Notes under the pieces: model-generated
The model's database searches: none
Told to the model about the DNA's origin: nothing
The model's input: only the letters and a program-made list of their open reading frames with translations
Position numbers and translations under genes: made by a program
NCBI GenBank assembly: GCA_030537815.1
Contig: JAUNVF010000008.1
Coordinates: 1 to 53,518 of the forward strand
Reading direction: 5' to 3'
Source of the DNA: Tissierellia bacterium
GTDB taxonomy: Bacteria > Bacillota > Clostridia > Tissierellales > Peptoniphilaceae
DNA: 53,518 nt
Part shown: piece by piece, positions 1 through 53,518 of the stretch
Position numbering within the stretch: position 1 is the stretch's first letter
Layout of the letters: each line of letters starts with the position of its first letter

Positions 1-2
1 AA

Positions 3-940
3 ACAGATGCCGATAAAATCACACCAATTGTTCCTGAAAAGACAAAGGTAAATGATATTGCAAACTTAACTGAAGATGAAAAAGCAGCAGTAAAGAAAGC
101 AGTTGAAGATGCGAACAGGGGTAATTTCCCAGCAGGCACAACAGTAACTGTTGGACAAGATGGCACAGCAACAATCACGTATCCTAATAATTCTAAAGAT
201 ACGATAGCAGGAACAGATTTAGTTGAAGCAAAAACCGATGCCGATAAGATCACACCAATTGTTCCTGAAAAGACAAAAGTAAATGATATTGCAAACTTAA
301 CTGAAGATGAAAAAGCAGCAGTAAAGAAAGCAGTTGAAGATGCGAACAGGGGTAATTTCCCAGCAGGCACAACAGTAACTGTTGGACAAGATGGCACAGC
401 AACAATCACGTATCCTAATAATTCTAAAGATACGATAGCAGGAACAGATTTAGTGGAAGCAAAAACCGATGCCGATAAGATCACACCAATTGTTCCTGAA
501 AAGACAAAGGTAAATGACATTGCCAACTTAACGGAAGATGAAAAATCAGCAGTAAAGAAAGCCGTTGAAGATGCAAATAAAGACAATTTCCCAGCAGGTA
601 CAAAAGTAACTGTAGGAAAAGACGGCACAGCAACGATCACGTATCCAGATAATTCTAAAGATACGATCGCAGGAACAGATTTAGTGGAAGCAAAAGCTCA
701 AACTGAAACCGATGCTGATAAGTATAATCCACAAGCTCCAGATAATAAGATTCCAGTAGATGATAAAAATAATCTAACGGATGAAGAAAAAGATCAGGTA
801 AAGGATGCTATTAAAGACAAGAATCCTGAATTACCAAATGGAACAGAAATAACTGTAGATGCGAATGGAGATACTACAATAACGTATCCTGATAATTCTA
901 CAGATACGATCGCAGGAACGGATTTAGTGGAAGAGAAGGC
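3..940 (+). repeat. Four tandem in-frame Rib-like repeats
   Basis: Units start at 3, 234, 465 and 708. The first two are exactly 231 bp and differ at only four positions by eye. The third is 243 bp because it carries an extra AQTE, and the fourth is clearly diverged. The array runs past the left window edge, so the true copy number is higher or unknown. Confidence 0.9.
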
Positions 941-1934
941 CGATGTAAATGACAATCCTGTAGATCCACGGCCAACAGAACCAACAAAACCAACAAAACC
1001 TGCAAAACCACAAGATCCTGAGCAACCAGGAAGTGAAGTAGAAAAGCCTGATACAGATAGAATCTTCGGTCAAGATAGAATCGAAACTGCTATCAAGGTT
1101 TCTAAACAGAAATTTGGTCAAGCAGAGACAGTAATAATCGCAAGACATGATGTATTTGCAGATGCATTAGTGGCAGGACCTCTTGCTTATGCACTTGATG
1201 CTCCTATCTTGCTTTCAAGACCAAATGAACTTCCAAATAATGTTTTAGCAGAGATCGAAAGACTCGGAGCTAAAAATATAATAATCGTTGGTGGACTTGC
1301 GTCTATAGATGAGAATGTTGATAGGGCTCTTAGAGAAATTGACAATGACCTCGAGAGATTGGAAGGACCAACCAGATATGAAACGGCTGTAGCAGTGGCT
1401 AAAAAACTAAAAGAAGTAAATGGCGGAAATAATACAGCTGTAATCGCAACTGGAGTAACATATCCTGACGCATTAGCAGTAGGACCATTTGCGGCAGTTG
1501 AAGGAATGCCTATTCTTCTAGTAAAACCAAATGAATTACCGACAGTAGTTGGAGATGCATTTGAAGAACTAGGAATAGAAAAAACCTATATAGCCGGTGG
1601 AGAAGCTTCGGTTGGAGAAGAGTTAGAAACACAGATGCCAAGCTTGATAAGAAGATTCAGCGGAAATGACAGATATGAAACTGCAGTTGAAATCGCAAAA
1701 GCTACAATGCCAAATGCAAAACATATATATATGGCATCAGGAGAAGTATTTGCGGATGCATTGGTAGCGGGACCGGCAGCGGCGAAAGAAAATGCACCCA
1801 TACTACTAAACAGAAGAAATGAAGCACCACAGGTACTCGTAGAATATATAAATGGATTGAATCTAAATAAGATTACAGTAGTTGGTGGAGACAACACCAT
1901 TACTCAAGAATCGATAGAGAGTCTATTTAAGTAG
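3..1934 (+). CDS. Surface protein with Rib-like repeats and CWB2 anchor (5' partial)
   Basis: The frame is open from the first bases of the window, so the N-terminus and signal peptide lie outside it; 643 residues are visible. Four repeats of about 77-81 residues come first (residues 1-312), each ending in a YPDNS-DTIAGTDLV-type segment, as in Rib/alpha-like surface repeats. A proline/lysine-rich linker follows (about 320-349). Three CWB2 modules (Pfam PF04122 type) follow, opening with FGQDRIETA, GPTRYETA and GNDRYETA. CWB2 triplets are known to hold proteins non-covalently to secondary cell-wall polymers, so this is probably a surface adhesin held by its C-terminus. GTG at 453 could be read as a start but is only an internal valine. 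A terminator follows at 1943. The ligand is unknown. Confidence 0.9.
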   Translation, partial: TDADKITPIVPEKTKVNDIANLTEDEKAAVKKAVEDANRGNFPAGTTVTVGQDGTATITYPNNSKDTIAGTDLVEAKTDADKITPIVPEKTKVNDIANLTEDEKAAVKKAVEDANRGNFPAGTTVTVGQDGTATITYPNNSKDTIAGTDLVEAKTDADKITPIVPEKTKVNDIANLTEDEKSAVKKAVEDANKDNFPAGTKVTVGKDGTATITYPDNSKDTIAGTDLVEAKAQTETDADKYNPQAPDNKIPVDDKNNLTDEEKDQVKDAIKDKNPELPNGTEITVDANGDTTITYPDNSTDTIAGTDLVEEKADVNDNPVDPRPTEPTKPTKPAKPQDPEQPGSEVEKPDTDRIFGQDRIETAIKVSKQKFGQAETVIIARHDVFADALVAGPLAYALDAPILLSRPNELPNNVLAEIERLGAKNIIIVGGLASIDENVDRALREIDNDLERLEGPTRYETAVAVAKKLKEVNGGNNTAVIATGVTYPDALAVGPFAAVEGMPILLVKPNELPTVVGDAFEELGIEKTYIAGGEASVGEELETQMPSLIRRFSGNDRYETAVEIAKATMPNAKHIYMASGEVFADALVAGPAAAKENAPILLNRRNEAPQVLVEYINGLNLNKITVVGGDNTITQESIESLFK

Positions 1935-1942
1935 AAGTAAAG

Positions 1943-1980
1943 AAAGAGTCAAAATGAGAAATCATTTTGGCTCTTTTAAA
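1943..1980 (+). terminator. Rho-independent terminator after surface protein
   Basis: A 15-bp stem (AAAGAGTCAAAATGA against TCATTTTGGCTCTTT, with one G-T pair), a four-base loop and a short T run, just after the stop codon at 1934. Confidence 0.8.
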
Positions 1981-2074
1981 TTGAATTATTAAATTATGAG
2001 TTTACTTGAATTATAGAATTATTTTTGTATTTTCAGTTTCTGATTCGTTAATTCATCTGATTGAATTTTAAATA

Positions 2075-3535
2075 TTATCCTCTTGGGATCATATTTAAAA
2101 TCATATCTCGCAGTTCAGGATAGCCTCGATATTCATCTATGGGTGCTTCTTCTAAGATGAAGCTTATATCCTCGACTTCTTTTGGAACTTTGACTTTTCC
2201 TTCGACAATACTGGGGGTGAACGAGAAGATATCGTCTCTGTATCTTATATTTATATTTGCATTTGCTTTTTCATAAATATTTTGCATGGATAGTGCGTAT
2301 TCGATAGTATATGTTTTCTCTTTATCTGTCGATACTATATTTCCAGATTCGTCGACGGATTCCTGATATATTATCGCATTCTTGAATTTTGGAACTATGA
2401 GATAAAATTCATCTGCTTCAACTGTGAAATTATCGCTTTCAGTCGAATATCTTATCAGCAATTCCGGAGGTTCGCTATAGCCGTATCCAAATATGAGATT
2501 GTCGAGATTTGAAAGCAATGCTTTGATGCCCTCTTCTTCATCGGCTTTTCCGAGATAAATTATATATGCGATTTTATCTTCTGGTATTTTTGGATTGCCT
2601 ATGGTATTTGACATCATTGCGAATAGAGGATTTATCTCATTTTCGCCTATTTGAAGCGGGAGGTCCATCTCTTGAGTTAAAAATCTAAAACCCAGACCGT
2701 AATTTGTAGCCAAATTATAATTTAATGAAAGTTTTCCAGCGCTATCTATATAGAGAAGATTTTTGTCATCTTCCCAGAAATTTTTCAATGTCTCTGCTGC
2801 AAATCGCCTGAATGTAAATGGCCCGTCAGGGAAGAAGGTATCGTCTTTTGCGGCTCTTATTATATTTTCTTCTATCATGGTATCGGGTATGTCTATATCA
2901 AATTTTTTCGATATTTCTCTGTCGTCGAGGATTTTTCCTGTTTTTAAGTCGAATGTGTAGTTTTCATAGACTTCGTAGGCATAATCTTCAATCAAATTAT
3001 GATAAAATAATACGCTCAATATTTCGTCGTCGTCAAAAATATAGTAGCCGGCATTACACCAGTTAAATTCTTCTTCTAAAATTTGATTTTCATATGCTTC
3101 AATAGCTTTTGCTTCAATTTCGTCAAGGTATTCATTCGTCTTCTTTGCGTCCTCAGAGTCGATGAGAAATCTCGGTATATGAATATCTTCGGCTTTTACA
3201 ATATACCCGCTATCTGACATATATTCTTTTTTGGAAACTTTTTTGTATATCTCCCTGTCTTCAACCCATGCAGTCGATAATGATCCTATTTCGGCTCCGG
3301 CTTTTGTCTTAGGACCGGGAGGCTTAGGAATTTCATTTTCTTCTTCCTTTTCCTCTTTTTGTTTTTCTTGTTTATCTTTTTCTGCTTTTTCTATTTTTGG
3401 GATTTCAATATCTTTTTCGCTGCTCAGATTTGTATTTTCATCTTTTGGAGTATCTTCTGAATTTTTATCGCAAGCGGAAAATATGAGCGTAAAAGAAATC
3501 GCAAGCAATATATATAATTTAAATTTATTTTTCAT
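2075..3535 (-). CDS. Predicted lipoprotein, RsiV/DUF3298-like
   Basis: 486 residues. The N-terminus is a lipoprotein signal with a lipobox ending in FSAC (Cys22), followed by a charged low-complexity linker rich in K, E and D (about 25-75) and then a globular domain. An 'IPRFLIDSEDAKKTNEYL' segment, a 'DDEILSVLFYH' strand and a 'TFDLKTGKILDD' turn recall the DUF4163/DUF3298 region of RsiV-like extracytoplasmic proteins. That assignment is a fold-level guess. A GAGGTG ribosome site precedes the ATG. The gene sits 16 bp downstream of a paralogue that shares the same segment order, so the two are probably co-transcribed. Function is unknown; an envelope role is likely. Confidence 0.75.
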   Translation of the reverse strand: MKNKFKLYILLAISFTLIFSACDKNSEDTPKDENTNLSSEKDIEIPKIEKAEKDKQEKQKEEKEEENEIPKPPGPKTKAGAEIGSLSTAWVEDREIYKKVSKKEYMSDSGYIVKAEDIHIPRFLIDSEDAKKTNEYLDEIEAKAIEAYENQILEEEFNWCNAGYYIFDDDEILSVLFYHNLIEDYAYEVYENYTFDLKTGKILDDREISKKFDIDIPDTMIEENIIRAAKDDTFFPDGPFTFRRFAAETLKNFWEDDKNLLYIDSAGKLSLNYNLATNYGLGFRFLTQEMDLPLQIGENEINPLFAMMSNTIGNPKIPEDKIAYIIYLGKADEEEGIKALLSNLDNLIFGYGYSEPPELLIRYSTESDNFTVEADEFYLIVPKFKNAIIYQESVDESGNIVSTDKEKTYTIEYALSMQNIYEKANANINIRYRDDIFSFTPSIVEGKVKVPKEVEDISFILEEAPIDEYRGYPELRDMILNMIPRG

Positions 3536-3551
3536 TTTTTCACCTCGATTT

Positions 3552-4871
3552 CTACTTGAGATCTAATATAAATTCGTATAGATTTTCGTCATATGCTTGA
3601 TTGTCCACTTGAATTAGTTTTTCTATATCTATCAAGCCGTCTACTCCTTTAAATTTTCCATTTTCGAGTTTTGGGATTATATCAAATATTTCGTCTCTAT
3701 ATATCAATGACAATTTAGAATTGACTTTGTTTTGGTAATTTTGGATTGACAATACTGATTCCATTCCTATCTCATCATATGATACATATCCGGATTCGTT
3801 TCCATCTTCATCTGTATTTATCATCATGACGACTGTGTTTTTATATTTTGGAACGACGAAGTATATTTCATCGCCTTTTAATTTAAATCCGTCTTCGCTG
3901 TCCATTTTATAGAGAAGGTCGTATGAATTTAAATATTTTTGATTTATGGAGATTAGTCGTCTTAGTGAATTTTTTAGTTCTTCGCCTTCTTCTGATGATC
4001 CAAGATATGCGATAAATCCTTTTTCATCTACTGAATTTGGGTCGATATCCAAACCATTCGCCATTTTTACGAATATTGGATTTAATTCGTCTTTTGAGAG
4101 TTGATTTAAAATGTCGAGAGGCCTTTTAACTTCTATATATCCTGATCCTGCCAATGTAGCAACTGTATATATGGCTGAGAGTTTTCCGGTTCTGTCGATA
4201 TAAAATCTATTTGATTCCCGAGGTAGACCCCAGTGCTCTAATAGGCTCGTCGCTTTGAAAGCTGATGGTTTAAATTCGATATTACCGGAATAGTATCTGC
4301 ATTGACGCAAGATATTTTCTTCGATTATAGTATCTATATTTTCTCCGACTCCGAATTTTTTTAAGATTTCATCATCTGTCAAAATTTTCCCGTCTGGCAG
4401 CGAAAAAGTATAGGCTCTGTGTTCGATAAAGGCGCCGGCTGTTAGATTCGTCATCTCAACGACGACACTTAAAATGTCGTCATCTTTGTATACTTCGTAA
4501 TCTATGCTTCCGAGCGGACCGATGTCGTAATCGATACATTTTTCGTATTCCTCGATGAAATGACTTTCGATATCATCCAGTTCTGAATTAGCTTTTTTGG
4601 CATCTTCCGAATTTAATTTGATATATGGGATATCGATTTCACTCGCATCTAATGTCGAGTATTCGAATTCCTTATAGGGAATGGATACCTTTGATGAAAA
4701 GCTTCTGCTCTCGACCAAATCGGTATCTACTGAACCAGGAATGCCTGGTGGCTTTACAAATGCCTGTACAGTATTAATTAAAGATGTAAAGATGAGCGTA
4801 AAGGCAAATAAAAGGCTTAGGATGCGATTTCTTTTCTGGGCATTTAATCGTCCATTTAAATTATCAATCAT
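3552..4871 (-). CDS. Secreted paralogue of the downstream lipoprotein
   Basis: 439 residues. The N-terminus has basic residues, a hydrophobic stretch (about 18-34) and VQA, consistent with an ordinary signal peptide; there is no lipobox cysteine, unlike the neighbour. The mature part has the same landmarks as that neighbour: 'IDIPYIKLNSEDAKKANSEL', 'DDDILSVVVEMTNL', 'TFSLPDGKILTDDEI' and 'FYIDRTGKLS'. One copy is probably membrane-anchored and the other released or wall-associated. An AAGGAG site precedes the ATG at 4871. This is the first gene of the two-gene operon. The RsiV/DUF3298-like relationship is tentative. Confidence 0.75.
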   Translation of the reverse strand: MIDNLNGRLNAQKRNRILSLLFAFTLIFTSLINTVQAFVKPPGIPGSVDTDLVESRSFSSKVSIPYKEFEYSTLDASEIDIPYIKLNSEDAKKANSELDDIESHFIEEYEKCIDYDIGPLGSIDYEVYKDDDILSVVVEMTNLTAGAFIEHRAYTFSLPDGKILTDDEILKKFGVGENIDTIIEENILRQCRYYSGNIEFKPSAFKATSLLEHWGLPRESNRFYIDRTGKLSAIYTVATLAGSGYIEVKRPLDILNQLSKDELNPIFVKMANGLDIDPNSVDEKGFIAYLGSSEEGEELKNSLRRLISINQKYLNSYDLLYKMDSEDGFKLKGDEIYFVVPKYKNTVVMMINTDEDGNESGYVSYDEIGMESVLSIQNYQNKVNSKLSLIYRDEIFDIIPKLENGKFKGVDGLIDIEKLIQVDNQAYDENLYEFILDLK

Positions 4872-5033
4872 TGCATAACTCCTTTCATTTTATTTTCTTT
4901 TATTTATGTATCAGATTAAAATACCGATGATTATCGATATTTAATATAAATTAATTATATCATATTCTCTTGATGCATTGCCAAGAATTAGTTAGGTTCG
5001 TAATGATATCTGAGTGCATATATCATATAAATT

Positions 5034-5062
5034 AAACCGACGAAATTTCATTCGTCGGTTTA
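5034..5062 (-). terminator. Hairpin terminator of the C69 peptidase gene
   Basis: An 11-bp perfect stem, AAACCGACGAA against TTCGTCGGTTT, with a six-base loop; read on the minus strand it is followed by an AT-rich tract. It lies just past the 3' end of the gene at 5098. Confidence 0.7.
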
Positions 5063-5097
5063 ATTTTAAATTTCCAGATTAGTCTAAATTAAAATAT

Positions 5098-6519
5098 TTA
5101 TAGATTTTTATCCATTAAAAATGTGAGTTTAGAAGTTGATATCGCTCTAACTGCATAGTCCTTTAATTGCTTTAAGGTTTCTTCCATATAAAGATCTGCA
5201 GTTTTTTGATTTTCTCTTGTTAGGTATTCCAATAATTCTTCGTCTGATTTGTCAACTGCTCCTTCTGTTATTTCCTTGACTCTTTGTCTGCCAAGGATCA
5301 TCATCCTCTGTATATATTCGCTCGTATCTCTATGGAATAATTTGTAATGGGTTTCTGCATAGTAGGCGAAGATTTTTGCTATCCAATAGGCATTGTCTAA
5401 TGAGATTTCTTCTTCTGTATTCTTGTACTGTCTAGGCGTATCATTTATATATGTGAAAAAGGGTATGAATGGGTTGAAAGCACCAGTGCCCATGGATATC
5501 CACTGTATTCCTTTAAGCCTATTCTGAGCCTCGGGTCGCATTTGAAGTATATGCCCATGAGATGTTCTTGAAAGGGATATGGATCTAAATCTTCTTTTTT
5601 GATTTTCATCTCCCATCCAGCCGATAGGATCATATACTGTTTCATTATAATGTGATCCGAGAACTCGGGCGACATCTTCATGAGATATCAGAAAAGGAGA
5701 TTTTTTTATAAATGGGATATCTCCAGATTCCGGATCATAATTTTCATTTGGGCTGAGCAGCTTATGGGCATACCAAGCTCTGGGGCAATTGTAGACCCTG
5801 TCTAATTCTCTATATGTCCCAAATATCTTTCTAAAATTAAATCCTTCCCTATACGGATTTAAATTATTATCTGATACAAATTCTCTTATTCCGTCTGACC
5901 ATAAATAATTTTCTTCGTCTTTAAAATCGATCTCTTCTATGCATACATGATTAGGTGCGACGGCATAGGAATCATCGGGAATCCTAACGGCTACCCAGTG
6001 ATGCCCAGTCGGAATTTCCATATACCATGCTTCGTTTTCGTCGGCGAAAATTATACCATTTCCTTCGGCCGATCCATATCTTTTTATCAATTCTCCGAGG
6101 AATTTTACTCCATCTCGGGCGGTATTTACAAAAGGCGTTACGACATCATTTATCGCATCTTCAGCGACGCCTTTATCTATAAGGGGATCTAGAGCTAGGA
6201 CCCTTTCATTTCCGTATAAGCTCTCTGTAGAACTTACGGCTACATTTGATTCATTTATGCCGGCCTGCGCATATTCTCCGGGTTCATTTGAATCTTCGGA
6301 TGGAATCGCCGTATATCTCAAAGCCTTTTCCGGAAGTTCGTAGACTAATTTTGTGTTTTCAGAAATATATTTCCTGTCTTCAACTTTTGATGGCTCATAG
6401 ACGACGAATTTCTTAGGATTGATAGGACCATGGTAGTCTTCGTTGCGCGCTATTATTATGCTTCCGTCTATGCTAGCTTTTTTACCTACAATTACAGTGG
6501 TACATTCGTGTTTTCTCAT
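5098..6519 (-). CDS. C69-family dipeptidase
   Basis: 473 residues, normal length for peptidase family C69 (PepD-type dipeptidases). These are N-terminal nucleophile hydrolases in which a short propeptide is removed to expose a catalytic Cys. Here Cys6 after MRKHE is the predicted nucleophile, followed by the family landmarks 'VGKKASIDGSIIIARNED'. Other family-like segments are 'EAWYMEIPTGHHWVAVRIPDD', 'VAPNHV' and 'PFFTYIND'. No signal peptide is seen, so it probably acts in the cytoplasm on dipeptides, which fits an amino-acid-fermenting host. A GGAGGG site precedes the ATG at 6519. It is transcribed alone, divergently from the phosphoesterase gene. Confidence 0.92.
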   Translation of the reverse strand: MRKHECTTVIVGKKASIDGSIIIARNEDYHGPINPKKFVVYEPSKVEDRKYISENTKLVYELPEKALRYTAIPSEDSNEPGEYAQAGINESNVAVSSTESLYGNERVLALDPLIDKGVAEDAINDVVTPFVNTARDGVKFLGELIKRYGSAEGNGIIFADENEAWYMEIPTGHHWVAVRIPDDSYAVAPNHVCIEEIDFKDEENYLWSDGIREFVSDNNLNPYREGFNFRKIFGTYRELDRVYNCPRAWYAHKLLSPNENYDPESGDIPFIKKSPFLISHEDVARVLGSHYNETVYDPIGWMGDENQKRRFRSISLSRTSHGHILQMRPEAQNRLKGIQWISMGTGAFNPFIPFFTYINDTPRQYKNTEEEISLDNAYWIAKIFAYYAETHYKLFHRDTSEYIQRMMILGRQRVKEITEGAVDKSDEELLEYLTRENQKTADLYMEETLKQLKDYAVRAISTSKLTFLMDKNL

Positions 6520-6760
6520 TTTTCCCTCCGATTTATGATTTGGATATTATAGTGAAAATAATATCTATTTATATTATATATTAGGTGGAATCGATAATCA
6601 ATATTAAAATCAAAGCAAAGAATAATATTTGAGATATCATTAGATTTAATTTTTAAAGACAAATTATTATTTTTAAATATTGTCTCAAAATAGTTCTAAA
6701 TTCTCTAATCATCTATTTTTACCTGTATTTTGTGCTATAATAATCTTGGGAGGGATTTGA

Positions 6761-7303
6761 ATGAAGATTGGAATTATCAGTGATACTCATGGAGGGCTGA
6801 TGGATTTTAGCAGAGCGGTGGAATATCTGTCGGAGTGTGAAAAGATAATCCATTTAGGCGATGTTTTAAATCATGGTCCCAGAAATGGTCTTCCTCCATA
6901 TTATGATCCGAAAACCATAGCCGCCGGATTATCTAAGACTAATAAATTTATATATATTCAAGGGAATTGCGATTCTGAAGTGGACGAGATGGTTACGGGA
7001 AAGAATATTCACGAAAAGGAAAGGCTGATAGAAGTCGACGGATTTAGGATATATGCTGTGCATGGTCATAAGGGCTCTGAAGAGGAGAGAATTAAAAAGG
7101 CAAAGGAATTAAAGGCTGATATCTTGCTTTATGGTCATACTCATATAAAAAAACTGGAGAAGATTGACGGAGTTCTGGTCTGCAATCCAGGCAGTACGAC
7201 TTTTCCTAAGGACGGATCGAAGTCAATCGCTTTTTACGAGGACGGGGTTTTGAATTTGGTCGACTTAGAACAAAATGAGATCATAATTTCTGAGGAATTA
7301 TAG
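6761..7303 (+). CDS. YfcE-type metallophosphoesterase
   Basis: 180 residues. The calcineurin-like metal-binding signature is complete: D8 and H10 in SDTHG, D34 in HLGDV, N69 in QGNCD, the VHGHKG histidine and the GHTH pair. YfcE/MJ0936-type enzymes are Mn-dependent phosphodiesterases of uncertain physiological substrate. A TATAAT at 6734-6739 and GGGAGGG before the ATG support this start. The stop codon touches the ATG of the next gene, so the pair is translationally linked. Confidence 0.9.
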   Translation: MKIGIISDTHGGLMDFSRAVEYLSECEKIIHLGDVLNHGPRNGLPPYYDPKTIAAGLSKTNKFIYIQGNCDSEVDEMVTGKNIHEKERLIEVDGFRIYAVHGHKGSEEERIKKAKELKADILLYGHTHIKKLEKIDGVLVCNPGSTTFPKDGSKSIAFYEDGVLNLVDLEQNEIIISEEL

Positions 7304-7939
7304 ATGAAGAGAAAAGATTATCCTAAAAGACTTATAGGCCTCTTATTCGGCCTTTTTTTATACGCAGTCGGAATCGTGATGACCGTCAATGCCGAGATAG
7401 GATATGCTCCATGGGAGGTTTTTCACAAGGGAATTGCAAATGTGACTATTTTCTCTTTTGGAATGGCATCCATATGCGTCGGTCTGGTACTTTTGTTATT
7501 TGATTATCTTATGGGCGAAGCTATAGGAATTGGCACTATTTTAAATATAATACTGGTCGGAACATTTATAGATATAATAATGTATTTTGGATTGATACCA
7601 AAACCGGAGAATTTATTTTTCAGGTTGATTATATTTTTCCTCGGATTTTTTGTAATAGCATTTGCATCTTATTTTTACATAAAAGCCGGATTCGGTGCAG
7701 GGCCGAGGGACAGTGCTATGGTGGCTCTTCATAGAAAGACGAATTTGCCTATCGGAATCTGCAGGTCGGGAATTGAGATCACGGTTACATTATTGGGTTA
7801 TATCTTAGGCGGGCCTGTTGGAATGGGTACTGTTTTATCTGCATTGATAGCGGGATTCGTAATTCAAACAGTATTCGGATTTTTGAATTTCGATCCCAAG
7901 GATATCAGCCATGAAAGCATCTTGATGAGGAAGAATTGA
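7304..7939 (+). CDS. YczE/YitT-like integral membrane protein
   Basis: 211 residues with about five or six hydrophobic segments and the small-residue loops typical of the YczE/YyaS family ('AEIGYAPWEVFHKG', 'IKAGFGAGPRDSAMVAL', 'GTVLSALIAGF'). The two repeated G-x-G-P/APW motifs suggest an internal duplication, as in YitT-type proteins. The transported substrate, if any, is not known for the family. The ATG follows the upstream stop without a gap. Confidence 0.85.
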   Translation: MKRKDYPKRLIGLLFGLFLYAVGIVMTVNAEIGYAPWEVFHKGIANVTIFSFGMASICVGLVLLLFDYLMGEAIGIGTILNIILVGTFIDIIMYFGLIPKPENLFFRLIIFFLGFFVIAFASYFYIKAGFGAGPRDSAMVALHRKTNLPIGICRSGIEITVTLLGYILGGPVGMGTVLSALIAGFVIQTVFGFLNFDPKDISHESILMRKN

Positions 7940-8000
7940 CGAGATTCCCATAGATTAGGATAAATGGAGCTTATATTTACAGTTTAACGACCATTTATTC

Positions 8001-8029
8001 TTGATTTTATCTCTTTATTGTTATATATT
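8001..8029 (+). promoter_or_regulatory. Sigma-A-type promoter for the amidotransferase/lipoate operon
   Basis: TTGATT at 8001-8006, a 17-bp spacer and TATATT at 8024-8029, ending about 43 bp before the ATG at 8073. It is the only good promoter seen before the gene run ending at 12415. Confidence 0.55.
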
Positions 8030-8072
8030 ATCTTTTAGAACTATTCTATTTTGGCATTTATTGGGGGACGAT

Positions 8073-8789
8073 ATGACTAAATTCATTGGTATTTCTGCTA
8101 GTATCGTAAAAGATGAAGGAAGAAAGAGATTCAGAGTCGACCATGCATATATAGATTCAATCTTGAATGCGGGCGCTCTACCTCTGATGATACCCGTATA
8201 TGAAAATGTCGAGAATTTAAGGGCTTTGGTATCCGAGATGGACGCTCTTATTTTAGCGGGCGGCGCTGATGTTTCTCCATTTTTATATGGAGAGGATCCC
8301 CTGACGGAAGAAGAATTTCAACCCGACAGAGATAAATCCGAGATGGAGCTTTACAGGCTGGCAACTGAAAAAGGAATCCCTATAATGGGAATTTGCAGAG
8401 GTCTGCAATTAGTAAATGTGATTAAGGGTGGGAGTCTTTATCAGGATTTGAGAAAATTTAAATTTGAGAAGGTCCATCATAATAGGATAAAGGTAGCTGA
8501 TGAGGGACCTGATGAGATGTATCATTTTATAAATATTGACAGGAAGTCAAGATTTTATAAATACTCGGGATCTGAGCAGATAGTTGTCAATTCTATCCAC
8601 CATCAGGCGATAAAAGATCTCGGACTCGGATTAAAGGCGACGGCCTTTAGCAGAGATGGTATAATAGAAATTGTAGAAGATGAGAATTATCCGAATTTTT
8701 GGGGATTTCAATTTCACCCTGAAAGACTTTCGGAAGACGAGATTTTTAATAATATATTCAAAGATTTTTTGAGGAGCGCCGATGATTAA
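8073..8789 (+). CDS. Gamma-glutamyl-gamma-aminobutyrate hydrolase-like class I amidotransferase (peptidase C26)
   Basis: 238 residues from the ATG at 8073, which has a GGGGGAC site five to ten bases upstream; an upstream in-frame extension lacks a ribosome site. The fold is class I glutamine amidotransferase: 'LILAGGADVSPFLYGEDP' oxyanion-strand region, nucleophile elbow MGICRG with Cys108, and 'FQFHPER' with His215 and Glu217, so the catalytic triad is intact. PuuD-type members cleave gamma-glutamyl amide bonds such as gamma-glutamyl-GABA. The substrate here is not predictable. The stop overlaps the start of a paralogue whose active site is lost, which suggests a paired function. Confidence 0.9.
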   Translation: MTKFIGISASIVKDEGRKRFRVDHAYIDSILNAGALPLMIPVYENVENLRALVSEMDALILAGGADVSPFLYGEDPLTEEEFQPDRDKSEMELYRLATEKGIPIMGICRGLQLVNVIKGGSLYQDLRKFKFEKVHHNRIKVADEGPDEMYHFINIDRKSRFYKYSGSEQIVVNSIHHQAIKDLGLGLKATAFSRDGIIEIVEDENYPNFWGFQFHPERLSEDEIFNNIFKDFLRSADD

Positions 8790-9462
8790 AAAGATTGGAC
8801 TTATAAGTTTTGACGATATAAGGACGGGCAGATTGTCGCATGAGGTATATGCAGATTATTCGAAATGGATTGAAGCTGCAAATGCTGCTCCCGTCGTTTA
8901 CATCCCTCAAAGTGACGATATAATTCTTGACGCTTTTTTAGACCTAGTAGACGGAGTGATATTTATAGGAGAAAAACCGGTAAATCCTTTTAATTATGGT
9001 GAGGAGCCGGATTTTAAAATGGATATTGACTTTAAAAAAGAGAGTGCAGAGCTATTGTTGGTCAAGAGGATATTTGAGAAAAAAACTCCGCTCATGGCTA
9101 TAAGGAGAGGCCTTTGGCTCGTCAATACGGCTTTTGGAGGCAGTATTGCCCAGAATTCTAATATCAAAGAGAATGGTGAAAATATAAATAAAGAAAAGCA
9201 TCATGAGATTTACATAGAAAAAAGTTCGGATCTATTTGAATTATACGGCGACAGAGAAATAGTATATGGAGATTTATCTCCTTCTATAAATAGACTTGCT
9301 AAAGGATTTAGGATATCGGCTAAAAATAAAAGCGGTAATATTGAAATTATAGAAAGCGAGAATGATAATTTATTTATTGGAATTCAATTTCATTTGGACT
9401 ATTCCGAGGGAGAGGGTAGTCTCGAGAAATTATTTAAATATTTTATCGGTAAAATAATATGA
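8782..9462 (+). CDS. Catalytically inactive class I amidotransferase paralogue
   Basis: 226 residues. It aligns along its length with the preceding hydrolase: 'VIFIGEKPVNPFNYGEEP' matches the oxyanion region, 'AIRRGLWLVNTAFGGS' the nucleophile elbow and 'GIQFHLDYSEG' the His/Glu region. The nucleophile at the equivalent position 108 is Arg instead of Cys, and the HPE motif has become HLD (His204 kept, Glu replaced by Asp206). It is therefore very unlikely to be a hydrolase. It overlaps the active copy by 8 bp and lipoate ligase by 4 bp, so the three are co-translated. It may be a regulatory partner or a binding protein; this is inference. Confidence 0.85.
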   Translation: MIKKIGLISFDDIRTGRLSHEVYADYSKWIEAANAAPVVYIPQSDDIILDAFLDLVDGVIFIGEKPVNPFNYGEEPDFKMDIDFKKESAELLLVKRIFEKKTPLMAIRRGLWLVNTAFGGSIAQNSNIKENGENINKEKHHEIYIEKSSDLFELYGDREIVYGDLSPSINRLAKGFRISAKNKSGNIEIIESENDNLFIGIQFHLDYSEGEGSLEKLFKYFIGKII

Positions 9463-10454
9463 TATATCTGATCAATAAAAATACGGATCCGGCTATAAAT
9501 CATGCCATAGAGGAGTATTTTCTAAAGGAGACGAATGAAGATGTATTTACTCTGTGGAGAAATAAGCCGACTGTGCTATTGGGAACGAATCAAGACGCTT
9601 ATTCGGAGCTGGATATAGAATATGCAAATAAAAATGATATAAAAATAGTGAGAAGACTTTCCGGAGGAGGAGCGGTGTATTGCGATTTGAATAATATGCA
9701 GTACAGCTTTATAACCGATATGGAGAGAAGGCCTTCGGTAAATCAATTTGAAATATTTGCTATGCCCGTAGTCGAATCTTTGAAAAAACTCGGTTTAGAT
9801 GCTGAATTTACCGGAAGAAATGATATAATTATAGAAGGGAAAAAGATATCCGGCAATGCGCAGTACAGGTATAAGGATAGGATACTTCATCATGGCACTC
9901 TATTATTTGATGCCGATATGGATAAGCTTGCATCCGTGCTTAAATCGAGACCTTTAAAATTTAAGGGAAAAGCTGTAAAATCAGTCAGTTCGAGGATTGG
10001 AAGGATATCGGATTATGTCGACGATATGAATGTGGTCGATTTTATGGATTATCTGTCGAGGTCGATAATAGATTTTTACGGGATATCGGAATTGGTTGAA
10101 GTAGATGAGGAGATTTTAAATTCTTCTGAAAAATATTTAGAGAAATTTAAAGATCCTGTGAGAAATTTAGGGGCGAATATATCTGAATACAATGAATACA
10201 GGATTAAATATCCCTTTGGACTAATAGAGTATAAGATCAAGACCATAGATGGCTTAATCGAAGATATAAATATATATGGAGATTTTTTCTCCGATGAGGA
10301 TATTATCTCTTTAAGGTCGAGATTGATCGGCAGGAAACTCGACAGGGGAGAATTGAGAATTGCAATCGACGAAATAGAGATTTCTAATTATATAAATGGA
10401 ATGACTAATGAAGATTTTATATCTGATTTGGTTGACATGAACAAAGGAGCTTAA
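9459..10454 (+). CDS. lplA: Lipoate-protein ligase A
   Basis: 331 residues, normal for a two-domain LplA. Family landmarks: 'LLGTNQDAYSEL', the lipoate-binding 'RRLSGGGAVYCD' loop, and 'GRNDIIIEGKKISGNAQYR', which contains the catalytic-region lysines, followed by an HHGTLL segment. The small C-terminal domain (about 245-325) is present. LplA activates free lipoate or octanoate with ATP and transfers it to E2 or H proteins. ATGA overlap with the upstream gene. The next gene is lipoyl synthase, so the pair could build lipoyl groups from salvaged octanoate. No lipoyl-domain protein is encoded in this window. Confidence 0.93.
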   Translation: MIYLINKNTDPAINHAIEEYFLKETNEDVFTLWRNKPTVLLGTNQDAYSELDIEYANKNDIKIVRRLSGGGAVYCDLNNMQYSFITDMERRPSVNQFEIFAMPVVESLKKLGLDAEFTGRNDIIIEGKKISGNAQYRYKDRILHHGTLLFDADMDKLASVLKSRPLKFKGKAVKSVSSRIGRISDYVDDMNVVDFMDYLSRSIIDFYGISELVEVDEEILNSSEKYLEKFKDPVRNLGANISEYNEYRIKYPFGLIEYKIKTIDGLIEDINIYGDFFSDEDIISLRSRLIGRKLDRGELRIAIDEIEISNYINGMTNEDFISDLVDMNKGA

Positions 10455-11306
10455 ATGAGAAGAAAAAAACCTGAATGGATAAAGTTGAAAATACAAGGAA
10501 GTAAAACTTTAAGGTCGGTAGAGTCCGTGCTCGACAATATGCATCTGAATACCGTTTGCAGCGAGGCGAATTGCCCAAATAAGATGGAATGTTTTGAGAT
10601 GGGAACTGCGACTTTTATGATTATGGGCAAAAATTGCACGAGAAATTGTAAATTTTGCAATGTTACGACTAGAAAACCCATGCCATTAGATCCATTTGAG
10701 CCGAGGAATCTCGCGCTTGCAGTAAGGGAATTGGGACTTAGGCATGCTGTAATTACTTCGGTCGATAGAGATGATTTAGAAGATGAGGGCGCAAATCATT
10801 TTGCAGAGGTCTCGAGACTGGTAAGGGAATATAATCCCAAGACGACTGTCGAGCTTTTGATTCCCGATTTTCACGCAAGAGAAGATTTGCTCGACATCGT
10901 AATGGATACAAGGCCAAATGTTTTAAATCACAATATCGAGGTCGTACCAGAATTATTTGATCATATATGCCCACAATCTAATTTTGAACATTCGATGAAG
11001 GTTCTCGATTATGCAAAAAGAGTAAAGGGACTGGTCACTAAATCAGGTATGATGGTCGGATTTGGAGAGACTTTTGAAATGGTGGTCAATGTTATGAAGA
11101 GGCTAAGGGAGGTCAATTGCGATATGCTGACTATTGGGCAATATCTGCAACCATCGACAAAGCATATTGCCGTATCTGAATATGTGCATCCCGATATCTT
11201 TGATGAATACAGGAAGATAGGTAAGGAATTGGGCTTTAAGAGAGTTGATTCCGGACCATTTGTAAGAAGTTCATATCATGCTCAGGCATTGAATGATGAG
11301 GAATGA
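10455..11306 (+). CDS. lipA: Lipoyl synthase
   Basis: 283 residues. LipA is a radical-SAM enzyme that inserts two sulfurs into protein-bound octanoyl groups. Both iron-sulfur motifs are intact: the auxiliary cluster C35-x4-C40-x5-C46 and the radical-SAM cluster C61-x3-C65-x2-C68. The C-terminal 'VRSSYHA' serine motif that ligates the auxiliary cluster is also present. The ATG directly abuts the stop codon of lplA, so both are in the same operon. Confidence 0.97.
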   Translation: MRRKKPEWIKLKIQGSKTLRSVESVLDNMHLNTVCSEANCPNKMECFEMGTATFMIMGKNCTRNCKFCNVTTRKPMPLDPFEPRNLALAVRELGLRHAVITSVDRDDLEDEGANHFAEVSRLVREYNPKTTVELLIPDFHAREDLLDIVMDTRPNVLNHNIEVVPELFDHICPQSNFEHSMKVLDYAKRVKGLVTKSGMMVGFGETFEMVVNVMKRLREVNCDMLTIGQYLQPSTKHIAVSEYVHPDIFDEYRKIGKELGFKRVDSGPFVRSSYHAQALNDEE

Positions 11307-11351
11307 TTTATGGATTCAGCTTTATAATAAAGCTTGAGACTTGGAGGAATT

Positions 11352-11924
11352 ATGATTAATAATAGCGGTTTTTTTGAAACGGATTGTGAAAAATCCCAAA
11401 AGAAAGCATTCTTGGAAGCGATAAGAGTTTACTTTAAAAGCGATGTCGAATTCAATGTAAGACTTAAAAATTATATAAACGAAATAGATAGATTGTCATA
11501 TTATAAGGATGCTCTTAAAGCTCTTGACGAGCCATATGAGCTGGAAGAATTAAATGAATTATTGAATGAGGCGGAGATAACGGCCATAAATGAGGATTTG
11601 AAATATATCTTCGTATACGATGACAATGATGCCTTTACAGATTATAGGAGGATAACTCTAGAAAATTATCCTGATGACTTGGATTTTGGTTATCCAATTC
11701 ACTATTGGATAAGGGCCTGTAAAAAGAAAAATGTAAAGACTGTGACTGCACTTCAGAGGGCTTTTATAGATATGATTGTAGATATAGAGGGAACTCTTTC
11801 AGGATTTACTGTTATAAGGATAGAGCATGGAGAATTTGACTGGAATAAAAATGCCAGAGAAATTATTCATAAATTGCTTGAAAATTCTAAATTGGGTAGT
11901 TTTATAATCAAGGAGGACGAATGA
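11352..11924 (+). CDS. Uncharacterised protein upstream of dihydrofolate reductase
   Basis: 190 residues from the ATG at 11352, chosen because a GGAGG at 11343-11347 precedes it; a further upstream in-frame start lacks such a site. The protein is acidic, mixed alpha/beta in appearance, has no signal peptide or membrane segment and no motif I recognise. Landmarks include 'YIFVYDDNDAFTDYRRI' and 'FGYPIHYWIRACKKK'. Its last codon overlaps the first codon of dihydrofolate reductase (ATGA), so the two are translationally coupled and a link to folate or nucleotide metabolism is possible but unproven. Confidence 0.75.
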   Translation: MINNSGFFETDCEKSQKKAFLEAIRVYFKSDVEFNVRLKNYINEIDRLSYYKDALKALDEPYELEELNELLNEAEITAINEDLKYIFVYDDNDAFTDYRRITLENYPDDLDFGYPIHYWIRACKKKNVKTVTALQRAFIDMIVDIEGTLSGFTVIRIEHGEFDWNKNAREIIHKLLENSKLGSFIIKEDE

Positions 11925-12415
11925 TACTGATTTTTGCGGTAGATAGGAATTGGAGCATAGGGGTCGATGGCGATATGCTCTTTAAGATAAGCAGCGATCT
12001 GCAGAGGTTTAAAAAGATAACCATGGGTGGAATTTTAATCATGGGAAGAAAAACCTTTGAATCTCTGCCGGGTTCAAATCCACTTCCGGGCAGGACTAAT
12101 ATAGTTGTAACTAGAAATGAGGATTATAAAAAAGACGGGATAATCGTCGTCAACTCGATTGAAGAGATGGACAAAAAATTGGAAGAATTAAATCCGGAAA
12201 ATGAGAGAAAAGTGTTTTTGATAGGCGGGGGAGATTTGGTCGCCCAGCTGATAGATAGATGTAGCTATGCAAATATAACAAAGGTCGATAGTTCTTTTGA
12301 GAAATGGGATACTAGAATCCCCAATCTCGATGAATTGGGATGGAAGATTTTAAGCGAGAGCGAAGAAAAAGAAGAATCAGGTTTGAAATATAAATACTGC
12401 GAATATGAGAGATAG
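11921..12415 (+). CDS. folA: Dihydrofolate reductase
   Basis: 164 residues, standard size. Landmarks: 'AVDRNWSIGVDGDMLF' with the acidic residue (Asp26) that protonates the substrate, 'GGILIMGRKTFESLP' for the NADPH-binding Arg-Lys-Thr region, 'LPGRTNIVVT' and 'VFLIGGGDL', the conserved GG turn. The enzyme reduces dihydrofolate to tetrahydrofolate with NADPH. It ends the operon that starts near 8001; no thymidylate synthase gene is next to it. Its last codons (EYER-stop) form one arm of the terminator palindrome shared with the convergent gene. Confidence 0.96.
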   Translation: MILIFAVDRNWSIGVDGDMLFKISSDLQRFKKITMGGILIMGRKTFESLPGSNPLPGRTNIVVTRNEDYKKDGIIVVNSIEEMDKKLEELNPENERKVFLIGGGDLVAQLIDRCSYANITKVDSSFEKWDTRIPNLDELGWKILSESEEKEESGLKYKYCEYER

Positions 12416-12440
12416 ATTCTATCTCTCATATTCGCTTTTT
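12399..12440. terminator. Perfect 17-bp palindromic terminator made of two coding ends
   Basis: The left arm is GCGAATATGAGAGATAG at 12399-12415, the loop ATT, and the right arm its exact complement at 12419-12435, followed by TTTTT on the plus strand. The left arm encodes the end of dihydrofolate reductase and the right arm the end of the acetyltransferase, so both proteins finish with EYER. Confidence 0.88.
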
Positions 12441-12970
12441 AATAGGCGATAGTATACTGTATCGGTGATCCCGGCATTCGACCAGTCCGACTCTTTTAGT
12501 ATTGCTTCTTTAATCATACCTGCTTTCTCCATGACTTTTCCTGAAGCCGGATTGAGGACTGAATGTTTAGTTTCTATCTTATTTACATTTACTTGTTCAA
12601 ATAAAAATTTTATGACTCTCCTTAAAGCTTCCGTCGTATAGCCATTGCCCCAATAATCATAAGCTATGCAGTAGCCGATCCTGGCTTTTTGCGGCAGATT
12701 ATCTATCTCTACATTGATGGAGCCGATTATCTCGTCGATCTCTTTTAAAACTATGGCCCATTGATAAAAGTCTTTGTTTTTGTATTTATTTGTCCAAATA
12801 GACAGGAGCTGTTTAGTTATATTTTCACTTTTATGAGCTTCCCATGTAAGATACTCCGTTATCCTATCATCTGAAGCCCAATTTTCAAAGACTTCTTTGG
12901 AGTCGGTCATCTTAAATCTACGCAGTATGAGTCTGTCGGTTTCTAGCTTTTTGGTGCCTATATTTTTCAT
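12419..12970 (-). CDS. GNAT acetyltransferase, RimJ/RimL type
   Basis: About 183 residues. The N-terminus 'LETDRLILRRF' and the acetyl-CoA-binding loop region 'RIGYCIAYDYWGNGYTTEALR' place it in the RimJ/RimL branch of the GNAT family, which acetylates protein N-termini or small molecules. 'KVMEKAGMIKEA' is the usual late motif. ATG 12970 is chosen because a GGTGGAGG site lies just upstream; a GTG at 12979 directly after the previous stop is the alternative. It is last in an apparent four-gene minus-strand operon behind a HTH regulator. Confidence 0.85.
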   Translation of the reverse strand: MKNIGTKKLETDRLILRRFKMTDSKEVFENWASDDRITEYLTWEAHKSENITKQLLSIWTNKYKNKDFYQWAIVLKEIDEIIGSINVEIDNLPQKARIGYCIAYDYWGNGYTTEALRRVIKFLFEQVNVNKIETKHSVLNPASGKVMEKAGMIKEAILKESDWSNAGITDTVYYRLLKSEYER

Positions 12971-12979
12971 ATCCTCCAC

Positions 12980-13255
12980 CTACTCGCTTAGGCTCGTTTT
13001 AAAAGCCCTCTTATTTTTATGATCATAGATTAATATATTTATCGGATTATTTAATTTCTCGATGATATCTTCGTTATTGTCGAATGAAATCTTATAAAAA
13101 CCTTCTTTTAGCCCTATTATCTCTTTATCTCTATTAGAAAATACAGAAGTGCCTACAAGCAGTGATTTTATATCTTCATTTAAAGGTAATTTATTCCATT
13201 CTCTTATAGAATTTTTTAATCTTTTAATTTCATTATTATCTAATCTTTTTAACAT
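12980..13255 (-). CDS. Small uncharacterised protein
   Basis: 91 residues from the ATG at 13253-13255, which has a GGAGG site at 13261-13265; a longer reading with 5 more residues overlaps the upstream gene. It has no signal peptide or cysteines. Sequence such as 'EIKRLKNSIREWNKL' and 'DIIEKLNNPINILIYDHKNKRAF' suggests a small soluble alpha/beta protein. I do not recognise a family. It lies between a HTH regulator and an acetyltransferase in the same transcription unit. Confidence 0.65.
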   Translation of the reverse strand: MLKRLDNNEIKRLKNSIREWNKLPLNEDIKSLLVGTSVFSNRDKEIIGLKEGFYKISFDNNEDIIEKLNNPINILIYDHKNKRAFKTSLSE

Positions 13256-13256
13256 C

Positions 13257-13463
13257 TCAATCCTCCACATATTCTAGAATATCGCCGGGTTGACAGTCCA
13301 ATGCCCTGCATATTCCCTCAAGAGTTGAAAATCTTATAGCCTTTGCTTTTTCATTTTTTAAAATACTTATATTTGCCATTGTAATCCCGACGCTCTCCGA
13401 TAATTCGGTGACGCTCATCTTTCTCTTTGCCAGCATTATATCTAAATTTACTCTAATCGCCAT
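13257..13463 (-). CDS. Cro/C1-type HTH regulator (YozG-like)
   Basis: 68 residues from ATG 13463, preceded by GAGGTG. The whole protein is a single helix-turn-helix domain: 'LDIMLAKRKMSVTELSESVG' then 'TMANISILKNEKAKAIRFSTL' and 'GICRALDCQPGDILEY', the standard YozG-like end. These mini-repressors are commonly paired with DUF2975 membrane proteins, as here. The inverted repeat at 13981-14009, which overlaps the operon promoter, is a plausible autoregulatory operator. Confidence 0.9.
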   Translation of the reverse strand: MAIRVNLDIMLAKRKMSVTELSESVGITMANISILKNEKAKAIRFSTLEGICRALDCQPGDILEYVED

Positions 13464-13471
13464 ATCGCACC

Positions 13472-13942
13472 TCAAATCGTAAGATCATTTTCAGTTTTGT
13501 AGTCGATAGCTATAAGCAATAATTTTTTTAATATAGATGAAAATAATGCTCCTGCCAAAGCGGCGAGTGAAGTTACGATAATGGTCAGATAAGCTGCGCT
13601 GAATTGAATCCTTATACACAGAAGATATATCAGGACCAGCAAATAGATTGCAAATATGCAAGCAGAGCAGTATTTGATCTTATCCAAGGATTTCACAGCT
13701 GATATCGAAAACATCTCATGACCCTCGACCATCTTCAATAATTTCCATATCTCAAAAATCATGATATAAAAAGGAATTAAAGAGATATAGAGGATGATAA
13801 GCCCGGGATTTTTCAGAGACGAAAAATTCTGATAATCAACTGCCATGGTATTTGCCATATCCGGCATTATCAATACTGCGATCGTCGTTATCAAGACCAC
13901 GATTGCTAATAAGAGCAGTTTCAAGATTTTTTCTGATTTCAT
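13472..13942 (-). CDS. DUF2975 membrane protein
   Basis: 156 residues with four hydrophobic segments (about 8-27, 46-65, 85-106 and 112-132 with a trailing helix). The order of segments and the adjacent YozG-like HTH gene match the common DUF2975/HTH pair in Firmicutes. The function is unknown; a membrane-linked sensing role for the regulator is a reasonable inference. An AGGGGA site precedes the ATG. It is first gene of the minus-strand operon. Confidence 0.82.
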   Translation of the reverse strand: MKSEKILKLLLLAIVVLITTIAVLIMPDMANTMAVDYQNFSSLKNPGLIILYISLIPFYIMIFEIWKLLKMVEGHEMFSISAVKSLDKIKYCSACIFAIYLLVLIYLLCIRIQFSAAYLTIIVTSLAALAGALFSSILKKLLLIAIDYKTENDLTI

Positions 13943-13973
13943 AATTTTCCCCTCTAATATAATATATATTGAT

Positions 13974-14009
13974 TATAGCACAATATTTATCGAAAGTCGA
14001 TAAATATTG
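13974..14009 (-). promoter_or_regulatory. Promoter with perfect 13-bp inverted repeat operator
   Basis: CAATATTTATCGA at 13981-13993, a 3-bp AAG spacer, and its exact complement at 13997-14009. A minus-strand TATAAT (complement of 13974-13979) lies directly next to the palindrome, which would cover the spacer and -35 region. This is the expected layout of a repressor-controlled promoter for the DUF2975/HTH operon. Confidence 0.6.
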
Positions 14010-14051
14010 GAGTATAAGAAAATGAATTTTAATTTATCCATTAAGTCTTAA

Positions 14052-14080
14052 TTGTTAAGAAAAAAATATCGGGGTATATA
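14052..14080 (+). promoter_or_regulatory. Sigma-A-type promoter for the PrcB-like gene
   Basis: TTGTTA at 14052-14057, a 17-bp spacer and TATATA at 14075-14080, 48 bp before the ATG at 14128. Confidence 0.5.
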
Positions 14081-14127
14081 ATATATAGAGGCGAATGGAC
14101 AATAAAATGATATGAAAGGAATATGAG

Positions 14128-14490
14128 ATGAATTTTAAAGTAGTGCATACCATGCCGGAAGAGCTTGAGGACATATTTACAGAAATTCAAGTTAAGAGAG
14201 GGTATTATCTGGCGGCGATGGATACCGTTTACATGGTCGTTTGTGCCGGGGAAAAGCCTAAAGACGGCTATTCTCTTGGAGTAGCTAAGATACATGAGAA
14301 CGGGGACAATATCATAGTTGATGTGACCGAATGTTCTCCCAAACCGGGAGTGGTCCATAAACCTAATCCTTGCTTTCCTTATACGGTTATATCTTTGAAT
14401 ATTAAACCCAAAGATATCGAGGCTTATCATATCATTGTCAGAAATACTCAAAGTCTAAGTAAATACGACAAGATCGACTTAAAAGGATAA
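14128..14490 (+). CDS. PrcB-like domain protein
   Basis: 120 residues. The segment 'GEKPKDGYSLGVAKI', a strand ending in 'IIVDVTECSPKPGVVHKP' and 'PCFPYTVISL' match the PrcB C-terminal domain pattern (glycine-glycine-tyrosine-type turn, then a proline-rich strand and 'PY.v'). The domain was named from a spirochete protease complex, but most members are uncharacterised. There is no signal peptide here. It is monocistronic, with its own promoter, and ends at a terminator shared with the convergent permease gene. Confidence 0.65.
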   Translation: MNFKVVHTMPEELEDIFTEIQVKRGYYLAAMDTVYMVVCAGEKPKDGYSLGVAKIHENGDNIIVDVTECSPKPGVVHKPNPCFPYTVISLNIKPKDIEAYHIIVRNTQSLSKYDKIDLKG

Positions 14491-14498
14491 TTTTAATT

Positions 14499-14545
14499 AA
14501 AGAGTCCCTTGCATCTCTTCGAGATTGCTGGGGACTCTTCTTTTA
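14499..14545. terminator. Bidirectional terminator
   Basis: AAGAGTCCC pairs with GGGACTCTT, and an inner GCATCTC pairs with GAGATTGC. A T run follows on the plus strand. It lies between the convergent PrcB-like and permease genes. Confidence 0.8.
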
Positions 14546-17500
14546 ATTTATTTGACTTTCCGTCTTTTTCATCTGCTGTTTCTCTATTTTAGAATGAACC
14601 AATACTTGAGAGAACCATGCGAGTATCAGTATTATGGATATTACCATAAAAATATCTATAGACTCGAGATATGGAATCAATTTGATATTATCTGGAACAG
14701 TATCGGAGACTGCCGATAAGAATAGGGCGACTCCAAATAATATTCCTATTATGACTCCGAATAGTATCGAAATGAAATTCTCTTTAAATATCTCTTTTAA
14801 ATAAATTTGAGTATCTTCAGGATTATTTAATTCTCCAATCAATTCGGCGAGCCTCGTCTTAACTTCGAGACCGGTCGTAAATCTTATCGTTATATACAGA
14901 AGTGCAATCGTGAAGAAAATATAGATATAAGCTATATATACTAGCGGCTTCACTATAGATGCGGTCGTCTGTTTTTCTGATCTATTTGTCTGAATCGATT
15001 GAACAGAATCATATCTTGCAGATTCATTTACAAAATTTTCTATGGCATAGGAGCTATTGTCTTTAAGCACGACCATCTTTGAATTCATCTCCGGCTCCAT
15101 ACCGGTGACTTCTTTAAAGTACTCGGGGCTTACAAAAACATAATTTCCTACATAATTTTCAAATACTTTGGATACGACGAATTCGTATTTGTCGGTACCT
15201 ATTGTAAAACTTATGGTATCGCCGTCTGAAATTCCTTGAAGGTCTGCCAATTTCTTTGAGATTATCGCAGCATTCGGATGTAGGTGAACCGCCTTTGCAT
15301 CTTCCGGACTTCTAAGCTTAATAATGCCTTCAAGTCCCTGGGAATCTTTTGGTATAAATAGCTTAAAGTCGATGCTTGGCATTCCTTCGCTTATAGTTCT
15401 CGCATTTTTATATGACAGGTCCTCTATTTTTCGGGCATATTTTATTTCTCTTAAAAAATAGTCGTATTCGCCATTTTCATTTTTATTTTCGCCTTTCGAC
15501 ATCGAGATATTTGCATCATATGTCATTATATTTTCGTATTGCTTTCTCGGTATATCCTCTATAGATCTTCTAAGGCCGATTCCGAGTAGTAGAAGAGCTG
15601 TAAATGCTGTTGTTCCCAAAACTATCAAAAGTATTCTGATTGGATTTGCAAATAAATTTTTTAGACATGCTTTTTGTACTATCGACTTTTTATTCCAAAA
15701 TGATGGATATTTCTCAAGCCAAATTTCTTTGTCTAAGAAGCTCTCTTTGGAGACTTTTTTGTCTGATCTGAATGCGCTGTAAATCCCCAGCAAGATAAAT
15801 GCGAAAACGCCGGCGCATACAATCAGAGTCTGTATTGGGAACAAGCTCAATTTCGGAGTTTTAAAAGAAAAGTTCTCACCGTAGATTAAAAATATATTAT
15901 TTGCTATCGCAAATGTTCCGATTAAAATTCCCGTTATTATACCGGCTGCTGAATAGATCGATATATTTTTAAAATAGTGAAGGCATGATTCTATCTTTTC
16001 TTCTTTTGTCTTTAAAAATCCAATATTTGATTCAGATACTATGGATGCTGAAAAAATATATATGGATACCAGTACTATTATAAAGAAGAGTATTGGGAAA
16101 ATCAGGGTTATCATGTCGACTCTTTTGGTTATATTATAATATAATTTCATCCCGCTATTTTCGCCGGAATTTGTGACCAAATATGTAGGCACGATATCGC
16201 CGCTTAGCTCCTCTTTTGACCTTTTAATTATATCTTCTTTATTTTTTATTTCCGCCTTCGAGTTTTTTAATAAATTATCGTAATCATCGGCATCTTTTTC
16301 GAATAGGGCAGTATTTTTATTTAATTTTTCTTCGAGCGCATTTACGCTTGCCTCCATCTTGGACTTATCTTTTTCCATGAACTGCTTTGCTTTTTCATAA
16401 TCTTTTTTTATCTTATCCAGCTCTAATACCGAATTGTCGAGATCTGTTTTTAGATTATTCATGGATTCTTCATTGGCGGCCAATTTTTCGTTTTCTGCTT
16501 CGTATTCCGATTCTAGAGAATTGAGCTCGTCTATTTCCGGATTCAGTTCAGAATATTGGGCATTAATATTTGCCTGCTGAGAATTGAAGTCGTCGAGCTT
16601 TGAATTGAGATAAGTCTTTTCAGAGCCTAGTCTCGATATCGAACCCTCGACATCTCTTATCTTATTTAAGATTTCAGTTTTTTTATAAGATAATATCTTG
16701 AGTTGGACTTTCAAAGTCGACAAAGACCTTTTTAAGCTATTTACCTCTCTGTCATTCTCTCTTATTCTACTATTCACATTTGCTATTTCCGAGTCGAGAT
16801 TTGCTTGAAGCTCATCTAGATAGGCTCTTTGACCATCTACATATGTCCTCTTATTTGAAACCGTCTCATTTAAATCGGCACAGTGTTGGCTTTGCGCCTC
16901 ATAATTCTGTTTTGCCTCATTGTAGCTGTTTTCTATCGATTTTATCTTTTCTTCTGAAGTCTTTATATTTGATTCGCCATGTTCCAAGTCCCTCTTTGAT
17001 TTTACTAGCAAATCGTCGTATTCTTTTTTCTTGTCAGTGTAAATCTTTTTTTCTTTGTTGAGGGCGGTTTTTTGTTTATTGAGTTTATCTTCTGCAGTTT
17101 TAAGCTCTTTATTTAAATCTTTTATTTCAGATTCTGAATCTTCTATTCTTCTCTTAGCCATCTCCTTGACTTTTATCGCTTTTTTCTCGGGCATATCTTT
17201 AAAGGCTTCCCTTAGTTCAAATGTCGTATTGTCGACTATTGCCCTATATTCTGAAGTAAAAGGAGATATCTTTCTCGTGGAATTGAGATGTATTCTAGCA
17301 AAATTGGGATTTAAAAGGTCGAAATCTTCCGGGACTATGAGGGCATAACCGTCGAGCTTGCTCCCTGTCAAGCTGGAAACTCCCTTTTCAGACTTTAATA
17401 TATATTCCGGCGAGCTTATCGTACCTACTATTTTAAATTTATTTCTCTTCAATCTAAGGGTCGGATTGTCGCCCTTGTGATGCAGGGTAATTTCATCTCC

Positions 17501-17905
17501 CAATTTATAAGGGAAGTCTTGAATTGAGCTGTCAACTGCTATCTCGCCAGGATTTTTTGGATAGGAGCCTTCTTTTAGCTCGTATTTAACCCAGCTTTCA
17601 GGTATGGATTCTACGGATATTAGATTTTTTGTTTCATCTATATTTACATCCATCTGATATCCGACATAGATTGTATCCATATCTTCTATTTGATTTATTA
17701 TCTCCATATCGTCTTCGTCTATTCCATGGCTTGAAACGATCTTTATATCTTCAAGATCGAATTTGCGAAGATAATCATCGGCGGTTTTTCTCATCAGGCC
17801 ACCTGATATGCTCATTCCGTAAAAAAGAGATACTCCAATTGCTATAAAAGCAAATATTATTAAGTATTTTGAATTATTTTTTAAGTATTTTTTTATTTTC
17901 TCCAT
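14543..17905 (-). CDS. FtsX-type ABC transporter permease with large coiled-coil ectodomain
   Basis: 1120 residues from ATG 17905 (GGTGG site upstream; a 26-residue longer reading has no site). Layout: one N-terminal membrane segment (about 12-30), a MacB-like extracytoplasmic region, then about 300 residues of heptad-rich coiled coil rich in K, E, N and S, then three membrane helices (about 600-720), a linker, another helix, a second MacB-like domain, and three C-terminal helices. This matches the large FtsX/MacB-type permeases that work with a separate ATPase. No ATPase gene is adjacent; the closest, at 19795, is separated by two genes and resembles a different ABC class. The export substrate is unknown. 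Confidence 0.82.
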   Translation of the reverse strand: MEKIKKYLKNNSKYLIIFAFIAIGVSLFYGMSISGGLMRKTADDYLRKFDLEDIKIVSSHGIDEDDMEIINQIEDMDTIYVGYQMDVNIDETKNLISVESIPESWVKYELKEGSYPKNPGEIAVDSSIQDFPYKLGDEITLHHKGDNPTLRLKRNKFKIVGTISSPEYILKSEKGVSSLTGSKLDGYALIVPEDFDLLNPNFARIHLNSTRKISPFTSEYRAIVDNTTFELREAFKDMPEKKAIKVKEMAKRRIEDSESEIKDLNKELKTAEDKLNKQKTALNKEKKIYTDKKKEYDDLLVKSKRDLEHGESNIKTSEEKIKSIENSYNEAKQNYEAQSQHCADLNETVSNKRTYVDGQRAYLDELQANLDSEIANVNSRIRENDREVNSLKRSLSTLKVQLKILSYKKTEILNKIRDVEGSISRLGSEKTYLNSKLDDFNSQQANINAQYSELNPEIDELNSLESEYEAENEKLAANEESMNNLKTDLDNSVLELDKIKKDYEKAKQFMEKDKSKMEASVNALEEKLNKNTALFEKDADDYDNLLKNSKAEIKNKEDIIKRSKEELSGDIVPTYLVTNSGENSGMKLYYNITKRVDMITLIFPILFFIIVLVSIYIFSASIVSESNIGFLKTKEEKIESCLHYFKNISIYSAAGIITGILIGTFAIANNIFLIYGENFSFKTPKLSLFPIQTLIVCAGVFAFILLGIYSAFRSDKKVSKESFLDKEIWLEKYPSFWNKKSIVQKACLKNLFANPIRILLIVLGTTAFTALLLLGIGLRRSIEDIPRKQYENIMTYDANISMSKGENKNENGEYDYFLREIKYARKIEDLSYKNARTISEGMPSIDFKLFIPKDSQGLEGIIKLRSPEDAKAVHLHPNAAIISKKLADLQGISDGDTISFTIGTDKYEFVVSKVFENYVGNYVFVSPEYFKEVTGMEPEMNSKMVVLKDNSSYAIENFVNESARYDSVQSIQTNRSEKQTTASIVKPLVYIAYIYIFFTIALLYITIRFTTGLEVKTRLAELIGELNNPEDTQIYLKEIFKENFISILFGVIIGILFGVALFLSAVSDTVPDNIKLIPYLESIDIFMVISIILILAWFSQVLVHSKIEKQQMKKTESQIN

Positions 17906-18040
17906 TATACCACCAATTTTTCTATAAAATATCTTGCGATTTTTCAAATTATTTATTATATTTATATATAATAGCAAATTCAAATTTGCCCATGATTCTA
18001 TTATACCCTAAAAACTAATTATTATGAAGATACAAAAAGG

Positions 18041-18069
18041 TTGATATTAATAGGATCATGATGTATAAT
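18041..18069 (+). promoter_or_regulatory. Strong sigma-A promoter for rpsD
   Basis: TTGATA at 18041-18046, a 17-bp spacer and TATAAT at 18064-18069. The leader to the start codon would be about 62 nt. Confidence 0.75.
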
Positions 18070-18137
18070 AAAGCTTGCGGATTAATTATTAAAAATAGAG
18101 ATTTAATCTCAAAACAAAGAAATGAGGAGGATTATTT

Positions 18138-18734
18138 TTGGCAAGACCAATGGGACCGAGGTTCAAGCAGTCCAGAAGATTTGGAGTTAATATCTTCGGA
18201 CATCCAAAAGAATTGAACAGAGGCGTAAAAACCAATAGGAAAGTAACTGAATACGGAAAACAATTAATAGAAAAGCAAAAACTTAAAGCATATTATGGCT
18301 TGAGCGAAAAGCAGATGCTAAGATATGTAAAGGATGCTTTTAAAGAGTCTAGACAGGGTAAAGGGCTTATAGGGGATTTAGCTGTAGCCAGAGCAGAAAA
18401 AAGACTTGACAATCTAGTTTACAGAGCGGGATTTGCAAGTTCTTTAAGACAGGCAAGACAATTTGTCGTTCATGGACATATAAGTTTAAATGGACAGAAG
18501 ACTACTATACCTTCTTTAGAAGTAAAGGCAGGAGATAGTATCGGTTTAACTCCAAGAGGACAAAAGCTTGAGTTAATCAAAGAAAATGTAGATGCTAGTA
18601 CTGTTCAAGTACCTTATTTACAAAGAGATAACGAAAGCAAGACTGCAGTTCTCGAAAGAGATCCTGAAAGAGATGAAGTTCCAATAGAACTTACAGATTC
18701 TCTAGTAGTCGAGTTTTACTCAAAATCAATATAA
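18138..18734 (+). CDS. rpsD: 30S ribosomal protein S4
   Basis: 198 residues. 'MARPMGPRFKQSRRFG' is the basic N-terminus without the zinc-binding cysteines of some S4 forms, and the S4 RNA-binding domain is clear ('RLDNLVYRAGFASSLRQARQ' followed by 'VVHGHISLNGQ'). S4 binds 16S rRNA early in 30S assembly. The start is TTG at 18138, preceded by GAGGAGG. It stands alone with its own promoter and terminator, as is common in Firmicutes, where S4 often represses its own mRNA; I could not fold a convincing S4 leader by eye. Confidence 0.97.
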   Translation: MARPMGPRFKQSRRFGVNIFGHPKELNRGVKTNRKVTEYGKQLIEKQKLKAYYGLSEKQMLRYVKDAFKESRQGKGLIGDLAVARAEKRLDNLVYRAGFASSLRQARQFVVHGHISLNGQKTTIPSLEVKAGDSIGLTPRGQKLELIKENVDASTVQVPYLQRDNESKTAVLERDPERDEVPIELTDSLVVEFYSKSI

Positions 18735-18762
18735 AAAAAATCCATTACGATATGGATTTTTT
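18733..18762. terminator. Terminator between rpsD and the convergent exporter gene
   Basis: AAAAAAAATCCAT pairs with ATGGATTTTTTTT around a short loop, directly after the rpsD stop. Confidence 0.85.
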
Positions 18763-19647
18763 TTATTGGCTAAAACTCTCTTCTTCGCTCTGTTTTTCGA
18801 GCGACAAGATGATGACCGATATGAGTATTAATATTATTCCGAATATGCTTTTAAGCTTTAAAGCTTCATTAAATAGTATAAAACCTATGATAACGCTCAT
18901 TACCGGCTCGAAAGTGCTTATTAGAGATGCTTTTTGAGGGCCTATTAATCTGACTCCCTCTTGGAAAAAGACTGTCGAGATTATAGATGTCGATATCGAT
19001 AATACTATAATTGATATCCAAGCTATTATATCGATGTCGAATTTCATACTTCCCAAAAAAAGTCCCGGTATTAGAGTTATGATAGCCGAATATATATATA
19101 GATAAAAACTAAATTTAAATGCGCTAATGCCCTCTGTATTGAATCTCGAAAAAGATATGACATATATGGCATAAGTGAGGCCAGAGCCGATGGCTGTAGC
19201 TGCACCGATGAAATTAAATCCCGATTCATTTGATGAAAAGGAAAATACTCCTATCAGGCAAAGAGCTGCCGAGATAAGTTGGAATACGGTTATCTTTACC
19301 TTGAAAATCAAGGAACATAAAAATATTACGATAATTGGGTATACATAATGAAGTGTCGTCGCCATTCCGCTCGAGATATAATTATAAGATGTAAATAAAA
19401 TTATGGGCGTTAGGGCAAACCATACAGATATTCTCATTATCTTGAAATGTCGGTATTTTATAAGGCTTAGCGATTCCCCTTTTATCGCCATTGCTACAAA
19501 AAGTGCAATTGAACCTATTACAAATCTCAAAAAATTTAATTCTATGGGATTGCTGCCACCCTTATAAGCTATTTTTGCGAATGCCGGCATCATGCCGTAA
19601 ACAATAGCCGAGATGGCGATTAATATTATGCCTTTATATTTTTTCAT
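18763..19647 (-). CDS. EamA-family drug/metabolite transporter
   Basis: 294 residues with ten hydrophobic segments arranged as two five-helix EamA repeats, the standard DMT layout. Landmarks: 'GSNPIELNFLRFVIG' in the first repeat and 'LIGPQKASLISTFEPVMSVIIGFILFNE' in the second, which is the most conserved part of the family. The cargo (amino acids, drugs or metabolites) cannot be told. It is monocistronic, with AGGAG before the ATG. Confidence 0.92.
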   Translation of the reverse strand: MKKYKGIILIAISAIVYGMMPAFAKIAYKGGSNPIELNFLRFVIGSIALFVAMAIKGESLSLIKYRHFKIMRISVWFALTPIILFTSYNYISSGMATTLHYVYPIIVIFLCSLIFKVKITVFQLISAALCLIGVFSFSSNESGFNFIGAATAIGSGLTYAIYVISFSRFNTEGISAFKFSFYLYIYSAIITLIPGLFLGSMKFDIDIIAWISIIVLSISTSIISTVFFQEGVRLIGPQKASLISTFEPVMSVIIGFILFNEALKLKSIFGIILILISVIILSLEKQSEEESFSQ

Positions 19648-19794
19648 AACAACTCCTAAATTATTAATAATAGAAATAATAATCTATAAATGAAATTTAA
19701 TCAAGGGAAAATTTCATTTAAAATAAATTTCGTCGAATATTTTTACAAAGCTCATAGCCTGTGATAGAATAAAAACTATCTGATAGGAGTCGAT

Positions 19795-20580
19795 ATGAAA
19801 GAGATAGTCAATTTTGAAAATATATATTTTATAAGAGATGGAAGAGAGATATTAAGGGGAATAGATTGGAAGATCAGAGAAGATGAAAGATGGGCTCTGA
19901 TAGGATTGAATGGTTGTGGAAAGTCGACTTTATTGGGCATGATACCGGCATATACTTATCCGAGCATGGGTAAAGTCGAGGTTTTTGGATATCAATTCGG
20001 CAGGACCAATTGGAAGAGGATAAGGACGAGAATAGCTTATATATCTTCTGTGATGAAGGACCTTATGCCGTCGATGTACAGATCGAAAGTTATAGATATA
20101 GTTAAAAGCGGGCTGGAGAACACCATAGGATTTTACAATGAGATGAGCACTGAAGATGAGAGAAGAGCTGAGATGCTGATAAATGAATTCTCGCTCGAAA
20201 AAGTTTCTGATAAGATTTTTTACAATCTTTCTGAAGGTGAGCAGAGGAGGACTTTGCTGGCGAGGGCATTTATGAATGGACCGGATTTGATGGTCCTTGA
20301 TGAACCTTGTGCGGGTTTGGATCTAAAAGGGAGGGAATTACTCCTAAAAAATCTAAATTCTTATTGCGGAAAAGATCAAAAGCCCCTCATATACATAACT
20401 CATAGTCTTGAAGAGCTCGTACCCATGATAAGCCATGTGGCAATTATGAAAGACGGAATGATTATATCTAAGGGAAAAAAGACGGAAGTTATAAAAGAGG
20501 AAAATTTAAAAGAGATCTACGGACTTGATATAGAGTTGAATTGGAGATATGATAGACCTTGGATAGTCGTGAGATCTTAG
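19795..20580 (+). CDS. Stand-alone ABC ATP-binding protein
   Basis: 261 residues with one complete ATPase domain: Walker A 'GLNGCGKST' at 37-45, signature 'LSEGEQRR', Walker B 'LMVLDEP' and a switch histidine in 'YITHSLEE'. The tail 'YGLDIELNWRYDRPWIVV' and the lack of a permease gene resemble YlmA/ModF-like soluble ABC proteins. There are no membrane segments. It might serve the permease at 14543-17905, but the sequence class and the two intervening genes argue against it. GGAG before the ATG; the transpeptidase gene starts 19 bp downstream. Confidence 0.88.
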   Translation: MKEIVNFENIYFIRDGREILRGIDWKIREDERWALIGLNGCGKSTLLGMIPAYTYPSMGKVEVFGYQFGRTNWKRIRTRIAYISSVMKDLMPSMYRSKVIDIVKSGLENTIGFYNEMSTEDERRAEMLINEFSLEKVSDKIFYNLSEGEQRRTLLARAFMNGPDLMVLDEPCAGLDLKGRELLLKNLNSYCGKDQKPLIYITHSLEELVPMISHVAIMKDGMIISKGKKTEVIKEENLKEIYGLDIELNWRYDRPWIVVRS

Positions 20581-20599
20581 AAAATTATAGAGGTGCCAG

Positions 20600-22390
20600 A
20601 TGAATAAAGAAGATGACAAAAACAAAAAATTAAATGATGAGAATCCCGATATTGAAAATGATAAAGAAAAGATTGCGGGCGATGAAAAAATAAGGAATAA
20701 AGAGTCGGCAGGAATCGAAGCCAAAGGATCTGGAGATGCAGAGATAGATCAATCAAAAGAAGCTTCGGATTTAAATGATTTAAATTCGGAAATTGAAATT
20801 GAAGATGGCTTAGAGGAGAAAGACAAGGTCGAAGAAGCAAATTTAAACCGAGAGAAACAGGGGCCGGAGCTTGATAAGGTAGAAGCTTCGAATGAAGCAG
20901 AAAGAGAAAAAGCTGCCGGAGTCGAGCTAGGTGAGGAAAAATCCGACCAAAGAACTGAATCTTCCAAAGAGGGGCCAAAGACTTTTTCTATGCAAAGAGA
21001 AGAGGATTCAAGTGAAGAAAAGGTCAAAAAAAGGGGCTTTTGGAAATTCCTGATAATACCTCTGGTTTTGGCGGTATTTTACTTTGCGGTAGCGATATAC
21101 TTTACGGACAGGGCATTGCCTAATACTTTTGTAAATGGAAGAGATGTGAGTATGGAATATATTTCACAAATCGATCCTCTTGAAGGCTTGTCGGTAAATG
21201 AGATAGAAATAGCGAAAAAAGATGGAAAAGTAGTGGTTTTGAAGCCGGAAGATGCAGATATAAAATTAGAATTGGAAAAAGCTTTATTGATTCAGCAGGA
21301 TAATTTCAGATGGCCTCTTTCGCTTATTGAAAAAGATGAATATCAAGTTGATATCGTGACAAAATACGATGAAGGAAAGCTCAATTCATTTATAAATGAG
21401 AATTTCATAGAGGGAGCTGAGGAACCTCAAGACGCAAAGCTTGAAAAGAAGGATGGAGTTTTCGTCATAATCCCTGAAGTAGAGGGAAATAAAATAGATG
21501 AAGATGTCGTCAGGGAAAATATAATGAATGCGGTCGTCAATGCTCAAGAAAAAGTAGATTTATCGGAATTATACGAAAGTCCTAGCATAAGGCAGGATGA
21601 CGAGAAATTGCAGAAGGTTCTCGGCGAGATTAAGGAATACACAAATAAAGAGCTAGATATAGATTTTATATTTACAAAAGAAAAAATAGATGAAAATCTT
21701 CTAAGTTCTTTTGTAGATTTGGGCGAAGATATGAGCGTGAAGATAAATAAAGATATGCTTCACGAATATGTTCAGAATCTCGCTATAAAATACGACACAT
21801 ATGACAAGCCGAGGGAATTTGAAAGTACGAATAGAGGGATTATAGAAGTTCCCCCGGGAATATACGGATATCAGATGGATGTTGAATCTACTGAAAAATT
21901 GATTGAAGAGTCGCTTGCCAATGGAACGGCAGAGATAGCTCCTATTTACAATATAGAGGGAAGTTTGAGAACTGAAGACGGTTCCGATATCGGCTCGACT
22001 TATATAGAAATCGACATTTCAAATCAGTATATGTGGTATTATGAAAACGGGGAACTCATAGTGAGCACTCCGGTCGTCACAGGAGACCCTACAAGGGGAG
22101 TGGCAACTCCGCCGGGAGCGAATGTGGTATGGCATAAGGAGAGAAATAAACCTCTAACAGGGACTGATCCTGATGGCAATCCATATGTAGCTCCGGTAGA
22201 TTATTGGATGGCTGTTGACTGGTCGCATAATGGAATCCACAATGCGAGATGGAGAGAGAATGCCGGTGGATTTGGAGGCAGTATATATATTGGAAATGGA
22301 AGTTTTGGATGTATCAATACTCCATATGATGCCGTTGCTACCATATTTGAAAATGTATCTGTCGGAACTCCGGTTCTGATGTATAATTGA
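20600..22390 (+). CDS. Membrane-anchored L,D-transpeptidase (YkuD) with PG-binding region
   Basis: 596 residues. Order: a highly acidic, low-complexity cytoplasmic segment (1-140), one membrane helix (about 146-168), two PG_binding_4-type domains (about 190-450) and a C-terminal YkuD domain (about 465-596). The catalytic cysteine is Cys571 in GSFGCINTP, and the upstream GIHNARW histidine (about 547) fits the family's catalytic His. L,D-transpeptidases make 3-3 peptidoglycan cross-links or attach proteins. The residue two before the Cys is Phe where SHGC is usual. It follows the ABC ATPase gene by 19 bp and ends at a strong terminator. Confidence 0.9.
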   Translation: MNKEDDKNKKLNDENPDIENDKEKIAGDEKIRNKESAGIEAKGSGDAEIDQSKEASDLNDLNSEIEIEDGLEEKDKVEEANLNREKQGPELDKVEASNEAEREKAAGVELGEEKSDQRTESSKEGPKTFSMQREEDSSEEKVKKRGFWKFLIIPLVLAVFYFAVAIYFTDRALPNTFVNGRDVSMEYISQIDPLEGLSVNEIEIAKKDGKVVVLKPEDADIKLELEKALLIQQDNFRWPLSLIEKDEYQVDIVTKYDEGKLNSFINENFIEGAEEPQDAKLEKKDGVFVIIPEVEGNKIDEDVVRENIMNAVVNAQEKVDLSELYESPSIRQDDEKLQKVLGEIKEYTNKELDIDFIFTKEKIDENLLSSFVDLGEDMSVKINKDMLHEYVQNLAIKYDTYDKPREFESTNRGIIEVPPGIYGYQMDVESTEKLIEESLANGTAEIAPIYNIEGSLRTEDGSDIGSTYIEIDISNQYMWYYENGELIVSTPVVTGDPTRGVATPPGANVVWHKERNKPLTGTDPDGNPYVAPVDYWMAVDWSHNGIHNARWRENAGGFGGSIYIGNGSFGCINTPYDAVATIFENVSVGTPVLMYN

Positions 22391-22400
22391 TTTAAAAATA

Positions 22401-22441
22401 AAAACTCAGGTTTAAGCAAATGCTTAAATCTGAGTTTTTTA
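22401..22441. terminator. Bidirectional terminator
   Basis: AAAACTCAGGTTTAAGCA pairs with TGCTTAAATCTGAGTTTT (one G-T pair) around AA, with T and A runs on both sides. It serves the transpeptidase gene and the convergent ATPase gene. Confidence 0.9.
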
Positions 22442-25132
22442 TTAATTATGCTTATCTTGAGTAAATGCTTTTCTGATCTCTCCCGCCAATAATGGAAGAA
22501 GTGCAAAGCCTATTATAACTCCCCAATCTCTAAGAGATGGTGCGATGACATTGAATATATCGCTCAAGAACGGAATATAAAGCACTAATAAAAGCAGTGA
22601 AAATGAGAATGCTGTCGCATATACCATGAATTTATTGCTGAATATGCCAATTCTATTTAATGTGAATTTACTGCTTCTAGCAGAATATGCTCTAAATAGC
22701 TCGGCCGTTATCAAGGTCGAGAAAGCCAACATTCTGGATCCTTCCGACTCGGCTCCGTATATTTTTATTCCGTAGAAATACGCACATAATGTAGCAACTG
22801 TAATCGTAACTGATTGAACTGCTATTGCGATTGCCGTCTTTTTGTCTATTATCGCCTCATTAGGATCTCTTGGGGGTTGGTTCATTATATCTTCTTCCCC
22901 TCTTTCAACTCCAAGTGCCAAAGCGGGGAATGAGTCTGTAACGAGATTCAACCAAAGTAATTGTATGGGCGTTAGAGGTAGGGGAATATTTATCAAAATA
23001 GAGATAAATACTATCAATACCTCTCCTATATTACAAGATAATAGGAATGATACGAATTTTTTGATATTAGAATAGATTATCCTTCCTTCTTCTACTGCAT
23101 TGACTATTGTTGCGAAATTATCGTCTGTTAGTATTACATCGGATGTATTTTTAGCGACATCGGTTCCAGTTATACCCATGGAAACTCCGATATCGGCTTT
23201 TTTTATTGCTGGAGCGTCATTTACTCCGTCGCCTGTCATTGCAGTTATATGTCCATTCTCTTTTAATGCTGTCACTATCTGAACTTTATTTTCGGGAGAT
23301 ACCCTTGCGAATATCCTTTTTTCTTTAACGACTTCCCTTATCTCTTCAGATGTCATGGAATTCAGTTCTCTTCCCATTATCGCATCGTCTTTGTCCTCGG
23401 CGATTCCGAGGTTTTTACCTATCGCATATGCCGTTTCGAGATAATCCCCTGTTATCATTACTGGGACTATGCCGGCCGTCTTACATTCTACTATGGCATC
23501 TCTTGCCTCCGGTCTGGCAGGGTCTATCATACCTGTAAGACCGACGAAAATCATATTATTTTCTATATTTTCAGGATCTGTATTATCCGGCAAAGAATCG
23601 TATTTTTTGAAGGCGAATGCCAAAACTCTAAGCGCATTTTGAGCAAATTCGCTATTCTTGGACTCTATATTTTCTCTGTCCTCTTTTGTCATCTCCGTTA
23701 TCTTGCCGTCGATTAATTTATATGAGCATTTCTCCAAAACTAAATCTGGTGCGCCCTTTGTAAATGAGACGATTTTTCCGGGGAGGAAATTCTCGTGGAA
23801 TGTCGTCATCATCTTTCTCTCTGAATCGAAAGGAATTTCTTTTACTCTCGGATAATCTTCTTCGAGTTTTGATTTTTCTAATCCTTTTTTTCCGGTAAAT
23901 GTAATCAATGCACCTTCAGTCGGGTCGCCCAGCATTTGATAGCTATCTCCGCTCTTTTCAAGCTTTGCATCATTTGCGAGGCAGGCTATGCTCATGAGGG
24001 TGAAAAGTGAAGTGAAGTCCTTATCGTCAATGACTTCGCCGCCGCATTTCATCTCTCCTTTTGGCTCATAACCGCTTCCGCTTATATCGATAACTTTTCC
24101 GTCGACAAAAGCCTTGGTTACTGTCATTTCATTTTGTGTCAGTGTTCCGGTTTTATCGGAACATATGACGGTAGTCGTACCCAGAGTTTCTACTGCTAAA
24201 AGCTTTTTGACTATGGCATTTCTCTTTGCCATTCTACCCATGCCCAGTGAAAGGACTATGGTGACGATGGCGGCAAGTCCCTCGGGAATTGCAGCGACTG
24301 CAAGTGAGATGGCCATTAAGAACATCTCGTATATTTCGTGTTTGTAAAGTAAGCCCAGTCCCAATACTAGGAGGCATACTCCGACTAAAATGAATCCCAA
24401 AACTTTTGATAGTTGATTTAATTTTCTTTGAAGAGGAGTTTCCTCTTCGTCAAAACTCTGTATGGTTGTAGCTATTTTTCCTATCTCGGAATCATGACCG
24501 GTTGAAACTGCTATTCCCATTCCACGTCCATATGAAATTACGGTTGAGCTGTATGCGAAATTATCTCTATCTCCTATTTCAACAGTCTCGTCGTAATTTA
24601 TGGAGGCATCTTTTTCGACGGGTACGGATTCACCTGTCAGCGATGATTCGTCTATTTTTAGATTTGTAGATTCTATAAGTCTTAAATCAGCGGGGACTAT
24701 ATCTCCTGTCTCAAGATTTATCAAATCTCCCGGCACAATTTCTGTAGAGGGGATAGACTGCTGTCTCCCATCTCTTATTACTTTTGCATTGGGTGATGAC
24801 ATCTTTTGAAGTGCTTCTATCGCTTCTTCTGCCTTGCCCTCCTGATACAAGCTCAGAGCCGCATTGATTATGACGATTGCAATTATTATAATCGCCTCTA
24901 TATAGTCGCCTAAAAATGCGGAAACTATACTCGCAAATATAAGTATGAGAATCAAAGGATCCTTGAACTGTTCTAATAGCTTTGTCGCAAGAGATTTCTT
25001 TTCTTCTGCTTTTAATTCATTTGAACCGTATTTACTGAGGGCTTCCTTTGCCTTATCTTCAGATAAACCGGTTTTTCCATCCGTCCCGAGTTCATCGTAT
25101 ATTTCGTCGGGACTTTTTTTATACCATTCCAT
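22442..25132 (-). CDS. P2-type cation-transporting ATPase, probable Mn2+ (or Ca2+) exporter
   Basis: 896 residues, full-length P2A ATPase. Landmarks: N-terminal cation ATPase domain, actuator 'SLTGESVPV', helix-4 'AAIPEGL', the phosphorylation site 'SDKTGTLTQ', hinge 'MTGDGVNDAPAIKKADIGV', and helix-6 'LWLNLVTDSFPALALG', whose N-x-x-x-D motif is typical of Ca/Mn pumps. The C-terminal cation ATPase domain is complete. A yybP-ykoY Mn2+ riboswitch lies in the leader, which points to Mn2+ export, as known for YoaB/MgtA-type P2 pumps under this riboswitch in lactic bacteria and streptococci. AAAGGAGG precedes the ATG. Confidence 0.93.
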   Translation of the reverse strand: MEWYKKSPDEIYDELGTDGKTGLSEDKAKEALSKYGSNELKAEEKKSLATKLLEQFKDPLILILIFASIVSAFLGDYIEAIIIIAIVIINAALSLYQEGKAEEAIEALQKMSSPNAKVIRDGRQQSIPSTEIVPGDLINLETGDIVPADLRLIESTNLKIDESSLTGESVPVEKDASINYDETVEIGDRDNFAYSSTVISYGRGMGIAVSTGHDSEIGKIATTIQSFDEEETPLQRKLNQLSKVLGFILVGVCLLVLGLGLLYKHEIYEMFLMAISLAVAAIPEGLAAIVTIVLSLGMGRMAKRNAIVKKLLAVETLGTTTVICSDKTGTLTQNEMTVTKAFVDGKVIDISGSGYEPKGEMKCGGEVIDDKDFTSLFTLMSIACLANDAKLEKSGDSYQMLGDPTEGALITFTGKKGLEKSKLEEDYPRVKEIPFDSERKMMTTFHENFLPGKIVSFTKGAPDLVLEKCSYKLIDGKITEMTKEDRENIESKNSEFAQNALRVLAFAFKKYDSLPDNTDPENIENNMIFVGLTGMIDPARPEARDAIVECKTAGIVPVMITGDYLETAYAIGKNLGIAEDKDDAIMGRELNSMTSEEIREVVKEKRIFARVSPENKVQIVTALKENGHITAMTGDGVNDAPAIKKADIGVSMGITGTDVAKNTSDVILTDDNFATIVNAVEEGRIIYSNIKKFVSFLLSCNIGEVLIVFISILINIPLPLTPIQLLWLNLVTDSFPALALGVERGEEDIMNQPPRDPNEAIIDKKTAIAIAVQSVTITVATLCAYFYGIKIYGAESEGSRMLAFSTLITAELFRAYSARSSKFTLNRIGIFSNKFMVYATAFSFSLLLLVLYIPFLSDIFNVIAPSLRDWGVIIGFALLPLLAGEIRKAFTQDKHN

Positions 25133-25162
25133 CTTAATCCTCCTTTAATTATATATTAGACA

Positions 25163-25205
25163 ATAAAAAAGACCATTGTCTAAGCCTTGCTCAAACAAAG
25201 GTCTT
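25163..25205 (-). terminator. Riboswitch-controlled terminator
   Basis: On the minus strand, AAGACCTTTGT pairs with ACAATGGTCTT (one T-T mismatch), followed by six Ts. The stem uses the same CCTTTGT strand that closes the aptamer. Aptamer formation with Mn2+ would therefore block termination, giving an ON switch. Confidence 0.8.
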
Positions 25206-25285
25206 GCTTTCCTTAAAGGATCCATGCCGGGCGATAAGCCGTATTGACGACATAGTGGTTGATTAGCTACTCCCCTTCGTTAATA
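25195..25285 (-). ncRNA. yybP-ykoY manganese riboswitch aptamer
   Basis: Read on the minus strand, the leader carries the conserved GGGGAGTAGC (complement of 25266-25275), GTCGTCAATACGG, CCGGC and GCAAGACCTTTG blocks in the right order for the yybP-ykoY class. The closing stem ACGAAGG with CCTTTGT is formed by the two ends. Known members bind Mn2+ between two helical arms that contain the L1 GGGGAGTAG loop and the L3 loop. The aptamer's 3' strand is also used in the overlapping terminator hairpin. Confidence 0.85.
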
Positions 25286-25387
25286 AAATTATATAATAAT
25301 AATCTCTTTATTTCAAGAACAAATCAAATTTAAAACTCTTATTTTAATTAATTTGAAAATGTAATATACTATTGTATGGAGGTCAAT

Positions 25388-26176
25388 ATGAAATTTTGTT
25401 CGCTATCCAGTGGTAGTAGTGGAAATTCAATATATATAGAAACTAAAAAGTCAAGATTCCTTATCGACTCAGGATTGAGTGGAAAGAGAGTGGGAAAATT
25501 GCTCTCTGAAATCGACGTATCTGCTTCGGAACTCGACTTTATTTTGGTGACTCATGAACATAGCGATCATGTCCAGGGGGTGGGCGTTCTGTCGAGGAGA
25601 TACGACCTTCCCATAATTGCAAATGAAAGGACATGGCTCGCAATGGATCAAAAAATAGGAAAGATAGATCAAAAGAATATCGTAGTTTTTAAATCTGACA
25701 CCGATATAGAGCTGAGAGATGTTGACATTCATCCTATGAGAATTTATCATGATTCAGTGGAGGCTGTCGGCTATGTCATCGAGTCTTCTAAAAAGAAGTT
25801 ATCTGTTTTGACAGATACGGGTTTTGTATCAGAGGAGATGATATCTAAGATGATGGGGAGCGATTTATTTTTTATAGAGTCGAATCACGATCCCAATATG
25901 CTCCAAAATGGATCGTATAGTGAATACCTGAAAAAGAGGGTCAGAGGAATAAGGGGGCATCTCTCAAATTACGAATGTAGCAAGATATTGGGAGAGCTTT
26001 TAACGGGAATGGGAGAAAAAGTTTTTCTTGGACATCTCAGCAATGAAAATAATCTTCCGATACTGGCCTATAAGACTGTATCTGATTATTTGACGGGAAT
26101 AGGTATGGATATAAAGAAGGATCTGATTTTGGAAGTCGCTGCGAGATATGGAAGAAGCAGTTTTGTTGAATTGTAG
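25388..26176 (+). CDS. MBL-fold hydrolase, WalJ/YycJ-like
   Basis: 262 residues from ATG 25388 (GGAGGT at 25378-25383); a start at 25376 would overlap that site. The metallo-beta-lactamase signature is intact: 'THEHSDH' metal ligands, a later 'DTGFVS' aspartate, 'ESNHD' and 'GHLSNENN'. The N-terminal 'FCSLSSGSSGNSIYIET' is typical of the YycJ/WalJ branch. YycJ is linked in Firmicutes to cell-wall and DNA repair phenotypes and resembles exonucleases. As in many Firmicutes, rlmH follows, but the WalKR genes are not here. Confidence 0.9.
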   Translation: MKFCSLSSGSSGNSIYIETKKSRFLIDSGLSGKRVGKLLSEIDVSASELDFILVTHEHSDHVQGVGVLSRRYDLPIIANERTWLAMDQKIGKIDQKNIVVFKSDTDIELRDVDIHPMRIYHDSVEAVGYVIESSKKKLSVLTDTGFVSEEMISKMMGSDLFFIESNHDPNMLQNGSYSEYLKKRVRGIRGHLSNYECSKILGELLTGMGEKVFLGHLSNENNLPILAYKTVSDYLTGIGMDIKKDLILEVAARYGRSSFVEL

Positions 26177-26184
26177 GTGATTAT

Positions 26185-26664
26185 ATGAAAATTAAGATAG
26201 TATGTGTGGGGAATTTAAAAGAAAAATTTTTAAAAGATGCAGCCAGCGAATACAGGAAGAGATTGGGAAAATTTACTAAGATAGAAGTTATCGAGGTTGT
26301 CGAGGAGAGATTGTCCGACAAGGCTTCCGAGAAGAATATAGCCGACTGCTTGAAGAGGGAAGAGGAAAAGATATTAAAGCAGATATCAGATGATGAATAT
26401 GTAATAGATCTTTCCATAGAGGGACAGATGATCTCGAGCGAGGAATTTTCTATGAATATAGCGGATTTAATGGTATCCGGTTGTAGCGATATCGTATTCG
26501 TAATCGGCAGTTCTCATGGACTGGGAGATGGGATTAGGAGAAGGGCGAATTTCAGCCTATCTCTTTCAAAGATGACATTTCCTCATCAAATTGCGAGAGT
26601 AATATTGATGGAACAGATATACAGGGCATTTAAGATTAATTCTAATGAGCCTTATCATAAATAA
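26185..26664 (+). CDS. rlmH: 23S rRNA pseudouridine-1915 N3-methyltransferase
   Basis: 159 residues, exact family length. The SPOUT-fold landmarks are 'VVEERLSDKASE', 'LSIEGQMISSEEFS', the SAM-binding knot 'VFVIGSSHGLGD', 'LSLSKMTFPHQIAR' and the end 'YRAFKINSNEPYHK'. RlmH methylates pseudouridine 1915 in helix 69 of 23S rRNA. The start is 8 bp after the WalJ-like stop and is preceded by TAGGTG. The conserved walJ-rlmH order supports the call. Confidence 0.97.
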   Translation: MKIKIVCVGNLKEKFLKDAASEYRKRLGKFTKIEVIEVVEERLSDKASEKNIADCLKREEEKILKQISDDEYVIDLSIEGQMISSEEFSMNIADLMVSGCSDIVFVIGSSHGLGDGIRRRANFSLSLSKMTFPHQIARVILMEQIYRAFKINSNEPYHK

Positions 26665-26689
26665 TCCTTTTGGATATGGAGTTGAATTG

Positions 26690-27532
26690 ATGGAAGTAAA
26701 TGAAATAGAAAATAAAATAAATGAAATAAAGAGCATAGAGGAGATTGAGAGGTCGCTTATAAAGAGGTATAGAAAGCATATCTGGTCGAAATTCGTCAAA
26801 TCTATTAAGGAATACGAATTGATAAATAAGGGCGACAAGATTGCATCGGCGATATCTGGAGGTAAGGATAGTTTAATTCTAGCTAAATTATTGCAGGAAA
26901 TTCAAAAGTATGGAAATGTAGATTTTGAACTAGAATTTATCGCTATGGATCCCGGTTATAATGAAGAAAATAGAAAAAGGCTCGAGGAGAATTGCGCTTA
27001 TCTAGGTATTCCGGTAAAGATATTCGACACAGATGTTTTTAAGGTAGCCGATGAAATAGCCGGGAATTATCCATGCTATATATGTGCGAGGATGAGAAGG
27101 GGAGCTCTTTATGCAAAGGCGGAAGAGTTGGGCTGTAATAAGCTAGCACTAGGTCATCATTTCAATGATGTCATTGAGACGACTATGCTGAATATATTAA
27201 AGGCGGGCTGCTTTAAAACTATGATGCCCAAACTGAAATCGGATAATTTTGAAAATATGGAGATAATCAGGCCATTATACCAGGTAAGGGAAGATTATAT
27301 AATCAGGTGGATTAATTGGACGGGACTTAAAGCTTTGGACTGCGCCTGTAAGGTATCTTCTAAAAAACTGGGATCTTCAAGGGCTGATATTAAGGAATTG
27401 ATAGAAAAATTGGGAGAAGATCATGTGAATCTCGATATATCGATTTTTAGGGCCGCTCAAAATGTAAATCTCGATATGGTCCTGGGTTACGAATCGGCCG
27501 GCGTAAAGAGAAGTTTTTTGGACGACTATTAA
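26690..27532 (+). CDS. TtcA-like tRNA 2-thiolation ATPase
   Basis: 280 residues from ATG 26690; an earlier in-frame start at 26645 would overlap rlmH. The PP-loop 'SGGKDS' adenylates the target base, 'CYICARMRRGALY' supplies a CxxC pair, and 'LGHHFNDVIETTMLNILKAG' is the usual catalytic-region signature. A later 'DCAC' could provide the third cluster cysteine, as TtcA-type enzymes carry a Cys-ligated [4Fe-4S] cluster. TtcA 2-thiolates cytidine 32 in tRNA. The exact target here is not certain. Confidence 0.87.
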   Translation: MEVNEIENKINEIKSIEEIERSLIKRYRKHIWSKFVKSIKEYELINKGDKIASAISGGKDSLILAKLLQEIQKYGNVDFELEFIAMDPGYNEENRKRLEENCAYLGIPVKIFDTDVFKVADEIAGNYPCYICARMRRGALYAKAEELGCNKLALGHHFNDVIETTMLNILKAGCFKTMMPKLKSDNFENMEIIRPLYQVREDYIIRWINWTGLKALDCACKVSSKKLGSSRADIKELIEKLGEDHVNLDISIFRAAQNVNLDMVLGYESAGVKRSFLDDY

Positions 27533-27548
27533 AATAATAAAAGAATTA

Positions 27549-27574
27549 AATCAGGCTTAGGCCTGATTTTAATT
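27549..27574 (+). terminator. Terminator after the TtcA-like gene
   Basis: AATCAGGC-TTAG-GCCTGATT hairpin followed by TTTAATTT. Confidence 0.8.
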
Positions 27575-27668
27575 TGCTGAAAATTATAGCGTGAATTAAT
27601 AATATTAATTTAAAAATAAAAATAAGGACTTAAATTAGATTTAGATATTAATATTATTAATAATAAAC

Positions 27669-27696
27669 TTGACATATTTAATTTTAATGTTATTAT
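27669..27696 (+). promoter_or_regulatory. Sigma-A promoter of the DUF2089/DUF4097 operon
   Basis: TTGACA at 27669-27674, a 16-18 bp spacer and TATTAT/TTATAT from 27691. The RBS AAGAGGTG and ATG follow. Confidence 0.65.
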
Positions 27697-27716
27697 ATAT
27701 ATTAAGAGGTGATCAA

Positions 27717-28088
27717 ATGGTTAAAGTAAATTTATGTACATGCCCCATATGCAATAGGGATTTGGTTATTAGGGAGTACGAATGTAATAGATGTCATACA
27801 AATATAAGGGGACATTTCCGTCAAGATAAATTTTCTAAATTAAGTCAGGAAGATAAGGATTTTATTGAGATATTTGTAAGAAAAAGAGGCAGTATAAAAG
27901 AGATAGAAAAAGAATTGGGAATTTCATATCCCACCGTTAGAAATAAATTAGATCAGGTTATTTCCGCACTGGGTCATAAGGTGGAAAAAGATCAATCAAA
28001 AATCGAAATACTAAATCTATTGAATAATGGTGAAATAACATCTGAAGAAGCAGCAGATATGCTCGAAAATTTGAATAATAAGGAGTGA
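27717..28088 (+). CDS. DUF2089 regulator-like protein
   Basis: 123 residues from ATG 27717 (AGAGGTG site). A zinc-ribbon-like N-terminus (C8, C10, C13 in CTCPIC and a later CNRC pair) is followed by 'FVRKRGSIKEIEKELGISYPTVRNKLDQVI', a clear helix-turn-helix as in DUF2089 proteins. The C-terminal 'ILNLLNNGEITSEEAADMLE' is the SHOCT/DUF4097-associated helix pair that also opens the next protein. It is therefore a probable DNA-binding partner of the following gene, and the operon resembles membrane-stress modules. Confidence 0.85.
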   Translation: MVKVNLCTCPICNRDLVIREYECNRCHTNIRGHFRQDKFSKLSQEDKDFIEIFVRKRGSIKEIEKELGISYPTVRNKLDQVISALGHKVEKDQSKIEILNLLNNGEITSEEAADMLENLNNKE

Positions 28089-28092
28089 TATG

Positions 28093-29184
28093 ATGTCTAA
28101 GGAAAAATTACTTGTATTAAATATGTTGAAAGAGGGAAAGATAACAGAAGAAGAAGCTCTAAGATTGCTTGAGGCCATGGGCGAAAGCGAATCGGAGGAA
28201 GAAGATAAAAAATTTAAGGATTTTGAAGATAATTTAGAAAATATAGTCGGAAAGGTGACTTCCTCTGTTGAAAAAATAATGAAAAAGACGACCGAAACGA
28301 TTCAAAATATGGATTTTGAAGATTTACATCTTGTATTCGTCGGCAATTCAGGTAAGTATAAGGCGAAAACCGAACAGGCAAAGACGATGGAGATTTCAGA
28401 AATTGAGAATCCGATTTTTAGGTTGTCAAATAAAAATGGAAGGGTTCAAATCTATCCATGGGATAATGATTTTATAGAATGTAGATCTAAGATCAATTAC
28501 GATTCCAAATTATTGGGACCGGATCATGAATTCTTTACTTTGAAAAAAGAGGATAGAGATATAATCGTAAATCCAAATTATCATGCAGGTGGGTCGCAGC
28601 CATTTGAATTGAATATGCAAATAGCTGTGCCGAGGAGATTTTTTGAAGCTTTTCATATAAGTACTACTAATGGGTCGATTGAAGCCAGCTTGCTCGACTC
28701 AAAATATATGGAAGTAAATACGGTCAACGGAAAGATAATTTTAAATTCAAATACGGCGGAAGATTCAAATTTCAGTGCTATGAATGCTAAGATAGAGGTA
28801 CTGGATCATACCGGAAAGAATATGAAGATTACAAATACGAATGGTAAGGTAGTCGTAAATGGACTATATGTAGAAGACACAGAAATCACGACTACAAATG
28901 GAAATATAATTTTACAGGAAATTTCGAATATGGCGAGAAGGATTTCTACTATAAGCACAAATGGAAGTATAAGAATTGCCATAGGAGATTTTGTAAGAGG
29001 TGTAAAGGTCGATTTCCAAAAAGTCAATAAATACACGACAAAGGTCAATTTGTCGGATAGATTTACATCGGTGCTACAGGGAAATAAAGATGTGATAGCA
29101 TATACTGAAGGCTTTAATGAAGAGGATATGGATTCTCTTAGCATAAAGGGATCGACTGTGAATGGAAGTGTAATCGTAGAATAA
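28093..29184 (+). CDS. DUF4097 beta-strand repeat protein
   Basis: About 363 residues. ATG 28093 is preferred over the adjacent ATG at 28090 because the AAGGAGTG site would be too close to the latter. The first 35 residues repeat the 'LLKEGKITEEEALRLLEAMGE' helix pair shared with the preceding protein. The rest is a right-handed beta-helix-like DUF4097 domain with repeated 'TTNGSIEA', 'TVNGKIIL', 'NTNGKVVV' and 'TTNGNIIL' turns. There is no signal peptide. Such proteins often accompany DUF2089 or LiaF-like stress sensors; the role here is unproven. Confidence 0.88.
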   Translation: MSKEKLLVLNMLKEGKITEEEALRLLEAMGESESEEEDKKFKDFEDNLENIVGKVTSSVEKIMKKTTETIQNMDFEDLHLVFVGNSGKYKAKTEQAKTMEISEIENPIFRLSNKNGRVQIYPWDNDFIECRSKINYDSKLLGPDHEFFTLKKEDRDIIVNPNYHAGGSQPFELNMQIAVPRRFFEAFHISTTNGSIEASLLDSKYMEVNTVNGKIILNSNTAEDSNFSAMNAKIEVLDHTGKNMKITNTNGKVVVNGLYVEDTEITTTNGNIILQEISNMARRISTISTNGSIRIAIGDFVRGVKVDFQKVNKYTTKVNLSDRFTSVLQGNKDVIAYTEGFNEEDMDSLSIKGSTVNGSVIVE

Positions 29185-29203
29185 TTGAAATAACATAGAT
29201 TTA

Positions 29204-29231
29204 CCCCGAGAGATATCTTGGGGTTTTTTTA
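29204..29231 (+). terminator. Terminator after DUF4097 gene
   Basis: CCCCGAGA-GATA-TCTTGGGG (one G-T pair) followed by seven Ts. Confidence 0.88.
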
Positions 29232-29261
29232 TTGCCAAGAAAGTTTAAGAAAGAAGTTTAA

Positions 29262-29277
29262 TGTGATTTATCTCACT
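29262..29277. promoter_or_regulatory. CRP-type operator upstream of the pfl operon
   Basis: TGTGA-TTTATC-TCACT is an almost perfect match to the CRP/FNR-family palindrome TGTGA-N6-TCACA. It is centred 66 bp before the pflB start codon. Candidate -10 elements TATTAA (29296-29301) or TATATT (29304-29309) put the centre roughly 39-46 bp before transcription start, suitable for class II activation. The fused regulator encoded in the same operon is the natural candidate to bind it. Confidence 0.7.
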
Positions 29278-29335
29278 GAAATAATTGATAATAAGTATTA
29301 AAATATATTTAGATAATAAAATAGGAGGTAATAAA

Positions 29336-31579
29336 TTGAAAGCTTGGGAAGGTTTTAAAGAAGGCAATTGGTGTAGAAATATAGATACTAGAGATTTTAT
29401 AGTAAAAAACTACAAGGCTTATGACGGCGATGAAAGTTTTTTGGTCGGAAAGACAGATAGAACGGAAAAACTTTGGAATAAAGTTGAGAAGATGATAAAT
29501 GAAGAGATTAGAAATAAGAAGGTTAATATAGAGACGAGAACATTTTCCGGGATAAATAATTTTGAACCGGGATATATAGACAGGGATTTGGAAATTATAT
29601 TCGGTCTTCAAACAGATGAACCATTGAAGAGGATTATAAATCCTTATGGAGGTTATAGGATGGTTCAATCGTCATTGAAGGCTTATGGCTATGAACTCGA
29701 TCCTGTTATGGAAAAAGATTTCAATGAATTTAGAAAAACTCATAATCAAGGTGTATTTGACGCTTATACAAAGGATATGAGGAAGGCTAGGACTGTGGGA
29801 CTCTTGACCGGACTACCCGATGCTTATGGAAGGGGCAGGATAATTGGCGACTACAGGAGGATACCTCTATACGGGATAGACTTTTTGAAAGCTCAAAAGA
29901 TGTCGGATCTAGATGAGATAATAGGAGATGCCAGCGAAGAGATAATAAGATTGCGAGAAGAGGTTTCAGAGCAGATAAGGGCTTTGGACGAGATCAAGGA
30001 TATGGCGGCATCATATGGATTCGATATTTCTAAACCGGCTGAAAATGCTGTCGAAGCTGTACAGTTTTTATATTTTGGATATCTTGCAGCTATAAAAGAA
30101 AATAATGGCGCTGCTATGAGCATAGGCAGAAATACTACATTTATAGATATTTATATCGAAAGGGATATGGAGAGAGGCTTGATTGACGAAGAGGGCGCAC
30201 AGGAATTAGTCGATCAGCTTATAATAAAATTGAGGCTGGCTAGACATTTGAGAACGCCTGAATACGATGAATTATTTGGCGGGGACCCGACCTGGGTTAC
30301 CGAATCCATAGGAGGAATGGGAGTCGACGGAAGGACTATGGTAACAAAGACGGCATTTAGATATCTCCATTCTCTAACAAATCTCGGACCGGCTCCGGAA
30401 CCGAATATGACTGTGCTTTGGAGCGATAAATTGCCGATGCCATTTAAGAAATACTGTTCAAAGATGAGCATAGAAACAGGATCGATACAATATGAAAATG
30501 ACGATGTAATGAGAGCTGTTTACGGAGATGACTATGGTATAGCATGCTGCGTTTCTGCGATGAAGATAGGAAAGCAGATGCAATTCTTCGGTGCGAGAGC
30601 GAATATAGCCAAAGCATTATTATATGCGATAAATGGCGGGGTAGATGAAGTTAAAAAAGATAAAGAAGGAAATCCAATCAAAGTATTGGACGGAATTGAA
30701 GCCATAAAAGATGATGTTTTGGATTTCGATACAGTTTTAGAAAATTATAAAAAAGTTTTGAAAAAGCTATCTAAATTATATGTAAATACCATGAATACGA
30801 TTCATTATATGCACGACAAATACGCATATGAAAGGGGACAGATGGCTCTTCAAGATACTAAATTACACCGATTCATGGCTTTTGGAGTAGCGGGAATTTC
30901 TATAGTTGCAGATTCTCTATCGGCGATTAAATACGCCAAAGTAAAGCCGATTAGAGATGATTATGGAATAGCGATAGACTTTAAAGTCGAGGGAGATTTT
31001 CCCAAATACGGAAATGACGATGACAGAGCGGATGACATGGCAGTTGCTGCGGTAAGTCAATTCCTAGACTATTTAAAAGAAACAAAGACTTATAGAAATT
31101 CAGAGCATACTTTGTCGATACTGACTATAACTTCAAATGTCGTATACGGTAAAAAGACGGGAACTACTCCTGACGGAAGAAAAAGAGGAGAGCCATTTGC
31201 TCCCGGTGCAAATCCGATGCATGGCAGAGATGAAAGTGGAGCGCTCGCTTCTTTAAATTCAGTGGCAAAAATACCATATGAATGTATTTGCCAGGACGGG
31301 ATTTCAAATACTTTTACGATTGTTCCTGATACATTGGGCAAAAATAAGGAAGAGAGAATAGATAATTTGACTGCTATAATGAATGGATACTTTAATCGAA
31401 AGGCATTTCATTTAAATGTCAATGTTTTAGATAGAGCTCTTTTAAAAGAAGCTATGGAAAATCCCGAAAAATATCCGAATCTTACTATAAGGGTGTCTGG
31501 ATATGCGGTCCATTTCCACAGGCTTTCAAGAGAACAGCAATTGGAAGTTATAAATAGGACATTCCACGAAAGGACTTGA
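29336..31579 (+). CDS. pflB: Pyruvate formate-lyase
   Basis: 747 residues from TTG 29336, which has AGGAGGT at 29323-29329; longer in-frame starts have no site. It converts pyruvate and CoA to acetyl-CoA and formate by a glycyl-radical mechanism in anaerobic cells. The catalytic cysteine pair is Cys404-Cys405 in 'ACCVSAM', and the radical-bearing Gly722 lies in '[17 protein letters not shown]', near the C-terminus as expected. It is cytoplasmic. The activating enzyme follows 6 bp later. A CRP-type site lies upstream. Confidence 0.97.
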
Positions 31580-31585
31580 TATTAG

Positions 31586-33052
31586 ATGACCATGGGCAAG
31601 CTTCACTCAATACAATCTATGGGGCTTGTTGACGGCCCTGGAGTTAGAACTGTATTCTTTCTTCAGGGCTGTCCGCTTAGATGCGCCTATTGTCATAATC
31701 CCGATACTCGAGCATTCTGCAATGGTACGGATATAGATGTGGATGAGGTCCTTAGAATAGCTTCAAGATATAAATCATATTACGGATTAAATGGAGGTAT
31801 TACATTCTCGGGTGGTGAACCTCTGTCTCAACCTCGATTTGTTTTAGAGGCATTTAAAGCTTTGAAAGAAAGGGGATTCAATACCTGCCTCGATACATCA
31901 GGCTATGGACCTAAAAAATACTTTGATGAAATCTTGAAGTATACCGATACATTGCTCCTTGATATTAAATCTTTCTCTTTTGATGATTACAAGTCTTTAA
32001 CGGATTTTGGAGACGAATCAGTTAAAGAGTTTATGAATTCTGTTAAAAAGTTCAATATTAATGTTATAATAAGACATGTAATGGTACCCGGTTTTACAGA
32101 TGATAAAAGATCTATGGATAGATTTGTGAGATATATTTTTCCTATAATAGATAAGATAGATAGGGTCGAGATCCTTCCATTTCATAAAATGGGAGAGGAT
32201 AAATACGAGGAATTGAATATTGATTACAAATTAAAAGAAGTTCCGGAGATGAACAAAAAATATGCGCAGGTTTTTGAAAACTACGTGAATTACAGAATCA
32301 AAAAGCTAAGGCAAAAGAGGGCTGATAATATGAGGATGGCTATAGACGAAAATCAAAAAGATAAATGGATTGAACAGAGCTATCTGCTAAAGGGTTTGAC
32401 AGAAGAAGAGAGAAGTCGAGTGAAAAGCGGCATTGAATTCTGTGAAATGAAGAGGGGCGAGCTAATATTTCAGAGTTTAGATAATGCCGACAGGCTCTAT
32501 ATGGTCTGCAGCGGAAAAATAAAGATATACGAAAATACATTGGAAGGCAAGGAACAAATCTTATATATATATTCGGAGGGAGAATTTATAGGTGGTCTGA
32601 ATGTATTAAAAGAAACAGAGTATCTATATAATGGAGAATGTATTGAGCCGGGAGTTATCGGCATAATTTCCAAAGATGTATTCGATAATTTTCTTGTAAA
32701 TAATCCACATGTACTCTTGAGAATCCTAAAGATGGCTTTCGAAAGGATTAGACTGGCTGAAGATTTGATAAAGAGATTGACGGCATCGACGACTGATGAG
32801 AAGGTGGCATCGCTTTTACTCAAGCTGATACCTGAATTTGGTACGGTTAAGGGATCCAAGATCGTGCTCGACTTGAGCATGACTCGAGAGGAGATGGGCT
32901 CTCTTGTCGGATTGACGAGAGAAACTTTGGTTAGAAAATTAAGCGAGTATAGGAATTTAGGGATAATCGAAGCTAGCGGAACTAAGAGGATAGTCATAAA
33001 TGATATCGAAAAATTAAGGGAGAAGGCCCAAGCCTTTCCTGATGATAAATAG
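31586..33052 (+). CDS. PFL-activating radical-SAM enzyme fused to a CRP/FNR-family regulator
   Basis: 488 residues, one uninterrupted frame, about twice the usual length of PflA (about 245). Residues 1-245 are a complete PFL-activating enzyme: 'DGPGVRTVFFLQGC', radical-SAM cluster C29-x3-C33-x2-C36, 'GGITFSGGEPL' and the 'LLDIKSF' and 'RHVMVPGFTDD' segments. Residues 265-488 are a complete CRP/FNR-type protein: cyclic-nucleotide-binding-like jelly roll ('MKRGELIFQSLDNADRLYMV', 'YSEGEFIGG'), dimer helix and winged HTH (about 430-470). The recognition helix 'TRETLVRKL' keeps the Arg-Glu and Arg spacing of E. coli CRP ('SRETVGRIL'), which reads TGTGA. A TGTGA-N6-TCACT palindrome lies before the operon. 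The activation and regulation of PFL may be coupled in one protein. Confidence 0.92.
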   Translation: MTMGKLHSIQSMGLVDGPGVRTVFFLQGCPLRCAYCHNPDTRAFCNGTDIDVDEVLRIASRYKSYYGLNGGITFSGGEPLSQPRFVLEAFKALKERGFNTCLDTSGYGPKKYFDEILKYTDTLLLDIKSFSFDDYKSLTDFGDESVKEFMNSVKKFNINVIIRHVMVPGFTDDKRSMDRFVRYIFPIIDKIDRVEILPFHKMGEDKYEELNIDYKLKEVPEMNKKYAQVFENYVNYRIKKLRQKRADNMRMAIDENQKDKWIEQSYLLKGLTEEERSRVKSGIEFCEMKRGELIFQSLDNADRLYMVCSGKIKIYENTLEGKEQILYIYSEGEFIGGLNVLKETEYLYNGECIEPGVIGIISKDVFDNFLVNNPHVLLRILKMAFERIRLAEDLIKRLTASTTDEKVASLLLKLIPEFGTVKGSKIVLDLSMTREEMGSLVGLTRETLVRKLSEYRNLGIIEASGTKRIVINDIEKLREKAQAFPDDK

Positions 33053-33098
33053 TCTACAGATCTTCAACCGAAGATTTGTAGACTATTTTTTTAGAGGC
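33051..33098. terminator. Terminator between the pfl operon and the DtxR-like gene
   Basis: AGTCTACAGATCTTC pairs with GAAGATTTGTAGACT (one G-T pair) with a four-base loop, followed by a T run. It overlaps the stop region of both genes. Confidence 0.88.
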
Positions 33099-33468
33099 TC
33101 TCTTTATACGATTTAACAAATTTTTTTAAAGCTTCAAAGCTCTTGGGGCTGATGACATGCTCTATTCGGCAGGCGTCGTTGACTGCCGTTTCCTCATCTA
33201 CGCCGATCTCCATTAGCCATTGGGATATTAAGGTATGTCTTTCATAAATCATCGTAGCTATTTTATTTCCCTTTTCGGTCAAGTCTATCAGGCCGTCTTT
33301 TGCCATTGTAATATAATTATTTTGCCTTAGATTTTTCATGGCGACACTGACACTCGGTTTAGTGAATCCAAGTTCTGTTGCGATATCTATAGATCTTACC
33401 GTTCCGTTTCTCATCTTGAGTATCAATATGGTCTCCAGATAGTTCTCGGCCGATTCCATTATTTTCAT
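33091..33468 (-). CDS. DtxR/MntR-family metal-dependent regulator
   Basis: 125 residues from ATG 33468 (AAAGGAG site). An N-terminal winged HTH ('RSIDIATELGFTKPSVSVAMKNLRQNNYITM') is followed by 'LTEKGNKIATMIYERHTLISQWLMEIGVDEETAVNDACRIEHVIS', the DtxR-type metal-binding/dimerisation helix with the paired His and Glu residues. The length fits the short MntR-like form without a C-terminal SH3 domain. Mn2+ or Fe2+ is the likely co-repressor. The adjacent metal genes (DUF6110/P1B ATPase on the other strand) and the Mn riboswitch ATPase suggest local metal regulation. Its operator was not identified with confidence. Confidence 0.9.
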   Translation of the reverse strand: MKIMESAENYLETILILKMRNGTVRSIDIATELGFTKPSVSVAMKNLRQNNYITMAKDGLIDLTEKGNKIATMIYERHTLISQWLMEIGVDEETAVNDACRIEHVISPKSFEALKKFVKSYKESL

Positions 33469-33823
33469 AATTTCGCTCCTTTCTTTTAAAATCGAATAAG
33501 ATATCATATCTTTAATATATTATCTCAAATGAAAATGATTTAATCAAATCTGATCTGTAGATGATATTAAGGCATAAATATACAAGATATCATAGCGAAA
33601 TAAAGTGGGAAAAGATTAAGATAAAATGTAATTGATAATGAGAAAATAAAATATTACAAAATATTAATATTTAAATGTGTACTTATACACATCTAAAAAA
33701 TTATAAGCAAAAAACTATATAAAAAGCTTATCTTAATTGATAATATATAGTATAATATAACTAGTCTAAATATTCATTACATTATGGATTTTCTTAGAAT
33801 AAATAAAATTAATGGAGGTTATT
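33469..33823. other. Intergenic control region between the DtxR-like and DUF6110 genes
   Basis: About 355 bp without a convincing gene, very AT-rich. It holds an ATGTGTA-CTTA-TACACAT palindrome at 33675-33692, and a TATAAT at 33751-33756 about 70 bp before the DUF6110 start. The palindrome is the most operator-like element seen; the binding protein is unknown. Confidence 0.5.
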
Positions 33824-34129
33824 ATGTTAGGATTAAAAAAATTGGGAATTTTCACAGGTGGACTATTATTCGGTACTGTTGGATTAAAAGTATTGGCAAG
33901 CGATGACGCTAAAAAAGTCTATACTACAGGTGTGGCTGCTGCTTTGAGAGCTAAGGACAGCTTTATGAAGACTGCTACAGTAGTTCAAGAAAATGCTGAA
34001 GATATCATTGCTGAAGCTAAACTGATCAATGAAGAAAAAGCAAAAGAAGAAGATTTCGTATGGGAGTTTGAAGAAGACTGCGAAGATTGCACTTATTCTG
34101 AAGAATCTTCCGACGAGGAGGCTGAATAG
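33824..34129 (+). CDS. DUF6110 protein
   Basis: 101 residues from ATG 33824 (GGAGGT site). The N-terminus is weakly hydrophobic with glycine-rich 'TGGLLFGTVGLKVLASDDAKKVY', followed by 'AALRAKDSFMKTATVVQENAEDIIAEAK', the DUF6110 signature, and a very acidic tail with two cysteines (CEDC). DUF6110 proteins are commonly encoded just before P1B-type metal ATPases, as here (47 bp). The acidic, cysteine-containing tail could bind metal; this is inference. Confidence 0.85.
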   Translation: MLGLKKLGIFTGGLLFGTVGLKVLASDDAKKVYTTGVAAALRAKDSFMKTATVVQENAEDIIAEAKLINEEKAKEEDFVWEFEEDCEDCTYSEESSDEEAE

Positions 34130-34176
34130 TAGGGACTTTTTAAAGTCCCTTTGGCATTTATCGATGGAGGTTGAGT

Positions 34177-36258
34177 TTGAAGTATCATGTTAAACATTAT
34201 ATAAAAGGAAGAATAAGATTAAGTCTTAATCTGCCGCCTTTAGATGAAAGACAGGCAGATACGATTAAATACTATATGTTGAAATCTGATGGAATAATAT
34301 CGGTAAAAGTCTATCAGAGGACGGCTTCTATCGCTATCGAGTATAGCGGCAATACAAAAAATATTTTAAAAATAGTCGAAGAATTCAACTTAAATAATGT
34401 CGAAGTCCCCGATAGGATGATAGAAAATACCGGGACGGCTCTCGACAATAAGTACAAGGAAAAATTATTAACACTGGTTGCTGTCAGATTTATTATGAAA
34501 TCTATAATGCCTCCTGTGGTTGGTATGGCTTATGGAATTATAAGATCGATAAAATATATAAAAGAGGCTGCCAAGTCTTTAAGCAAGGCAAAGCTAGATG
34601 TAAATGTACTCGATGCTACAGCGATAACCGTATCTATGGCTAGAGGCGATTTTGCAACTGCCGGATCAATCATGTTCTTATTAACTGTGGGAGAAATCCT
34701 CGAAGAATGGACTCATAAAAAGACCATAGGCGATCTTGCAAGAACCATGTCTCTTAATATCGGTCAGGTCTGGAAGCAGGATGGCGACGCTAGGGTTTTA
34801 GTAGATGGATCTGGAATAAAAGTTTCCGACAATATCGTAGTTCAGATGGGAAATGTCGTTCCATTTGACGGAAATATAGTCGAAGGCGAAGCGATGATGA
34901 ATCTAGTTTCTTTGACGGGCGAATCTAAACCGGTTTACAAATCGGTGGACAGCTATGTATATGCCGGAACTGTCGTCGAAGAAGGCGAGATAGTAGTCGA
35001 AGTAAAAGAGCTTAGCGGAACGACGAGATATGACAGGATTATAAAGCTGATCGAAGAGTCGGAAAAACTAAAGTCGAATGTAGAAAATAGGGCCGAGGTT
35101 CTTGCGAACAATCTCGTTCCATATACATTTATGGGAACCGGTTTGGTATATTTACTGACCGGTAATGCCATGAAAGCTCTGAGCGTATTATTGGTCGATT
35201 TTTCTTGCGCATTAAAACTCGCCATGCCGATAACTGTTTTATCTGCTATGAGAGAGGCGAGAGAAAATAATATAAATGTAAAGGGCGGTAAATATCTTGA
35301 GAGCATGGCCGAGGCGGATATAATTGTATTTGATAAGACCGGAACTCTTACCAAAGCGACTCCCGAGGTCGTCGATATAATTAATTTCGGACCGGGAGAT
35401 CTGACGGAAAAGATTAGAGTAGCGGCTTGTCTTGAAGAGCATTTTCCTCATTCTATGGCGAGAGCTGTGGTCGAAGAAGCGGCGAGAAGAGAGATCTATC
35501 ACGATGAGATGCATTCCAAGGTCGAATATATAGTCGCTCATGGAGTGGTTTCATATGTAGATGGTAAGAAGGTCATGATAGGAAGTGAGCATTTTATTTT
35601 CAATGATGAAAAATGTAGTGTTCACGAGGAGTATCAAAAGGCCTTTGACGAATTGCCCGAAGAGTATTCTCATCTTTTCTTTGCAGTTAAAGATAAACTA
35701 GAGGCGGTCATATTGATTGAAGATCCCCTTAGAGATGAAGCTGTAGATATGATGAGAGATTTAAAGGAATTGGGAATCAAAAAGACTGTCATGATGACGG
35801 GTGATAATAAGAGGATTGCATCTTCAATTGCTAAGAAAGTCGGCATAGATAAATATTATTCCGAGGTTTTGCCGGAAAATAAGGCTGAATATGTAGAAGC
35901 TCAAAAAGAGAATGGAAGTATTATAGCCATGATCGGCGATGGGGTAAATGACGCACCGGCATTGGCGGCATCAGATGTCGGAATTGCTATGAGCAGAGGT
36001 GCTGAGCTTGCGAGGGAGATTTCTGATGTTAATATACTCAAAGACGATTTGAGTTTGCTACCAAAGTACAGAGAGCTTAGCATGGGTATGATGAAGAGAA
36101 TTGACTACAATTATAAGAGCATAATCGGAATAAATATGTTCTTGATACTGCTCGGCGTAGGCGGCTTGATTCAACCGATGACTTCCGCTATAATTCACAA
36201 TGCTTCAACTTTAGGAATAGGATTATACAGCACTAAAAATATATTAAAAGATAGATAA
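34177..36258 (+). CDS. P1B-type heavy-metal ATPase with SCALK motif
   Basis: 693 residues. TTG 34177 is chosen because GGAGG at 34166-34170 is 6 bases upstream; a TTG at 34171 touches the site. An N-terminal ferredoxin-like region (1-75) has no CxxC metal motif. The actuator 'SLTGESKPV', phosphorylation site 'FDKTGTLT' and hinge 'MIGDGVNDAPALAASDVGIAMSRG' are intact. The signature CPx/CPC of helix 6 is replaced by 'SCALKLAMP' (Cys344), seen in a subgroup of clostridial P1B pumps. This argues against Cu/Zn classes; Mn, Fe or another metal is possible. It follows DUF6110. Confidence 0.9.
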   Translation: MKYHVKHYIKGRIRLSLNLPPLDERQADTIKYYMLKSDGIISVKVYQRTASIAIEYSGNTKNILKIVEEFNLNNVEVPDRMIENTGTALDNKYKEKLLTLVAVRFIMKSIMPPVVGMAYGIIRSIKYIKEAAKSLSKAKLDVNVLDATAITVSMARGDFATAGSIMFLLTVGEILEEWTHKKTIGDLARTMSLNIGQVWKQDGDARVLVDGSGIKVSDNIVVQMGNVVPFDGNIVEGEAMMNLVSLTGESKPVYKSVDSYVYAGTVVEEGEIVVEVKELSGTTRYDRIIKLIEESEKLKSNVENRAEVLANNLVPYTFMGTGLVYLLTGNAMKALSVLLVDFSCALKLAMPITVLSAMREARENNINVKGGKYLESMAEADIIVFDKTGTLTKATPEVVDIINFGPGDLTEKIRVAACLEEHFPHSMARAVVEEAARREIYHDEMHSKVEYIVAHGVVSYVDGKKVMIGSEHFIFNDEKCSVHEEYQKAFDELPEEYSHLFFAVKDKLEAVILIEDPLRDEAVDMMRDLKELGIKKTVMMTGDNKRIASSIAKKVGIDKYYSEVLPENKAEYVEAQKENGSIIAMIGDGVNDAPALAASDVGIAMSRGAELAREISDVNILKDDLSLLPKYRELSMGMMKRIDYNYKSIIGINMFLILLGVGGLIQPMTSAIIHNASTLGIGLYSTKNILKDR

Positions 36259-36312
36259 ATCCCGAGTATGCTGAGCCGGATAATGGCTCAGCATAAATCG
36301 GGATTTATTTTA
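36259..36312. terminator. Bidirectional terminator
   Basis: AATCCCGA-(GT)-ATGCTGAGCC pairs with GGCTCAGCAT-(AA)-TCGGGATT around a seven-base loop. It sits between the ATPase and the convergent aldehyde dehydrogenase gene. Confidence 0.85.
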
Positions 36313-37699
36313 GCAATTTCTTTAGTATATTAAAAATTTCATCGCTATAAGGCTGATATCTGTATTTTATATCGAATTTCCACCATTTTTTTAAAATCGT
36401 CCTCTCTCTTGTAAATGTCTTTAAGCTCCATTTGCCATGATAATTTCCGAGTCCTGAATTTCCAACTCCGCCGAAAGGGGCTTTTGAGGATGCCATATGA
36501 ATCAATGTATCATTTATGCATACACCTCCACTGTCGACATTGGAAAGCAAATTATCCGTAAAGGATTTGTCATTTGTGAAGATATACATAGCCAATGGCT
36601 TTTCATGTCTTTTTAGTCCTTCAAATAAATCTGATTCGCATTTCCATTCGAGTATGGGAAATATTGGTCCGAATATCTCTTCATTCATCAATTGACTTTC
36701 ATGATCACTTTCTTCGATTAATAGGGGATGAATCTTATTTAAATCTGGGAAAATATAATCATCAGGATATTTTTTGCCGGGAATATCTATTAACTTATTT
36801 TCATCGATCAAAGAAAATAGCCTATCGAAATGATTTTTGTTTATAATCTTTCCAAAATCATTTTTAAAATAATTTATACTCGGTATCGAGATATTTATTT
36901 CATTTATTATTGAATCTATAAGTTCAGCCTTTATATCTCTTTGCGCATATATATAATCAGGGGCGACACAGGTCTGGCCCGAATTTATCAATTTTCCAAA
37001 GGCTATCCTCTTGGCTGTCTTCTGGATATCTGCAGTTTTCTCAACTACGCAGGGAGACTTTCCTCCTAATTCCAAAGTGAGGGGAGTTAGATTCTCTGCA
37101 GCTTTTGACATTACGATTTTTCCAAGATTGGGACTTCCTGTAAAAAATATATAGTCAAATTTTTTGCCGAATATGATCTCATTTTCATTTCTTCCTCCGA
37201 TTACGACTTCGACAAGACCATCTTCAAAGCTTTCATAGCATATTTTTGATATCAATTCCGATATATTTTTGCTGTAATCTGATAGCTTTAATAAACATGT
37301 ATTGCCGCCGGCTATCGCAGCGACGAGTGGGCTAATGCTGAGTACCAGAGGATAATTCCAAGGAGATACGATTAGGACTGAACCATAAGCTTCTCTGATA
37401 ATTTTCAAGCTCGCCGGTAATTGGCTTAGAGCCGGAAAAGATTTTTTAGTTTTAAGTATTTTATGGATATTTTTCTTTATAGATTTTATTTCTTCTATTA
37501 CAACTGAAAACTCAGTCATATAAGACTCGGTTTTAGACTTATTTAAATCCTTTTGAAGGGCTTGATAAATCTCATCTTCGTATTTTTTTAAATTCTTTTC
37601 TAGATTAGCTATCTGTGAAATTTTGAAATCTAATGACATCCTGTTTTTATTTTCAAAGTAATCCTTGATTTTATCGTATTTTCTATCAATATCATTCAT
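36305..37699 (-). CDS. Aldehyde dehydrogenase, class 3 type
   Basis: 464 residues, the shorter class 3/fatty-aldehyde type. The NAD-binding 'FTGSPNLGKIV', the glutamate in 'TLELGGKSPC', the catalytic cysteine in 'NSGQTCVAPDY' and the late 'NEEIFGPIFPIL' and 'PFGGVGNSGLGNYHG' motifs are all present. It oxidises aldehydes with NAD(P). No obvious substrate-linked neighbour. The CmpB-type gene ends 11 bp upstream, so the two minus-strand genes may be co-transcribed. Confidence 0.95.
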   Translation of the reverse strand: MNDIDRKYDKIKDYFENKNRMSLDFKISQIANLEKNLKKYEDEIYQALQKDLNKSKTESYMTEFSVVIEEIKSIKKNIHKILKTKKSFPALSQLPASLKIIREAYGSVLIVSPWNYPLVLSISPLVAAIAGGNTCLLKLSDYSKNISELISKICYESFEDGLVEVVIGGRNENEIIFGKKFDYIFFTGSPNLGKIVMSKAAENLTPLTLELGGKSPCVVEKTADIQKTAKRIAFGKLINSGQTCVAPDYIYAQRDIKAELIDSIINEINISIPSINYFKNDFGKIINKNHFDRLFSLIDENKLIDIPGKKYPDDYIFPDLNKIHPLLIEESDHESQLMNEEIFGPIFPILEWKCESDLFEGLKRHEKPLAMYIFTNDKSFTDNLLSNVDSGGVCINDTLIHMASSKAPFGGVGNSGLGNYHGKWSLKTFTRERTILKKWWKFDIKYRYQPYSDEIFNILKKLLK

Positions 37700-37709
37700 C
37701 TTGCAACCT

Positions 37710-38567
37710 CTATTTTCTATTTCTCCTATCCCTGATCCTTTGCTTTAATGCTATCAGCTCTCTTGAATATTTTTCAGATCTACTGCTTGGGAAAGCTTTC
37801 ATTAATCTTTCTAGACCGAAGACCTTATTTGAAAGACTTTCATGTCTTGACTTTATACTGTCCAATCTTGAGTGGATTCTAGCCATATTCTCATTTTTGA
37901 TTTCTTGTGCTCTTTCAGGATTTTTTAAATACTGTTCAAATTCGGATATCATCTCTCTCTGTTTTAAGATCAAATCATCGATCTTAATTGCTCTTTTGTA
38001 GACCTTGTACCCGATATCATTCGATATCGCCTTTAAGTCTTTACCGATATTATTTATTTCATTCAGCTTTAGCTTAAATCTATATAGAATTTGAACAGTT
38101 GAGATTATATCTATCATTAAAAGAAAATAAAAAGCGATAAGGGCATAAAAAAGAATCTTTTCATCTATTAATAAAACCATATCCTTTATAAGTGGCTGAA
38201 TAAAGAGGACTATTATGACGCAGAAAGCGCCCCAATATATCGAGAATTCCAAGCATATATATCCTCGGAGATTAAATTTTCTATCAGAATAATCCCACCA
38301 TTTCGTGTGAAATATCTTTTCAAGCAAAAAACCGGTAATATATTCAAGCACAGAACAGATTATTACAGACATGATAAATAATAATATGACATTTTTATAA
38401 GGCTCCAATAGAAGGAGCACCAATAGCACTCCAAATCCGTAAATCGGGCAAACCGCTCCATTTAACATTCCCCTATTTACAAATTTTCTCTCTTTTACTG
38501 CAGCATATGCTACTTCGACGCACCAACCCAAAAATGCGTATATTAAAAAATAGCTTAAAATATCCAA
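37710..38567 (-). CDS. CmpB-type putative ABC transporter permease
   Basis: 285 residues. TTG 38567 is used, with GGAGGTCG upstream. The first half has about five membrane helices with the PF06541 (ABC_trans_CmpB) landmarks 'FLGWCVEV', 'NRGMLNGAVCPIYGFG', 'EYITGFLLEKIFHTKWWDYSD' and 'YICLEFSIYWG'. The second half (about 160-285) is a charged, mostly helical cytoplasmic extension. Despite the family name, transport has not been shown for most members. The substrate is unknown. Confidence 0.85.
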   Translation of the reverse strand: MDILSYFLIYAFLGWCVEVAYAAVKERKFVNRGMLNGAVCPIYGFGVLLVLLLLEPYKNVILLFIMSVIICSVLEYITGFLLEKIFHTKWWDYSDRKFNLRGYICLEFSIYWGAFCVIIVLFIQPLIKDMVLLIDEKILFYALIAFYFLLMIDIISTVQILYRFKLKLNEINNIGKDLKAISNDIGYKVYKRAIKIDDLILKQREMISEFEQYLKNPERAQEIKNENMARIHSRLDSIKSRHESLSNKVFGLERLMKAFPSSRSEKYSRELIALKQRIRDRRNRK

Positions 38568-38589
38568 GGTCGACCTCCATTGATTTATA

Positions 38590-38624
38590 AAAATTTTAGC
38601 CTGTCAGAAATTTCTGACAGGCTA
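38590..38624 (-). terminator. Palindromic terminator of the CWB2 gene
   Basis: AGCCTGTCAGAAA directly abuts its complement TTTCTGACAGGCT, a 13-bp perfect palindrome. Read on the minus strand it is followed by AAAATTTTT. Confidence 0.8.
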
Positions 38625-38627
38625 ATC

Positions 38628-40673
38628 TTATTCTGATTCTCCGTTTAGATATCTTATGAAAGCATCATCTGCCCATATATCTATAGTATTTATTTCAAGA
38701 TCAGGATCTATTTTTTCAAGTCCTTTAATTAATTTGTCGGAATCTTCTTTGAAGCTGAAAGTATGGAATTCGTAGTCGTCAAGCTTTGCGCTATTGTCTA
38801 TCAATTTGCCATAACCCTTTTGCATTTCCGTTCTCGATGTGTAAAGTGGTTGCCACCAAGAAGAAACCAATAGATTTTTTCCTTCTGGATTATCCGAGTT
38901 TTTCTTTGCGTATTTATTTATCAAATCGTCGAATTTATCTTTATCTTCGCCATTAACAAACTCGAGCAATAGGTCGTATTCAAGAGCATTCGCTATATAT
39001 AGATCGTCAGATATTTTAACAACCTCATAAGAATCTGTAGGCTCTGGTATAGGTCCCCATTCCAATAGATAGACAAAAGCGGAAGTTTTAGGTTCTAGTT
39101 CTATATTTACTTCAATCCCTTCCGATTTCAATAAAGCGATCAATTGCTTGGCATGGCTTATATCGCTATGCCCGTATATAATTGTATTTTCCGGGTCAAA
39201 ATCATTTTTGCTTATCGATTTTATATTAAAGCCCGTAGTCAATCCTTCTGAAACGGCTTTTACACCGGCTTTAAAAGTCGCATTGTCCAAGAAGAGCTTG
39301 CTCGAATTAAATGCATTTTCTAGTTTTGAATATACATTTTCATCATTTGAATTTAAAATGAATTCGGCTTCTTCTGTCTTTTCTCCATTTATTGCAGTCG
39401 CAATGATATCTATTGAAGATTTTACCTTATCGTCGCCATCTTCGTATATGCCAAGAATATCTTCGATTTCTAGGGATGTAGTAGAGATAATAGCTGCTAT
39501 CCTCTTCGATTCGGCAGTTGTCATCTCTTTAGGTAGATTATCTTTTCCGATGATATTCTCGGATTTTTCTTCGCTGAATGTTTCCGATAACTCCAACATT
39601 CCCATTTCATCTAAAAATAATCCCAAAATATCTTCTCTTTCATTACCCGTCAAATTTAAATTATCTCTAGATATGCCCTTAGACTTTATTAATTCTTCAG
39701 CATAAAAGTAATTTGATTCGGAATCGTAGAAGATATCTTTTTCCACTAATTGCGATACTGACATTTCACCGCCGACGATCATGACTTTCTTAGCTTTTGA
39801 TTTGATATATGAAAGTACGGATTCGTCGATGCTGTCTTTTTTGCTTAATAATATGGGAGCATTTTCCATAGCAGACAAAGCCGAAGCTGATAATGCGTCA
39901 GGATAGTCTTCTCCGTTGACTATTATGACGGTTGAAAATCCATCAAAATTCTTTTCGTACTCTTTAGCCACTTCAAGAGAAGTTATAAATCTGTTTGGAC
40001 CTGAGATTCTCTTGTCACTTTCGCCTTTGACGCTTTCTTCTCCGCCTATTATATATGCATCGGGATATTTGTCATTATTTTCTTCTAAACATAATGCTGC
40101 AAAGATTTCTTTTCCGACCATTCTACCGACAAGTGGGGCGGCAGAAATCGAATCCGGGAATTTGTATCCATTTACTAAGAAATTAGTTAATTGCTCGTCT
40201 TTTTTAAAGGCATCTTCGCTTCCCTTATTTATTAAATACCTAAGTTCGACTACTTTTTCTGCGGTTTTTTGCCTATCTTTTCCGCTGACTCTCTTAATCG
40301 TAAAATCTTTTGAAAGTTCGTCTTCCAAATCGGAGCTTATTGCCTCCACTCCACCGATCAAGTAGATCTCTTCAGGATGAATTCTCTCGAGTTCTTCTTT
40401 TAAACCCTCGGGTAGACTATCCTTTTTAGTCAGATAAAGGGGAGCTTTAATTTGAACAGAAAGCGTACCTCCCACCAATGCATCTGCATAATTTTCTCCG
40501 CTCGCTATTATCGCATAATTCGATTTAGCATAGCTGTTTTTGCTGATTTGTATAGCTGTTTGATATCTATCCTCTCCGGATATTCTCTGAACAGATACAT
40601 TGTCTGCGCTCGCCAAACCCGCCGGTAAAAGCAAGCATAATGCCAATAATAATCCCAAAAATCTTTGCTTCAT
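38628..40673 (-). CDS. Exported CWB2 surface protein with an unrecognised C-terminal domain
   Basis: 681 residues. A signal peptide (1-23, ending LASA) is followed by three CWB2 modules (about 24-330) with the usual 'GEDRYQTAIQISK', 'GKDRQKTAEKV' and 'GPNRFITSLEVAKE' starts and 'IIVNGEDYPDALSA' repeats, which should bind the cell-wall polymer. In contrast to the protein at 3-1934, the anchor is N-terminal here. The remaining 350 residues are acidic, mixed alpha/beta, with segments such as 'NTIIYGHSDISHAKQLIALLK', and match no family I know. AGGAGG precedes the ATG. It has its own terminator. Confidence 0.9.
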   Translation of the reverse strand: MKQRFLGLLLALCLLLPAGLASADNVSVQRISGEDRYQTAIQISKNSYAKSNYAIIASGENYADALVGGTLSVQIKAPLYLTKKDSLPEGLKEELERIHPEEIYLIGGVEAISSDLEDELSKDFTIKRVSGKDRQKTAEKVVELRYLINKGSEDAFKKDEQLTNFLVNGYKFPDSISAAPLVGRMVGKEIFAALCLEENNDKYPDAYIIGGEESVKGESDKRISGPNRFITSLEVAKEYEKNFDGFSTVIIVNGEDYPDALSASALSAMENAPILLSKKDSIDESVLSYIKSKAKKVMIVGGEMSVSQLVEKDIFYDSESNYFYAEELIKSKGISRDNLNLTGNEREDILGLFLDEMGMLELSETFSEEKSENIIGKDNLPKEMTTAESKRIAAIISTTSLEIEDILGIYEDGDDKVKSSIDIIATAINGEKTEEAEFILNSNDENVYSKLENAFNSSKLFLDNATFKAGVKAVSEGLTTGFNIKSISKNDFDPENTIIYGHSDISHAKQLIALLKSEGIEVNIELEPKTSAFVYLLEWGPIPEPTDSYEVVKISDDLYIANALEYDLLLEFVNGEDKDKFDDLINKYAKKNSDNPEGKNLLVSSWWQPLYTSRTEMQKGYGKLIDNSAKLDDYEFHTFSFKEDSDKLIKGLEKIDPDLEINTIDIWADDAFIRYLNGESE

Positions 40674-40863
40674 TAAATACCTCCTAAATTATTGTAATAC
40701 TCAATATGAGGTTATCATATCCAAACCGCAGTGTCAATCAGTGCAAACGTCTGCATCTGCAAATTTATAAGGTATAAAATACTTTACATAAAATACAATT
40801 TTCGCCATTGTTTTATATTTTTAAAATCGGGTAGTAATATCCTAAGAATTGAGGAGAAAATAG

Positions 40864-41433
40864 ATGAAAAATTTAAAATGCCCTAAATGCGGAAGTAAAG
40901 AAACAAGAAAATATTTATATGGATTTCCACAGAGAGATTATGATTCTTCCAATTATATCTTAGGAGGAGATATCCTCTTTGAGAGCAATCCGGTTTATCA
41001 TTGCCTCAACTGTGAGGGGGATTTTGGGATTATGGCGGGAGATGTAGCTGGAACTAATATACCCAGCAATCACAATCTTAGCGGGCTTTTATTTGACTTA
41101 GATAAAAGTGAGGAAATTCAGATCCATATAGAAATAAAAGAATACAAAGATCAAATCAGATATAAGAGCATAAGATACAATCCTATAAATAAAAGTAAAG
41201 AGGAAAAATCCAAGAAAATTGAAAAATCTGATTGGGAGATTATAAGAAATAGACTTGTAAACGAGATCTTTATCTTGGACTGGCCTCAAAGGAATGACGA
41301 TCGACTAATCGACACGAATTGGATTTTGGATATCTTCTTTTCCAATGGTGTAGAAATTAAGTATTCAGGCTATAATGATGAATTTCCGTACTATGATGAA
41401 TTTATTGATTTTATAGATGAAATCGGCCGGTAA
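40864..41433 (+). CDS. Zinc-ribbon protein of unknown function
   Basis: 189 residues. A four-cysteine ribbon is formed by C6-x2-C9 and C47-x2-C50. The rest (about 70-189) is acidic and looks like a mixed alpha/beta domain, with no recognised family. No signal peptide or membrane segment. GAGGAG precedes the ATG. It is transcribed alone, with a terminator immediately after. Confidence 0.75.
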   Translation: MKNLKCPKCGSKETRKYLYGFPQRDYDSSNYILGGDILFESNPVYHCLNCEGDFGIMAGDVAGTNIPSNHNLSGLLFDLDKSEEIQIHIEIKEYKDQIRYKSIRYNPINKSKEEKSKKIEKSDWEIIRNRLVNEIFILDWPQRNDDRLIDTNWILDIFFSNGVEIKYSGYNDEFPYYDEFIDFIDEIGR

Positions 41434-41436
41434 TAC

Positions 41437-41476
41437 AAAATGTCAAGACCTAGAGGATTGTGGTCTTGACATTTTT
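41437..41476 (+). terminator. Terminator after zinc-ribbon gene
   Basis: AATGTCAAGACC pairs with GGTCTTGACATT, followed by TTT. Confidence 0.85.
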
Positions 41477-41969
41477 AATAGATGAGCGAATCTATTGGAA
41501 GAGCAATAGCTCCTATCCGAAAAGCGAATAAGATATAATTATTAAAACTAGATGCTAGTCCGTTTGTGATAATAATTATCAATTGCTAATAGAATTATAC
41601 ACTATATTTTTATAAAATGCAAGGGTAAATCGCATTTTTTATTTAATTCTTGAAAATAGGCTTAGAAAGCATGAAAAATAGACATCTTAATATGATGATT
41701 AAAATTATAAAAAGTGAAAAATAGCGAAATTATAATAAATTTATAATAAATTTGATTTAAAGCAGAGATTTTTTATGATAATAGAAAATCATAAGATTAT
41801 TAATAAATTTTCTATTAATTTCAATTGCTTCTCAATATAATACATTATGTATATGATTGGAAGATATCCATATTTAGGTATTTTATAATATTTCCGTCAT
41901 GAAATTGTTTATGCTAAGCTAGAAATATGGTGGTATACATGATATAATTTCTTACGAGGAGGTGCCCTG
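41477..41969. other. Gene-free stretch with a possible structured RNA
   Basis: About 490 bp with no convincing ORF. Positions 41480-41580 are less AT-rich and show short self-complementary pieces (GAGC-AATA-GCTC near 41500, CTAG-ATG-CTAG near 41555). The rest is plain AT-rich DNA. TATAAT-like sequences near 41945 may belong to the promoter of the lipoprotein gene. No known riboswitch class was recognised. Confidence 0.35.
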
Positions 41970-42641
41970 TTGAAGAAATTATTGGGAATCGGATTTATTA
42001 CTATATTTTTATTTTTTGCATCTTCTTGTAAGATAGCGGATGATATTGAATATGATAGAAGAGAAAAAATGAATTTTGAAGTTGAAGAAACTAAGTTTGA
42101 GGATCTTTTAAAGGAAAGACCCGAATTAAAAGATAGAGAAAAAGAGATTGAGGAATTTAAAAAAGAAGAAACTGAAAATGTTGAAAAAGAAGAAGAGAAT
42201 GGTGACAATAAATGGACGGTGTCTACGGGGACTTTGAATGTAAGACAGGAAGCTTCGCAAGACAGTGAGATAATAGGAGAAGTCTCTCTGGGAGATGAGA
42301 TAGTCGCTCTCGATTTAGCTAAAGACGAATTTGGAGAGTCATGGATTAAATTTAAATTGGCAGATGGAAGAGATGGCTTTGTCAATTCTGCATATTTAAC
42401 TAAAGATACTGACAGAGAACCGGTTGGGGTTTACAGAGTGGTTATTCCGACTTTAAATATTAGATCCGAACCGAATGAAGAATCTGAAATTCTCAATGAG
42501 CTGACTTATTTTGACGAATTTAGCGTATTTGATAAGGTTGACGATGAATCTGGGAGGATGTGGCTTAAAATACAAGCTTCAGGATCTATGGACGGCTTTG
42601 GCTATGTATTATCGGATTATACTGTAGAGCTAGAGCAATGA
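41970..42641 (+). CDS. SH3b-domain lipoprotein
   Basis: 223 residues starting with TTG (GAGGAGGT upstream). A lipoprotein signal ends in ASSC (Cys20). A charged E/K-rich linker (25-75) leads to two bacterial SH3 domains (about 76-140 and 147-223), each with the 'GTLNVRQEAS'/'PTLNIRSEPN' start and 'DGFVNSAYL'/'DGFGYVLSDY' end. SH3b domains usually bind peptidoglycan. It is an envelope protein placed 22 bp before the GntR gene. Confidence 0.9.
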   Translation: MKKLLGIGFITIFLFFASSCKIADDIEYDRREKMNFEVEETKFEDLLKERPELKDREKEIEEFKKEETENVEKEEENGDNKWTVSTGTLNVRQEASQDSEIIGEVSLGDEIVALDLAKDEFGESWIKFKLADGRDGFVNSAYLTKDTDREPVGVYRVVIPTLNIRSEPNEESEILNELTYFDEFSVFDKVDDESGRMWLKIQASGSMDGFGYVLSDYTVELEQ

Positions 42642-42663
42642 TTTATCTGAAAGGGTGTTGGAA

Positions 42664-43293
42664 TTGTTAAAACAGGATGAAATATTTGAAGAATTAAAAA
42701 ATAGAATAGTTAGACTCGATTACGAACCCGGCAAGATATTAAATGAGGTTGAGATATCCGAAGAATTTGGAGTTAGTAGAACACCGATCAGGCATGCTTT
42801 CCAGCGGCTTGAGCTACATAAACTGATACAGATAGTACCAAGATACGGTGCTCAAGTACCTCAGATTGATTTTATAAGGATGAAAAGCTTATTCGAATTA
42901 ACCATGGTTCTCGATCCCTTTGCTGCTAGACTGGCGACAGATATAATAAATCAAGATGTGATTGATGAATTGGACGAGCTAGTTGAAAGACTTAAAAATT
43001 ACGATATGGCCGTCGAGTACAGAGAGGCGATATTGGATGATGAGAAATTTCATGAGATAATACTGGAAAATTGTGGAAATGAATGGCTACAGGAAATATT
43101 GACCGGCCTCCATTTTCATTCTGAAAGATTATGGCATTATTGCAATAGATTTTTTGAATCTCCGGAAATATTTCACGACACATTGGAGCCGGTGGTCGAG
43201 GCGATAAAAAAAAGAGATGCCGATTCAGCTGAAAAATATGCTAGGATTCATATCGAACAATTTGTAGGAAGAATAAAGAGCACCCTATTATAG
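42664..43293 (+). CDS. GntR-family regulator, FCD subfamily
   Basis: 209 residues. TTG 42664 is preferred because AAAGGG at 42650-42655 is eight bases upstream; nearer GTG and TTG codons overlap that site. An N-terminal winged HTH ('LNEVEISEEFGVSRTPIRHAFQRLE') is followed by an all-helical FCD ligand domain (about 75-209) with the metal-binding histidines of 'EKFHEII' and 'HIEQF'. Members sense organic acids or amino-acid-like ligands. Its position before the reductase operon suggests it controls that operon. Confidence 0.9.
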   Translation: MLKQDEIFEELKNRIVRLDYEPGKILNEVEISEEFGVSRTPIRHAFQRLELHKLIQIVPRYGAQVPQIDFIRMKSLFELTMVLDPFAARLATDIINQDVIDELDELVERLKNYDMAVEYREAILDDEKFHEIILENCGNEWLQEILTGLHFHSERLWHYCNRFFESPEIFHDTLEPVVEAIKKRDADSAEKYARIHIEQFVGRIKSTLL

Positions 43294-43310
43294 AAGGAAT
43301 TAATTTATCT

Positions 43311-43358
43311 TAGAGCGAATAGAGGATTATATTAAATCTATTGCGCTCTATTTTTGTT
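43311..43358 (+). terminator. Terminator after the GntR gene
   Basis: TAGAGCGAATAG pairs with CTATTGCGCTCTA with one bulge, then a T-rich run. Confidence 0.75.
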
Positions 43359-43634
43359 TTTTTGTAATAACGTTTTCTAATATTAAAACAAAATCCGTAT
43401 AAATCTATAAAATATATATAAGTTATTTTATCTTTATATTGGGTATGTAGAGAATAGATGCTCAAAAAAATGTTAATATTACTAAGTTTTAGAGGAAAAT
43501 TATAATATATATAATCCAAACTGAATTTATAAAATCAAGGGGTATCAATATTGAATTTCAATTTAAAAAATCGAGTTTTTTGTGATTTCGTTTCCACGAA
43601 AAATAAAAATCTCTGAAAAACATATGAAAAACAT

Positions 43635-43663
43635 TTGATAAACATTAACAGTGCATGTATAAT
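43635..43663 (+). promoter_or_regulatory. Sigma-A promoter of the grd operon
   Basis: TTGATA at 43635-43640, a 17-bp spacer and a perfect TATAAT at 43658-43663. The leader is short and the AAGGTGAGGA site follows directly. The 300 bp before it (43359-43634) is gene-free and AT-rich. Confidence 0.75.
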
Positions 43664-43689
43664 ACTAAGTAAGGTGAGGAAATAAACAA

Positions 43690-44061
43690 ATGAAACACAT
43701 AATTCTAACGAATAATAAAACAATTGTAGACGATGAAAATCAAATTGTGCTAGTTCCAGGCGAGTTTAGAGATGTACTGGTTGAGGCCAGAAATTATATA
43801 CATCTGGGACATAGACTCAAAGTGTCACCTCTACCTGCGAGCATAAGGATGTTTTATTCTCCTGTTCGAAGCGTTGTGATCAGCAAGGAGCCTTCCGAAA
43901 TAGATTCGGATTCTGTAATCATGATTGAAAACGCTATAGAGATGTATGATAAGAGCTTGGGAGAGAGAAATATTGATTATTCTAATCTTAATGATTATGA
44001 AATAATAGATAGACAGCTACTGCAGTCCGCATTAACGGAGCTCAGGACTGCAGAGTTATAA
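43690..44061 (+). CDS. grdX: GrdX family protein
   Basis: 123 residues. The sequence has the GrdX features: 'ILTNNKTI' start, 'YIHLGHRLKVSPLPASIRMFYSPVRSVVIS' core and an acidic helical tail. GrdX is encoded at the head of many glycine reductase operons, and its function is unknown. It has its own promoter at 43635 and is followed 20 bp later by the component B precursor gene. Confidence 0.88.
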   Translation: MKHIILTNNKTIVDDENQIVLVPGEFRDVLVEARNYIHLGHRLKVSPLPASIRMFYSPVRSVVISKEPSEIDSDSVIMIENAIEMYDKSLGERNIDYSNLNDYEIIDRQLLQSALTELRTAEL

Positions 44062-44081
44062 ATTTTGAAAGGGTGAACTGA

Positions 44082-45371
44082 ATGAGACTTGAGCTAAGGA
44101 AGGTGAAAATCACTGACATTCAATTTGGAGATGCCACTAAAGTTGATGGCGGCACTCTATATGTGAATAAGGACGAAGTCATTGAAGAGATTTCAAAGAT
44201 TCCGAATGTCAAAGGGGTTTCGTTGGATATGGCAAGACCGGGAGAGAAAGTAAGAATAATACCGGTTAAAGATGTCATCGAACCAAGAGTAAAAGTTGAA
44301 GGCAAAGGAGATGGATTTGCAGGAGTAACTTCTGATGTCGTACAGCTTGGAGACGGTATTGTAAATGTTCTCGACGGAGTCGCAGTAGTGACTATTGGAG
44401 ATATGGTAGGTTTCCAAGAAGGAATTATCGACATGTGGGGAGAGGGAGCTAAATGGACGCCTTTTTCAAAAACTATGAATATCGTAATGGATATCTCTGT
44501 TGAAGAAGGTCTACAACCTCATAAGCACGAAGAAGCTGTAAGAGTAGCAGGCTTGAGAGCTGCTGAAATTATAGGTGAGGCTGCAAGAGATGCTGAAATC
44601 GATCACTCTGAAGTTTATGAGATGGGAGATTTAAAAGAGGAATCAGAAAAATATCCTGATCTTCCTAGAGTATCATATGTAGAGATGTTGATATCTCAAG
44701 GACTTTTACATGATGGTTATATCTATGGTGTGAATTCTCAACAAATTCTACCTACATTGATCCATCCAAATGAAGAACTTGACGGAGCTGTTATCAGTGG
44801 TAACTGTGTTGCGGCTTGCGATAAGATCACGACATACCAACATCAAAACAACTCGGCTATAAAAGACTTATACGCTAGACATGGTAAAGATATAAACTTC
44901 GTAGGTGTTATACTTACTCCTGAGATGACTACTCTGGACGGAAAGTTTAGAACCAGAGACTATACTGCAAAGCTTGTAAAAATGCTAGGTTCAGATGGGG
45001 TTATAATTTCTGAGGAAGGCTACGGAAATCCTGACTCCGATTTAGTAATGATTTCAGCTGAATGTGAGAAGATGGGCATTAAGAGCGTCCTAATAACTGA
45101 CGAATGTTCAGGATGGGACGGCATGAGTCAACCGCTTACAGATAATGCAGAAGAAGCTGTAGCAGTTGTTTCCACAGGTAATGTGTCTCATGTTATAGAG
45201 CTTGAAAAGGCTGACAAGGTTCTTGGCGATGTTGAAGCTATTGCTAATATTGCCGGCGGATGGGCTGGAGCCTATAATCCGGAAGACGGAACACTTAAAT
45301 GTGAGCTTAATGCAGTAATAGGAGCTACTTCAGAGATTGGATATCACAATCTGACTGTTGAGCTATATTAG
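44082..45371 (+). CDS. Glycine/sarcosine/betaine reductase component B precursor subunit (GrdE/GrdG/GrdI type)
   Basis: 429 residues. This proprotein is known to be cleaved at an internal cysteine, giving two subunits, one with an N-terminal pyruvoyl group that binds the substrate as a Schiff base. Cys242 in 'GNCVAACDK' is the expected cleavage site and is at the same number as in GrdE. Other landmarks are 'EGIIDMWG', 'GLLHDGYIYGVNSQQILPTLI' and 'GVIISEEGYGNPDSDL'. Glycine, sarcosine and betaine forms are too alike to separate by eye. AAAGGGTG before the ATG. The Sec subunit gene follows at 15 bp. Confidence 0.92.
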   Translation: MRLELRKVKITDIQFGDATKVDGGTLYVNKDEVIEEISKIPNVKGVSLDMARPGEKVRIIPVKDVIEPRVKVEGKGDGFAGVTSDVVQLGDGIVNVLDGVAVVTIGDMVGFQEGIIDMWGEGAKWTPFSKTMNIVMDISVEEGLQPHKHEEAVRVAGLRAAEIIGEAARDAEIDHSEVYEMGDLKEESEKYPDLPRVSYVEMLISQGLLHDGYIYGVNSQQILPTLIHPNEELDGAVISGNCVAACDKITTYQHQNNSAIKDLYARHGKDINFVGVILTPEMTTLDGKFRTRDYTAKLVKMLGSDGVIISEEGYGNPDSDLVMISAECEKMGIKSVLITDECSGWDGMSQPLTDNAEEAVAVVSTGNVSHVIELEKADKVLGDVEAIANIAGGWAGAYNPEDGTLKCELNAVIGATSEIGYHNLTVELY

Positions 45372-45385
45372 GAAAGGAGAAAGTT

Positions 45386-46690
45386 ATGGCAGATAAGAAA
45401 ATAATCTACTATATCAATCAGTTCTTCGGCCAGGTAGGTGGAGAAGAAATGGCTCACGTCGCTCCCGAATATAAAGAAGGAGTAATTGGCCCTTCAATGG
45501 GTTTTGAGAATGAACTGAAAGATAATGCTAAAGTTTTTGGAACCATAATATGTGGAGACAACTACTTTAATGAAAATAAAGAAGAAGCGGTTAAATTTTT
45601 AGAAGAAATAAATGAAAAATATAAGCCGGATTTAGTTGTAGCCGGACCTGCATTTAATGCGGGAAGATACGGTATGGCTTGTGCGGGCGTAGCTGAGTAT
45701 TTTGATTCAGTTGGAGTTCCCGTAATCACAGGAATGTATGAAGAGAATCCCGGAGTTGATTTATCGAGAGAGCATGCATATGTAGTTCCAACTGGAAATG
45801 CTGCTACTGCGATGAGAAAAGCTCTACCTGTTATGGCTGCTATCGCGATTAAATTATTAAATGGCGAGCAAGTTAAGCCTAAAGAGGACGGATATTTCGC
45901 ACAAGGCAAGAGACTTACCGTATTCTCTGATAAAAGAGGCTCTGAAAGAGCTGTCGAAATGCTTCTCAAGAGACTTAGAGGAGAAGAATTTGAGACAGAG
46001 CTTCCAATGCCTGAATTCGATTCAGTAGAACCAGCTCCTGCTATTAAGGATTTATCGAAAGCTACTATCGCTCTTGTAACTTCAGGAGGAATAGTGCCTA
46101 ATGGAAATCCCGATAGAATTCAATCTGCTTCAGCACAGATGTGGGGTAAATACGATGTTGATGGAATAGATCAACTTAAAGGCGAATACTGCACTATACA
46201 TGGTGGATATGACCCGGTATATGCAAATGAAGTGCCTGACAGAGTAGCCCCATTAGATGAGCTAAAGAGATTAGAAAAAGAGGGAGTAATTGGTAAAGTT
46301 TATAAATACTTCTATACTACTACAGGAACCGGAACTTCAGTTGAAAATTCTGAAAAATTCGGTACAGAAATAGGAAAAGAGCTTAAAGATGCTGGCGTTG
46401 ACGGTGTTCTTTTAACTTCGACCTGAGGTACTTGTACACGTTGCGGTGCAACGATGGTTAAAGAAATTGAAAGATACGGCATTCCGATAGTGCATCTAGC
46501 TACAATCACTACTATTTCCGAATCTGTAGGTGCAAATAGAATAGTCCCTACAATTGCAATACCATATCCTGTTGGTAATCCTACACTTAATGAAGAAGAT
46601 GAAAAAGCTTTAAGAGATGAAATGGTTGAAAGAGCAGTACAAGCTCTTGCGACCGAAGTAAGCGAACCAACTCAATTTAAGAAGAAGTAA
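45386..46690 (+). CDS. Selenocysteine-containing component B subunit (GrdB/GrdF/GrdH type)
   Basis: 434 residues across an in-frame TGA at 46424-46426, read as selenocysteine 347. The motif around it is T-S-T-Sec-G-T-C-T-R-C-G-A, identical in layout to known GrdB selenoproteins. The selenol attacks the Schiff-base substrate, passing a carboxymethyl-selenoether to component A. N-terminal landmarks are 'YYINQFFGQVGGEE' and 'AGPAFNAGRYG'. A 6-bp hairpin 12 nt after the TGA fits a bacterial SECIS. Conventional gene callers would split this gene at the TGA into a 346-residue piece and a 78-residue tail. The substrate (glycine, sarcosine or betaine) is uncertain. AGGAGA before the ATG. Confidence 0.95.
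46424..46453 (+). promoter_or_regulatory. Candidate bacterial SECIS element
   Basis: The UGA codon at 46424-46426 is followed after 12 nt by CGTTGC-GGT-GCAACG (46439-46453), a perfect 6-bp stem with a GGT loop. Bacterial SECIS hairpins directly downstream of UGA have this placement and often carry a loop G, recognised by SelB. Confidence 0.8.
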
Positions 46691-46700
46691 ATACATGGGA

Positions 46701-46744
46701 AGCCGATGTGAAGTGAGATATTCATCTTCTCGTCGGCTTTTTAT
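46701..46744 (+). terminator. Partial terminator between reductase and transporter genes
   Basis: AGCCGATGTGAAG pairs imperfectly with CTTCTCGTCGGCT and is followed by TTTT. It may lower transporter expression relative to the reductase genes instead of separating the units completely. Confidence 0.65.
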
Positions 46745-46767
46745 GTTAACTTTTAGGAGGTAAAATC

Positions 46768-48114
46768 ATGACTGGTAATAAAAGAGAATCTTGGGGTAGT
46801 AGATTTGCATTTATAATGGCAGCAGCGGGTTTTGCAATTGGTTTGGGAAATATGTGGCGATTCCCGTATCTGGTGGGAACGCAAGGTGGAGGAGCTTTCG
46901 TATTAGTATACTTGGTTATTTGTTTATTAATCGGTATACCTCTATTCACAATGGAGATTACCCTTGGTAGAAAAGCTCAATCGAATCCTGTAACCGGGAT
47001 GCGTAAGATCGCGGGTAAAGGAACACCATGGGTATCATTTGGTTGGTTTGGAGTTATTGCTGCATTCTTTATTTTGACTTATTATATTCAGATTATGGGC
47101 TGGTTAGCAGCATATATAGTAAAAATGCTAACAGGAGAATTATCAGGCTTGGCAGCCGGCGGCTATGAAACAGCATTCAATGCTTTCACAGCAAACACAA
47201 TGCAATTGGCATTGTTCACTATAATCTGTACAGTAATTGTAGGTTTCATATCAGCAAAAGGTATTGAGAATGGTATTGAAAAGGTTTGTAATGTCTTAAT
47301 GCCAACGCTTTTCGTAATGCTTATAATACTTTTAATAAGATCAGTTACACTTCCTGGAGCTATGGAAGGTGTTAAATGGTATATGAATGTCGATTTCTCT
47401 AAAATAAATGGACAGACATTCTTAAATGCACTCGGACAAGCATTCTTCTCGATAGGAATAGCGAGTGGTGGTGGATTTATTTACGGTTCATATTTAAATA
47501 AAGACACGAATGTTCCGGGAGATGCTATAATGGTAGTTGCAGCTGATACAGGTGCAGCTTTATTGACCGGTTTCGTTATGTTCCCTGCAATCTTTGCATT
47601 GGGTCTTGAACCGGGACAAGGAAGTCAATTATTATTTGTAACTATGTCAAATTTATTTAATATACTTCCTGGAGGAAAATTCTTTGGTACATTATTCTTC
47701 CTATTAGTATTCTTTGCAGCTCTATTATCTGCAATCGGTTATTTCGAGCCTATAGTATCGACGGTTTCCGAGCTTGGAAAGATGAGCAGAAAGAAAGCTG
47801 TATGGATAAGTTTAGCGGTTATATTCGTAGTTGGATTCCCAACTATAATGGCACATGGACCATGGGCTGATAAGAGTATATTCGGCATGAACTTCTTTGA
47901 TTTTGCTGATTTCTTGTCAGGTAATATACTGATGCCATTAGGTGCGATAGCATTATCTCTATATACGGCATTTAAGTGGAAATTCGTCAACTTTAAAGAA
48001 GAGGCGAATGTTTCAGCCGGAGCCTATAGGGTTATGAATTGGTGGAAGCCTTTCGTAATGTTTATAATTCCAATAGCATTGATTATAATATTTATTAAAG
48101 GAGTATTCTTCTAA
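46768..48114 (+). CDS. Sodium-coupled NSS-family amino acid transporter
   Basis: 448 residues with about 11-12 membrane helices. The neurotransmitter:sodium symporter signature 'GFAIGLGNMWRFPYL' in helix 1 is complete, with 'GGAFVLVYL' in helix 2 and 'FSIGIASGGGFIYGSYL' in helix 6. Bacterial homologues (LeuT, MhsT) take up neutral amino acids with Na+. It lies 78 bp after the reductase gene, so glycine or a methylated derivative is a reasonable cargo; this is inference. AGGAGGT precedes the ATG. Confidence 0.93.
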   Translation: MTGNKRESWGSRFAFIMAAAGFAIGLGNMWRFPYLVGTQGGGAFVLVYLVICLLIGIPLFTMEITLGRKAQSNPVTGMRKIAGKGTPWVSFGWFGVIAAFFILTYYIQIMGWLAAYIVKMLTGELSGLAAGGYETAFNAFTANTMQLALFTIICTVIVGFISAKGIENGIEKVCNVLMPTLFVMLIILLIRSVTLPGAMEGVKWYMNVDFSKINGQTFLNALGQAFFSIGIASGGGFIYGSYLNKDTNVPGDAIMVVAADTGAALLTGFVMFPAIFALGLEPGQGSQLLFVTMSNLFNILPGGKFFGTLFFLLVFFAALLSAIGYFEPIVSTVSELGKMSRKKAVWISLAVIFVVGFPTIMAHGPWADKSIFGMNFFDFADFLSGNILMPLGAIALSLYTAFKWKFVNFKEEANVSAGAYRVMNWWKPFVMFIIPIALIIIFIKGVFF

Positions 48115-48129
48115 ATCGGATAAAATAAA

Positions 48130-48187
48130 ATGCGAGATCCACAATAGGATTAGCGAATTAAATATCTCGCATCAGATTTATTTTTAA
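48130..48187 (+). terminator. Terminator after the NSS transporter
   Basis: ATGCGAGAT pairs with ATCTCGCAT around a 25-base loop, then TTTATTTTT after six bases. Confidence 0.55.
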
Positions 48188-48253
48188 AACAAGCAGTTTA
48201 ATATTTTTTTATAAAAGAGTTGGAAAAAAGTTGTAGAATTTGTATAGGGACTA

Positions 48254-48302
48254 CAAACTCCCCATAGCCATTAATTATTGGACTATGGGGAGTTTGTTTT
48301 TT
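48254..48302 (+). terminator. Strong orphan terminator
   Basis: ACAAACTCCCCATAG has an exact 15-bp complement CTATGGGGAGTTTGT at 48283-48297, followed by T residues. It has no coding gene directly upstream. Confidence 0.85.
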
Positions 48303-48527
48303 AACAATCAATATGATTGATTATAATATATTTATAGGATTATACATAGATTATATGATAGACTACATTGCATTATCACAGAGAAAGATTTGATGTTTAC
48401 ACGCTTTTACTAGAATAAATTTAAAAAATTAGATTAATATTTGTGCTTTTCGGGTAATATAGATAGTGATGAGGCAAAAGCATTATTGGCCTAAAAGTAA
48501 AATTTATTATAATGAAGGAGAGATAAA

Positions 48528-48875
48528 ATGGCAAATGATTATCATGAACCTGTAGAATATTTAAAACAGGAAGACAGAAATATTATAAGAGCCCTCAATT
48601 CTTTAAAAGAGGAAGTTGAAGCCGTAGACTGGTATCATCAAAGGGTAGCAGCTTCTAGTGACAATGAATTAAGGGAGATTATGAAGCATAATGCTATAGA
48701 AGAAATGGAACATGCTATTATGATTCTCGAATGGCTTAGAAGAAATATGTATGGTTGGGAAGATCAGATGAGGACATATCTATTTACTGAAGGAAATATC
48801 CTCGAAATCGAAGAAGAGGGTGGAGAAGAAGATTCGTCCTCAGATTCGGGAGATTTAGGCATTGGTGAATTATAA
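48528..48875 (+). CDS. Encapsulated ferritin-like cargo protein (EncFtn)
   Basis: 115 residues. It closely follows the EncFtn pattern: 'YHEPVEYLKQEDRNIIRALNSL', 'EEVEAVDWYHQRV' and 'EEMEHAIMILEWLRRN'. Ferroxidase residues are in place: Glu29, Glu59 and His62, with Trp35 in the same helix. EncFtn is a decamer that oxidises Fe2+ and passes it for storage inside an encapsulin shell. After an acidic linker (about 92-108), the C-terminus ends DLGIGEL, the typical shell-loading peptide. The shell gene follows 26 bp later. AAGGAGAG precedes the ATG. Confidence 0.96.
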   Translation: MANDYHEPVEYLKQEDRNIIRALNSLKEEVEAVDWYHQRVAASSDNELREIMKHNAIEEMEHAIMILEWLRRNMYGWEDQMRTYLFTEGNILEIEEEGGEEDSSSDSGDLGIGEL

Positions 48876-48901
48876 TAATTTATTAAATTGGAGGTTTTAA
48901 A

Positions 48902-49687
48902 ATGGATATATTAAAAAGAAGTATTGCGCCTATTAGCGAAGAGGCTTGGGATGAAATTGATGAATCTGCCATAGATGTAATAAAAGCTATTTTATCAGCT
49001 AGAAAAACTTTAAAGGTGAATGGACCTATGGGATGGGATTATAATGCTGTTCCGGAAGGAAGGCTTGAGATAATAGATGATGGCGATGTAGCTGTTGGAC
49101 AGTATAAATTAAAGAGACTAGTTGAGCCAAGAGTTACATTTGAGCTAAATAAATGGGAACTCGACAATGTCGAGAGAGGAGCAGAGGATATAGATTTAGA
49201 TCCCCTAGAAGAAGCTGTTGAAAAGATAGCTTTATTCGAAGAAAATTTGATATATAATGGATACGAAGCCGGCGGTATAGTTGGGCTAAGCGAGGCAGCT
49301 GAACACCAGATGGAATTCGGTAAAGAAGCGAATACGATATTAAAAAATATAGGCGAAGCGAAATTCAAATTATATAATAGCTATGTTCAACCGCCATATA
49401 ATTTGATGGTTTCTCCCGAAGCTTATGAGAAAATCAATAAGATATATGAAGGCGCAAATCTCATGAAGCAGATAGAGAAATTGATTGAAGGTTCGGTAAT
49501 CAGATCAAAAGCAGTAAAAGGTGCAATCCTAGTACCTCATAGAGATGATGATTTAGAATTGACGATAGGACAGGATTTTTCCATCGGTTACGACTCTCAT
49601 GATGAGGAGACGATTACTATGTTTGTAACGGAATCTTTGACATTTAGAGTTTTAGATGAAGCTAAGATAGTTAATTTTAAATTGTAA
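48902..49687 (+). CDS. Family 1 encapsulin shell protein
   Basis: 261 residues with the HK97-fold encapsulin landmarks: 'MDILKRSIAPISEEAWDEID', 'VNGPMGWDYNAVPEGRL', 'LKRLVEPRVTFELNKWEL', the 'DLDPLEEAVEKIALFEENLIYNG' helix and the C-terminal 'ESLTFRVLDEAKIV'. The shell self-assembles into a protein nanocompartment that takes up cargo through peptides such as the LGIGEL on the preceding protein. The system likely stores iron or protects against oxidative stress. GGAGGT precedes the ATG. A terminator at 49695 ends the two-gene operon. Confidence 0.96.
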   Translation: MDILKRSIAPISEEAWDEIDESAIDVIKAILSARKTLKVNGPMGWDYNAVPEGRLEIIDDGDVAVGQYKLKRLVEPRVTFELNKWELDNVERGAEDIDLDPLEEAVEKIALFEENLIYNGYEAGGIVGLSEAAEHQMEFGKEANTILKNIGEAKFKLYNSYVQPPYNLMVSPEAYEKINKIYEGANLMKQIEKLIEGSVIRSKAVKGAILVPHRDDDLELTIGQDFSIGYDSHDEETITMFVTESLTFRVLDEAKIVNFKL

Positions 49688-49694
49688 ATAATAT

Positions 49695-49722
49695 AGGGCA
49701 TTCTAAAAGGATGCCCTTTTAT
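49695..49722 (+). terminator. Terminator of the encapsulin operon
   Basis: AGGGCAT-TCTAAAAGG-ATGCCCT hairpin followed by TTTTA. Confidence 0.85.
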
Positions 49723-49783
49723 ATTTCAGCTAATTGATATAAAATATAATTGAAATCGATTGTCAAACAGGAAAGGTGAATAT

Positions 49784-50551
49784 ATGAAAAGAGATAAATT
49801 GATTTGGCTTATAGAATATTTGTTGAAAGAGAGAGGAGAAAAAAGAGATCTCGATTTAGACATAGATTCACTATTTGAAGTTTATAGGGGACTAGTCAAT
49901 ATCAGGGAGCCCAATCGAATATCGGAAGAGTATCTGTCGCTGGAAGATGAATTTCTAACTGATTTAAATTCAAAAAGATTGATTGCAGATGCTAAATTAT
50001 TAAAAGAAACACAGAAGGGAATTTCCTTATGGCAAGGAGATATCACAAGGATTTCAGCAGATGCGATAGTAAATGCCGCCAATGAAAAACTTCTCGGTTG
50101 TATGCTGGCATGCCATGATTGTATAGATAATTTTATACACACATATTCAGGGATAAGGCTCAGGCTTTATATGAATGATATCATGAAAAAACAGGGATAT
50201 CTCGAACCGACCGGAAAGGCAAAAATATCTCCGGGCTTCAATTTGCCATCAAAATATATAATCCATACTGTCGGCCCGATCGTAAGTGGAAAAGTTAGCA
50301 ATCAGAATCAGGATGATTTAAAGTCGTCTTATAAAAATTCTATGATTTTAGCAGATCAAAATGGTCTCGAAAATATTGTTTTTTGTTCTATATCCACAGG
50401 TGTATTTGGATATCCTAAGAAGGAAGCTGCCGGTATAGCTTATGAAATGGTAATAGAGAATTTAAAAGAAATGAAAAATATTAAAAAGGTAGTCTTTAAT
50501 GTATTCTCCGACGAAGATCGAAAGATATACGAAAAGATTTTGAATGAGTAA
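49784..50551 (+). CDS. Zinc-type macrodomain protein (ADP-ribosyl hydrolase)
   Basis: 255 residues from ATG 49784 (GAAAGGTG site); the longer reading has none. An N-terminal helical extension of about 80 residues precedes a macrodomain. 'LWQGDITRISADAIVNAANEKLLGC' is the ADP-ribose-binding start, and 'GCMLACHDCIDNFIHTYSGIRLR' matches the Cys-His-Cys zinc site of Zn-macro enzymes, which remove ADP-ribose from proteins. 'ISTGVFGYPKKEAAGIA' is the second loop. In staphylococci and streptococci these genes sit beside SirTM, GcvH-L and LplA genes; here none is adjacent, although lplA and lipA are 40 kb away. Confidence 0.9.
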   Translation: MKRDKLIWLIEYLLKERGEKRDLDLDIDSLFEVYRGLVNIREPNRISEEYLSLEDEFLTDLNSKRLIADAKLLKETQKGISLWQGDITRISADAIVNAANEKLLGCMLACHDCIDNFIHTYSGIRLRLYMNDIMKKQGYLEPTGKAKISPGFNLPSKYIIHTVGPIVSGKVSNQNQDDLKSSYKNSMILADQNGLENIVFCSISTGVFGYPKKEAAGIAYEMVIENLKEMKNIKKVVFNVFSDEDRKIYEKILNE

Positions 50552-50563
50552 AAGAGGTAAAAA

Positions 50564-51718
50564 ATGGATTTCAATAGCGAAGATTTAGAATTAGTAGAAT
50601 TACTGAGAGATTTAGTAGAGATAAAGAGCGTAAATCCTCCGGGACTTGAGTCAGAGATGATGGATTATATATTAAATTATTTTAAATCATATGATGTCAA
50701 TATATCGAGAATTCCTGTAAGCGATAAGAGGGCGAATTTAATAATAGAAATACCCGGTAGAAATGAAAAGAAAATAGTCTTTTCAGGTCATATGGATGTC
50801 GTTCCGGTGAGCAAAGCGGAAAATACCAGGTGGAAAAGCGAACCTTTTTCTGCAGATATTATTGATGGTAGAATTTATGGCAGGGGTTCTGCGGATATGA
50901 AGGGCGGCCTTGCTGCAGTGATGCATTCGATGAAGAGCATTTTAAAAAGGGAAGTGAAACCATATCATACAATAGTATTTGCGGCAACAGTTGACGAAGA
51001 AAATATGATGACAGGATCAAAGGAGATTATAAAAACAGATTTTTTGAGTAATACAGAAATCGCTATAATTTGTGAGCCAACAAATCTCGAGGTCTGCAAT
51101 ATAGGATATGGCAGGACATGGTCCGAATTGGAATTTATTGGAAATACAGCGCATGGATCTCAGAAAAGTGCTGGGAATAATGCCATAGAAATGGCAGCTG
51201 AATTGATGAATAAAATGGACGAAGCGGAATTTACTAAAATAGATTCAGAAGGATATGGGAATAGTTTTTGGCAGCCGCTTTCTATAAATGCCGGAGTTGA
51301 ACCTGCTGTTGTTCCCGATAGATGCAAATTATTAATAGATGCCAGGATAACTCCCGAGATAAACACAAATAGAGTTTGGCAGGATTTAGATAAAATGATT
51401 AAAAAAATAAAGGATACTAATCCTAATTTCAAAGTAAAATATGAAGTAAAAGAAAAAAGAGAACCTTGGATAACAAATAAAGACGATAAATATTTGAAAA
51501 ATATATTAAATATAATTGAAGAGAATGGACTTGTTCCAAAATTAGAGAGCTTCAAAGGTACGACAGATGCATCTTATTTTAGAAAACTTGGAATGAATAC
51601 TATAATTTTTGGGCCCGGAGACTTGTCAATAGTCCATAAAGAAAATGAGAATCTAAAGATAAAAGATTTGATATTGGCAGCTAAGATTTATTTGAGTATT
51701 ATGGAGTCTGAGATTTGA
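50564..51718 (+). CDS. M20-family deacylase/peptidase (ArgE/DapE-like)
   Basis: 384 residues. Metal-binding and catalytic landmarks are intact: 'FSGHMDVVPV' with His and catalytic Asp, 'GRGSADMKGGLAAV' with the bridging Asp, and 'VDEENMMTGSKEII' with the catalytic Glu pair. A dimerisation lid domain lies at about 185-295, and the C-terminal 'GPGDLSIVHKENE' supplies a last His. M20 enzymes deacylate N-acyl amino acids or cleave dipeptides; the exact substrate (acetylornithine, succinyl-diaminopimelate or others) cannot be set. It starts 12 bp after the macrodomain gene. Confidence 0.92.
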   Translation: MDFNSEDLELVELLRDLVEIKSVNPPGLESEMMDYILNYFKSYDVNISRIPVSDKRANLIIEIPGRNEKKIVFSGHMDVVPVSKAENTRWKSEPFSADIIDGRIYGRGSADMKGGLAAVMHSMKSILKREVKPYHTIVFAATVDEENMMTGSKEIIKTDFLSNTEIAIICEPTNLEVCNIGYGRTWSELEFIGNTAHGSQKSAGNNAIEMAAELMNKMDEAEFTKIDSEGYGNSFWQPLSINAGVEPAVVPDRCKLLIDARITPEINTNRVWQDLDKMIKKIKDTNPNFKVKYEVKEKREPWITNKDDKYLKNILNIIEENGLVPKLESFKGTTDASYFRKLGMNTIIFGPGDLSIVHKENENLKIKDLILAAKIYLSIMESEI

Positions 51719-51852
51719 ATTTAATTTCTTATACATCATTTGATATTGCATTCGGAGAGCATTGAAGATGATATTAGACATTTTAGAATATTGAATGACA
51801 ATAATTATTAAGATACTTCCAGCAATAAATTCGATTCTGTTATGGTTTTTGT

Positions 51853-51890
51853 CTGTAAATAATCTTGTGTATCAGCCTATATCCTGATTA
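51853..51890. repeat. Left terminal inverted repeat of the IS256-type element
   Basis: Matches the right end in about 17 of its first 20 positions, plus an inner TCCTGATT block shared by both ends. Confidence 0.75.
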
Positions 51891-52139
51891 AGGATAAAGG
51901 TTGATACATTTCTTTATGTATCAATAGATGTACATTAATTATATACGACTTTAATAAACTGTCAAATTATAGAAATTTGAAGTTGCTTTTATTAAATATT
52001 TCTCTTTATTAGGACCTTCCTTCAAAAAATATTGATAATTGAGATAATATTTAATCCCAATCACCTATCTTATATGTACATTTGCTAGAAGCATCTATAA
52101 TTTATAGATAAAGACTTTTTGTAGTGCACAATTGTTTAG

Positions 52140-53124
52140 AAATATTGTCTTATTTTTAGTTACTTTTCTTAATTGCCTATTCAAATTTCCCATCGCATTT
52201 GTTGTATATCAACTTTCTTATCACTTATGGATGTTTTACATATGTTAAAAATTCTGCACAGTTATTTTTCCTAGAGCTTACACATTGGATATTTCTTTAC
52301 CCATTTATCTTCAAATATATCCAAATCGATTAACACTGAACTTCTGGTGGTTTTTTATAAACTGTTTTAAAATTTTCATTAACTCTTTTATGTTTTTTAG
52401 GACATATATTTAGTCGAGTTTCTTATTTAGTATATTATACATTTTTGTATTTCTGCTTTTGGATATACTGTTTCAATAACTTTAGTAAAGCTTGGTCGGT
52501 TATTTGTAGATACAATTAATATATCTTCTAGGGCTCATTGGTTTAATTGATATAAAAATAGAATCCAATATTTTCTTGTTTCATTTTCCCATATATGATA
52601 TTGGATTGCGTATAAAAATACTTTTGGATAGACTCTTACTAATGGTCTATTTTGTCATTCTTCGATTGTTGGTAATATCTTATTTATTATCTTACTTACC
52701 ATTGTTTCTGATAACCCAAATCCATATATTTCTTTGATATGTGATGATAAATCTCTAGTTGTCATTCCATTGGTATAGATTGATATTATTTGATTTTCTA
52801 TATTTGATATATCTTTTTGGTATTTTCTTAAAGCTTGAGGTTCAAAAGTTGACTCTCTATCTCTTGGAATATTAATATCTATTTATTCGTAAGATGATTT
52901 AACTTTCTTAGAACTTAAACCATTTCTAGCATTTAAAGATAATATTTTTTACGATTTTCATAATCTAAATGCTTATCTAGTTCTGCTTTAAGCATTTGTT
53001 CTAGGTTATATCCTAGAAGATCTTTAAGTCCATATTGAATATCTCATGCATTCTTACAATCATATTCTTCAATAAACATTTTTGCTATTTTACTTCTCTT
53101 AGTTTCTGGTCTTATTTTACCCAT
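52140..53124 (-). pseudogene. IS256-family transposase remnant
   Basis: Reverse-strand reading from ATG 53124 begins MGKIRPETKRSKIAKMF and then hits stops and frameshifts. Clear family pieces follow in shifting frames: 'LLGYNLEQMLKAELDKHLDYE', 'INIPRDRESTFEPQALRKYQ', 'IISIYTNGMTTRDLSSHIKE', 'GLSETMVSKIINKILP', then weaker remnants including 'RQLRKVTKNK'. Several in-frame stops and frame changes make it inactive. Confidence 0.9.
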
Positions 53125-53155
53125 AAAAAATTCTCCTGATTAGTTATTTACTTAC

Positions 53156-53193
53156 CCCAATCAGGAGGTTCTCATACACAAACTATTTTACAG
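53156..53193. repeat. Right terminal inverted repeat of the IS256-type element
   Basis: The reverse complement reads CTGTAAAATAGTTTGTGTAT and then GAGAACCTCCTGATT, the counterpart of the left end. Confidence 0.75.
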
Positions 53194-53207
53194 TTTCGGT
53201 TTACAGA

Positions 53208-53518
53208 TTATATCAGGTACCAATTATTCCCAATTCTTTGCAGACAACCTAGTTTTTCATCTAGTTTTTTACCATAGAAGTCATAAATTAGCATTTTTTC
53301 ATAGTATTTATAATTTATTATCTCATCATCTATGATATCCTCTTCTTCATACCATGCAGAAATATATATCTTTTCATCTTTTATGCAAATGATATTTTCA
53401 TTTGGTTTAATCGGAATCGAAAATCTTTGAGGATAATAAGATTCGATTTCGTCGTCCTGACTAATGAGATGAAGAGGATCTGGAATCAGAGAAAGATTGT
53501 ACAAATTAATCTTATTCA
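53208..53518 (-). CDS. Uncharacterised protein, 5' partial at window edge
   Basis: The minus-strand frame is open to the window edge, so the TTG at 53504 may be an internal leucine and the true start lies outside. About 103 residues are visible, acidic and rich in Tyr and Ile ('IYISAWYEEEDI', 'YYEKMLIYDFYGKKLDEKLG', 'RIGNNWYLI'), with no recognised domain. The C-terminus looks like a beta-strand repeat (DFYGKKLDEKLG). It ends 15 bp past the IS remnant's right end, so the IS may have been inserted next to it. Confidence 0.6.
   Translation of the reverse strand, partial: NKINLYNLSLIPDPLHLISQDDEIESYYPQRFSIPIKPNENIICIKDEKIYISAWYEEEDIIDDEIINYKYYEKMLIYDFYGKKLDEKLGCLQRIGNNWYLI

Follow-up and report, generated by a model that had tools for sequence, protein, structure and literature searches.

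Pyruvate formate-lyase (PFL) is central in anaerobic metabolism, and its radical is destroyed by oxygen. To our knowledge there is no account, in these anaerobes, of how the synthesis of PFL is matched to the capacity for activating it. This question is raised by a gene of a Tissierellia bacterium (GenBank assembly GCA_030537815.1, contig JAUNVF010000008.1) in which a PFL-activating enzyme (PFL-AE, PflA) and a CRP/FNR-type regulator are read as one protein. Does a single polypeptide both activate PFL and regulate pfl transcription, as the original prediction had proposed from the letters of the sequence? The stretch of DNA analysed, called the window here, comprised 53,518 nucleotides (positions 1 to 53,518 of the forward strand), and all features of the operon described below lie on its plus strand. 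The answer that we favour, with a probability of about 0.7, is that the protein is bifunctional: it would activate PFL and, as a CRP/FNR-type class II activator, would turn on its own pflB-pflA-crp operon. That the state of the PFL-AE domain gates DNA binding is proposed at somewhat less than even odds.

Identification of a pflA-crp fusion gene behind pflB

The gene (31586..33052) was a single open frame of 488 aa, with no internal stops in its ORF translation. Pfam placed Radical_SAM (residues 25–174) and Fer4_12 (15–123) in its first half, and cNMP_binding (PF00027, 287–372), HTH_Crp_2 (PF13545, 405–479) and Crp (PF00325, 430–461) in its second half, all above the gathering scores. The N-terminal half scored 250.3 bits against the NCBIfam model TIGR02493 (PFLA) over residues 6–231 (equivalog cut-off 231.75), and the solved PFL-AE 3c8f, which we take to be the E. 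coli enzyme, aligned with residues 3–225 (E 4.6e-48). Solved chains of the CRP/FNR family aligned with residues about 262–482. By profiles and alignment, the PFL-AE domain extended to about residue 240 (31586..32305) and held the [4Fe-4S] ligands C29, C33 and C36; a linker of about residues 236–266 (32291..32383) was measured in 22 of the 26 fused genes described below; the regulator body began at about residue 262, with the sensor fold (287–372) and the winged helix-turn-helix (405–479) at 32444..33022. The open frame, the Pfam domains, the TIGR02493 score and the catalytic residues bear out the claim that one 488-residue frame carries a complete PFL-AE and a complete CRP/FNR-type regulator, and the alignment placed the three cluster cysteines as predicted.

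The fusion gene started 6 nt after the stop codon of pflB (29336..31579), the product of which scored 1191.5 bits against TIGR01255 (cut-off 994.2). The TTG start of pflB was picked from its ribosome-binding site, AGGAGGT, found by eye at 29323..29329; the listed ORF opens at 29285. A stem search detected a terminator-like stem of 9 pairs followed by a T-tract (29203..29224), which closes the upstream unit, and a terminator at 33050..33092 comprised a computed 16-nt inverted repeat over the stop codon of the fusion gene and a T-tract seen by eye. NCBIfam GrcA-type models also matched the glycyl-radical domain of this pflB. In 17 of 126 loci with a glycyl-radical domain (L128, L129, L139, L145, L084, L091 and others), PFL was split, its glycyl-radical end being a separate frame of 81–111 aa downstream of pflB; L050, in which the pflB frame is interrupted, was left out of this count.

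Elsewhere in the window, a TIGR01918 frame (glycine/betaine/sarcosine reductase selenoprotein B family, 45386–46426) ended at a UGA with an Rfam SECIS_4 element directly after it (46427–46464) and, when the UGA was read as selenocysteine, continued through a CxxC motif. A Family 1 encapsulin shell protein was encoded at 48902–49687.

Conservation of the enzyme half

In the alignment, the PFL-AE half of the window protein contained CxxxCxxC, together with D16, H37, N38, GGE, D103, D126, K128, R163 and H200, residues whose roles in PFL-AE we take as given. Over 26 fused rows these residues were invariant, except for E78, replaced by D in one row, and for one contig-end row ending before residue 36. 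For seven pairs of fused genes, dN/dS (pN/pS where synonymous sites were saturated) was 0.05–0.22 in the PflA half, 0.03–0.17 in the regulator half and 0.07–0.64 in the linker. Selection on the PflA half is purifying.

No frame but the fusion gave a strong PFL-AE match in the draft genome of the window (84.6% complete, 68 contigs). Of three further, weak matches, one was a CRP-like frame (29%) and the others were radical-SAM frames (22% and 29% identity). Two glycyl-radical domains were detected in the draft genome, one in the PFL of the window and the other in a 720-residue frame adjoining the shorter of these radical-SAM frames; by position and size only, we take this pair for an anaerobic ribonucleotide reductase and its activase.

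Distribution and history of the fused form

After removal of 5 duplicate loci, the distinct loci comprised at least 26 with a fused gene (the window included), at least 28 with pflA and a regulator gene side by side, at least 78 with PflA only and at least 8 with the regulator only; these counts are lower bounds because few candidates were scored per genome and the E-values were strict. In the family of the window, the fused form was present in at least 9 of the 130 genomes examined (frames checked), and the frames checked in a gene-order search of 249 genomes, including these 130, brought no addition to the fused set. An even sample of the class (391 genomes) contained the fused G272. In an even sample of the phylum (398 genomes) five were fused, two of them contigs already known from a scan of named genome contigs, in which the best 80 of 566 loci were kept. 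The named contigs with fused genes were assigned to uncultured or metagenome-assembled Bacillota, Firmicutes, Clostridia, Clostridiales, Clostridiaceae and Christensenellaceae.

Close relatives of the window gene did not always encode two separate proteins: the nearest ones found, G075 (75% identity) and G086 (63%), were both fused, and others were fused at ~40–48%. Two genomes, G226 and G227, had appeared to carry further fusions as "open frames" of 535 and 525, and were rejected when stops between the genes were found in the re-derived frames. Read-through or recoding at such intergenic stops was also considered and is not favoured; relatives with stops were read as ordinary separate genes since many have a ribosome-binding site and a start codon after the stop. 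No good start codon was found after the stop for several of the cysteine-bearing side-by-side regulators described below.

Trees were built from the regulator alone (62 rows) and from both domains together (54 rows). The window, G075 and G086 formed one starred group, hereafter the window group; the 23 other fused genes formed another, which also took in the side-by-side gene L050; the other side-by-side genes made up a third group (14, from outside the family of the window) and a fourth (13, from within it). The long rows L036, L050 and L180 make fine placement unsure. A single fused clade was rejected by the AU test (p 0.006) if L050 had never been fused, but not (p 0.54) if L050 is a later split. 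The fused form may thus have had either two origins, or one followed by a later split in L050.

Features of the regulator half

The regulator half of the window protein contained a recognition helix, RETLVRKL, from residue 445 and two cysteines, C308 and C352. In the aligned rows shown, this helix had the CRP-like pattern RExxxRK, for which we assume the residue-to-base contacts of CRP. The GEL...PRTSS sequence of 4cyd, presumably GlxR, aligned to GGL...EYLYN in the window, so that the residues which we take to contact cAMP in 4cyd were not kept. Sensing of cAMP by the fusion is therefore disfavoured.

An N-terminal cysteine cluster (three or more Cys in that region) was present in 14 of the 28 side-by-side regulators (L034, L035, L048, L051, L168, L169, L172–L176, L180, L186 and L187) and in none of the 26 fused ones. 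All 14 also had a beta-roll Cys at +29, a place other than that of the central Cys of E. coli FNR, and the remaining 14 had neither feature. Among the fused genes the +29 Cys was kept in six, namely all three of the window group (C308 in the window), L041, L044 and L179; we read it as a probable remnant of an FNR-like cluster regulator. The cysteine arm was absent as well from the unfused side-by-side genes in the family of the window and from all 8 lone regulators. Since the arm is missing also without fusion, its loss is not peculiar to fused genes and does not in itself prove replacement by PflA. In E. coli FNR, four essential cysteines bind a [4Fe-4S] cluster (PMC4505428), and by analogy we infer that the cysteines of the 14 side-by-side regulators would bind a cluster too.

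A conserved putative CRP-like operator before pflB

A predicted CRP-like operator, TGTGATTTATCTCACT, was located at 29262..29277 (centre 29269.5). It agreed with the consensus at 9 of 10 positions and was conserved before pflB in fused and side-by-side relatives. The consensus was a palindrome, WGTGA-N6-TCACW, which fits the RExxxR recognition helix of the regulator. A -10 hexamer, TAAAAT (29299..29304), followed 21 nt after the operator, at the same offset as in relatives; transcription would start at about 29311, so the operator would be centred at about -41.5. With the -10 hexamer lying 21 nt behind it, the site would fall near the position given for class II activation, -41.5 (PMC5957442).

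The 220 nt before pflB were scanned in all loci with a usable upstream region (22 of the 26 fused and 69 of the 78 PflA-only loci) at a threshold of 8 or more of 10 positions. Such a site was present in 20/22 fused, 28/28 side-by-side and 26/69 PflA-only loci, the last having no adjacent regulator, compared with 6.7–7.4% of 220-nt windows drawn at random from these loci; at 9 or more positions the numbers were 16, 24 and 14, and 0.2–0.6% of the random windows. The two fused loci without a site in these 220 nt were L044 and L120. In 16/20 fused and 25/28 side-by-side loci the hexamer exactly 21 nt after the site agreed with TATAAT at 5 or 6 positions, as it did in 12/14 PflA-only loci, counted only among those with a site at 9 or more positions. 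The site combined with a -10 hexamer (4 or more of 6) at +21 was found in 20/22, 27/28 and 16/69 loci (fused, side-by-side and PflA-only), compared with 0/394, 5/511 and 6/1241 random windows, figures to be read with an offset derived from the same loci on which it was counted and with related loci that are not independent.

Across the whole window, operator-type matches at up to 2 mismatches showed no excess (15, compared with 17.2 expected), so the case for the operator rests on its position and conservation. Over eight chosen genomes the site-plus-minus-10 pattern occurred 22 times, compared with 12 for a reversed control (about twofold), indicating that the pattern by itself is not specific. 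Each of these eight genomes had one such match at the pfl operon; in the draft genome of the window there were three, one before pflB and two within coding frames. The strongest indication that the regulator's own gene is served by the site along with the enzyme gene came from G086, in which pflB (86% identical to that of the window) and the fusion gene are 104 kb apart and a site stands before each. In the genus g34, the regulator gene was apart from pflA in 6/6 genomes, and a site (9 or 10 of 10) was present in 5/5 upstream regions fetched. As the side-by-side loci share the site and its spacing, regulators of this subfamily appear to control pfl from a separate gene also; with g34, these loci indicate that the regulation does not depend on fusion.

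An FNR-type site, TTGAT-N4-ATCAA, was considered as well and rejected: allowing up to 1 mismatch, the window had two matches to it (7.6 expected), in neither case near pfl. Downstream of the operon, a perfect palindrome, TGTGTACTTATACACA, its bases outside the centre compared by eye, was noted at 33676–33691, between a gene for a DtxR-like repressor (33091–33507, minus strand) on one side and 33812–34129 and a P-type ATPase gene (34171–36258) on the other. It is possibly the operator of another regulator.

One locus of a Clostridiaceae MAG, L049 (3065–4102), counted among the PflA-only loci throughout, encoded PflA followed in frame by ~100 residues resembling the C-terminal part of the fused regulators (with L052, 39% over 86 residues, E 1e-13). 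The cNMP fold was absent, RET of the recognition helix was lost with most of its motif, and the Pfam Crp helix was below the cut-off (0.007 for the tail alone). Upstream of its pflB a site at 8/10 was found, with TAATCT at +21. Judged from this single MAG, L049 may be a decaying regulator, or one with PflA alone left as its upper domain, and it may be an instance of how the regulation can be lost.

Linker, internal start and alternative readings

The linker was 30–31 aa long in the window group and 40–47 aa in the 19 other fused genes measured, with three of them at 57–72 aa. It could simply join two proteins that work as if apart: neighbouring genes would have lost a stop codon, and linkage would fix the ratio of the halves with no signal passing between them. 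This is consistent with relatives in which the two genes are adjacent, sometimes in frame, with one or two stops between them, with an operator identical in fused and unfused loci, and with a linker that was the least constrained of the three parts (highest dN/dS or pN/pS) in 5/7 pairs; in the other 2/7 pairs, however, it was slightly more constrained than the PflA half. The fused form has moreover been retained across wide divergence in both of its groups, L050 being the one apparent split, and the uniform lack of the FNR-like cysteine arm in fused genes, as well as the lack of an ATG or GTG at the junction of 7/26 of them, argues against halves that merely travel together. Such a joining of convenience and a gating of DNA binding by the PFL-AE state stand at about equal odds, each somewhat short of an even chance, and the evidence does not choose between them.

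We consider it unlikely that regulation falls to a second product of the same frame, a free Crp protein made from M249 beside the full-length PflA-Crp. By sequence, the in-frame ATG of M249 (32330..32332) is preceded by a ribosome-binding-like site, GAGGG, and could be such a start; a corresponding ATG with a site of this kind was alignable by eye in all three window-group genes, and strong internal sites were present in L036, L041, L044, L116 and L117. Pairing at these sites was stronger than in synonymous shuffles in L036, L116 and L117 (p 0.005–0.012), but not in the window group (p 0.20, 0.25 and 0.15; 0.20 for the window) nor in L041 and L044 (p 0.19 and 0.20). The seven junctions without ATG or GTG (TTG not counted) also speak against this reading, and 40/256 other internal ATGs of the fused genes had pairing of -6 kcal/mol or better. 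A free regulator from an internal start is thus possible in some lineages and not general. It is very improbable that the PflA half has ceased to activate PFL and is kept as a sensor only: nothing beyond the fusion itself suggests it, and against it stand the retention of C29, C33, C36 and the aligned residues from H37 to H200 in the fused set, the purifying selection, and a genome with no other strong PFL-AE match. An artefact of assembly or sequencing, for which the draft state of the genome in 68 contigs might speak, and which the original prediction had named as a possible source of the fusion, can practically be dismissed in view of the independent fused homologues, two of them in single-contig genomes (G086 and G272).

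Discussion

The favoured reading, a bifunctional protein, draws on the computed features of these loci: the fusion and its conservation, the catalytic residues, the operator and its spacing, and the association of the operator with one regulator subfamily. The N-terminal half would be a working PFL-AE, a radical SAM enzyme with one [4Fe-4S] cluster, which puts the glycyl radical on the product of pflB, the gene immediately before it. The C-terminal half would be a CRP/FNR-family activator binding to sites that resemble TGTGA-N6-TCACA. By binding at 29262–29277, centred at about -41.5, the fusion would activate, rather than repress, the pflB-pflA-crp operon in class II manner; since this operon is its own, it would control its own synthesis in the cell. 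The proposal that one protein activates PFL and regulates pfl transcription thereby gains strong indirect support from the intact PFL-AE residues, the sole strong PFL-AE match in the draft genome and the conserved site at the predicted class II spacing. The original prediction went further and proposed that the radical status of the enzyme or oxidation of the cluster may alter DNA binding, a hypothesis taken up below.

The protein most likely descended from a separate FNR-like regulator encoded beside pflA, with an oxygen-sensitive cluster in an N-terminal cysteine arm. In the fused forms this arm would have gone and the PFL-AE domain would occupy its place, so that the redox- or oxygen-sensitive state of the domain (its cluster, SAM or bound PFL) would be the most likely gate of DNA binding. 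Tentatively, and at less than even odds, an FNR-type regulator may have exchanged its Fe-S sensor arm for a radical-SAM enzyme, perhaps on two occasions; the [4Fe-4S] cluster used in forming the PFL radical would then also be an oxygen or redox sensor for transcription, and PFL awaiting activation might compete with DNA binding or favour it. If this is true, the cell senses at the promoter itself how far its glycyl radical enzyme has been activated. A dual-function protein would be a direct link between the synthesis of PFL and the capacity for its activation, and a naturally occurring example in which an Fe-S enzyme has taken over from an Fe-S sensor. From the conserved operator and its fixed spacing, control of pfl is predicted in many uncultured Bacillota.

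The fusion resembles several known systems in part. With the CRP/FNR family (FNR, GlxR and CRP) it shares the cNMP-binding fold, the Crp winged helix, the CRP-like recognition helix and operator and the predicted class II spacing, but the presumed cAMP contacts are not conserved, the FNR cysteine arm is absent and an enzyme holds the N-terminal position. With PflA of the E. coli type (TIGR02493; 3c8f) it shares the whole domain, the cluster cysteines, the GGE motif and the aligned residues, but the 3c8f enzyme stands alone at 245 aa, whereas in the fusion a complete transcription factor follows the PFL-AE domain. The separate crp/fnr genes directly behind pflA (L034, L048, L121, L174 and others, 28 in all) agree with it in operon order, operator and spacing; they encode two proteins, of which the regulator has an FNR-like cysteine cluster in 14/28, whereas the fusion is one protein.

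Among the papers found by searching open-access full text, none described a PFL-AE/CRP fusion in its title or the opening of its abstract. PutA and BirA, bifunctional enzyme-regulators or trigger enzymes, are described as repressors of their own operons (PMC6978683). As proposed for the fusion, each is an enzyme with a direct action on the operon of its pathway. By that account both are repressors, whereas the fusion has a DNA-binding part of the CRP/FNR type and the predicted spacing of an activator, and its enzyme is a radical-SAM protein that activates a glycyl radical enzyme. Each component is already known, be it PFL-AE, the CRP/FNR regulators or the joining of enzyme and regulator in one protein; as far as the search extended, their combination in a PFL-AE/CRP fusion is new.
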